NCBI GenBank assembly: GCA_012031225.1
Contig: JAAUTZ010000022.1
Coordinates: forward strand, 1-43,265
Reading direction: 5' to 3'
Source: Chloroflexaceae bacterium
GTDB lineage: Bacteria; Chloroflexota; Chloroflexia; Chloroflexales; Chloroflexaceae
Length of the DNA: 43,265 nt
Position 1 is the first letter of the stretch, and every line of letters begins with the position of its first letter. Below, one piece after another: positions 1 to 43,265 of the stretch. A model generated the notes under the pieces. That model did not search any database and had not been told where the DNA came from. It saw nothing but the letters and a program-made list of their open reading frames with translations. The translations under genes were made by a program, and so were the position numbers.

Positions 1-145
1 GGGAAATATGCCTTCCTCTACCTGGCCCGGAGCGCATCCGCAGCGAAATGTTCCTGGCCCGCCTGCCCCGGATGAAAGTCTCCCTCCTGGCTGTGGACGA
101 AGCGCACTGCATCAGCCAGTGGGGCTATGACTTCCGCCCTGCGCC
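1..145 (+). pseudogene. RecQ-type helicase fragment, frameshifted and truncated
   Basis: The stretch encodes the RecQ motif II region: LLAVDEAHCISQWGYDFRP, with the DEAH box that couples ATP hydrolysis to unwinding, is read from about 82 to 145. The preceding RecQ motif (FLYL then GPERIRSEMF) needs a frame change near base 25-30, because FLYL lies in frame 1 and PERIRSEMF in frame 3. After DFRP the sequence stops resembling RecQ: the usual continuation with helicase motifs III-VI and the RQC/HRDC domains is absent. It runs off the left edge of the window, so only a fragment is seen. I read it as a dead remnant or an assembly artefact, not a working helicase. Confidence 0.6.
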
Positions 146-398
146 CGACCTGCGGCTCGACCGGCAGACGCCGGAAGTGCTGCGCTACCTCGTCCGCCAT
201 TATGAGTTGTTCCTGCCGGAAGTTGTCACCCGCCTGCCGGAACTGGCCGACGACCCGACACTGGTCGATGACATGGACGACACGACGCTGCGCCAGCTCG
301 TCTCCGGCTGCGCCGATGGCGTTCACCTGTGCTGGATGGACGCTGCCGCGTTCGTGGCGGCGGTCCCTGGTGTGCAGCAGGTGGCGCTCCACGCCTGA
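146..398 (+). CDS. unidentified reading-frame tail fused to the RecQ fragment
   Basis: The frame that carries the RecQ DEAH box stays open for about 84 more codons and stops at 396-398. The encoded tail (PEVLRYLVRHYELFLPEVV and onward) is acidic and helix-like and does not resemble RecQ. It could be the 3' end of a different gene joined at about 145. I do not recognise the family. It converges on the response regulator on the other strand, with a hairpin between them. Whether it is translated is unknown. Confidence 0.3.
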
Positions 399-410
399 TA
401 AGCCGCCTGA

Positions 411-435
411 ACGGGGCAGGCGATGCCTGCTCCGT
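411..435. terminator. hairpin terminator between converging genes
   Basis: An 11-bp stem (ACGGGGCAGGC / GCCTGCTCCGT, one G-U wobble) with a 3-base loop lies between the + strand tail ending at 398 and the - strand response regulator ending at 477. There is no clear T-tract, so it may work for both strands or need a factor. Confidence 0.5.
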
Positions 436-476
436 CTCACCCTTTCACCCTTGCAGCTCTCCCTCAGCCTTTTTCC

Positions 477-1112
477 TCAGCCCTCGCCTGTGGTGAAAAG
501 CCCGCGTTGCAGGGCCACCGCGACAGCGGCGGCACGGTCCGCGACATCCAGCTTGCGGTAGATGTGCCCCAGGTGCGTCTTGACCGTCGCCTCGCTGATG
601 TGCAGCCTGTGCGCGATTTCCTTGTTAGCGCGGCCCTGCGCCACCAGCCGCAGAATCTCGATTTCGCGTTCGCTGAGCAGGTTGGCGGAAGCCGTCATGT
701 AGGGCAGGATGCGCTCCGCCAGCCCCGGCCCTAACGCCGGTTTGCCCGCCGCCGCCAGCCGGATCGCCCGGTAGAGTTCTTCACGCGGCGCGTCCTTGAG
801 CAGGTAGCCCTTCGCGCCTGCATCCAGCGCGGCCCGCACATCGTAATCACTCACGTAGCTGGTAAGAACGAGGACATGCGTGCCGGGCAGCTTCTCGCGC
901 AGGGCCTTCACCGCCGCGATGCCGTCCATTTCCGGCATACGCAGGTCCATGAGGACGACATCCGGCTGCAAACGCAGCGCCAGGGCGACGGCTTCCGCGC
1001 CGGTGCGGGCTTCACCGATGACGCTGAAGCCCGCCTGCCCCGCCAGCATCCCGTGAAGGCCCGTTCGCACAACGGGGTGATCGTCCGCGATGAGGATGCG
1101 AATAACGGTCAT
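477..1112 (-). CDS. NarL/FixJ-family response regulator
   Basis: This is a 211-residue two-component DNA-binding regulator in the cytoplasm. The receiver domain (about residues 4-120) has the acidic pair D10/D11, the phospho-acceptor D56 in LMDLRMPEMDG and the conserved K106. A LuxR-type helix-turn-helix follows at about 147-205 (LSEREIEILRLVAQGRANKEI, ATVKTHLGHIYRKL). Length and layout are typical of the family. The ATG at 1112 overlaps a TGA of an upstream reading frame (ATGA), the usual coupling with a cognate histidine kinase, but only about ten codons of that kinase remain before infB begins. GC content is higher than in the genes to the right, which supports a separate origin for 1-1140. 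The target genes are unknown. Confidence 0.9.
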   Translation of the reverse strand: MTVIRILIADDHPVVRTGLHGMLAGQAGFSVIGEARTGAEAVALALRLQPDVVLMDLRMPEMDGIAAVKALREKLPGTHVLVLTSYVSDYDVRAALDAGAKGYLLKDAPREELYRAIRLAAAGKPALGPGLAERILPYMTASANLLSEREIEILRLVAQGRANKEIAHRLHISEATVKTHLGHIYRKLDVADRAAAVAVALQRGLFTTGEG

Positions 1113-1138
1113 GGCTGCGCCTCGTCTGATAAGCGTTC
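1109..1138 (-). pseudogene. last codons of a histidine kinase cut off at the infB junction
   Basis: On the - strand the frame reading ERLSDEAQP then TGA ends in an ATGA overlap with the response regulator start. Such an overlap is the norm for kinase-regulator operons. Upstream of about 1140 the same frame becomes the complement of the infB Gly/Arg linker, so the kinase is lost. The identity as a kinase is inferred from position and overlap only. Confidence 0.4.
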
Positions 1139-1264
1139 ACGGGTGGGGGCGGCGGGCAGCGCGGCGGCGGGAGTGATAATCGCGGCGGTGGGCAACGCGG
1201 TGGCAGTAGCCAACGCGGCAGCGGCGGCAATCGCCAAGCCCCACCGCCACGTACCCCAGCGCGG

Positions 1265-3040
1265 GTGCGGGGGCCTATCGAACTCGAAAGCATGATGACG
1301 ATCCGCGAGTTTTCGGAGGCAACCGGCATTGGCGCATCAGAAATCCTCAAGACGCTGATGAAGGGCGGCGTAATCGCCAACATCAATCAGCAGATTGACT
1401 ACGAAACTGCCGCCTTGATTGCGGCTGATTTCAATCTCGAAACCGTTGAGCGGGTGCCTGAACAGCTTGTCAATGTCGTTGAGAATATCGCCGACGTGCT
1501 GAAAGCCCAGCCTGCCGAGTCGCTCCAAGCCCGCCCGCCCGTCGTGACGATTATGGGCCACGTAGATCACGGCAAAACGAAGCTCCTTGATGCGGTGCGC
1601 TCGACCCGCGTTGCCGAAGGTGAAGCCGGCGGCATCACCCAGCATATCGGCGCGTACCAAGTCGAAGTGCATGGGCGCAAAATCACCTTCCTCGATACAC
1701 CCGGCCACGAGGCATTTACGGCGATGCGGGCACGCGGGGCGCAAGCGACGGATATTGTTGTGCTGGTGGTAGCTGCAAACGATGGCGTGATGCCCCAAAC
1801 GATAGAGGCGATTTCACACGTTCGGGCGGCTGGCGTGCCCCTCATTGTGGCGATCAATAAGATTGACCTCGAAGGAGCCAACCCAGATCGGGTGAAGCAA
1901 CAATTGGCAGAGCATGAGGTGATTGTCGAGGACTACGGCGGCGACGTGCCATCGGTTGAAGTCTCGGCTCGCCAGAAGATCAACATTGACGGCTTGCTCG
2001 AAATGATCCTGCTGGTTGCCGACCTTGCCGACCTGAAAGCGAATCCCGAGGCACCTGCCGTCGGCACGATCATCGAAGCCGAACTGGACAAAACTCGTGG
2101 CGCAGTGGCAACGGTGCTGGTGCAGCACGGCACGCTCCGGCAGGATGATACGGTGCTGGTGGGGGGGGTCGCCGGACGGATCAAGCTGATGTTCACCGAG
2201 ACGGGCAAACGCTTGCGCCACGCCGAGCCAGCTACGCCAGTCGGGATCTTGGGGTTGGATGATGTGCCCCAAGCGGGCGATATTTTGCAGGTGATGAGTG
2301 ACTTGACCGCTGCCCGCGAGATTGCCCTGCAACGCCAACGCCAGCAGCGCATGGATGCGATCAGCTTCAGCCACGGGACGACGCTGGATGACCTGTTCAG
2401 CCGCATCCAGCAGGGCCAGATGAAAGACCTGAACCTGATTGTCAAAGCCGATGTGCAGGGCACGATTGGTGCAATTGAACATATGCTAGGGCAGCTTAAC
2501 AATGACCAGAACGAGGTCAACATCAAGGTGATCCACAAAGGCACGGGCACAATCACCGAGAGCGATGTGAACCTTGCGCTCGTCAGTGGGGCCATTATCG
2601 TCGGCTTCAATGCCCGCCCTGATCCGGCGGGGCGACGGGCCGCAGAGCAACTCGGCGTAGATATTCGTTTCTACAACGTGATCTATAAGCTCACCGATGA
2701 TATTAAGAAAGCCATGATCGGGATGCTAGAACCGGAGTTCCGCGAGGTGGTGGAGGGCTTCGCCGAAGTTCGCAATACCTTCCGCCTGCCGAGCAAAGAA
2801 GTCGTCGCGGGCTTGATCGTCACCGACGGCAAGATCAACCGTAGCCTCAAGCTGCGCGTGCTACGCTCCGGCGTGGTGATCCACGATGGGCAGATCAACA
2901 GCCTGAAACGCTTCAAGGATGACGTGCGTGAAGTCGCATCTGGCTACGAGTGCGGCTTGACGGTCAATGGCTTCAATGATGTTACGGTGGGCGATACGAT
3001 GGAGTTCTACCGCATCGAAGAAGTTGAGCGCACCGTCTAG
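1265..3040 (+). CDS. infB: translation initiation factor IF-2, 5' end missing
   Basis: IF-2 is the GTPase that brings initiator fMet-tRNA to the 30S subunit and promotes 70S joining. Visible parts in order are the IF2-N domain ([19 protein letters not shown]), the GTPase domain with G1 GHVDHGKT, G3 DTPGHE, G4 NKID and G5 SAR, then domains II, III and the C-terminal fMet-tRNA-binding domain. The frame is open upstream to 1133 and encodes a Gly/Arg/Gln-rich linker (GGGGGQRGGGSDNRGGGQRG), normal for the N-terminal part of Chloroflexi IF-2. A stop at 1130-1132 and unrelated DNA follow. No ATG lies in that extension, and neither GTG 1265 nor ATG 1292 has a Shine-Dalgarno site. The gene is therefore truncated at its 5' end by rearrangement or misassembly. 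nusA and ylxR, usual upstream neighbours, are absent. It heads an operon with rbfA. Confidence 0.95.
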
Positions 3041-3156
3041 CCCCAGCGCGGGGTAGGCGGCTCTATGCCATACGGGTGGCGGCGAGGGGTGCGCCTTGTT
3101 TGCTGCCCGTGTGCTGTGATTGTGCGCTGCCTGTGTGCGCGAGGAGCAAGACAACT

Positions 3157-3570
3157 ATGACAACCAGACGTACCCGCCAGATTGCCGATACGATCCAACA
3201 GGTGTTGGGCACGGTGATCCAGAACGAATTGAAAGACCCGCGGATTGGCTTTGCGACCGTAACGGGGGTAGATGTCAGTGCCGACCTGAGCTATGCCACA
3301 GTACGCATTTCGGTAATGGGCGACGACCTCGAACAAGACGAGACGATGCAGGCTCTTGAACACGCTCGCGGCTACTTGCGGCGGCGGGTGGCGGAAGAGC
3401 TGCGCCACATGCGGAGCGTGCCCGAACTTCGGCTGTACCGCGATACCTCGCTCGAATACACCAATCATATCGAGGATGTGTTGCGCCAAGTCGAACATGA
3501 GCGACTGCTCAACCCGCCGCGCCTTGATGATGAGGATGAGGATGCGCCGGACAGCCCGCGTTCAGCATAA
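3157..3570 (+). CDS. rbfA: ribosome-binding factor A
   Basis: RbfA is a small KH-like protein that helps 16S rRNA 5' end maturation and 30S assembly. The 137-residue product has the family hallmarks: an N-terminal helix, [21 protein letters not shown], the [10 protein letters not shown] strand, [23 protein letters not shown], and an acidic tail (DDEDEDAP). I chose ATG 3157 because GAGGAG at 3141-3146 is well placed; an upstream in-frame extension to 3076 gives Cys-rich sequence foreign to the family. It follows infB by about 115 bases, the standard infB-rbfA order. Confidence 0.93.
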
Positions 3571-3616
3571 CGAACGCAGGCTGATTGGGTGAGTTGCAAC
3601 AGAAAGCAGACAGCAT

Positions 3617-4243
3617 ATGAGCAGCAGTGCCCCGCCGCCGCCAGATGTGTACTTCAAAAAGCGGCTCGACTATACCAGTGGCGGGCAGCAGTTTGTCTTT
3701 GATGTGGGGCATACCATCTTCTCTTCATTCCAAATTGACGAAGGCACCGATCTGCTGCTGCGCCTGCTTGAGCCGCCCGCCGACCCGCCCGGGCATATCC
3801 TCGATCTCGGCTGTGGCTGTGGCGTAATTGGGATTGTGCTGGCGCGGCGGTTTCCGACGGCCCACGTCACCCTCGCCGATAAAGACCTATTGGCGGTGCG
3901 GTATGCCCGCCACAATGCGGCCTGCAACAATATCGCCAATGTCACGGTGCTAGGCAGTGTTGGGCTTGAACATGTGCCCGATCATCCGTATGATATGATT
4001 ATCAGTAACATCCCCGCCAAGATCGGGGATGTTGCGATTGAACAAGAATTTATCCTCGATCCGCTTGCCCGCCTATGTCCGGGGGGCGTATACTGGTGTG
4101 TGGTCGTGAGCGGATTGAACCGGCTGATCCCCAAGATTGGGGTGCGCCATCAGTTGCCCTTGAAAGAGGTCAAGAAACGTGCCGGACACACGGTCTATCG
4201 AATCATCAAACCGACGCAAGAGAAAGGAGCGTCCCCGGCATGA
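3617..4243 (+). CDS. class I SAM-dependent methyltransferase (small-domain, RsmC/YbxB-like)
   Basis: The 208-residue protein carries a SAM-binding Rossmann fold: motif I is ILDLGCGCGVIG (about residues 58-69), followed by the acidic motif II LADKD. The catalytic-loop position reads SNIPAKIGD instead of the NPP(Y/F) of N-methyltransferases that act on RNA bases or glutamine. The closest general type I recognise is the methyltransferase small (MTS) domain of RsmC and YbxB. It sits between rbfA and nrnA in an RNA-metabolism operon, and its stop overlaps the nrnA start (ATGA). An rRNA or other RNA substrate is therefore plausible, but the altered motif makes the reaction uncertain. Confidence 0.8.
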   Translation: MSSSAPPPPDVYFKKRLDYTSGGQQFVFDVGHTIFSSFQIDEGTDLLLRLLEPPADPPGHILDLGCGCGVIGIVLARRFPTAHVTLADKDLLAVRYARHNAACNNIANVTVLGSVGLEHVPDHPYDMIISNIPAKIGDVAIEQEFILDPLARLCPGGVYWCVVVSGLNRLIPKIGVRHQLPLKEVKKRAGHTVYRIIKPTQEKGASPA

Positions 4244-5238
4244 TTACCGCCGATATAACCATTGCTGCCCCTGCGATTGCTGCGTTGCTCGCACCGGCTC
4301 GGCAGATTCTCCTCATCACCCATGTCAACCCCGATGGGGATGCCATCGGCTCGCTGCTCGGCGTGTGGCACAGCCTGCGGGCAAGCGGCAAAACTGCCGT
4401 CGCCCTTGCGCCCTCTGCGCTGCCCGAATACGTCTGCTGTCTGCCCGGCATCGAACACGTACAGGTCTATCAGGCGGGGCAAGAGCTACCTGCTTGCGAC
4501 CTGATCTGGATGATGGATACGGCAGCCCTAGATCGGGCCGGGCCTGTTTATGAGGAACACGCTCCGCAGATCCACCAACTCCCGATCATCGTGGTGGATC
4601 ATCACATCACCAATCCGGGTGAGGGGCGCATCAATCTGATTGACGCACACGCCGCCTCAACTGCGGAACTGCTCACGCTGCTGCTCACCGCTATGCATGC
4701 GCCATTGCCGCCGGACGCAGCGACAGCCCTGCTGCTGGGGATCACCACCGATACGCAGAGCTTCCAGACCAGCAGCAGTGGAGTGCAGTCCCTGCGCGCC
4801 GCCGCCCTGCTCCTCGAAGCAGGAGCCGATCAGCAGGCAATTGTGCGTAAGCTGTACTATGCGCTCCCGTTTGGGACGGCGCAGCTGGTAGGCAAATCGT
4901 TCAACGAGATCCGCCGCGAAGGAGGCTTGATCTGGACCCACGTCTCGCAGGAGATGCGCGAGAGTAGCGAGGACAGCGAGGATGCCAGCGACTACATTAC
5001 GCAGATGTTGCAGCGCATAGATGGCATGCAGGTGGCGGTGCTGTTCAAGGAACGCCCCGATGGTACGGTGAAGATCAGCCTGCGTTCGATCCCCGATATT
5101 GATGTGGCTGAGATTGCCACGCTATGGGGCGGTGGTGGGCACGCCCAAGCCGCAGGCGCAACGCTTCAGCTGGGATTACAAGCCGCCGAAGCGACGGTGT
5201 TGTCCGTCGTGCGTGAGGCGATCCGACAGGCGGGGTAG
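4240..5238 (+). CDS. nrnA: DHH-family phosphoesterase (nanoRNase/pAp phosphatase type)
   Basis: NrnA-type enzymes degrade RNA oligonucleotides of a few bases and dephosphorylate pAp, using Mn ions. The 332-residue protein has motif I HVNPDGDAIGS, an Asp in WMMDTA (motif II), the DHH signature VVDHHITN, and a DHHA1 domain ending in GGGGHAQAAG for substrate binding. ATG 4240 is preceded by AGAAAGGAGC and overlaps the upstream stop by four bases, so the two genes are translationally coupled. Length matches the family. An rbfA-nrnA-truB order is common in bacteria, which supports the call. Confidence 0.9.
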   Translation: MITADITIAAPAIAALLAPARQILLITHVNPDGDAIGSLLGVWHSLRASGKTAVALAPSALPEYVCCLPGIEHVQVYQAGQELPACDLIWMMDTAALDRAGPVYEEHAPQIHQLPIIVVDHHITNPGEGRINLIDAHAASTAELLTLLLTAMHAPLPPDAATALLLGITTDTQSFQTSSSGVQSLRAAALLLEAGADQQAIVRKLYYALPFGTAQLVGKSFNEIRREGGLIWTHVSQEMRESSEDSEDASDYITQMLQRIDGMQVAVLFKERPDGTVKISLRSIPDIDVAEIATLWGGGGHAQAAGATLQLGLQAAEATVLSVVREAIRQAG

Positions 5239-5240
5239 GC

Positions 5241-6152
5241 ATGCACGGCTTTCTGAATATCCACAAGGCGGCGGGCATGACTTCGCACGATGTTGTGGCG
5301 CGGGTGCGTCGCCTTGTAGGGCGTAAGATCAAGGTTGGGCATGCGGGCACGCTTGATCCCGCTGCAACAGGGGTATTGCCGGTGGCAATTGGTCAGGCAA
5401 CCCGCTTGATCGAATACCTCGCCGATGCCCGCAAAGGCTACCGTGCCACTGTTGCGCTTGGCATCACCACAAGCACCGATGATGCCGAAGGCGATCCGCT
5501 CACCCGCCAGCCTGTTCCCGCACTGGATCGAGCCACCCTCGAAGTTGCGCTAGAGCCGCTGCGTGGCTCCATTCTGCAAGTGCCCCCGATGTATGCTGCC
5601 CTGCACCACAACGGGCAACGCCTGTACGATTTGGCGCGTGCTGGGCAGGTGGTGGAGCGTGCGCCGCGCCCCGTCACGATCTACCAGCTAGAGCTGCTGG
5701 CGTGGAACCCGGTAACGGGGCAGCTCACCCTCGATATTGCCTGTAGCAAAGGCACCTACATCCGCGCTCTCGCCCGCGATCTGGGCGTGGCATTGGGTTG
5801 TGGGGCCCACCTTGCCGCCTTGCAGCGCACCTTCGTGGGCGATTTCGGGCTGGCTACGGCAGTTCCGCTGGAGGTGCTGCAAGCGGCGGAATCACCGCTC
5901 CCGTACCTGCTCGCGCCCGACGTAGCGGTTGCCGATTGGCCCGCGCTCACGCTGAATGCGACGCAGGTGCAGCAGGTGTTGCACGGCAAAATGCTCGACT
6001 TGCCGATTGGTACGCCCGATCAGGTGCGGGTGCATACCCCGCCGCCGCAGAGCCACCTCCTCGCCCTGCTCCAGCGCGATCCCGATCCGCCGTGCTGGTG
6101 GAAGCCGCTCAAAGTTTTGGCAGAGATCGCCGGGCCGCCACAGGCAGGCTAG
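5241..6152 (+). CDS. truB: tRNA pseudouridine(55) synthase
   Basis: TruB makes pseudouridine 55 in the T-loop of tRNAs. The 303-residue protein begins with GFLNIHKAAGMTSHDVV and has the catalytic aspartate D39 in GHAGTLDPAATGVLPV, then the conserved Tyr region KGYRATVALG and the KGTYIRALARDLG motif. It starts two bases after the nrnA stop, so it belongs to the same transcript. Its last 44 bases overlap the 3' end of the converging sensor gene, an unusually tight tail-to-tail arrangement. Confidence 0.95.
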   Translation: MHGFLNIHKAAGMTSHDVVARVRRLVGRKIKVGHAGTLDPAATGVLPVAIGQATRLIEYLADARKGYRATVALGITTSTDDAEGDPLTRQPVPALDRATLEVALEPLRGSILQVPPMYAALHHNGQRLYDLARAGQVVERAPRPVTIYQLELLAWNPVTGQLTLDIACSKGTYIRALARDLGVALGCGAHLAALQRTFVGDFGLATAVPLEVLQAAESPLPYLLAPDVAVADWPALTLNATQVQQVLHGKMLDLPIGTPDQVRVHTPPPQSHLLALLQRDPDPPCWWKPLKVLAEIAGPPQAG

Positions 6153-7776
6153 CGGTGCTATGGGGTGCGGTGGGCGCACGGCGAGCGAGTAGGTGCGGCG
6201 CGGCTGGCGCACCCCGCAGCGATTTGATAGCGGCGCGGATCGCCGTATCCAGATCGGCGTAAGGGTCAAGCTGATTCAGGTCTACATCCTGCCGCACAAT
6301 CACTTCGGCAATCATCGGCGAAACCCCCACAAGCATCACCCGTGCGCCCAGCAACTGCACCGCCTGCGCCGCTCCGAGCAGCAGCGTAATCACCTGATCA
6401 TCCACCATTGCCAAGCCGGTCACATCCAAGATTACAATTTTGGCGCGGCGTTGCTCGATCCCGTGCAGCAGCGACTCCATAATCAGATTGGCGCGGGCGG
6501 TATCTACGTGCCCAATCAAAGGCAACACAATCACTTGATCCCAAACGGGCAGGATCGGCGCAGACAGGCGATTGATCGTTGCCAGCAAGCTCTGCTGAAC
6601 ATGGATGCTGTGCTGGAGTTCCTGATTGCGCTGCTCGATCTCCTGCGAACGTAGCGCAAGCTCACGGGTGCCCGTCTCGATCTGCTGGTTGCGAACCGTA
6701 ATTGCTGTCTGCTGCTCACGCAGATTCGCTACCATCTGGTTGAAATTCTGCTGCAACGTGCCGAGTTCATCAGGGCGCGTCACGGCTACCTGCTGCTCCA
6801 GATTGCCCGCACTCACCTGCTGCGTGGCATGCGCAAGCGACTCAATGGGGCGCACCAGCCGATCCGTCACCCCAACACTGCCGATCAAGGCGATACATCC
6901 GGTTAGCACCATCGCACCAAGCATCCACCACAGCGCATTGAAGGTGGGCGCAAGGGCCTCACGGCTAGGCAATTCTGCAACCATTGCCACTAGCACTTGA
7001 TCGCGGCTATACGGGCGCACGGTGATGATCGTCTCATTGGTAATATTAGCGCCAATCTGCATCTCAGGATTGGTGGGCGTAACATCGTGCTGGATCAGGG
7101 GGGCATACGTCTCGGACCGGCGCAGGCGGGCAGGATCGCGGTGGGCAAGCAGCACGCCCGCCTGATCTACAATGCTGACCATGCCATCCTGCCCATACTT
7201 GATGTTGGTGATCTGTTCGAGCGGCTCGCGTAGGCGCACCTCGCCAATCAAGATGCGCATGGGCTGGCTCGCACGGAGCGTGAAAAGCGGCACGCTGATG
7301 GTCACGAGCTGATCGTTGTTGATGCGATCCGCAGTGACGGGGCCGAAGTAGGTCTGCCCCGTTTGCATCGGCTGGACGAAAGCCGGATCGTCGCTGCGGT
7401 TGGCGAGCTGGATGGACGGGATTACATTGTTGCGCGTGACGCGGCCCCGTTCGCGGCCCAGCGCATCTACGACAGTCAGCGAGCTGAAATAGTCGTGCTG
7501 GAACAGTTCTTGCGTCAAGGCACTGCTCAGCGTCTGGCCGCCAGTGCTCCGCACTAGTGGCGTATCGCCGAATGCACGCAGGTGGTTTTCCATTGCACTA
7601 AGGTGGACATCAAAGTACTCGACGGAACGGCTGGCAATTTCGCCTTGGATCTGGGTCACATGCTCATATTCGAGGCGCGTGATTTGCCAGATGCCCACTG
7701 CACCGAGCAGCATGAGGGGGAGCAGGGTGAAGAGCAAGGCGAGGGTGGTTATCCGATTGCGGAGGCTTGTCTGCAT
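6109..7776 (-). CDS. membrane sensor with dCache-like, HAMP and RsbR-type STAS domains
   Basis: The 555-residue protein has an N-terminal membrane segment (about 10-30), an extracytoplasmic sensing region resembling a double Cache domain (about 40-280), a second membrane segment (about 281-303), a HAMP linker (about 304-357), a Gln/Glu-rich coiled coil (about 345-400) and a STAS domain (about 408-515) with a basic, Pro/Ala-rich tail. The STAS part matches RsbR co-antagonists of the stressosome (VIVLPLIGHVDTARANLIME, LDVTGLAMVDD, LLGARVMLVGV). In RsbR two threonines are phosphorylated by RsbT. The first is kept here (T426 in HVDT); the second is replaced by aspartate (D460 in MVDD). The protein probably carries an external signal to a partner-switching pathway; no RsbT/RsbS gene is in view. 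Confidence 0.85.
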   Translation of the reverse strand: MQTSLRNRITTLALLFTLLPLMLLGAVGIWQITRLEYEHVTQIQGEIASRSVEYFDVHLSAMENHLRAFGDTPLVRSTGGQTLSSALTQELFQHDYFSSLTVVDALGRERGRVTRNNVIPSIQLANRSDDPAFVQPMQTGQTYFGPVTADRINNDQLVTISVPLFTLRASQPMRILIGEVRLREPLEQITNIKYGQDGMVSIVDQAGVLLAHRDPARLRRSETYAPLIQHDVTPTNPEMQIGANITNETIITVRPYSRDQVLVAMVAELPSREALAPTFNALWWMLGAMVLTGCIALIGSVGVTDRLVRPIESLAHATQQVSAGNLEQQVAVTRPDELGTLQQNFNQMVANLREQQTAITVRNQQIETGTRELALRSQEIEQRNQELQHSIHVQQSLLATINRLSAPILPVWDQVIVLPLIGHVDTARANLIMESLLHGIEQRRAKIVILDVTGLAMVDDQVITLLLGAAQAVQLLGARVMLVGVSPMIAEVIVRQDVDLNQLDPYADLDTAIRAAIKSLRGAPAAPHLLARRAPTAPHSTASLPVAARRSLPKL

Positions 7777-7806
7777 GATGTTCTCACGATCTACTTGACG
7801 AGCGGG

Positions 7807-7980
7807 TTAGTTTGGAGCTTCCCCACTATCACGAACGAGCAATTCAGTACCATTTTCGCGGGTCACTTCGAGCGTGGCAAGGATTACCGCTTCAGTTCGT
7901 TTGACATCTACGTTGCACCGTGCGCGTCCCACTGCCGGCCATGGTTTATGGTTTGGCGTTGGTTGCCTGCGACATGCCAA
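7807..7980 (-). CDS. possible short protein upstream of the sensor gene
   Basis: A 57-codon frame starting with TTG (or 41 codons from a GTG at 7932) ends 30 bases before the sensor start. Its C-terminal half (VDVKRTEAVILATLEVTREN, then GTELLVRDSG) has the composition of real protein, while the N-terminal half does not. There is no strong ribosome-binding site. It may be a small gene, a remnant of a longer one, or chance. I recognise no family. Confidence 0.2.
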   Translation of the reverse strand: MACRRQPTPNHKPWPAVGRARCNVDVKRTEAVILATLEVTRENGTELLVRDSGEAPN

Positions 7981-8277
7981 TCAGGAGCGTCTCCGGCGGG
8001 CGGGTGGATAGGGTAGTGGTGCAACCCTGCAACCACTGATGGCGAGCGTGCAGGATAGGAACAATGGGCAACGACAGGCTAGTGCGAACATGAGATCATC
8101 TTAGGTCAACGTTGGCGTGATTTAGTTGTGTAGGGTGTGCCAATCCGAGTGAGCCGTTTATAGATGTATGATACGTTGTTAGTGTAGCATACATTGCCCG
8201 ATGTTTCCATAGCATAAACAGCCTGAATCCACCCGATGTAAGTTAGCGAATCCTTACAGAGGGTGGTTGAACTTTTT

Positions 8278-8305
8278 TTCACAAACAGATTGGATCAGGT
8301 ATACT
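8278..8305 (+). promoter_or_regulatory. sigma70-type promoter of the stress-protein gene
   Basis: TTCACA (8278-8283) and TATACT (8300-8305) are separated by 16 bases and each matches consensus in five of six positions. The expected start is near 8312, giving a leader of about 30 bases with GGAGG before the ATG at 8342. Confidence 0.6.
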
Positions 8306-8341
8306 AACAGTAGGACACGGCTGTCCAGAATGGAGGAATAT

Positions 8342-8794
8342 ATGTACTATCATATTTTGGTACCGCTCGATGGTTCGTCGCTTTCGGAGCAAACCCTGTT
8401 GCATGTTCGTGCGCTGGCAGAAGGGCGGAAAGACGTAAAAATTACCCTGATCCGGGCTGTGCCGCCGATCTACCCGACGGTGGTCGAATTTGGCATGGCG
8501 CATCACCCATCCGAGATGGAAGATGAGCTGCTGCGCCTTGAGAAAAGCGTGCAGGAATACCTCAGCGCGATTGCCCGCGAATTGGCGGCAGATGGGATGC
8601 AAGTGCAAACTGAACTCAGCCGCCTCGATCCGGGCGATGCAATTATGGATTATGCCGAGAATCACGGCGTAGACTTGATTGTCATTGCGACGCACGGGCG
8701 CAGTGGTATTGGGCGTTGGCTCTTGGGCAGTGTCACCCAGAAGGTGGTGCAGGCGGCACGGGTTCCGGTGTTAGTCATCCGCCCGACAGATTAG
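8342..8794 (+). CDS. universal stress protein, UspA family
   Basis: The 150-residue cytoplasmic protein is a single Usp domain. It starts HILVPLDGSSLSEQ and ends with the ATP-binding signature G-2x-G-9x-G(S/T), seen as GRSGIGRWLLGSVTQKVV, so it probably binds ATP and dimerises. I chose ATG 8342 because GGAGG at 8332-8336 lies six bases upstream; an in-frame start at 8267 would place coding sequence across the promoter. It is a single-gene unit followed by a hairpin. Proteins of this family aid survival under starvation and other stress; the trigger here is not visible. Confidence 0.92.
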   Translation: MYYHILVPLDGSSLSEQTLLHVRALAEGRKDVKITLIRAVPPIYPTVVEFGMAHHPSEMEDELLRLEKSVQEYLSAIARELAADGMQVQTELSRLDPGDAIMDYAENHGVDLIVIATHGRSGIGRWLLGSVTQKVVQAARVPVLVIRPTD

Positions 8795-8837
8795 CCCAGC
8801 GTCAAGCAGTTCAGCAGCAATTGCAGAGAGCCGCCGG

Positions 8838-8864
8838 ACGGGAACGGTGTTGAGCCGTTCCCGT
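8838..8864. terminator. perfect 10-bp hairpin after the stress-protein gene
   Basis: ACGGGAACGG and CCGTTCCCGT flank a 7-base loop between the converging stress-protein (ends 8794) and membrane-protein (ends 8904) genes. No T-tract follows on either strand. A bidirectional terminator is the likeliest role. Confidence 0.6.
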
Positions 8865-8903
8865 TGGGTAGGCTTCACGGCGCGGTGCTAGCATGGTGGG
8901 GCT

Positions 8904-10964
8904 TTAGAATGGCTCAATCGGGGGCAGGCGCAGCAGCATCGCATTCATCCACACCACCACCATCACCCATGCCACATAGCCAAACATCGCTACGACTACG
9001 CCTTGTGCGGCCCAGCCGCGCCGCCAGAGCGGAAGGGTGGCAAGGGCGGCAGCGACAAAAATTCCCCACGAAGAGAACATCAGCCAGCGCGTCGTGATCG
9101 AGTTGAGCGTAATAAGCGGCAAGATCGCTTGGCCAATACTGATCGCAAAGCAGGCAAGGATCAGCGGCACAAGCAACGGATGGCGCACCCGTAGCCGCCA
9201 GCCGAGCAAGCCCGCCGCCGCCAGCACGAGCGGGAAGAAGCCGAAATGGGTGATTGCCCCGCCATACCAAAGCGTCTGCAACGTCGCTGTGCGTGGGATT
9301 GGTGGGCGTTCGGTGACTTCGTTTAGCCCCTGTGTACTGACCCCGATGACTTGATCGGCAATCAGGTCGCTGAAGCCGCCATAGTAAAACAGCCCCACAA
9401 ACGCGAGGGCGGCGATCCCGGCACTGCCCAGCCAATAGAGCGCACCGCGCAGGGTAGCATCGTTGCGCCACTGCCACCACAGCACGGGCAGCAGGATGGC
9501 GGCTGCCGCCGTCAGGTTCAGGAACTGCCCAATGTGCCCCAGAAAGACATGCACCAGCAAGAACAGCACCACCCACCACCGCCACCACTCGCGCCGAAGG
9601 GGAAACCAGAACGCCACCACCGTGAACAGCAGCAGGGTGACCCACTGCCCCGCCACCTGTGTGGCAAACGCAAACCATGTGACCATGTGCCCGCCCGCTG
9701 TGAGGGCATACAGCAGCGCGGCAAGCAGGGCGAGTTGGTGGCTGTGCGTGGTGCGGGCGAGCAGCAGATAGATCAGTAGCACCGCGCTTGCCTCAAAGAT
9801 GCCGGACAGCACCGGAAACAGGGTGTAGATGTCGAAGCCCGCAAGGTAGAGCGGGGCAAGGCTTAGGTACAAGCCATTGGGGAAGGGGAACGGCAAGCCC
9901 CGATGTTGGGCGCGGATGTATATATCGCCCAAGACGGTCAGCGTGAAGCGATTGACGTGCAGTTGGAGATCACCGGGCATGGCATCCATGTAGAGCCGGG
10001 CGCCATACTTGACGGAGAAGCTCAACACGATCAGCAGCATGAGCCAGCGCAAGATCGAGACGGGCGGCAATAGCGCAAGGCGGCCCAGAAGCGGCGGTAC
10101 ACTCAGGCGCACCAGCCCCGCCGTTGCTGCCGTCAGCAGCACGAATTGCCCCACCCACGCATTGCCGAAGCCCAAGCGGGGCGCATTGACGAGCACCAGC
10201 AACGGGATCACAATAGCGAATGGGAGTAAGAGGAGCAAGGCGGTGCGGGCTGGAAAGAGGAGCATCCGCAGGATGAAGTAGAACGGGATCAGCCACAGCC
10301 CCCACGCCAACCAGAGCGCGATGCTGGGCAGCACCAAGCCATCGTCTGCGCTGATGCTGGCTATCGTCACCCAATTGCCCACCGCAATGCCCAGTTCATC
10401 GCGGGTATCGGTGGGGTTGCGCCAGCCATCGGTAAAGAGTTCCAGCCACAGCTCACCATCGCGCAATCCAGCAGAGGGTACGTAGAAGTGGTAGCGTGCG
10501 CCTTCCTGCCGTAGCGTGATCGGTTCCGGCGCGAGATCACCGATCTGGATTGTGAGGAGCGTGGGTGTTTCTGGGTTGAGCCATTGCGCGCGGTGCGATA
10601 CGATGTTGAAGCTGATAATGCTGCTGCGCTGCCCGATGCCGGGCACCACGATGGTGGATTGGGTGCGGGACCAACGCCACGTATTGCGCCCAAACGCATC
10701 TGCCGACTCCGCCGTGTTGAAGGCAAACAACGAGGGCAGATCGCTGTTTGGTCCGCGTTCTTTGCCCGCCTTGAAGGTATACGCAAAGGGGATCTGGGTG
10801 GCTACAAAGAGTACCAGCAAAGCGATACCACTGAGCAGCACAGGCCGCCAATCGAGCAGGCTGCGGAGTGCATCGCCCAACCCAGCCGAGATCTGGGTGC
10901 GTGTGCTGGGTGGCAGCGTTGCCGTTGGTGATATACGTGGCGGAGCAACCGATGGCTCATGCAT
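8904..10964 (-). CDS. large polytopic membrane protein, GT-C-like, function unknown
   Basis: The 686-residue protein has a short Pro/Thr-rich cytoplasmic N-terminus, one membrane segment (LLSGIALLVLFVATQIPFAY), an extracytoplasmic beta-rich stretch of about 150 residues, then roughly a dozen membrane helices. A loop after the middle helices carries MPGDLQLHVNRFT, whose acidic residue recalls the first-loop Asp of GT-C glycosyltransferases that use lipid-linked sugars. That resemblance is weak. I chose ATG 10964 because a TATAAT box lies just upstream and the longer frame to 11048 would cross the divergent promoter. It is probably a single-gene unit involved in envelope chemistry, but no substrate can be assigned. 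Confidence 0.7.
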   Translation of the reverse strand: MHEPSVAPPRISPTATLPPSTRTQISAGLGDALRSLLDWRPVLLSGIALLVLFVATQIPFAYTFKAGKERGPNSDLPSLFAFNTAESADAFGRNTWRWSRTQSTIVVPGIGQRSSIISFNIVSHRAQWLNPETPTLLTIQIGDLAPEPITLRQEGARYHFYVPSAGLRDGELWLELFTDGWRNPTDTRDELGIAVGNWVTIASISADDGLVLPSIALWLAWGLWLIPFYFILRMLLFPARTALLLLLPFAIVIPLLVLVNAPRLGFGNAWVGQFVLLTAATAGLVRLSVPPLLGRLALLPPVSILRWLMLLIVLSFSVKYGARLYMDAMPGDLQLHVNRFTLTVLGDIYIRAQHRGLPFPFPNGLYLSLAPLYLAGFDIYTLFPVLSGIFEASAVLLIYLLLARTTHSHQLALLAALLYALTAGGHMVTWFAFATQVAGQWVTLLLFTVVAFWFPLRREWWRWWVVLFLLVHVFLGHIGQFLNLTAAAAILLPVLWWQWRNDATLRGALYWLGSAGIAALAFVGLFYYGGFSDLIADQVIGVSTQGLNEVTERPPIPRTATLQTLWYGGAITHFGFFPLVLAAAGLLGWRLRVRHPLLVPLILACFAISIGQAILPLITLNSITTRWLMFSSWGIFVAAALATLPLWRRGWAAQGVVVAMFGYVAWVMVVVWMNAMLLRLPPIEPF

Positions 10965-10970
10965 GGCGAT

Positions 10971-10976
10971 ATTATA
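10971..10976 (-). promoter_or_regulatory. -10 box placing transcription start at the ATG (leaderless candidate)
   Basis: A perfect TATAAT on the - strand ends seven bases before the ATG at 10964, so the transcript should begin at or within a base or two of the start codon. No convincing -35 box is seen 16-18 bases upstream. Confidence 0.45.
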
Positions 10977-11003
10977 CCGCAGGAATCGGTGGGTGTGGTG
11001 CAT

Positions 11004-11032
11004 TTGCCACGCGCCCCACTTTTCGCTAGAAT
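11004..11032 (+). promoter_or_regulatory. sigma70-type promoter of the EamA transporter
   Basis: TTGCCA (11004-11009) and TAGAAT (11027-11032) are 17 bases apart, each five of six to consensus. The start is expected near 11039. The site is back-to-back with the promoter of the divergent membrane protein. Confidence 0.65.
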
Positions 11033-11071
11033 ACAAAGGGGCGAGCAAGGGCTTGCCCCGCCAGAGGAATT

Positions 11072-11965
11072 ATGCAACTGCTCTTTCTTGTGCTGCTCGG
11101 TGCGCTGTGGGGCGCATCGTTTCTGTTTATCAAAATCGGCTTGGAAAGCTACGGCCCAATGACGCTGGTGGTGTTCCGCCTGCTTGGGGCGGGCGTGATC
11201 TTGTACGCTGTGATGCGGATGCAGGGGCATCGCTTGCCGCGCTCGCGCCACATCTGGCGGGCAATGGGCATTGTTGGCGTAGTTGGCCTCGCGTTGCCCT
11301 TCTCCCTGATCGGCTGGGGCGAACAGTACATCACGAGCAGCCTTGCCGCAATCCTGATCTCGACTACGCCGCTCTTTACGCTGATGCTTGTCACCCTCGT
11401 GACCCACGATGAGCAGTTCAGCTTGCCGCGCCTCATCGGTGCGCTGATCGGGTTCAGTGGGGTGCTGGTGGCGGTGGGCATCGGCCCCGATCTGCTGGTC
11501 ATCCGCAATCTGCTGGCCGTGCTGGCCGTGAGCGCAGCTGCGCTGTGTTATGCCATCACCGCGATCCTTGCCAAACGCGCCTTTCAAGGCACGGCCCCGA
11601 TTGTCACCGCAGTGGGCACGATGTTGGCGGGCTTGGTGGTTATCCTGCCGCTTGCGATCCTGATCGAAGGTACACCTACGCTCAGCCCAACGCGCCCCGC
11701 CCTCGTCGGGATGATTGGCTTGACGCTGCTCAGCACGGCACTGGCGTATATGCTCTACTACTGGCTCCTCGCCAAGCTGGGTGCATCGCGCACCACGATG
11801 GTCACGTATCTCATTCCCTCGTTTGCGCTTGTCTACGCTTGGCTCTGGCTCCGTGAGCCAATCGGCTGGCACACACTGGCCGGCTTGCTGCTCGTCTTTA
11901 GTGGGATCATGCTGGCGAATGGGGTCTTCACGCGCATGCTGCGTCGCCCGCCTGCACCCGCCTAG
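11072..11965 (+). CDS. EamA-family (DMT) transporter
   Basis: The 297-residue inner-membrane protein has ten predicted helices in two homologous EamA halves (about 1-130 and 145-290). The first begins LLGALWGASFLFIKIGLESY and the second SAAALCYAITAILAKRAF. Members of the drug/metabolite transporter superfamily export or exchange metabolites such as amino acids. The substrate cannot be read from sequence. AGAGGA precedes the ATG. Its stop overlaps radC by four bases tail-to-tail. Confidence 0.88.
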   Translation: MQLLFLVLLGALWGASFLFIKIGLESYGPMTLVVFRLLGAGVILYAVMRMQGHRLPRSRHIWRAMGIVGVVGLALPFSLIGWGEQYITSSLAAILISTTPLFTLMLVTLVTHDEQFSLPRLIGALIGFSGVLVAVGIGPDLLVIRNLLAVLAVSAAALCYAITAILAKRAFQGTAPIVTAVGTMLAGLVVILPLAILIEGTPTLSPTRPALVGMIGLTLLSTALAYMLYYWLLAKLGASRTTMVTYLIPSFALVYAWLWLREPIGWHTLAGLLLVFSGIMLANGVFTRMLRRPPAPA

Positions 11966-12660
11966 AAGCCACCGATCCCACCTTCGCGCAGGCTGACATA
12001 CCGACCATGCCCGATAATCAAGTGATCCAGCACGTCAATATCCAGCAACTGCCCCGCCTGCAACAGTTGCCGATTGACCTGTAGATCATCCTGCGAGGGC
12101 GAAGGATCGCCGCTAGGGTGATTGTGGGCGAGGATGATCGCTGCGCTATTGATCTTGATTGCCTCTTTGAATACCTCGCCCACGCGCAAGCCAGCCGAAT
12201 TGAGGGTGCCAACATAGACTGTTTGGATTTTGACCACGCGGTTGCGCGTATCAAGGCAAACCGCCTTGAGATGCTCCTGATCGAGGTGGCTCAGCTCGAT
12301 CTGCATCAGTTGGGCAACATCGCTCGGCGAGCGAATCTGCACGCGCTCGGTGAAGCTCAACATTGCCAGCCGCCGCCCGATCTCCAGTGCCGCCTTCAGT
12401 TGGGCTGCTTTCGCTTCGCCCATGCCGTGCTGGTCGCGGAGGCTCTGAAACGAGGACTGTTGCAAGCCGCGCCAGCCCTCGCGTTCGCGCAGCAGCTGCT
12501 GGGACAGCTGCACCACATTCAGCCCGCTCACCCCCGTCCGCAGTAAGATCGCCAGCAACTCCGCATCCGAGAGCGACTCCGCGCCGTAATCGCGCAAGCG
12601 TTCGCGGGGGCGTTCGTGGTCAGGCATTTCACGTATTCGCACATGATACACCGCTGTCAT
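11962..12660 (-). CDS. radC: RadC-family JAB/MPN protein
   Basis: The 232-residue protein has an N-terminal helix-hairpin-helix-like part (RLRDYGAESLSDAELLAILLRTG) and a C-terminal JAB1/MPN metal-binding domain with H179-x-H181-P-S-G-x-x-x-P-S and a following aspartate (HNHPSGDPSPSQDD). Despite the name, a role in DNA repair is not proven for the family. GAGGAG lies eight bases before the ATG. No partner gene is adjacent. Confidence 0.92.
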   Translation of the reverse strand: MTAVYHVRIREMPDHERPRERLRDYGAESLSDAELLAILLRTGVSGLNVVQLSQQLLREREGWRGLQQSSFQSLRDQHGMGEAKAAQLKAALEIGRRLAMLSFTERVQIRSPSDVAQLMQIELSHLDQEHLKAVCLDTRNRVVKIQTVYVGTLNSAGLRVGEVFKEAIKINSAAIILAHNHPSGDPSPSQDDLQVNRQLLQAGQLLDIDVLDHLIIGHGRYVSLREGGIGGF

Positions 12661-12767
12661 TGGCTCTGCTCCTCGTATACCTCAGGGCTTGCCCGCAGTG
12701 GGCTGCTCTTTGCAGCATACCAGAAAGGCGGTGTACAAATGTACCTTCGCTAGAATCGGGGCGGATG

Positions 12768-12791
12768 GATCCCCTGATCCCCTGATCCCCT
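12768..12791 (+). repeat. three tandem copies of GATCCCCT
   Basis: An 8-bp unit is repeated three times without error between radC and ribY, followed by TCACCTGACCC. The same CCCCTGAT word occurs in the inverted repeat at 29447-29552. Confidence 0.8.
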
Positions 12792-12817
12792 GTCACCTGA
12801 CCCTTGACCGCTGCGCC

Positions 12818-13831
12818 CTACTCCACAAACGCATTCGTATACGCCTGCTCGACTTCAATCGGGCTTTGGAGCAAGTTGAGATCGAGCAAGAATTGGTGTG
12901 ACTCGGCCCACATTGTTTCGGGCATTGCGCCGAGCCGCGGGCTTGTCCAGTAGGGCAGGCTCTCTTGCAAAACCACCCGCTCAAATTCAGGCGTACTCAG
13001 ATTGGCTTCTGGAATGAACGCAAGGCTGATCTCGAAGGCCTCATCGGGGTTCTCCAGCGTGTCGCGTAGCCCGCGCATCGAAGCCTCCACAAAACCTTGC
13101 ACCAATTCGGGGCGTTCGGCAATCAGCTGCTCACTCACGATCAGCCCATCCGCCACCAGCGGGAAAAAGTCTGCCACGCGCAAGACACTTGCGCCACCGG
13201 TTGCTTCGCGCAGGCGGACTGGCTCGTTCATGGCATAGCCAGCGGCAATATCTATGCTATCCTCCAGCACCAGCTGGAACTGGCTAAAGCCAACTTCCTG
13301 CACATTCAGGTCGCGCTCCTGCTGATCGCTGGCGTAGAGCAGGGCTAGCAGCGCGTAGTAGCTTGCGCCGAAGCGGCCCGGAATGCCGATCTGTAGCCCT
13401 TGTAGATCCGTCGGGCTAGCGAGTTGCACATCCTCTTTGCCAAAGAAAACCACTGGAAACTGTTGGTATTGCTGCATCACCATTTGCACCGGAATGCCCT
13501 GCTGCCGCGCCAGCATCACTGACAGCCCGCTGCCGTGCGCGAAGATCGGCGCATCGGCCGGAGCGGTTGCAGCGCGTTGAATCGTATCGGTCTCAAAGTT
13601 GTAGTCGAACACCACATCAAGGCCCACCTCACGGTAGTAGCCCTTCTGCTGGGCCACATAGAATGGCGCGAACTGCACATTCGGAATGTACGACAGGGCC
13701 AGCGTCACGGTGGTTAGCTCTGGCTCGGTTGGGTTTGCCGGAGCTGCCGGAGCCGCGCCGCCACATGCCACCAATATCAACACGAGACCTAACAGGAGGC
13801 TGTGCTGAAGCATCATCTTAACCTTAAGCAT
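12818..13831 (-). CDS. ribY: riboflavin ABC transporter substrate-binding lipoprotein
   Basis: The 337-residue protein starts with a lipoprotein signal (LLLGLVLILVAC, lipid-modified Cys about residue 23) and an Ala/Pro linker, then an NMT1/THI5-like periplasmic-type binding domain (LALSYIPNVQFAPFYVAQQK, KGYYREVGLDV). This fold serves pyrimidine precursors, taurine and riboflavin. The FMN riboswitch at the head of the operon and the adjacent permease point to riboflavin (RibY of RibXY, known from Chloroflexi). The operon carries no ATPase gene, as is usual for ribXY. It ends the transcript that starts near 15161. Confidence 0.85.
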   Translation of the reverse strand: MLKVKMMLQHSLLLGLVLILVACGGAAPAAPANPTEPELTTVTLALSYIPNVQFAPFYVAQQKGYYREVGLDVVFDYNFETDTIQRAATAPADAPIFAHGSGLSVMLARQQGIPVQMVMQQYQQFPVVFFGKEDVQLASPTDLQGLQIGIPGRFGASYYALLALLYASDQQERDLNVQEVGFSQFQLVLEDSIDIAAGYAMNEPVRLREATGGASVLRVADFFPLVADGLIVSEQLIAERPELVQGFVEASMRGLRDTLENPDEAFEISLAFIPEANLSTPEFERVVLQESLPYWTSPRLGAMPETMWAESHQFLLDLNLLQSPIEVEQAYTNAFVE

Positions 13832-13915
13832 ACGTACATCTTCTCCTTTTTTAGCTGTACAAACTATAGCTGCGTCGTTGACACGCCTTGCCGATGCGCC
13901 GTCATACGGGTGGGT

Positions 13916-14821
13916 TTAATCCGACCAGTGAACGATAACCCGCTCAAGCCACTCTACCACTTGGTACAGAGTGAGCGTGATAATAACGAGCGTGAGGATC
14001 GCCACAAACATCAGGGGTGTATCGAATAGGCCCCGCGCAATGTTGATCAGTGCGCCTAAGCCATCGCGCCCCGCCACAAATTCACCGACCACCGCGCCGG
14101 TGGTGGCGAGGGCCAAGCCGGTGCGAATGCCAGCAAACATCACCGGCAGCGCAAGTGGGAATTCGACATAACGCACCATCTGCCAGCGCGAAGCCCCACT
14201 GATCAGGGCCATCTCGCGTAGCTCACGCGGGATCTGACGCAGCGCAACCAGCGTACTCATGAGGATCGGGAAGAAGGTGATCAAGGCCGCAACCAGTATC
14301 TTGGCGTGGATGCCCGTGCCAAACCAGAGGATCAGCAGCGGCGCAATGGCAATGATCGGCACCGCTTGCGAGGCAGCTAGGAGCGGTGCGGTGGCGCGTT
14401 CGAGCCAGCGCAGCCGGAACAGCAAGTAGCCGAGTAGCGTGCCTGCAAGAAGTGCTAACGCAAAGCCGCCGAGTGCTTCCGTCAACGTTACGAGCGTGTG
14501 GTGGAGCAGTAGCCCATTGCTTGCGGCACCGATAAACCGGTGCAGCACGAGTAGCGGTGAAGGGAGCGTGTAGGGCTGGTAGCCGCCGATCCATACGAGC
14601 AGCTGCCACCCCAGCACCACTAACACGAGTGCGAGCGGAAAGCTGAAGCGATTCCGCCAGCCCTGCCCGCGTTTACGCCGCATCGGGTGCAGGGCGTGTG
14701 CTGACTGATCCGTTAGGGGCGACTGGGCTGATTGTACCGACTGGGCTGATTGTACCGACTGCGCCGACTGCGCCGACTGTCCGTGTAGTGTGGGGACGAT
14801 TTGCTGCGTGGGTTGCTGCAT
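13916..14821 (-). CDS. ribX: riboflavin ABC transporter permease
   Basis: The 301-residue inner-membrane protein has about six helices of the BPD_transp_1 family and the cytoplasmic EAA-type loop that contacts an ATPase (EMALISGASRWQMVRYVEFP). The N-terminus is a Gln-Ser-Ala/Val repeat from in-phase 9-bp units. AAGGAG at 14833-14838 lies eleven bases upstream of the ATG, supporting this start; Met47 (MRRKRG) is an alternative. The gene follows the FMN riboswitch and precedes ribY by 84 bases. Regulation is probably repression when FMN is abundant. The ATPase must be supplied from elsewhere. Confidence 0.85.
   Translation of the reverse strand: MQQPTQQIVPTLHGQSAQSAQSVQSAQSVQSAQSPLTDQSAHALHPMRRKRGQGWRNRFSFPLALVLVVLGWQLLVWIGGYQPYTLPSPLLVLHRFIGAASNGLLLHHTLVTLTEALGGFALALLAGTLLGYLLFRLRWLERATAPLLAASQAVPIIAIAPLLILWFGTGIHAKILVAALITFFPILMSTLVALRQIPRELREMALISGASRWQMVRYVEFPLALPVMFAGIRTGLALATTGAVVGEFVAGRDGLGALINIARGLFDTPLMFVAILTLVIITLTLYQVVEWLERVIVHWSD
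14721..14774 (-). repeat. 9/18-bp tandem repeat coding the Gln-Ser N-terminus of RibX
   Basis: Two perfect 18-bp copies (GACTGGGCTGATTGTACC on the + strand) are followed by two copies of GACTGCGCC. The period is a multiple of three, so copy-number changes keep the frame and only lengthen or shorten the QSA/QSV repeat. Confidence 0.85.
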
Positions 14822-14856
14822 GGGTGTGCCCGCTCCTTCTGCTCAAGCTGCTCAGT

Positions 14857-14905
14857 GGCTTCGGGGGCAACACAATGCCCCGAAGCCAGCTATTCTTCGG
14901 GGCAT
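14857..14905 (-). promoter_or_regulatory. mutually exclusive leader hairpins before ribX
   Basis: In transcription order there are three segments: A ATGCCCCGAAG (14905-14895), B GGCTTCGGGGCAT (14887-14875) and C TGCCCCCGAAGCC (14869-14857). B can pair with A (11 perfect bp, 9-base loop) or with C (12 bp with one bulged G). The two hairpins exclude each other, as in an expression platform, and C ends about 19 bases before the ribX ribosome-binding site. Neither is followed by a T-tract. Confidence 0.6.
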
Positions 14906-14964
14906 ACAAATGCCATGCAGATGGATACAGCACCGCAGCACAGGCAGGAATATGCCCATGATAT

Positions 14965-14996
14965 GGCATACTGCTATGCAGCAGCATAGGTATGCC
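14965..14996 (-). promoter_or_regulatory. strong hairpin between FMN aptamer and expression platform
   Basis: GGCATAC...GTATGCC (7 bp) encloses CTATGC-AGCA-GCATAG (6 bp), with a two-base bulge, giving a 13-bp stem. It lies 25 bases downstream of the aptamer in the leader. Its role is unknown. Confidence 0.5.
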
Positions 14997-15020
14997 GCAT
15001 GGCACGCCTTGCTGTATACC

Positions 15021-15145
15021 AACCTTCTTCCATCCAGACTGTTACGGTCGGCTTCGGAATCACACCGGAATCCTGCCTTGCGGCTCGCGGGCTACCCCTG
15101 AAGGAGATTACCGCCGATCGGGAATTGCACCCTGCCCCGAAGGTT
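15021..15145 (-). promoter_or_regulatory. FMN riboswitch (RFN element)
   Basis: The - strand carries the conserved RFN blocks in order: CTTCGGGGCAGGGTG, AATTCCCGATCGGCGGTAAT, AGCCCGCGAGCC, GATTCCGGTGTGATTCCGAA and GCCGACCGTAACAGTCTGG. P1 closes perfectly between AACCTTC (15145-15139) and GAAGGTT (15027-15021). The aptamer binds flavin mononucleotide and controls ribX-ribY downstream. A TPP riboswitch was considered because of the THI5-like protein but its signature is absent. Confidence 0.95.
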
Positions 15146-15167
15146 ACGTGTATTTAGATTGCCTATC

Positions 15168-15196
15168 ACGATAGCACAGGCACGGGGGTCTGTCAA
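15168..15196 (-). promoter_or_regulatory. promoter of the riboswitch-ribX-ribY transcript
   Basis: On the - strand a perfect TTGACA (15196-15191) and TATCGT (15173-15168) are 17 bases apart. The start is expected near 15161, about 16 bases before the first strand of the FMN aptamer. Confidence 0.7.
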
Positions 15197-15236
15197 GATT
15201 ACCCCCAAAAGGGCGCGTCACCTGCCCCAAATCAAA

Positions 15237-15264
15237 CGGCGTGAGGCTCATCTGCCCCACGCCG
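15237..15264 (-). terminator. terminator of the rpoB-rpoC transcript
   Basis: CGGCGTG and CACGCCG flank a loop in which GG/CC can extend the stem; on the - strand GTTTGATTT follows. It lies 60 bases past the rpoC stop. Two CTAGGATTGG copies lie between the stop and the hairpin. Confidence 0.6.
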
Positions 15265-15325
15265 CGCCTATGCATTAGGATCTCTAGGATTGGCTAGGAT
15301 TGGCTAGCACAGGCTAGCCTTGGCC

Positions 15326-20197
<4,872 letters not shown>

Positions 20198-20224
20198 TGA
20201 TTTCTCCCGCTAGAGATCACAAGA

Positions 20225-20258
20225 TAGGGCGGGCTATGCCAGTTGGACAGCCCGCCTA
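20225..20258 (-). other. hairpin in the rpoB-rpoC gap
   Basis: TAGGGCGGGCT and AGCCCGCCTA pair over a 13-base loop, with one bulged G. The hairpin covers most of the 73-base gap between rpoB and rpoC. It could process the transcript or attenuate it between the two genes. Confidence 0.5.
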
Positions 20259-20270
20259 TGCCCGCACTCG

Positions 20271-23200
20271 TTAGAATTCGCCGCGTTCCATGCCACTCAG
20301 GTTGATTCCATCCAGTGCCGCCAAATCGCTGTCCATGTCGTCGTTCAGCTCAATGGCGCGTTCGTCCTCAGTCAACACATCGACACTCAAGCCGAGTGAT
20401 TGGAGTTCCTTGATCAGCACCTTGAAGCTCTCCGGCACACTTGGCTCATGGATCGGCTCGCCCTTCACAATCGCCTCATACGTCTTGACGCGCCCAACCA
20501 CGTCATCCGATTTGACGGTCAGCATCTCTTGCAGAATGTAGGCGGCACCGTAGGCTTCAAGGGCCCACACTTCCATCTCGCCGAAGCGTTGCCCGCCGAA
20601 TTGGGCTTTGCCACCGAGTGGCTGCTGGGTGACAAGGCTGTAGGGGCCGGTGCTGCGGGCGTGGATCTTGTCCTCGACAAGGTGGGCCAGCTTGAGCATA
20701 TAGGCATAGCCCACCGTCACCGGATGGTCGAAGGGGATCCCCGTGCGCCCATCGTAGAGGGTGATCTTGCCGTCGCGGGGCAAGCCTGCATCTTCGAGCA
20801 AGTTCTTGATTTGATCCTCATCTGCGCCATCGAACACCGGCGTAGCCACGCGGTAGCCCAGCCGTGCTGCGGCCCAACCGAGATGGGTTTCGAGGATCTG
20901 CCCGATGTTCATGCGGCTCGGCACGCCAATCGGGTTCAGCACAATATCTACCGGGCGGCCATCGGGCAAGAAGGGCATATCCTCAATCGGCATAATCCGG
21001 CTGACCACGCCCTTGTTGCCGTGCCGCCCCGCCATCTTGTCTCCCGCGCTAATCTTGCGCTTCTGGCACAGCAGGACGCGCACGGTCTGGTTCACCCCGA
21101 CGGGCAGTTCGGCTCCGTCGGCCCGGCTAAAGACTTTCACGTCAATCACCTTGCCCCGCACCCCATTGGGCACGCGCAGGCTGCTGTCCTTCACTTCCCG
21201 CGCCTTTTCGCCAAAGATGGCTCGCAGCAGGCGTTCTTCCGCCGTCAGGTCGGTTTCGCCTTTCGGCGTAATCTTGCCCACCAGAATATCGTTCGGATGC
21301 ACTTCGGCACCGACGTAGATGATCCCGCGATCATCGAGATTGCGGAGGCTATCCTGCCCCACGTTGGGAATATCGCGGGTGATCTCCTCTGGGCCGAGCT
21401 TGGTATCACGGGCTTCGACTTCGTACTTCTCGATGTGGATGCTGGTGAAAATATCCTCCCGCACCAGCCGCTCACTCACAAGGATCGCATCCTCGAAGTT
21501 GCCCCCTTCCCACGGCATATAGGCCACGAGGATGTTCTGCCCAAGGGCTAGCTCGCCGTTGTCGGTGCTGCTGCTATCGGCAATGATGTGTCCCTTTTGC
21601 ACACGATCTCCCGCCGATACTCCGGGGCGTTGATTGATGCACGTATCTTGATTGCTCCGCATGAATTTCCGCAGGCGGTACTCGCGTAGGTAGCCGTCAA
21701 TTTCTTCCACAAGGATGCGCTCGGCAGTCGCACTCCGCACTGTGCCATCGGCTTTGGCAACCACCACCTGCCCACTGTCGCGGGCGGCGAGGTACTCCAT
21801 CCCCGTCCCAACGATAGGCGCATCGGGGCGCAGCAGGGGCACGGCTTGGCGTTGCATATTTGATCCCATCAGGGCCCGGTTGGCATCATCATGTTCGAGG
21901 AAGGGGATCAACGCGGTGCTGACGCTGACAACCTGCTTCGGTGATACGTCCATATAGTCTACCCGCTCAATGCGCTCCTTGATGAACTCCTCCGCAAAAC
22001 GGCACGAAACGGTCTGCGTCGTAAAGCGGTTGTACTCATCCAGTGGTGCGTTGGCTTGCACCACGACGAAGCGGTCTTCCTCATCGGCACTGAGGTAATC
22101 CACCTGCTGCGACACCACCGGCTTGATCTTGATCGTGCGGTAGGGCAGGCTTGCAATCATCTGGGCCAGTTCGCCCGTGATCTCGGTGCCAGCTTCGGCT
22201 AGCACCGTTTCGCCACGTTCGTCCTGTGGGTCTACAATATCCTCGCGGAGCATTTGCCCCGTGAGCAGCGTAATCGCCAATTGGCGGGCGGTGTCGGGGT
22301 CAATCCGCTCGCCGGCCGCCAGCAGAACATCGCCGGTGTGCAGGTCTTTCGCATCGCGTGGGGCATAGCGCCGTTCGAGCCACACGGGGGTGTTTTCGAT
22401 CTCCTGAAAAATCTTGCGGTAGGGCGTTTCCAGAAAACCCATCTCATTGACCCGAGCGTAGGTACTCATCGTGCCGATCAAGCCGATGTTTGGCCCTTCT
22501 GGCGTTTCCACTGGGCAGATGCGCCCGTAGTGGCTATGGTGTACGTCGCGCACCTCGAAGCCGGCACGGTCACGGCTGAGACCACCGGGCCCCAGTGCCG
22601 AGAGCCGCCGCTTGTTGGTTAGCTCGGCCAGTGGGTTGGTCTGATCCATAAACTGCGAGAGTTGGCTACCGCCGAAGAATTCGCGCATAGCGGCCACTAC
22701 CGGACGAATGTTGATGAGCGCATTGGGGGTGATCGTGTCCGAGTCCTGCAAGCTCATCCGCTCCTTAATCACCCGCTCCATGCGGAGCAAGCCCACGCGG
22801 AACTGCTGCTGGATCAACTCGCCCACCGTGCGGACGCGGCGGTTGCCCAAATGGTCAATGTCATCGGGCTTGCCGGAGCCATTGTTGAGCTGGATCAACT
22901 GCTCAATGATGCGGAAGATGTCTCGCGGCAGCAGCACCATCACGCTCAAGTCAGGGGCATTCGTGCGCGGGTTCTCCCCAGTGTGGCTGCGGCGCACGTC
23001 GCGCTCCCACAGGTTCTTGTTCAGCTTGTAGCGACCAACCCGGGCGAGATCGTAGCGGCGCGGATTGAACAGCAGCGATTCGAGCAACGAGCGGGCATTC
23101 TCCAGCGTCGGCGGATCGCCGGGCCGCAGCCGCTTGTAGAGTTCAATGAGGGCTTCGCGGGCATTGCTGGTCGAGTCCTTGTCGAGCGTCGAGCGGAGGT

Positions 23201-23987
23201 AGGCGTGATCGGGGTTGCCATCAATGTGTTGCAGCAGTTCCACGATCTGCTCATCTAGCCCGTGATCCACAAGGCGTTTATCCTCAACCCATTGCCCCAC
23301 GCCCTGCTCATCGGCTTTCCACGCGAGGATCGCCCGCAGCAGGATCGTGACGGGGAGCTTGCGCTTGCGGTCTACTTTGACGGAGATCACGTCGCGCTTG
23401 CTCGTCTCAAATTCGAGCCACGCCCCGCGATTGGGGATCAGCTTGGCTGAGTGCAGCATGCGCCCGCTGGTAGGTTCTTTCTCACCACTGAAGTACACAC
23501 CCGGCGAACGGATCAGCTGCGACACGACAACCCGCTCGGCACCGTTGTAGATGAATGTGCCGTTGTCGGTCATCATCGGGAAGTCGCCCAGAAAAAGTTC
23601 GCTCTCCTTGATCTCACCGGTTGCCAGCACACGCAGCTCAACCTTTACGCGCAGGGGCACGGAGTAGGTCAAGTCGCGGTCACGGCACTCAAATTCGGAG
23701 TAGCGCGGCTCACCAAAGGTATAATCCACAAACCGTAGTTCGAGGTTCTTGCCCGTGAAGTCGGTAATCGGCGAAATCTCATTGAGCAATTCCTGTAGTC
23801 CGCTGTCCATAAACCATTTGAAACTGCGGACTTGCGTCTCGATCAAGCGCGGCACGTCAATGGTATCTTTGATTCGCGCAAAAGAACGCCGCTCAATCGA
23901 ATCGCGGCGCAGGGTATTTGTTCCAGTGTCTACGGGTGTAATCAGCGGCTGAAGCACAACACTTTCTACTAGCGGAGACATACTCAC
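20271..23987 (-). CDS. rpoB: RNA polymerase beta subunit
   Basis: The 1238-residue beta subunit is readable from [13 protein letters not shown] to the C-terminal clamp-binding region. Recognisable parts are the rifampicin-pocket region ([38 protein letters not shown], quoted here only by its ends SQFMDQTNP and [10 protein letters not shown]), [20 protein letters not shown], the conserved [10 protein letters not shown] and [20 protein letters not shown]. The residues at the usual resistance positions look wild type. GAGGTGAGT lies before the ATG. It begins the rpoBC operon; rplJ/rplL are not adjacent. Confidence 0.97.
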
Positions 23988-24354
23988 CTCGTTTGCTAAT
24001 CAGTTCGTGTAGGTTCGCAACTGCGGCGATCATGGGCAGCGTGCTGCCGGTGGGTGATTGCCAAACAAATACACAAACCGCCGGTTCAGCAGACTTCCCT
24101 TTGGATCCGTCTTTGAACTGGCGTAATTATGGTGTGTGTAAGCTACCCTAATGCTGCGTAGCTATTTGGCAAATGTCAGTCGGTTGTGTCGGTAGAAAAA
24201 CTATCATGCGCGACCCCACAATATGTACCGCAATGACTTCTAATAGTATCACGGTTTTGGGCGTGCGTCAAGAGGTGACAGCAGATTGCTTGCTGTCGCT
24301 AGATGTGAAGTATGTTCCTTCTTATTATACGCTCATTGTCAAGCCCTGTAGATG
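23988..24354 (-). promoter_or_regulatory. rpoB promoter region and about 300-base leader
   Basis: No gene is seen here. On the - strand a perfect TATAAT lies at 24332-24327 with a weak TCTACA box (24355-24350) 17 bases upstream. If used, it gives a leader of more than 300 bases before rpoB. The leader can form a GGCAG/CTGCC hairpin near 24034-24048. A TTGACA seven bases from the TATAAT is too close to act with it. Confidence 0.45.
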
Positions 24355-24395
24355 CGTTGTGCCGCCTATCCCGATGGGCGACAGGCGGCACAACG
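24355..24395 (-). terminator. 13-bp hairpin after clpC
   Basis: CGTTGTGCCGCCT and AGGCGGCACAACG pair perfectly over a 15-base loop that contains a small CCC/GGG stem. It begins 30 bases past the clpC stop. No T-tract follows; instead the rpoB promoter begins at its edge. Confidence 0.7.
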
Positions 24396-24424
24396 TCTGC
24401 TCAGTGTAGGCAGGTGTCCGGGGG

Positions 24425-26941
24425 CTACACCAGCGCGGCACTCTCCTCTTCCTGCTGCTCATCCTGCTCAATCTGGCGCAGGCTGCGGATTCGCAGCAAG
24501 TCGTTGTGGGTATCTACTACCACTGTATCGCCAGCCGTGAAACGGCCTTCCAGCACGCCTTCGGCCATCGGGTCCTCGATCAGGTTGGTGATGATCCGGC
24601 GCAAGGGGCGTGCTCCGAAGGCTGGATCGTAACCGCGCCGTGCCAGCAGATCCAGCGCATCTTCGTGAACATCCAGCTTGATCTGATGATCGTCAAGCTG
24701 CTGCTGGACACGATTGATCATGATGTTCGAGATCTGGCGAGTCTCATCCGACGTAAGCGGGTGGAAGATGATCGTCGCATCAATCCGGTTCAGGAACTCT
24801 GGGCGGAAGATCTGCTTGAGTGAGTCCTCCACCTTGCGGCGCGTGTCGTGCTCGTCAATATCCACCGACGTTGCCCCGAACCCGATCCGGCTTGCGCGGC
24901 GGATATGCTCCGTGCCGACGTTGCTTGTCATAATGATAACGGTATTACGGAAATCTACCTTGCGCCCTTTGCCGTCTGTCAAGTTCCCATCTTCGAGTAC
25001 TTGCAGTAGCAGGTTGAAGGCTTCGGGGTGGGCTTTCTCGATCTCATCAAACAGCACCACGCTGTAGGGCTTGCGCCGCACCGCATCGGTGAGCTGCCCG
25101 CCCTCGCCATAGCCGACGTAGCCGGGCGGCGATCCGACAAGGCGGCTGGTGGTGTGGCGTTCCTGAAACTCGGACATGTCAATCTTGATCAGCGAGCCTT
25201 CCGAGCCAAACATAAACTCTGCCAATGCTTTGGCTAGCTCCGTCTTGCCCACGCCCGTAGGCCCCAGAAAGATGAAGCTCCCAATCGGGCGGCGCGGGTC
25301 CTTCAGCCCAGCCCGGGCCCGGCGCACCGCCCGCGAGATCGTGACAACCGCCTCTTCCTGCCCGATCACGCGCTTGTGCAGCGCACCTTCCATCTCCATC
25401 AGGCGGGCCGTCTCATCGCCGCGCAAGCGGGTAACCGGAATGCCAGTCCACATCCCCACCACTTCGGCGATGTCTTCTTCGGTAACATACGGGCGATCAT
25501 AGGTCTGCTCGGCGGCACTGATGCCGATCTCACTTTCGATCACGGCAATCCGCGACTGCATCCGCTCCTCGCGGTCGCGCAGGTCTTCCGCAAGGCTAAA
25601 CTGCTCATCGGCAATAGCGGCTTCGCGCTCTTTCCGCAGGGCTTCTAAGCCCCGCAGGGCATCGCGCAACTTGGGTGGGGTAGCCGAGCGGTACATCCGC
25701 ACGCGGCTCGCCGCTTCGTCAATCAAGTCAATTGCCTTATCGGGCAGGAACCGATCCGGCACGTAGCGCGAGGATAGCACGGCTGAAGCCTTGATGGCTT
25801 CGTCGCTGATCTGCAACTGGTGGAAATCCTCATAGCGGCTCTTGACTCCGCGCAGAATGCTGATCGTATCCTCAACCGATGGCTCATCCACCATCACGGG
25901 CTGGAAGCGGCGTTCCAGTGCGGCATCGCGCTCGATGTACTTGCGATACTCATCCAGCGTCGTTGCGCCAATCGTCTGCAACTCGCCACGGCTCAGGGCA
26001 GGCTTGAGGATGTTGGCGGCATCGAGCGTGCCCTCTGCGCCCCCTGCCCCAATGATCGTGTGGAACTCATCAATGAACAGGATGCAGCGCGTCTCTTTGA
26101 TCTCATCCACCACGCGCTTCAGGCGTTCCTCAAACTGCCCACGATACTTTGTGCCCGCCACTAGCGCACCCATATCCAGCGCAACCACACGCTTACCCTT
26201 GATGCTGTCGGGCACTTCGCCCTGCACAATGCGCTGCGCGAGGCCTTCAACAATCGCCGTCTTCCCTACGCCCGGCTCACCGATCAGAGCAGGGTTGTTC
26301 TTGGTGCGGCGCGAGAGGATCTGGATCACCCGCTCAATCTCGTGCTTGCGCCCAATCACCGGATCGAGCCGCCCAGCTTCGGCCATCTCGGTCAAATCCG
26401 TACCAAGCGCATCAAGGTAGGGCGTTTTGCTCTGGCGTTGCGAGGATGACGACGAGGATGAACTACTCGAACGCTCAGAGGTGGGCGGGGTCGTGCCATG
26501 CCGCAGCACGCGCATCACCTGATTGCGGACTTGCTCTAGGGTCACGCCCATAATGTCAAGCACGCCCGTTGCGACACCTTCGCCATTGCGTACCAAACCG
26601 AGCAGGAGATGCTCAGTGCCAATATAGTGATGATTTAGCCGCTTGGCTTCCTCAATCGCATACTCTATCACCTTCTTGGCGCGGGCGGTCAGCTCTTGAT
26701 CGGAGCTGTAGGGCGTTTCACCCACCCCCACGATAAACTCTACTGCATTGCGTGCCTGTGGCAACTTCACGCCGAGATCATCGAGCACCCGTGCGGCAAT
26801 CCCTTCGCTCTCGCGGATCAAGCCGAGCAGGATATGCTCCGTGCCGACATAGGGATGGTTTAGGCCGCGTGCTTCTTCGGTGGCGAGTTGCAGCACCTGC
26901 TTGGCACGTTTCGTAAATTTGTCATACAGTCTATCTGACAT
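24425..26941 (-). CDS. clpC: ATP-dependent Clp protease ATPase subunit ClpC
   Basis: ClpC is the hexameric Hsp100 unfoldase that feeds proteins to ClpP. The 838-residue protein has two Clp-N repeats (about 1-145), a linker with ten consecutive serines (about 158-167), the first AAA+ module (Walker [10 protein letters not shown] at 221-229, Walker [10 protein letters not shown]), a UVR-type helix in the middle domain ([19 protein letters not shown]), the second AAA+ module ([24 protein letters not shown]) and the ClpB-D2 C-domain. I chose ATG 26941 because GGAG lies upstream and the family starts with this Clp-N helix; a 51-residue extension has no homology. No ctsR/mcsAB genes are adjacent. 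Confidence 0.95.
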
Positions 26942-27242
26942 AGGATACTCCGTTGATAGTAGATTCCTCATCCAGAGTTTTAGGGGCAGAGCATGCAGAA
27001 GGTCTGTGTTGGGAAACACCATCGGGACGAGCGTGGTTCCCGGAACCGGCTTGGCAGTGCAAACCGGGGCAGCCATTGCCAGTATTTGCAGCATCTGCCT
27101 GAGCGACTACGTGCGCTCATGTGCAGAAAGGTTATCCATTGAGGGGTTGATTGCGCTGTGTTACATCAATGCCCCCGCCCAATGTTTTTACTTGTTACTT
27201 TCTATTGTACATCAGGTAGGTACATTGTCACCGCCAATTTAG
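26942..27242 (-). other. clpC leader, no gene seen
   Basis: The 300 bases between clpC and the S1 gene hold the clpC promoter (27204-27231) and a leader of about 255 bases. The leader has a GGTTC/GAACC hairpin near 27040. I saw no CIRCE or CtsR-type operator. Confidence 0.4.
27204..27231 (-). promoter_or_regulatory. promoter of clpC
   Basis: GTGACA (27231-27226) and TACAAT (27209-27204) on the - strand are 16 bases apart, each five of six to consensus. It starts just after the stop of the S1 gene, so clpC can be expressed apart from it. Confidence 0.6.
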
Positions 27243-28478
27243 CTAGGCTTGCGGTTCAGGCGGTGGGGTTTCCTCAGCACGGTCTGCATCGGGGGGGGTG
27301 GTTTCGGTGCGGAGATGCATGCTCAAGCCAATCCGTTTGCGGGCGGGGTCAATCCGAATGATCCGCACGGGGATTGTTGCGCCTTCACTGACCATCTCAC
27401 GCGGATGCTGGACGTGCCCTTCGCCCATCTCGGAGACGTGAATCAGGCCTTCAATGCCATCCTCAATGCGAGCGAATGCCCCGAATGCGGTGATCTGAGT
27501 AACCACACCATCCACGATCTGGTTGAGTTGGTAGCGTTCCGCCGCTGTAGACCACGGCTCATTCTGTGTGCGCTTGACCGAAAGCGCAATGCGTCGCCGA
27601 TCAAGGTCAATATTGAGGATATGAACTTTAATGCGCTGCCCGACGCTGATCACTTCTGATGGGTGGCGCACGCGCCCCCACGAAAGCTCAGAGAGGTGGA
27701 CAAGACCATCTGCCCCACCAATATCCACAAACACGCCGAAGTCACAGATCGAACTAACCGTACCCGCGTAGACTTGTCCCTCGCGCAGGTTAGAGAGTAG
27801 TTCGTCCTTCTTCTCTTCGCGCACTTCTTGCACCGCTTGGCGTTCAGAGAGGATCAAGCGGTTGCGCTCACGGTTGATCTCGATGATCTTCAGGGTCACT
27901 TCCGTGCCAATCAGCCGTGCCATCTCGGACTGTTTCTGCACATCCGAGCCGCGCCCAATCGAGCTGACCTGCGACGCAGGCACAAAGCCACGCACCCCAT
28001 CTAAGTCAACAAGCAAGCCACCTTTGTTATAGTTGGCGACTTGAGCCGCGATCACATCATTGTTATCGTGGGCATGTTGCAAGCGGCGCCAGCTACGTTC
28101 TTGACGCGCACGGTCTATCGAGAGGATTGCATAGCCGTCGCGGTGTTCAGCTTGCACGACAAACACAAGGAGCGGCTCCCCAGCGCGTAACAGGTCTCGG
28201 GCTTCCGGCGCTAGCGATTGCATCTCTTTGGCAGGCACAACCCCTTCGGCTTTCGCCCCGATGTCCACGAGGAGCGAGTCACGCTCGACGCGCACAATCA
28301 TCCCATCCACCGTATCGCCATACTGCAAATTGCGGTAGGCGTGTGCAGGATCGGCGAGCAGTTCTTCCATGAGGTGGAAGTCATCCTCTTCGCCTGCGCC
28401 ATTTGGGGTAGCATCACCGTCTGCATATACAGGATGCTGGTGTTCAAGCTCTGTAGCAGTCTGTTTTTGTTCGTCCAT
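27243..28478 (-). CDS. rpsA: S1-domain RNA-binding protein, ribosomal protein S1 type
   Basis: The 411-residue protein has an acidic N-terminus and four S1 OB-fold domains at about 53-123, 140-213, 232-302 and 319-388. The third is the most canonical (GTVSSICDFGVFVDIGGADG, LVHLSELSW). Ribosomal S1 recruits mRNA to the 30S subunit; four-domain forms are common outside proteobacteria, where they may act on the ribosome or in RNA decay. The tail is Pro/Glu-rich. It has its own promoter upstream. The gene name is by family only. Confidence 0.85.
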   Translation of the reverse strand: MDEQKQTATELEHQHPVYADGDATPNGAGEEDDFHLMEELLADPAHAYRNLQYGDTVDGMIVRVERDSLLVDIGAKAEGVVPAKEMQSLAPEARDLLRAGEPLLVFVVQAEHRDGYAILSIDRARQERSWRRLQHAHDNNDVIAAQVANYNKGGLLVDLDGVRGFVPASQVSSIGRGSDVQKQSEMARLIGTEVTLKIIEINRERNRLILSERQAVQEVREEKKDELLSNLREGQVYAGTVSSICDFGVFVDIGGADGLVHLSELSWGRVRHPSEVISVGQRIKVHILNIDLDRRRIALSVKRTQNEPWSTAAERYQLNQIVDGVVTQITAFGAFARIEDGIEGLIHVSEMGEGHVQHPREMVSEGATIPVRIIRIDPARKRIGLSMHLRTETTPPDADRAEETPPPEPQA

Positions 28479-28533
28479 GCATCGCCTGATACTGAAAGGG
28501 CGGGAGCATTCTTGCTTCTGGTCTTGCTACAGT

Positions 28534-28562
28534 ATTATACGCAGATTGATCGCAAAACGCAA
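28534..28562 (-). promoter_or_regulatory. promoter of the S1 gene
   Basis: A perfect TATAAT (28539-28534) has a weak TTGCGT (28562-28557) 17 bases upstream on the - strand. The start would lie near 28527, about 50 bases before the ATG. Confidence 0.5.
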
Positions 28563-28650
28563 GAAACCGGATGGATGCGCTAGATGGATACGATCAGGCG
28601 CGGTGCTGCGGTAGGCAAAGGTGGGCGGCTAGGCGTGGGTCGCGCTGCTG

Positions 28651-29328
28651 CTACTCCTCGCGCAGGATGTAGCCCACGCCGCGTACCGTATGCAGCAGGC
28701 GCGGTTCGCTGTTGGCTTCGAGCTTCTGGCGCAGGTAGCGAATGTACACCTCAATAATATTGCTTTCGCCGCCAAAGTCGTAGCCCCACACCCGATCATA
28801 AATCACTTCGCGGGTGAGGACTTGCTGCGGGTTCCGCATAAATAGCTCCAGCAACTCATACTCGCGGGCGGTCAACTCCACCCGCCGTTCGCTGTTGCGT
28901 ACCTCGCGGGCGGCGGTATCCATCGTCAGGGTGGCATAGCGCAATACGGCGGGCTGGCGTTCGCTCTGGCGGCGGCGGAGCTGCACCCGAATGCGGGCAA
29001 GCAGTTCAGCAAATGCGAAGGGCTTGACGAGGTAGTCATCCGCGCCGCTCTCTAGCCCCGCCACCCGATCCGGCACGGCATCGCGGGCGGTGAGAATGAT
29101 GATCGGCACATCCGAGACGGTGCGTAAGCGGCGGGCAACTTCTAGTCCATCTATGCCGGGCAGCATGAGATCTAGCACGACAAGATCGGGCGGGCTTTCG
29201 CGGGCTGCTTCCAAGCCTGCGTGCCCATCGTTGGCAATCTGCACCTCAAAGCCCTCAAACACCAACCCGCGCCGCAGGTAGTTGGCAATTTCAGTCTCAT
29301 CTTCGATCACCAGAATGCGTTGTTGCAT
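28651..29328 (-). CDS. OmpR-family response regulator (orphan)
   Basis: The 225-residue protein has a receiver domain with D10/E11, phospho-acceptor D53 (VVLDLMLPG), T80 and K102 ([10 protein letters not shown]), and a winged-helix output domain (about 130-225) with the recognition-helix region [20 protein letters not shown] chose ATG 29328 because GGAAGGA precedes it; the longer frame to 29394 crosses a palindrome likely to be regulatory. No histidine kinase gene is adjacent, so the partner must be encoded elsewhere. Confidence 0.93.
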
Positions 29329-29376
29329 GTGCTGTATCCTTCCCGCTCCTGCCCAGCCTTGGGCTGCACCTTGCCA

Positions 29377-29390
29377 TATGCTATAGCATA
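29377..29390. promoter_or_regulatory. 14-bp perfect palindrome upstream of the response regulator
   Basis: TATGCTATAGCATA lies 49 bases before the ATG at 29328, within the expected promoter. It could be an operator, perhaps for autoregulation. Confidence 0.4.
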
Positions 29391-29419
29391 CCATATTGGT
29401 GCGGGGGTGTCAGGAGCGC

Positions 29420-29552
29420 GGTGGCAGGTGGCAGGTGGCAGGGTCAGGTATCAGGGGGCAGGAGAACTGGCTCTTGGATGGCGATGCGGCTGTACTGCTT
29501 ACCGCCGATCCAACGCGCCCTATGCTGCGCCCTACCACCTGCCCCTGATACC
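29420..29552. repeat. GTGGCAG tandem repeat and long inverted repeat
   Basis: GTGGCAG is repeated three times near 29421-29441. GGTATCAGGGGGCAGG (29447-29462) and CCTGCCCCTGATACC (29538-29552) form a 15-bp inverted repeat with one extra G, separated by 75 bases. This looks like a dispersed intergenic repeat; related words occur at 12768-12806. Confidence 0.65.
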
Positions 29553-29574
29553 CTAGCCACCCACCACCTAGCCG

Positions 29575-31026
29575 TTAGGCGGCGATCTCCAGCGTGGTGA
29601 CGGCGGCTGGGCTGACGGGTCGGCGTGTGACACTGTGCTGCTGCGGCGTAGAGCCGAGCTTGCGCCCTAGCACATGCACCACCTCGCCAATGGTCTGCAC
29701 CACCTGATCAATATCCTCTTGCGGCATATTCAGGGGTGGGGCAATCTGAATCACTGGCTCCATGCGGTCATCCGAGCGGCACAGCACGCCGCGCTGCACT
29801 AGCTGATCGCTCAGCCAGTACATCAAGTTTTCCTCGCCCGCCAGCGATTCGCGGGTGGCTTTGTCGCGCACTAGCTCAATCGCAATGAACATCCCCATGC
29901 CGCGAATATCGCCCACATTGGGGTGGCTGCCAATCGTCTCGCGCAGGCTCTGCATGATCTGTGGCCCAACAACTCGGGCCCGCTCGTGCAAGCCTTCGCG
30001 CTCGATGATGCGGATGTTGGCAAGGGCCGCAGCGGCACTCGCAACGTGCCCGCCGAAGGTGCTCCCGTGCATAAACATATCGGCTTCATCGCCCAAGAAG
30101 GTATCCGCGATATGCTTCGCCGCAATCGCTGCACCGAGCGGTGCATACCCGTTGGTAATCGCTTTGGCAACGGTGATGATGTCGGGCTGTGCGCCTAGCT
30201 CGGATGAGCCGAACCAACCGCCTACGCGCCCGAAGCCGTTAATCACCTCATCAAGGATCATTACGACCCCGTAGTGATCGCAGATCTCGCGCACCCGCCG
30301 GAGATAATCGGGCGGCGAGACGAGCGCACCCCCGCTATTCTGCACCGGCTCCATAATCACGGCGGCAACGGTGGATGGATCCTCAAACTCGATCATCGCC
30401 TCGAACTCGTTGGCGCACTTGTTGCTGCACGCCGATTGCAGCATACAGGAGGCACAGCGGTAGCGGTAGGGTGGCGGGACGTGCCGTGCGCCCGGCACCA
30501 GCGGCCCAAAGCCGGTGCGGTACGGTGTGACCCCATTGACGGACAGTGCGCCCATCGTGGTGCCGTGATAGGCCACGCGGCGGGCGATCACTTTGGTGCG
30601 CTGCGGTTCGCCGCGCCGCACATGGTAGGACTTGGCCATCTTCAACGCCGTCTCGACTGCCTCGCTGCCGCTATTCACGAAGAAGCTCCGCGAGCCTGCG
30701 CCCGTTGGGGCAATCGTGGCCAGCTTGGCCGCAAGGTCAATCACCGGCACGCTAGGGAAGCTGAAGGGGCTGACGTAGCCAATCTGGTGCAGCTGGGCGG
30801 CCATGGCCTCGACGATCTCGGTGCGCCCGTAGCCGGCATTCACCGTAAACAAGCCCGCCAGTGCATCAATATATTCATTGCCGTCCTGATCCCATACGTG
30901 GGAGCCTTCACCGCGCACGAGGATCCGCGGATTTGCGTCGGGGCGTTGGAATTTCGCCATCTGCGAAAAGTGTAGCCAAACATGTTCAGCCAGCGCATGC
31001 TGCTGAGTGGGAGATAGGGTACTCAT
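29575..31026 (-). CDS. class III PLP-dependent aminotransferase
   Basis: The 483-residue enzyme moves an amino group from an omega-amino compound to a keto acid such as pyruvate. It has the PLP-phosphate region NSGSEAVETALKMAK (about 118-132), YHGTTMGALSV, the cofactor Asp259 in MILDEVINGFGR and the Schiff-base Lys288 in ITVAKAITNGYAPLGA. A cluster of four cysteines (191, 194, 200, 204; C-x2-C-x5-C-x3-C) precedes the cofactor Asp and could bind a metal. GAGGATAT lies just before the ATG. It is a single-gene unit, so the substrate (beta-alanine, putrescine, taurine or other) cannot be told from context. Confidence 0.9.
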   Translation of the reverse strand: MSTLSPTQQHALAEHVWLHFSQMAKFQRPDANPRILVRGEGSHVWDQDGNEYIDALAGLFTVNAGYGRTEIVEAMAAQLHQIGYVSPFSFPSVPVIDLAAKLATIAPTGAGSRSFFVNSGSEAVETALKMAKSYHVRRGEPQRTKVIARRVAYHGTTMGALSVNGVTPYRTGFGPLVPGARHVPPPYRYRCASCMLQSACSNKCANEFEAMIEFEDPSTVAAVIMEPVQNSGGALVSPPDYLRRVREICDHYGVVMILDEVINGFGRVGGWFGSSELGAQPDIITVAKAITNGYAPLGAAIAAKHIADTFLGDEADMFMHGSTFGGHVASAAAALANIRIIEREGLHERARVVGPQIMQSLRETIGSHPNVGDIRGMGMFIAIELVRDKATRESLAGEENLMYWLSDQLVQRGVLCRSDDRMEPVIQIAPPLNMPQEDIDQVVQTIGEVVHVLGRKLGSTPQQHSVTRRPVSPAAVTTLEIAA

Positions 31027-31336
31027 ATATCCTCTTTTCGTCTATGTCCGATCATCGCGCCGGAGCAACAGGGTATACCACATACCATCGTGCTACGTTG
31101 CACGCTCCTGCTGCGCGAGGGTTCCTGCCCTCTGTCAGTGACAATCGGACGGGCTGATCAACAAAAGAAACTACGCTCGGTGGACCGATGAGATTCCGGC
31201 TGTCCGCTTGCATACCGCCCCCCACCAAATTGGGATGTGTATACGCGCTCAGTTCCATTATCTTTGCGGGTCTGTTGCGTCTACTCCTTTGCCTTAGCCT
31301 TCAAGGATATAAGCTCCCACTACCAGCCCAATCAGC

Positions 31337-31553
31337 CAGCGGCTCACGCACCGTGCCTGAGCCAACGCTGTCTAGCCATACAACAGCGAGGAGAACCATT
31401 CAAGGGCGAACGCTGGAAGGCCAATTACCAGCACCCGTCCTGGGAACTTACCGTCTGAGTCCAACGGCAGGGACTTGATGGGCGTTGCTTCCATCCCAGG
31501 CCTGAGCAACTACCTCAAGCTGCCTATGTGACCATGCATGCAGCAGTCTGCAT
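31337..31553. ncRNA. candidate structured RNA, strand unknown
   Basis: Three hairpins are visible. 31337-31370: CAGC-GGCTCA-C-GCA / TGC-C-TGAGCC-aac-GCTG (13 bp). 31466-31524: nested GGCAG/CTGCC, CTTGA/TCAAG, GG/CC and GTTGC/GCAAC (17 bp in 59 bases). 31538-31553: ATGCAG/CTGCAT (6 bp). CAGCG/CGCTG and GCTGG/CCAGC lie between. I found no match to RNase P, tmRNA or 6S RNA. The apical part of the second hairpin read on the - strand (CTCAGGCCTGGGATGGAAGC) partly recalls SRP RNA domain IV. Confidence 0.3.
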
Positions 31554-31658
31554 TGGCGCACGTCCGCACGTCAGCATCCGACAACGGTAACAGCGTACCT
31601 CACCGGTACACGTCAACACTGATTGCGAAGGGAGCGATCTGCGAAACAGGGGGAGCGT

Positions 31659-31688
31659 GCGGGGGACCAACCCGCGAACCCGCCCCCC
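31659..31688 (-). terminator. possible terminator after the PIG-L gene
   Basis: GCGGG/CCCGC or the overlapping GGGGG/CCCCC pairings are possible 13-42 bases past the stop. The fold is GC-rich but ambiguous and has no T-tract. Confidence 0.3.
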
Positions 31689-31700
31689 AAGCTGTTTCAT

Positions 31701-32432
31701 CTACTCCTGTTCGCGCACAAAACGCAACACGCGGAAGGCTTCGGCGTAGGCATACCCCAATGGTTGCCCGGCTTCGGCGTTGCGCTCGCGCAGCCACTCG
31801 GCGGCTTCGGCAACGTTTTGCGATACGTGGCACAGCAATGCGGCCAGCTTGCGCTCAATCGTTGCCGATATATCCACAAAGGTATCCGGCTGCAACGTCA
31901 GGTTGAGATACAGTTCGTCTACGTGATGGGGTTCGTAGCCTTCGGCCAGCAGCTCGGGAAAGATCGGGCGGGTCTCTGCGCTAGGGAACACCGCATACAC
32001 GGTTGCTTCGCCTGCCGCCCGATGATCGGGATGATTGATATAGCCGCTATGCACAAAGACTGCCGTCGGGTCTTGGCAGACTACCCGATCTGGGCGCACC
32101 TCGCGGATCAGACGGGTCAGGTCGCGGCGCAGTTCCAACGTCGGCTGCAAGGTTCCGTCGCGGTAGCCCAGAAAGCGCACATCCGTTACGCCCACTGCCG
32201 CCGCCGCCGCCCGTTGCTCAGCCACCCGAGTCTGCACCAGTTGTTTCAAATCCACGTCGGGGGCATTGCTGCCCGCCTGCCCATCGGTCACGATGCAATA
32301 GGCGACGTATGCCCCTTCTTGCACCCACCGTGCCACACTGCCCGCCACCCCAAAATCAATGTCATCGGGGTGGGCGGCAACCACCAGCACACGCTTCGGA
32401 ACGATATACTCCTGTGCGTTTTGTTGTATCAT
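31701..32432 (-). CDS. PIG-L/LmbE-family deacetylase
   Basis: The 243-residue protein is a zinc-dependent N-deacetylase of the family that includes GlcNAc-PI deacetylase, MshB and BshB. The metal motif AHPDDIDFG (H21, D23, D24) and the second site HPDH (H134-H137) are intact. Members act on sugar N-acetyl groups in thiol or lipid biosynthesis, or on other amides. No bacillithiol or mycothiol genes are adjacent, so the substrate is open. The start at 32432 sits seven bases after a -10-like box, suggesting a leaderless message. Confidence 0.88.
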   Translation of the reverse strand: MIQQNAQEYIVPKRVLVVAAHPDDIDFGVAGSVARWVQEGAYVAYCIVTDGQAGSNAPDVDLKQLVQTRVAEQRAAAAAVGVTDVRFLGYRDGTLQPTLELRRDLTRLIREVRPDRVVCQDPTAVFVHSGYINHPDHRAAGEATVYAVFPSAETRPIFPELLAEGYEPHHVDELYLNLTLQPDTFVDISATIERKLAALLCHVSQNVAEAAEWLRERNAEAGQPLGYAYAEAFRVLRFVREQE

Positions 32433-32439
32433 ACCGTAC

Positions 32440-32469
32440 AGTCTACTACACTGATTGCAGTTCTGTCTA
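32440..32469 (-). promoter_or_regulatory. promoter of the PIG-L gene, leaderless candidate
   Basis: TAGACA (32469-32464) and TAGACT (32445-32440) are 18 bases apart on the - strand, and the ATG at 32432 begins seven bases after the -10 box. Confidence 0.4.
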
Positions 32470-32485
32470 GGGGGGGCAATAAAAA

Positions 32486-33160
32486 TTGGTACACTTGCAC
32501 ATAGAACAACTGGTTGGTTTGTGCGTAACGCGACTGGATACGATTCATACTGCCCGCGAACACGCCCTAAAGATTTCGCGTAGCCTGATCCAGCAGTGCG
32601 CCCGCACGATCCGTGCGGCCCATCGGGGCGAGTATGGGCATGCGGCCACGCTGCTGGCTGAAGCGGGCACGACTGCCACCGAGCTACGCACCGCAGTTGC
32701 CGATCAGCCCTTGCTGATGGGGGCGGGCTATTTGCAAGATGCCCTCAAGGAGTATGCTGAGGCAGCTCTCGTGTATGCCTTTCTCACCGATCAGCTTGCG
32801 CCCACCGCCGATGCGCTCGGTGTTGACCCTGCCGCTTACCTGAACGGCCTCGCCGAAGCCGCCAGCGAACTGCGCCGGGCCATCCTTGATCGCCTGCGCC
32901 GCGATGACCTAGCCCAGAGCGAACGGCTACTGGCGATTATGGACGAAGTGTACAGTCTGCTTGTCACCGTAGATTACCCGGATGCCGTGACAGGTGGCCT
33001 CCGCCGCACCACGGATGCCCTGCGGGCCGTGCTAGAGCGAACCCGCGGCGATCTGACGACAGCCCTGCGCCAGCAACGCCTGATGCAGCAGCTGGCTCGG
33101 CTCGATCCCGACGGGCTGCCCAGCGGCGCAACCCTGCCCGACCTCGACGGGGCGGAGTGA
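32486..33160 (+). CDS. translin-family protein
   Basis: The 224-residue, nearly all-helical protein matches the translin/TRAX family: AREHALKISRSLIQQCARTIRAAHRGEY, quoted by its key parts AREHALKISR and IRAAHRGEY, then PLLMGAGYLQDALKEYAEA with the acidic patch, YLNGLAEAASELRRAILDRL and YPDAVTGGLRRTTDALRAVLE, cited as YPDAVTGGLRR. In eukaryotes translin and TRAX form an octamer (C3PO) that cuts RNA; archaeal and bacterial homologues are little studied. The TTG start at 32486 follows a G-run but is uncertain. It is divergent from the PIG-L gene and followed after 22 bases by the ART-like gene. Confidence 0.85.
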   Translation: MVHLHIEQLVGLCVTRLDTIHTAREHALKISRSLIQQCARTIRAAHRGEYGHAATLLAEAGTTATELRTAVADQPLLMGAGYLQDALKEYAEAALVYAFLTDQLAPTADALGVDPAAYLNGLAEAASELRRAILDRLRRDDLAQSERLLAIMDEVYSLLVTVDYPDAVTGGLRRTTDALRAVLERTRGDLTTALRQQRLMQQLARLDPDGLPSGATLPDLDGAE

Positions 33161-33182
33161 GGGAGCCTGAGTAGTATTGGTA

Positions 33183-33566
33183 ATGACGATTGATCTGAGC
33201 GATCCTATCGTGTATCGGGTGATGTGGCCCGATGAACACCCACAAGCACATGTAAGTGGGATTTGGGCAAGAAATCCAGCCCGTCGCGTGCATCCCCAAA
33301 GACACGTTTCACATGGTACAGTAGAAAGTGACAATTGGATTTCGACGACACGCAATATGCTGTGGGCAATATCATGGCAGATTGCTGATCAAGTACCGAT
33401 CTATGTTATTGATTTACGTGGCGTGCAAGCTACCATTCTCGATCTGACCATTCCTGTCAATACAAGTGGATGGCATCCCCGTTATCGGCAACTTGCGCTG
33501 TGTGCAGCTGAAGTGTTAGTAGATACGTATATCCCTGCTGATGCAATTGTTGGGACAATTCCATAG
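33183..33566 (+). CDS. small protein with ADP-ribosyltransferase-like pattern
   Basis: The 127-residue protein begins with a strand carrying YRVM (R12), has SDNWISTTRN (STT at 54-56) followed by a helix, then strands PIYVIDLRG and ILDLTI, and ends AAEVLVDTYIPADAIVG (E110). An Arg, a Ser-Thr-Thr and a Glu in this order are the layout of R-S-E ADP-ribosyltransferases and of DUF7587-type toxin domains. The match is my inference from pattern. The ATG at 33183 lacks a close ribosome-binding site; TTG 33177 is an alternative. Base composition is AT-richer than upstream genes. It lies between the translin gene and the duplicated protein, which starts 28 bases after its stop. Confidence 0.5.
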   Translation: MTIDLSDPIVYRVMWPDEHPQAHVSGIWARNPARRVHPQRHVSHGTVESDNWISTTRNMLWAISWQIADQVPIYVIDLRGVQATILDLTIPVNTSGWHPRYRQLALCAAEVLVDTYIPADAIVGTIP

Positions 33567-33594
33567 GTAGTGTATGATGCAAAAGAGGAATGCG

Positions 33595-34266
33595 ATGATC
33601 ACCGTTTTGCAGCCGCTTGCGACGATCCGCCATGAGTGTGAGGCGGAAGATGGATTCTTGATCGAGTTGCGGTTGGGCAATTTTCTGCCGCAACGTTGGC
33701 ACGAGCTGCAAGCAGCGTTGAATGCGTATCGAGAACAGATCCATGATACCGATCAAATGCATCGCTTGGTTGCCGACTGTCTGTATGGGCTTGATCTTGA
33801 ATTCCATGCCGCACTGCACACGCATCGCAATCGGCCCCATTATGCCGATGTCGTGCAGGCTCAACACACCCTGCAACAGATCATTACGGCTTTCGTTACC
33901 CCTGCGGATAATCTAGCGTTTGCTGATGAGAGTAAACCAGAGTACATCATTCGACGGGCATGTAGAGAAACGAGTGGCGTTCTTGCGGATCTCCATCAAG
34001 GCCACTTTGATTATTCCCAATCGTTGCCCTTGCTCCAAGCGCTACAAGCGTGTCAGGTTGCTGTCGCTGCGAGCGATACGCTGCGGCGTGCATTTGTAGG
34101 CGATCTCTACCGTCTCGATTGGGCATTGCGTGAAGCCGTCTCGACCCTACGTGGACACCCTCAGTACGATCAACTCGTAGCGACCCAATTGGCTTGCTCC
34201 GAGTATATCGTCGCCTTGTTCATGCCTGATATTGATCTCCCTTCATCTCTTGTAACTCAAATGTAA
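33595..34266 (+). CDS. unknown protein with two tandem helical repeats
   Basis: The 223-residue protein consists of two copies of a unit of about 91 residues (11-101 and 119-210). Aligned positions include IR-x2-C / IR-x2-C, L-x2-G-x-F in both, VADCLYGLDLEFHAALHTHR against VGDLYRLDWALREAVSTLR, P-x-Y and a closing I-x-A-F / I-V-A-L-F. I know no named family. AGAGG six bases before ATG 33595 fixes the start. It is 28 bases past the ART-like gene, so it could be its antitoxin or immunity partner. Codon use is AT-richer than in the housekeeping genes. Confidence 0.6.
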   Translation: MITVLQPLATIRHECEAEDGFLIELRLGNFLPQRWHELQAALNAYREQIHDTDQMHRLVADCLYGLDLEFHAALHTHRNRPHYADVVQAQHTLQQIITAFVTPADNLAFADESKPEYIIRRACRETSGVLADLHQGHFDYSQSLPLLQALQACQVAVAASDTLRRAFVGDLYRLDWALREAVSTLRGHPQYDQLVATQLACSEYIVALFMPDIDLPSSLVTQM

Positions 34267-34541
34267 CTCCCCATGCGTACCATGCGGATAATGGTAAAAT
34301 AGGGTAAACTATTGTTGTAGTGGCAAAACGAGTGAGCCAACAACCGAATTGCGTGGACGTTGCTTGTCCCTCCGCACGGTCGCGTTGCGCTCCCCTTTGG
34401 TGTGGCTACGGTATGCCACGCCACGTAAGCTCTGGTGCTTGAAAGGATCACAGTCGGTATTCACTAGCGGTCAATGGAACAACGGAACAACGGCACAACG
34501 GAAGAACACACTTATTGGTCTATACAACAAGGAGCAGTGAC
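34267..34541 (+). other. upstream region of the DUF3141 operon
   Basis: No gene is seen. It holds an AT-rich box (TAAAAT, TAAACT near 34294-34310) without a good -35, a hairpin GGTGTGGC/GCCACGCC at 34399-34422 and three copies of an 8-bp repeat (GGAACAAC, GGAACAAC, GGCACAAC) at 34476-34499. The operon promoter is therefore not fixed. Confidence 0.5.
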
Positions 34542-36827
34542 ATGGCAACCCCACCCACTGAAGAGACCACCCAAACGATGCAATCGCCCGTCCCGTCCGC
34601 CCCCCCAACCAACGGTGCTACGGCACCGATCACCGGCAGCACCAACGGGACGCAAGCCCCGCCGGTAGCTCCCCAAGCACAACCTTCGCAAGGTAGTAGC
34701 CCAATGATGGCACTACCTTTTTTTAATCTCATGCGCGAGTTTTGGGATTACTACATTGATGCTACCCAGCGCACGGTGATGTTTTACGACGTGCTGCGCC
34801 AGCGCGGGAATCAGTTCTTTGAACACGTTGCCGCCGACCAGCCGCCCGTGCTCGCCTTCGAGTACGAGAAGGTTATGGATGGCAAAGACTTGCCACATCC
34901 ATCGAACTACTACATGTTGCGGATCATCCCCAACAAAGGGCAGGAGCTTGACCCGGCCAAACGTCCCTATGTCATCATTGACCCCCGCGCTGGCCACGGC
35001 CCCGGCATCGGCGGCTTCAAGGAATCGTCGCAGATCGGCGTTGCGCTAGGCAATGGGCATCCGGTCTATTTCGTCGGCTTCCGCCCCTTCCCCGAACCGG
35101 GCCAGAAGCTCGAAAATGTAACCTACACCGAAGCCGAGTTCTTGCGCGAGGTGAAGCGTCGCCACCCCGATGCACCCAAGCCAGTTGTCATTGGCAACTG
35201 TCAAGCTGGGTGGGCCGTAGCGATGCTGGCAGCGATAGAGCCTGACTTGATGGGCCCGATCATTATGAATGGTGCGCCACTCTCCTACTGGGGCGGCAAA
35301 GAGGGCAAAGACCCAATGCGCTATCTCGGCGGTTTGAATGGCGGCTCGTGGGCAGCCTCGTATGCCTCCGATCTGGGCGATGGCGTATTTGACGGAGCCA
35401 ATCTGGTTGCCAACTTTGAAAACCTCAATCCGACCAACACCCTCTGGAGCAAGCAGTACAACGTCTATGCCAACATTGACACCGAGCCAGAGCGTTACCT
35501 CGAATTTGAGAAGTGGTGGCAGGGCTACTTCTTTATGACCCGCGACGAGATGGAGTTTATCGTCAACAACCTGTTTGTTGCCAACAAGCTCGAAGCGGCT
35601 CAGGTCAAACTTGGCAATACCACCGTCAGCCTGCGCGACATCACCGCCCCCATCGTGGTCTTCGCCTCGCACGGCGACAACATCACCCCGCCGCAGCAGG
35701 CCTTGAACTGGCTGCTCGATGTGTACAAGAGCGATCAAGATATTCTCGATGACCGCCAAGTGATTGTCTACACCGTACACAAGAACATCGGGCACTTGGG
35801 CATCTTCGTCTCCGGCAAGGTTGCCCAGCGTGAATACGCCTCGATGTTTGGTACGCTGGACTTCATCGAGTCGTTGCCGCCGGGCTTGTATGAAATGATT
35901 ATCGAGGACAAGGCTCCCGATGCACCGCCCGACGAAGTGACCAACCTGCGCTACGATATTCGCTTTGAGGAGCGGCTACTGGACGACATCCGCAAGATGG
36001 ACGACTCCCGCGAAGACGAAGAGCTGTTCCCCGCCGTCTCGACGGTCTCTAAGCTGAACAAGCTCAACTACAAGCTGTTTCTCAGCCCCTACGTGCGAAT
36101 GATGACGACTCCGCAAATGGCAGCGTTCCGCCGCGAGACGCACCCCAATCGGCTCCAGCATTACATCTTCTCGAACAAGAACCCGTTTATGGGCTTGATC
36201 GCTATGTGGGCTGAAGCGGCTCGCAACAGCCGCCGGCCGGTGGACAAATCCAACCCCTACTGGCAGATGCAGGAAGTCTACTCAGGCCAGATCACAGCAA
36301 TGCTGGATGCCTACACCAATGTGCGCGACACCACGATGGAAGTGATGTTCAAATCCCTCTATGGGCCGACTGGGCTAGGCGGCATTCTGCCCGAACCCCT
36401 CACCACGCGCAAGGTGGAACACGATCCCGAAGTGCAAGCCCGCATTGAAGCAGACAATGCCCGCCTTGTGGCAATGACTGAAGAAGGCGGCTTTGTGGAA
36501 GGCTTTGCCCGGATCTTTATGTTGCTCTCCCGCGCCGACCGCGACGTGGAGCCGCAGGCCTTCATCCGCTCCCGCGAAGCGACCCAGAACCACTCCCGCC
36601 TCAGTGAGATTTCCTACGACGAATTGCGCCAGCGTACCTTCGAGCAGTTCTACATTCTGCACCTGAACTTCGATCCGGCGGTGCGGGCGTTGACGAAGCT
36701 GCTGCCCACCGAGCAGGATCGGCGTGATGCGCTGGAGTTGGCCAAGGAGATTGTGCTGCTGGGCGAGCCGAATGCTGAAGAGCAAAAGGTTCTCGCTATG
36801 CTGCACGAGGTCCTTGGGCTGAGCTAA
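34542..36827 (+). CDS. DUF3141 alpha/beta-hydrolase, PHA-synthase-like
   Basis: The 761-residue protein has a Pro/Thr/Ala-rich N-terminus (about 1-55), then an alpha/beta-hydrolase domain like PhaC. The nucleophile box is IGNCQAGW (Cys220 where a lipase has Ser, as in PHA synthases), with Asp379 in SHGDNITPP and His418 in GHLGIFVSG completing a plausible triad. A C-terminal region of about 330 residues is helical and particular to DUF3141 proteins. AAGGAG lies seven bases before ATG 34542. It leads a four-gene + strand operon with a phosphotransacylase, acetate kinase and FabI. It may make or transfer hydroxyacyl chains, but polymer synthesis is not proven for the family. Confidence 0.85.
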   Translation: MATPPTEETTQTMQSPVPSAPPTNGATAPITGSTNGTQAPPVAPQAQPSQGSSPMMALPFFNLMREFWDYYIDATQRTVMFYDVLRQRGNQFFEHVAADQPPVLAFEYEKVMDGKDLPHPSNYYMLRIIPNKGQELDPAKRPYVIIDPRAGHGPGIGGFKESSQIGVALGNGHPVYFVGFRPFPEPGQKLENVTYTEAEFLREVKRRHPDAPKPVVIGNCQAGWAVAMLAAIEPDLMGPIIMNGAPLSYWGGKEGKDPMRYLGGLNGGSWAASYASDLGDGVFDGANLVANFENLNPTNTLWSKQYNVYANIDTEPERYLEFEKWWQGYFFMTRDEMEFIVNNLFVANKLEAAQVKLGNTTVSLRDITAPIVVFASHGDNITPPQQALNWLLDVYKSDQDILDDRQVIVYTVHKNIGHLGIFVSGKVAQREYASMFGTLDFIESLPPGLYEMIIEDKAPDAPPDEVTNLRYDIRFEERLLDDIRKMDDSREDEELFPAVSTVSKLNKLNYKLFLSPYVRMMTTPQMAAFRRETHPNRLQHYIFSNKNPFMGLIAMWAEAARNSRRPVDKSNPYWQMQEVYSGQITAMLDAYTNVRDTTMEVMFKSLYGPTGLGGILPEPLTTRKVEHDPEVQARIEADNARLVAMTEEGGFVEGFARIFMLLSRADRDVEPQAFIRSREATQNHSRLSEISYDELRQRTFEQFYILHLNFDPAVRALTKLLPTEQDRRDALELAKEIVLLGEPNAEEQKVLAMLHEVLGLS

Positions 36828-36840
36828 TCCCATTATCCCA

Positions 36841-36870
36841 TCGGGCGGTTGCAATGGGGGAGCCGCCCGA
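36841..36870 (+). other. 8-bp hairpin in the first operon gap
   Basis: TCGGGCGG and CCGCCCGA pair over a 14-base loop just after the DUF3141 stop. No T-tract follows, so it may protect or process the upstream mRNA rather than end it. Confidence 0.5.
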
Positions 36871-36947
36871 GTCTGCTGATAGCTGACTGTTAGGAATCAA
36901 CACGCGAACTGGATCAAGCTGAATCTATCCGAACAGGAGGAGACTCT

Positions 36948-37940
36948 GTGAGCAGTGAACTGACACCCCAAACGAACGGCGAATCGCGCATTGTCCAGAT
37001 CATTGATACCTTTGATGGGTACGGTGAACTGATGAACAAGACCAAAGGCCTCGATCCGATTGTCACGACGGTTGCCTATCCGTGTGAAGCAACCGCACTG
37101 GAAGGCCCCCTTGATGCGGCTAAAGAGAACCTGATTGTGCCGATCCTGATTGGCCCCGAAAAGACGATCCGCGAGCTTGCCGAGCAGCACGGGCTAGACC
37201 TTACTGGCGTGCAGATCGAGGATGTGGAGTCGGCGACTGAATCAGCAGCGCGGGCGGTAGAGCTAGTCCGCACTGGTACGGCTGAAGCGGTGATGAAGGG
37301 CAGCCTGCACACCGACATTCTGATCACTGCTATCGTCAGTGGCGAGAAGGGCTTGCGCATGCCCGGTCGCCGCATCAGTCACGCCTTTGTGATGGACGTG
37401 CCAACCTACAACCGCCCCCTGATTATCTCCGACGGGGCGATCAACATTGCCCCCGATCTGAAGACCAAGCGCGACATTGTGCAGAATGCGATTGAGCTAG
37501 CCCACGCAATGGGCATTGAACTGCCGAAGGTTGCGGTGCTTGCCGCCGTCGAGATGGTTAACCCGGATATGCAGGCGACGCTTGATGCGGCAGCTCTGTG
37601 CAAGATGATGGATCGCAAGCAGATTACGGGCGGCATCATTGATGGGCCCCTCGCTTTCGATAATGCGATCAGCCGCGAAGCCGCCGAGACCAAGAAGATT
37701 GACTCGCCGGTGGCAGGCGATGCCGACATCCTGATCGCGCCCGATCTCGAGTCTGGCAATATGCTGGTGAAGCAGCTGATCTACCTTGCCCAAGCTGATG
37801 CGGCGGGGATTGTGCTGGGCGCACGCGCCCCCGTGATCCTCACCAGCCGCGCCGATGGAGTCCGCACGCGCATGGCTTCGTGTGCTGTTGCGGTGCTGAA
37901 GGCCCACCATCACCGCACCGCGAAAGTGGAGGTGCATTGA
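36948..37940 (+). CDS. phosphate acetyl/butyryltransferase
   Basis: The 330-residue enzyme swaps CoA for phosphate on a short acyl-CoA, giving acyl-phosphate. It is a single PTA_PTB domain without the N-terminal part of long Pta proteins; the ends of the fold read IVPILIGPEKTIRELAEQHG and LTSRADGVRTRMASCAVAVL. AGGAGG sits seven bases before a GTG start. It is followed with a one-base overlap (TGATG) by the kinase gene, so the two act as a pair to conserve acyl-CoA energy as ATP. Whether the acyl group is acetyl, butyryl or longer cannot be told. Confidence 0.88.
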   Translation: MSSELTPQTNGESRIVQIIDTFDGYGELMNKTKGLDPIVTTVAYPCEATALEGPLDAAKENLIVPILIGPEKTIRELAEQHGLDLTGVQIEDVESATESAARAVELVRTGTAEAVMKGSLHTDILITAIVSGEKGLRMPGRRISHAFVMDVPTYNRPLIISDGAINIAPDLKTKRDIVQNAIELAHAMGIELPKVAVLAAVEMVNPDMQATLDAAALCKMMDRKQITGGIIDGPLAFDNAISREAAETKKIDSPVAGDADILIAPDLESGNMLVKQLIYLAQADAAGIVLGARAPVILTSRADGVRTRMASCAVAVLKAHHHRTAKVEVH

Positions 37941-39202
37941 TGGCGAGCGAGTCGATTCTGGTGATCAATGCTGGCTCCTCCAGCATCAAGTTCACGCTGT
38001 TCGATGTTGAGGCGGGCGAGGTGAGCCTGCACTACGATGGCCGCATCCAGCCCGATACGATCAGCTTTGACCTGTTTCTCCAGCCGAGTGTCGGCATTGA
38101 TAAGGAGTATGGCGGGCAAGTTGAAGGGATTGGCACTGCGCCCAAGTTTAAGGCGAAAGACCGCGACAACGAGCTAGTGTATGAGGAGACATGGGACGCA
38201 GGCGAGCGCAGCAGTGGCCACCAAGTTGCGCTGGAAAAGCTGATGAATTGGCTGGACGACCACTTGGGCGATACCACCTTGATCGGCGTAGGCCATCGTG
38301 TAGTGCATGGCGGCACGGAGTATGCGGCCCCCACCATCGTGAATGATGCGGTGCTGCAACAGCTCGGAGATTACACGGTGCTGGCTCCGTTGCACCAGCC
38401 CAACTGTCTAGCCGGCATTCGGGCAATGCTCGCAATGCGCCCGGACTTGCCGCAGGTGGCCTGCTTCGATACTGCCTTCCACCGCAACCACCCGCTCGTT
38501 GCCGATCAGTTTGCGTTGCCCTATGAGTTGTATGAAGAGGGCGTGCGCCGCTATGGTTTTCACGGGCTGTCCTACGCCTACATTGCCCACACCCTGCCCA
38601 CGATTGCCCCTGAGCTAGCGGATGGGCGCGTTGTGGTGGCGCACTTGGGCAGCGGTGCGAGTATGTGTGCGATCAAGGGCGGGCAGAGCATGGATAGCAC
38701 GATGGGCTTCACCGCCCTTGATGGCTTGCCGATGGGTACGCGCTGTGGCAACCTTGATCCGGGGGCGGTGCTGTATATGCTCCAAGAAAAGGGTATGGAT
38801 GCCAAGCAGATCGAGGATGTGCTGTATCGCCGTTCGGGGCTGCTTGGTCTCTCCGGCATCAGCAACGATATGCGTGATCTGGAGCACAACCCCGACCCGC
38901 GTGCGGCGCAGGCGATTGACTACTTCATCTATCGCATCACCCGCGAACTGGGCGCACTAGCGGCGGCGATTGGCGGGATTGACGCGCTGGTCTTCACTGC
39001 GGGCATTGGCGAGAACTCGGACATGATCCGCGCCCGCGTGTGCCGCGCTGCGGCGTGGCTCGGCATTGAATTGGACGAAGCGGCAAACAGCCAACGCGCC
39101 CAACGCATCTCCACCGCGAGCAGCAAGGTGGCGGTGTATGTCATTCCGACGGATGAGGAGAAGATGATCGCGCTGGATACGCTGCGCTTGCTGCGCCCGT
39201 AG
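37940..39202 (+). CDS. ackA: acetate kinase (acetate/propionate kinase family)
   Basis: The 420-residue enzyme transfers phosphate between acyl-phosphate and ADP. It has the actin-like fold signatures VINAGSSSIKF, GHRVVHGG, DTAFHRNHP, YGFHGLSYAYI, HLGSGASMCAIKGG, GFTALDGLPMGTRCGNLDPG and VFTAGIGENS. An insert near residues 60-80 (DRDNELVYEETWD) is a little unlike E. coli AckA. The start overlaps the transacylase stop. A strong hairpin follows the gene. The operon context suggests that it works on the product of the adjacent transacylase. Confidence 0.93.
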   Translation: MASESILVINAGSSSIKFTLFDVEAGEVSLHYDGRIQPDTISFDLFLQPSVGIDKEYGGQVEGIGTAPKFKAKDRDNELVYEETWDAGERSSGHQVALEKLMNWLDDHLGDTTLIGVGHRVVHGGTEYAAPTIVNDAVLQQLGDYTVLAPLHQPNCLAGIRAMLAMRPDLPQVACFDTAFHRNHPLVADQFALPYELYEEGVRRYGFHGLSYAYIAHTLPTIAPELADGRVVVAHLGSGASMCAIKGGQSMDSTMGFTALDGLPMGTRCGNLDPGAVLYMLQEKGMDAKQIEDVLYRRSGLLGLSGISNDMRDLEHNPDPRAAQAIDYFIYRITRELGALAAAIGGIDALVFTAGIGENSDMIRARVCRAAAWLGIELDEAANSQRAQRISTASSKVAVYVIPTDEEKMIALDTLRLLRP

Positions 39203-39217
39203 CCTGTCGCTGCATCA

Positions 39218-39252
39218 CGGGTGGGGCAGGCGGTGTAGGTTTGCCCCACCCG
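39218..39252 (+). terminator. 11-bp hairpin between ackA and fabI
   Basis: CGGGTGGGGCA and TGCCCCACCCG pair perfectly over a 13-base loop. No T-tract follows, so it may be a partial terminator or an mRNA stabiliser. A separate fabI promoter is not obvious. Confidence 0.5.
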
Positions 39253-39324
39253 CTGGTGGGTTCCTGTTGATGCTGAGGTTGCATCGGTGGATAGATAACC
39301 AGATAGCTAAAGGAGCAATGTCTC

Positions 39325-40101
39325 ATGACGCTTGCAATTGATCTACATGGCAAGAAAGCCCTTGTTGTCGGGATTGCCAACGAAAGCAGCATCGCCTATG
39401 CGTGTGCCAAAGCCTTTCGACAGGCGGGCGCGGAATTGGCGATCACGTACCTGAATGAGAAATCCGAGCGGTTTGTACGTCCGGTTGCCGAAGAACTCGA
39501 AGCCGCTATCTTTATGCCGATGGACGTGCTGAAAGAGGGCGAACTCGAAGTAGTGTTTGAGCGCATCACGCAGGAGTGGGGCCAGCTAGATGTGCTGCTG
39601 CACTCGATTGCGTTTGCCCCGCGTGAGGACCTGCACGGGCGCGTGATTGACACCTCGCTCGAAGGCTTCAAGATCGCTATTGATGTCTCCGCGCACTCGT
39701 TTGTCCGCATGGCCCGCCTTGCCGAGCCGCTGATGAAAGAGCGCGGCGGCAGCATGATGACGCTGACCTACTACGGCTCGACCCGCGTGATTGACACCTA
39801 CAATATGATGGGGCCGGTCAAAGCCTGCCTCGAAGCCCTGACCCGCGAAGTCGCTTCGGAAGTGGGCATGCACGGCATCCGCGTCAATGCGATCTCGCCG
39901 GGCCCCGTGAAGACGCGGGCGGCATCCGGCATTGATGATTTCGACAAGCTGCTCGACGAAGCCGCGCAGAAGGCTCCCCAGCGCAGCCTCATCACGATTG
40001 AGGATGTTGGCCCACTGGCGGCATTCCTTGCCAGCGATTTAGCCCATGCAATCACGGGCGAGACGATCTTCGTGGATCACGGCTACAACATCGTGGCCTA
40101 G
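39325..40101 (+). CDS. fabI: enoyl-ACP reductase, FabI type
   Basis: The 258-residue short-chain dehydrogenase-like enzyme uses NAD(P)H to reduce trans-2-enoyl-ACP. It has the atypical nucleotide loop VVGIANESSIAYACAKAF, LHSIAFAPR and the Y-x6-K pair Tyr159/Lys166 (TYNMMGPVK); the upstream Tyr149/150 matches the substrate-shielding Tyr of FabI. AAGGAG lies nine bases before the ATG. As the last gene of the DUF3141 operon it may serve that pathway rather than, or besides, bulk fatty acid synthesis. Confidence 0.92.
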   Translation: MTLAIDLHGKKALVVGIANESSIAYACAKAFRQAGAELAITYLNEKSERFVRPVAEELEAAIFMPMDVLKEGELEVVFERITQEWGQLDVLLHSIAFAPREDLHGRVIDTSLEGFKIAIDVSAHSFVRMARLAEPLMKERGGSMMTLTYYGSTRVIDTYNMMGPVKACLEALTREVASEVGMHGIRVNAISPGPVKTRAASGIDDFDKLLDEAAQKAPQRSLITIEDVGPLAAFLASDLAHAITGETIFVDHGYNIVA

Positions 40102-40131
40102 CCGGATTGGGATTTTCGGTACGGGGCAAAA

Positions 40132-40157
40132 CGGGCGAGGGCTTACCCCCTCGCCCG
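40132..40157. terminator. 10-bp terminator hairpin after fabI
   Basis: CGGGCGAGGG and CCCTCGCCCG pair perfectly over CTTACC. It lies between the converging fabI (ends 40101) and small-protein (ends 40194) genes and can serve both. Confidence 0.7.
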
Positions 40158-40193
40158 CCGCTCCCTACGATCTACGAGGATGCTGTCCCGTGT

Positions 40194-40649
40194 CTACTGC
40201 ATCGCCGCCTTGATCAGATCGAGGAACTTGGCTTCACCTTCGCTCACACCGGCTCCTTCCGAGCCAAAGTACCCCAATTCACCTGCGGCATCCGCCACCT
40301 TGTCCAACACCTGTAGCACCGCATCTTGGTACGTCGTCGCCTCATCGGGCGAGACGCTGGCAATCGCCTGCGCGGCTTTTTTCACTGCCGCCAGTGCCGC
40401 ATCCTGCAATGCGCCCGTGCTACCATCCAGCGCACCCGTCACCTGTGCTTGGCGGCTGCCGGGGTTGCTCGCCAGCAACGCCTGCACAATCGCGCTATCG
40501 GGATACTGCGTGCCCAGTTCATTCATTGCCGCTACCATCACCGGAAACTCGCGCCGCGTCCCGCCCTGCTCTGCTGCCATCATCGCTGTTGCCGCCGTGT
40601 AAAATGACTCGACGACTGCCGCCATGTCCGCTTCGGTAAAGTTTGCCAT
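40194..40649 (-). CDS. small alanine-rich helical protein of unknown function
   Basis: The 151-residue acidic, Ala-rich protein begins MANFTEADMAAVVESFYTAA and is helical throughout, with no membrane segment. The C-terminus (GVSEGEAKFLDLIKAAM) looks like the last helix of TerB-type helical bundles, but the resemblance is weak. AAAGG lies eleven bases before ATG 40649 and two bases before an alternative ATG at 40658, so the start is uncertain. An open frame back to 40946 overlaps the methyltransferase gene and is not believed. It is a single-gene unit converging on fabI. Confidence 0.65.
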   Translation of the reverse strand: MANFTEADMAAVVESFYTAATAMMAAEQGGTRREFPVMVAAMNELGTQYPDSAIVQALLASNPGSRQAQVTGALDGSTGALQDAALAAVKKAAQAIASVSPDEATTYQDAVLQVLDKVADAAGELGYFGSEGAGVSEGEAKFLDLIKAAMQ

Positions 40650-40830
40650 TTGTCGCATGACCTTTCTGTGATTACCTATGAGTGTGGGTATTGCTTGCGT
40701 CACACAGTTACGGATCATATTATGCACAACATAGGCGGCGGTGCAAGTTGGGGGCGGGGGGGGGCTATCGTCCAAGCCTCTACATTGACCTGTCCTGCTT
40801 AGAGGTAGATGGATGAGCCATAGCACCATA

Positions 40831-41775
40831 TCAAAGTAGGACCAACTGCTCGCCAGAGAATGAGCGAGCTGAGTGGATCGGCTGTAGATGCGCGAATTGG
40901 ACAATTGTATCAGCAACATAGCGTGCTTGCTGGACGGGAACAGCATTGCCGATCATCTGCTCAACATCGGATTTTGTTCCTGCGAAGATAAAGTCTGGGG
41001 GGAATGTTTGAATCAGGCTACGCTCTACAGTAGTAAGCGGGCGTATATCAGGTGAAATAGGGGCAGTATCGCCCGGATGACTCGTATAATTGGGTGGGAT
41101 CGGGCGATTGACACCTCGAATAGTTGGGCTTGGTTCATCAATACTAAAGACTGCTCGGCGTTGATAGCTTCGAGGATGCCTGTAGTAATGTTCGATACCT
41201 AAACGTGTTCCAAAGTAATCGCGGAGCGTTAGCGGTTTTGGAGCCAGTCTCTGCTGAAGTAGCCAGAATAACTCATTATCTGCACCGCCGTAGTGCCCGA
41301 TAGCAAACAATCGCTTGCGATACTGAGGGACACCGCACAGGCTAGCATCAAGAATCATCTCAGTCAGACCATATCCTGCTTCGCGCAGCATTTGACGAGC
41401 GTTATACCATGTTGCGCTGGTCGCTGCGCGGGCGACATTCTCCATAACAAACCATTTAGGACGAAGATAGGCAACAATTTCAGCGAAGGTTATGGTGAGA
41501 AACGAACGTCCTTGTTGTTCATCCCGCTTTCCAGCCGATGAGAAATCTTGGCAGGGTGGCCCACCGATGATCATATCAGGTGCAATATCGTTCAAAAGGT
41601 CAGTATGTGCTCGCCAGTGATGTAAATCACACGCAATCGCTGGGTGGGAGAAGTTTTGTTGATACACATTGAGTGCTGCGTGCCAATGCTCAAATGCTGC
41701 ACACAGCGTATATCCCGCTTGCACAAAACCCAACGACAATCCGCCACATCCTGCGAAGAGGTCAATAATACGCAT
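40831..41775 (-). CDS. DNA (cytosine-5) methyltransferase
   Basis: The 314-residue enzyme methylates C5 of cytosine in DNA. Motifs are in canonical order: I DLFAGCGGLSLG, IV GGPPCQDFSSAGKR with nucleophile Cys75, VI MENVARA, VIII QYRKRLFAIGH, a short target-recognition region (about 170-270) and X MIGNAVP. AAGG precedes the ATG. It begins nine bases after the stop of the HindVP-type endonuclease, so both form one R-then-M operon. The site is inferred from the partner to be near GRCGYC. The gene is AT-richer than its neighbours, as expected for a mobile restriction system. Confidence 0.93.
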   Translation of the reverse strand: MRIIDLFAGCGGLSLGFVQAGYTLCAAFEHWHAALNVYQQNFSHPAIACDLHHWRAHTDLLNDIAPDMIIGGPPCQDFSSAGKRDEQQGRSFLTITFAEIVAYLRPKWFVMENVARAATSATWYNARQMLREAGYGLTEMILDASLCGVPQYRKRLFAIGHYGGADNELFWLLQQRLAPKPLTLRDYFGTRLGIEHYYRHPRSYQRRAVFSIDEPSPTIRGVNRPIPPNYTSHPGDTAPISPDIRPLTTVERSLIQTFPPDFIFAGTKSDVEQMIGNAVPVQQARYVADTIVQFAHLQPIHSARSFSGEQLVLL

Positions 41776-41784
41776 CACTGAACC

Positions 41785-42864
41785 TTACATAAACAGATCG
41801 GGTGAATTGACGAGAATTGCGTCGAGCCGCCGCTCTGGGCTGAGAAATCGCTGCCCATTGCCCAAAATGATCTGACCAACCGCAGTTTTGTGGATGCGTG
41901 GATGGGTCAACTCTGGGCAGGTCATGTAATGGTGGGTACGTCGCCCGCTAATAGCGAACGCTTTATCATTCTTGGTGTCATAGCTCAAATGGTCAAGAAT
42001 AGCTCTATAATTAATTTTTCCATTGTTGGCAAAGTCCCACAACATCTTCATTAACCACACAACAGATCGCCCGATTCGCTTGAATGTATCGGGACGCTTA
42101 TCACTTTCTGCTTCTTCTACCATAAGTTGTGCAATAGCGAGGTTGCTCCATACAAATATGTCAAAGCAGTTGTCTGCCAATATGCTTGATTTGCCTTGTG
42201 TTTTCCAGATTGGCTGCACGAGTAATGGTAGCTGTCCGTAATGATGCGTTCCAACTAGCGCACGTACACCTTGAAGCAAATTCGGCAAATGCTTCTTAAC
42301 GAGGGCAATATCAGTCCAATCTGAAATTGGCGTGCATGTTGGTGCAAGTCGTTGATGCAGCACAGCTTGATCTGCGTGGGTGCTATACCAATTAGCAATA
42401 CTGAGACATACATACACAATGGTGTCTGGGCGTACAACAAGTTCACTGCCATACCACTTGTCACCAAGCTCACACGTCGTATTATCAGGCAGTGCAGTCA
42501 GCTTGATTTCTAATGCACGAATACTATCACGCCGAGGCGTGCTAAGGTCTTGGATCACAACGTCAATTCGTGGTATCGTCTCAATCACAAATGGGTTATA
42601 GGGTGCAAAGGGTTGTTCAAAACCGAAGTGAATAGTTGGCTGCAACGGTTCAAGTCCAAAGAGGTCTTGAACACTGACATATCCTTGCACAATTGAGTTC
42701 ATCGGACTGACGGAAAGGTAAACAGGTTGTAGTGATTGATGAAACATATAGCAAGCAAGAGCAACCGGAAATGAACTGTTAAACTTATTCTTGCTCCAGT
42801 GCTCAGGGAGCGCAAAATTACGATTGGAATTGGTGATGCCAAACAGCCCTGCTTGCGATGTCAT
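41785..42864 (-). CDS. type II restriction endonuclease, HindVP family
   Basis: The 359-residue protein opens with GLFGITNSNRNFALPEHWSK and NKFNSSFPVALACYM, which I recognise as the N-terminal signature of the HindVP/HgiDI family cutting GRCGYC. A possible nuclease core is IPRIDVVIQDL followed by ALEIKLTALPD, a D-x(n)-ExK pattern. It precedes a C5-cytosine methyltransferase in one transcript. GAGAAG lies eight bases before ATG 42864; an ATG at 42879 is an alternative. HgiDI comes from Herpetosiphon, another member of the Chloroflexi. Low GC marks it as probably acquired. Confidence 0.8.
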   Translation of the reverse strand: MTSQAGLFGITNSNRNFALPEHWSKNKFNSSFPVALACYMFHQSLQPVYLSVSPMNSIVQGYVSVQDLFGLEPLQPTIHFGFEQPFAPYNPFVIETIPRIDVVIQDLSTPRRDSIRALEIKLTALPDNTTCELGDKWYGSELVVRPDTIVYVCLSIANWYSTHADQAVLHQRLAPTCTPISDWTDIALVKKHLPNLLQGVRALVGTHHYGQLPLLVQPIWKTQGKSSILADNCFDIFVWSNLAIAQLMVEEAESDKRPDTFKRIGRSVVWLMKMLWDFANNGKINYRAILDHLSYDTKNDKAFAISGRRTHHYMTCPELTHPRIHKTAVGQIILGNGQRFLSPERRLDAILVNSPDLFM

Positions 42865-42902
42865 ACGGTTACTTCTCATTATGTTCAGAACTAATCTGTA
42901 CT

Positions 42903-42911
42903 AGTATAGCA
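42903..42911 (-). promoter_or_regulatory. extended -10 promoter of the restriction-modification operon
   Basis: The - strand reads TGCTATACT, a TG-N-TATACT extended -10 box, 39 bases before the ATG at 42864. No good -35 box is seen, which an extended -10 can tolerate. Confidence 0.5.
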
Positions 42912-43086
42912 CACAAATAGCTTTTCACGAGCGTTACAAGTGGGCCATCCAAGCGTGGCGTAGCAGGTATGTTCAGTCGCCATGCTGCGCTACGTGGGGC
43001 TGTGAACGGCTTAATTTCCGCTATCCATAAGCGGGTTATGCTGCGTCTTGCGAGCTGGAATGATCCGGCTGCTCGCCTCAGCCAGC

Positions 43087-43114
43087 GGCGTGATCCGCGC
43101 CGCCGGATCACGCC
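43087..43114. terminator. perfect 11-bp hairpin before the glycosyltransferase promoter
   Basis: GGCGTGATCCG and CGGATCACGCC flank CGCCGC. It stands 25 bases before the -35 box at 43139, with no gene ending nearby on the + strand, so an operator or insulator role is as likely as termination. Confidence 0.4.
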
Positions 43115-43138
43115 CACCGCTACCACACAGCCGCATCC

Positions 43139-43167
43139 TTGCACCGCCCCCGCGCCTGCGGTACAAT
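43139..43167 (+). promoter_or_regulatory. promoter of the glycosyltransferase gene
   Basis: TTGCAC (43139-43144) and TACAAT (43162-43167) are 17 bases apart. The start is expected near 43174, with GGAG at 43196-43199. Confidence 0.55.
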
Positions 43168-43207
43168 AGCATCGTTTGGGAAACTGCACCGGATCGGAGT
43201 TCGTGCC

Positions 43208-43265
43208 GTGCCGCACAAAATATTGATGATCGCCCCAACCAGCTTCTTTTCTGATTATGGCTGCC
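43208..43265 (+). CDS. start of a glycosyltransferase (partial)
   Basis: A GTG at 43208, eight bases after GGAG, opens PHKILMIAPTSFFSDYGC before the window ends. KILMIAPTxFFxxxGC is the usual N-terminal strand and loop of GT-B family 4 glycosyltransferases in Chloroflexi. Only nineteen codons are present, so the class is inferred and the sugar is unknown. Confidence 0.5.
   Translation, partial: MPHKILMIAPTSFFSDYGC

What the first reader, a model, noticed from the sequence alone, without database searches (positions are those of the whole stretch)
34542..40101. DUF3141 - phosphotransacylase - acetate kinase - FabI operon
A PhaC-like hydrolase with a Cys nucleophile (Cys220, Asp379, His418) and a large private C-terminal domain is tied to enzymes that interconvert acyl-CoA, acyl-phosphate and ATP and to an enoyl-ACP reductase. 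I recall similar four-gene sets in proteobacteria that store polyhydroxyalkanoate, but no pathway has been established. It may recover energy from acyl chains or build or remodel a polyester or lipid.
Basis: partly seen in the sequence, partly recalled or inferred. Interest (0 to 1): 0.6.

Follow-up and report, generated by a model that had tools for sequence, protein, structure and literature searches.

The report
PHA-linked acyl-CoA energy operon
In a photosynthetic green filamentous bacterium sits a four-gene operon, already known from many proteobacteria, whose enzymes probably turn stored bioplastic (polyhydroxybutyrate) into short fatty acids to make ATP and dispose of electrons when oxygen or light is missing; the pathway itself has not been shown in the laboratory.

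Summary
The four genes are real and correctly placed: DUF3141 (34542-36827), phosphotransacylase (36948-37940), acetate kinase (37937-39202) and FabI (39325-40101). The Cys220/Asp379/His418 triad is invariant in 49 of 49 relatives, and the predicted fold matches PHA synthase (PhaC) best. The set is not new. Summers 1999 described ORF-pta-ackA-fabI in Sinorhizobium, and PhaC versions were reported in Burkholderia and Halomonas/Cobetia. Of 56 fully visible DUF3141 neighbourhoods, 25 carry all four genes. In four loci with a MaoC-phosphotransacylase fusion, a classical PhaC takes the DUF3141 slot. The host has its own phaE-phaC and one standalone MaoC hydratase; this operon holds its only phosphotransacylase and only acetate kinase. 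Bradyrhizobium copies carry FixK/FNR-type sites 66-93 nt upstream. Best reading (about 0.42): PHA is thiolysed to 3-hydroxybutyryl-CoA, dehydrated (MaoC), reduced (FabI), phosphorolysed and converted to butyrate (plus acetate) with ATP, as low-oxygen or dark fermentation of the store. No step is biochemically shown. New here: the operon in Chloroflexota, the DUF3141/PhaC exchange, and a pathway that uses every gene.

The parts
34542..36827 (+). DUF3141 protein (761 aa), PhaC-like alpha/beta hydrolase with Cys nucleophile, plus C-terminal helical extension
   Evidence: PF11339 815 bits; AF2 pLDDT 86; top Foldseek/VIA hits are PhaC, Z 25.0
35199..35201 (+). codon of nucleophile Cys220 in G-N-C-Q-[AG]-G-W box
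   Evidence: C in 49/49 relatives
35676..35678 (+). codon of catalytic Asp379
   Evidence: D in 49/49; aligned to the PhaC region ending D-D-H-I
35793..35795 (+). codon of catalytic His418 (GHLGIFVS; own PhaC has GHIGMYVS)
   Evidence: H in 49/49; own PhaC sequence
36405..36824 (+). C-terminal TerB-like helical domain (residues 622-761)
   Evidence: Pfam TerB best 7.3e-6 in a relative, 0.025 in the window copy; AF2 pLDDT 93; 2h5n Z 10.1 over 105 residues, next chain 4.0
36948..37940 (+). phosphate acyltransferase (PTA/PTB family), phosphate-butyryltransferase-like; only PTA_PTB gene found in this genome
37937..39202 (+). acetate/propionate-family kinase; only one found in this genome
39325..40101 (+). 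FabI-type enoyl thioester reductase, second FabI of the genome, closer to proteobacterial operon FabIs than to its own paralogue
34267..34541 (+). upstream region; no FNR/FixK or PHO box recognised here

Best explanation
A module for energy-yielding fermentation of the PHA store. Proposed steps: (1) the DUF3141 enzyme, a PhaC relative, acts on PHA and CoA at the granule and, in the catabolic direction, releases (R)-3-hydroxybutyryl-CoA by thiolysis through an acyl-Cys220 intermediate; (2) a MaoC/PhaJ-type hydratase (fused to the phosphotransacylase in many relatives, a separate gene here) dehydrates it to crotonyl-CoA; (3) the FabI paralogue reduces crotonyl-CoA with NADH to butyryl-CoA; (4) the phosphotransacylase makes butyryl-phosphate; (5) the kinase makes ATP and butyrate. 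The same last two enzymes could also convert acetyl-CoA from a second monomer to acetate and ATP, so that two monomers give butyrate, 2 acetate and about 3 ATP with redox balance. Useful under low oxygen or in the dark, when respiration or photophosphorylation stops. Shown: genes, triad, fold class (predicted), co-occurrence, candidate regulatory sites in relatives. Inferred: every catalytic step, substrate and direction.
For: Fold and triad of PhaC. In four of four plasmid loci examined where an alpha/beta hydrolase lies in the cluster next to a MaoC-PTA fusion, it is a classical PhaC in the slot that DUF3141 holds elsewhere (loci). Full module fabI-DUF3141-MaoC/PTA-ackA in Methylorubrum populi, and the same four genes in Thiodictyon. 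MaoC-PTA fusion also in a genus of the window's own family. The host carries a MaoC hydratase homologous to the fusion's N-terminal domain and phaE-phaC. MaoC, FabI, PTA, Ack fill the steps 3HB-CoA to butyrate with none left over. PTA is nearest to phosphate butyryltransferase in the PDB (7vg9 9e-67; best Pta 9e-14). FabI here is a second copy, so not needed for housekeeping. TTGA-N6-TCAA sites 66-93 nt upstream in 18 Bradyrhizobium loci, also Ensifer and a betaproteobacterium (20/89 against 1.7% of background windows), related sites in Sinorhizobium and in PhaC versions of Paracoccus and Paraburkholderia. FnrN/FixK sites proposed before phbC (PMC4999443). B. diazoefficiens pta-ackA (blr3457-3458) strongly induced in a microaerobic phaR mutant (PMC10888616); other Bradyrhizobium genomes have one PTA besides large multi-domain hits, so this is probably the same operon. 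B. cenocepacia low-oxygen locus holds phbB and a phosphate acetyl/butyryl transferase (PMC6127331). Host is a Chloroflexales-type phototroph; PHA turnover in that order follows the day-night cycle (PMC7332563).
Against: The kinase keeps Val93 of acetate kinase (GHRVVHGG) in nearly all members, which by memory favours acetate over butyrate. In S. meliloti the operon is reported as phosphate-starvation induced, not low-oxygen induced (via PMC8231600 and PMC5789663); I found no PHO-box enrichment. The window itself has no recognisable FNR/FixK site and no adjacent MaoC. FabI enzymes normally use ACP thioesters. Relatives in the same family hold DUF3141-fabI and pta-ackA apart. 18 of 56 DUF3141 loci have none of the partners, so DUF3141 has some function without them. 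The FixK-site count is dominated by one genus. No enzyme was assayed.
Confidence: 0.42

Rival explanations
1. The module runs in the synthetic direction: Ack and PTA activate acetate, propionate or butyrate to acyl-CoA for PHA synthesis by DUF3141 or PhaC.
For: Proposed for the PhaC versions in Burkholderia and Cobetia/Halomonas (PMC8231600; PMC8686332). Kinase pocket looks acetate/propionate-type. Phototrophs assimilate acids.
Against: FabI works reductively, and enoyl reduction in this path only leads away from PHA; acid activation does not need it. FabI is the commonest partner of DUF3141 (34/56).
Confidence: 0.22
2. Lipid or phosphate-stress remodelling: a PhoB-controlled acyl-phosphate/FabI set that adjusts fatty acid supply or acetyl-phosphate, DUF3141 acting on a lipid.
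For: S. meliloti operon is co-transcribed and PhoB-induced (Summers 1999, cited in PMC8231600 and PMC5789663); neighbours include pstS/phoU in Thiodictyon, ugp and Na/Pi transporter genes in Rhodobacter.
Against: Closest fold and slot partner is PhaC, not a lipase. No PHO-box enrichment upstream. PHA synthesis is itself PhoB-induced in Acinetobacter (PMC7204398), so phosphate control does not argue against PHA.
Confidence: 0.15
3. Regulatory link: PTA makes acetyl-phosphate that activates PHA synthase, with DUF3141 as a regulatory or chain-modifying PhaC subunit.
For: Acetyl-phosphate activation of PHB synthase reported in Synechococcus (Miyake 1997 in PMC7204398); DUF3141 beside phaCAB in P. 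umsongensis (PMC8601165).
Against: Does not explain FabI, MaoC or the kinase. DUF3141 keeps an intact triad in all members.
Confidence: 0.08

Closest known systems
Sinorhizobium meliloti ORF-pta-ackA-fabI operon (Summers et al. 1999)
   Same: Gene content and order; S. meliloti pSymA carries DUF3141-pta-ackA-fabI
   Different: That operon is phosphate/PhoB induced; no such site seen in the window. Identity of its ORF with DUF3141 is inferred: the paper is not held and was read only through citing papers
Burkholderia sensu lato PhaC group D clusters (phaC - phaJ/pta fusion - ackA - fabI - phaB; PMC8231600) and Cobetia/Halomonas phaC1-fabI-bi-pta-ackA (PMC8686332)
   Same: Same PTA, Ack, FabI partners
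   Different: Classical PhaC (PF07167) in place of DUF3141; hydratase fused to PTA
PHA synthase PhaC (5t6o, 5hz2, 5xav, 9knj)
   Same: alpha/beta hydrolase core, Cys-Asp-His triad, VIA Z 23.5-25.0
   Different: No PhaC_N domain hit, 12-16% identity, extra C-terminal helical and TerB-like domains, GNCQ[AG]GW box
Clostridial ptb-buk butyrate pathway
   Same: Acyl-CoA to acyl-phosphate to acid plus ATP; PTA resembles Ptb
   Different: Kinase is acetate-kinase family, not butyrate kinase (86 bits against 382); FabI rather than Bcd/Etf
B. cenocepacia low-oxygen-activated (lxa) locus
   Same: phbB and a phosphate acetyl/butyryl transferase in a hypoxia-induced region (PMC6127331)
   Different: Larger locus; I did not find DUF3141 reported there

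Membership tests
Pfam DUF3141 (PF11339) | Score above gathering cut-off | tested here: met
   815 bits against 29.7
PHA synthase (PhaC) | alpha/beta hydrolase core with Cys-Asp-His triad | tested here: met
   49/49 conserved; Z 25.0 to PhaC, 20.9 to the best non-PhaC
PHA synthase (PhaC) | PhaC_N domain (PF07167) or NCBIfam PhaC cut-off | tested here: not met
   Only DUF3141 hit in Pfam; TIGR01836 32.7 bits against cut-off 365.3
PHA synthase (PhaC) | Polymerises 3-hydroxyacyl-CoA | not testable with these tools
   No assay
ORF-pta-ackA-fabI operon type | Four co-directional genes in this order | tested here: met
   same order in Rhodobacter, Sinorhizobium, Bradyrhizobium
ORF-pta-ackA-fabI operon type | PhoB-responsive promoter | tested here: inconclusive
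   No PHO box found in the window or enriched upstream in relatives; the motif of a distant phylum may differ
Phosphate butyryltransferase (TIGR02706) | Equivalog cut-off | tested here: not met
   314.9 bits against 410.5; it passes NF008852 and NF006045 instead
Acetate/propionate kinase | TIGR00016 cut-off; residues of the active site | tested here: met
   382.6 against 293.4; R91, V93, H180 equivalents kept
FabI | NF005717 cut-off, Tyr-x6-Lys motif | tested here: met
   415.6 against 337; YNMMGPVK in the sequence
TerB domain (C-terminal) | Pfam TerB cut-off | tested here: inconclusive
   Window copy E 0.025, 15.3 bits against 24.4; relatives to 7.3e-6; fold match Z 10.1

The most novel reading that the evidence does not exclude
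DUF3141 defines a second, catabolic branch of the PhaC family, dedicated to CoA-thiolysis of stored polyester, and with MaoC, FabI, PTA and Ack forms a dedicated 'PHA fermentation' pathway (polyester to butyrate and acetate, with ATP and NADH re-oxidation), spread horizontally among proteobacteria, desulfobacteria and phototrophic Chloroflexota for anoxic or dark survival.
Probability: 0.28. Interest if true: 0.7.

Novelty: new member of a known kind. Interest (0 to 1): 0.45.

Why it matters
How PHA stores are mobilised (hydrolysis or thiolysis) and whether they support fermentation is unsettled (PMC7147478). If the proposal holds, a widespread gene set annotated as a DUF, acetate metabolism and fatty acid synthesis is one pathway that lets respiring or phototrophic cells live on polyester without oxygen or light, and DUF3141 gets a function. 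It would also matter to bioplastic producers, as a drain on product.

Tried and rejected
PHO boxes upstream of DUF3141: no excess over random windows. FNR/FixK or PHO site in the window upstream region: none. Promoter and terminator scan of the operon: no more than in shuffles. A phasin-type role for the small gene after DUF3141 in Azospirillum: no Pfam hit. Butyrate-kinase identity of the kinase: rejected by scores. Foldseek alone on the C-terminal domain: nothing under E 0.001; VIA gave 2h5n; that 2h5n is a TerB-like protein is from memory. Original Summers 1999 paper is not held. Idea that the set is unique to this genome: rejected.

Full report
What is there. The window is one whole contig (C22) of a 4.2 Mb, 97% complete genome that has reaction-centre genes of the pufL/pufM kind. 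At 34542-40101 four co-directional genes encode DUF3141, a phosphotransacylase, an acetate/propionate-family kinase and a FabI.

DUF3141 is a PhaC relative. All 49 aligned proteins, from alpha-, beta-, gammaproteobacteria and desulfobacteria, keep G-N-C-Q-[A/G]-G-W, Asp379 and His418. The AlphaFold2 model (pLDDT 86) has PHA synthases as its first 14 Foldseek hits. By VIA-align the PhaC entries score Z 23.5-25.0; the next family, gastric lipase, 20.9. Sequence alone gives only a weak PhaC match, and there is no PhaC_N domain. A 2024 classification paper already places DUF3141 in one cluster with PHA synthase 5hz2 (PMC11878206). Residues 622-761 form a separate helical domain, TerB-like by Pfam in relatives and by fold (2h5n, Z 10.1, next 4.0).

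The gene set is widespread and already described. A scan of bacterial genomes found at least 576 relatives of DUF3141. Among the 56 of the best 80 loci with 6 kb on both sides, 25 carry all four genes within 5.5 kb, 34 carry FabI, 29 the kinase, 27 PTA and 18 none. Annotated examples: Rhodobacter, Sinorhizobium pSymA, Thiodictyon, Azospirillum, Methylorubrum. The literature holds the type: ORF-pta-ackA-fabI in S. meliloti, co-transcribed and phosphate-starvation induced (Summers 1999, not held; read through PMC8231600 and PMC5789663); phaC-phaJ/pta-ackA-fabI/phaB clusters in Burkholderia (PMC8231600); phaC1-fabI-bi-pta-ackA in Cobetia/Halomonas (PMC8686332).

Two findings tie it to PHA. First, the slot exchange: where a MaoC-PTA fusion lies with Ack and/or FabI in Sphingobium, Paracoccus, Legionella and Paraburkholderia plasmids, the adjacent hydrolase is a classical PhaC (PF07167), while Methylorubrum and Thiodictyon have DUF3141 with the same partners. 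Second, other DUF3141 genes sit in PHA loci: with phaC and a PhaR-type regulator in a Desulfocapsaceae contig, near phaE-phaC in another desulfobacterium, beside phaCAB in P. umsongensis (PMC8601165). The host itself has phaE-phaC.

Why a butyrate pathway. The fusion joins an (R)-enoyl-CoA hydratase to the phosphotransacylase. Between crotonyl-CoA (product of the first in the dehydrating direction) and butyryl-CoA (substrate of a butyryl-type second) only an enoyl reductase is missing, and that is FabI, the commonest partner. The window PTA is nearest to phosphate butyryltransferase among solved structures, though it fails the curated Ptb cut-off. In this host the hydratase is a separate gene, homologous to the fusion's N-terminal part, and another genus of the same family has the fusion. 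The host has one PTA, one acetate kinase and two FabI, so the operon supplies all phosphotransacylase/kinase capacity found; its FabI shares 59% median identity with proteobacterial operon FabIs and 46% with its own paralogue. The kinase keeps the valine typical of acetate kinases, which speaks for acetate; one PTA/Ack pair may serve acetyl-CoA as well.

Regulation. TTGA-N6-TCAA sites lie upstream of DUF3141 in 20 of 89 loci against 1.7% of background windows, at -66 to -93 in 18 Bradyrhizobium loci, plus Ensifer and a betaproteobacterium. Outside Bradyrhizobium, near-matches within 160 nt occur in 13 of 71 loci against 3.9% background; these loci are not independent. PhaC versions of Paracoccus and Paraburkholderia have exact sites in the intergenic region, the latter beside cytochrome bd genes. 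In B. diazoefficiens the pta-ackA pair is strongly induced in a phaR mutant under 0.5% oxygen (PMC10888616). The window has no such site; Chloroflexota motifs are unknown to me.

Evolution. In 400 genomes of the phylum only the window genome and three of a related genus have full-length DUF3141. The tree groups these four together (support 99), apart from the other rows. Those relatives carry DUF3141-fabI and, in two of the three, a separate pta-ackA pair; the window genome has all four in one operon. This fits horizontal gain followed by joining or splitting; the direction was not resolved.

Verdict. I commit to PHA fermentation with moderate confidence; acid assimilation for PHA synthesis is the strongest rival, and both can be told apart by simple assays.

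Noticed in passing
15018-15148 (-): FMN riboswitch (RF00050, 97.8 bits) upstream of an ABC permease and an NMT1/THI5-like binding protein (12818-14821), probably a riboflavin or precursor transporter.
   Followed up: partly
40831-42879 (-): C-5 cytosine methylase and HindVP-type restriction endonuclease (PF09519 439 bits) in a stretch of lower GC (0.45-0.50), next to the operon: a type II restriction-modification pair, probably acquired.
   Followed up: partly
L151:3595-5070: MaoC-PTA fusion in a genome of the window's own family (G353), showing that the fusion exists in this phylum.
   Followed up: yes
L015:12324-12797 and relatives near the operon in L017, L060, L046, L079, L080: Small protein (about 158 aa) without Pfam match recurs within a few kb of DUF3141 in several alphaproteobacteria.
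   Followed up: partly
L012:6597-9550: phaE-phaC (class III) followed by a gene of 174 aa that may be a granule-associated protein.
   Followed up: partly
32486-34266 (+): Two uncharacterised genes upstream of the operon; the first matches NCBIfam PRK14562-type models (294 bits), the second has no Pfam or NCBIfam hit.
   Followed up: no
31701-32432 (-): PIG-L family deacetylase resembling BshB1 of bacillithiol synthesis, below the equivalog cut-off.
   Followed up: no
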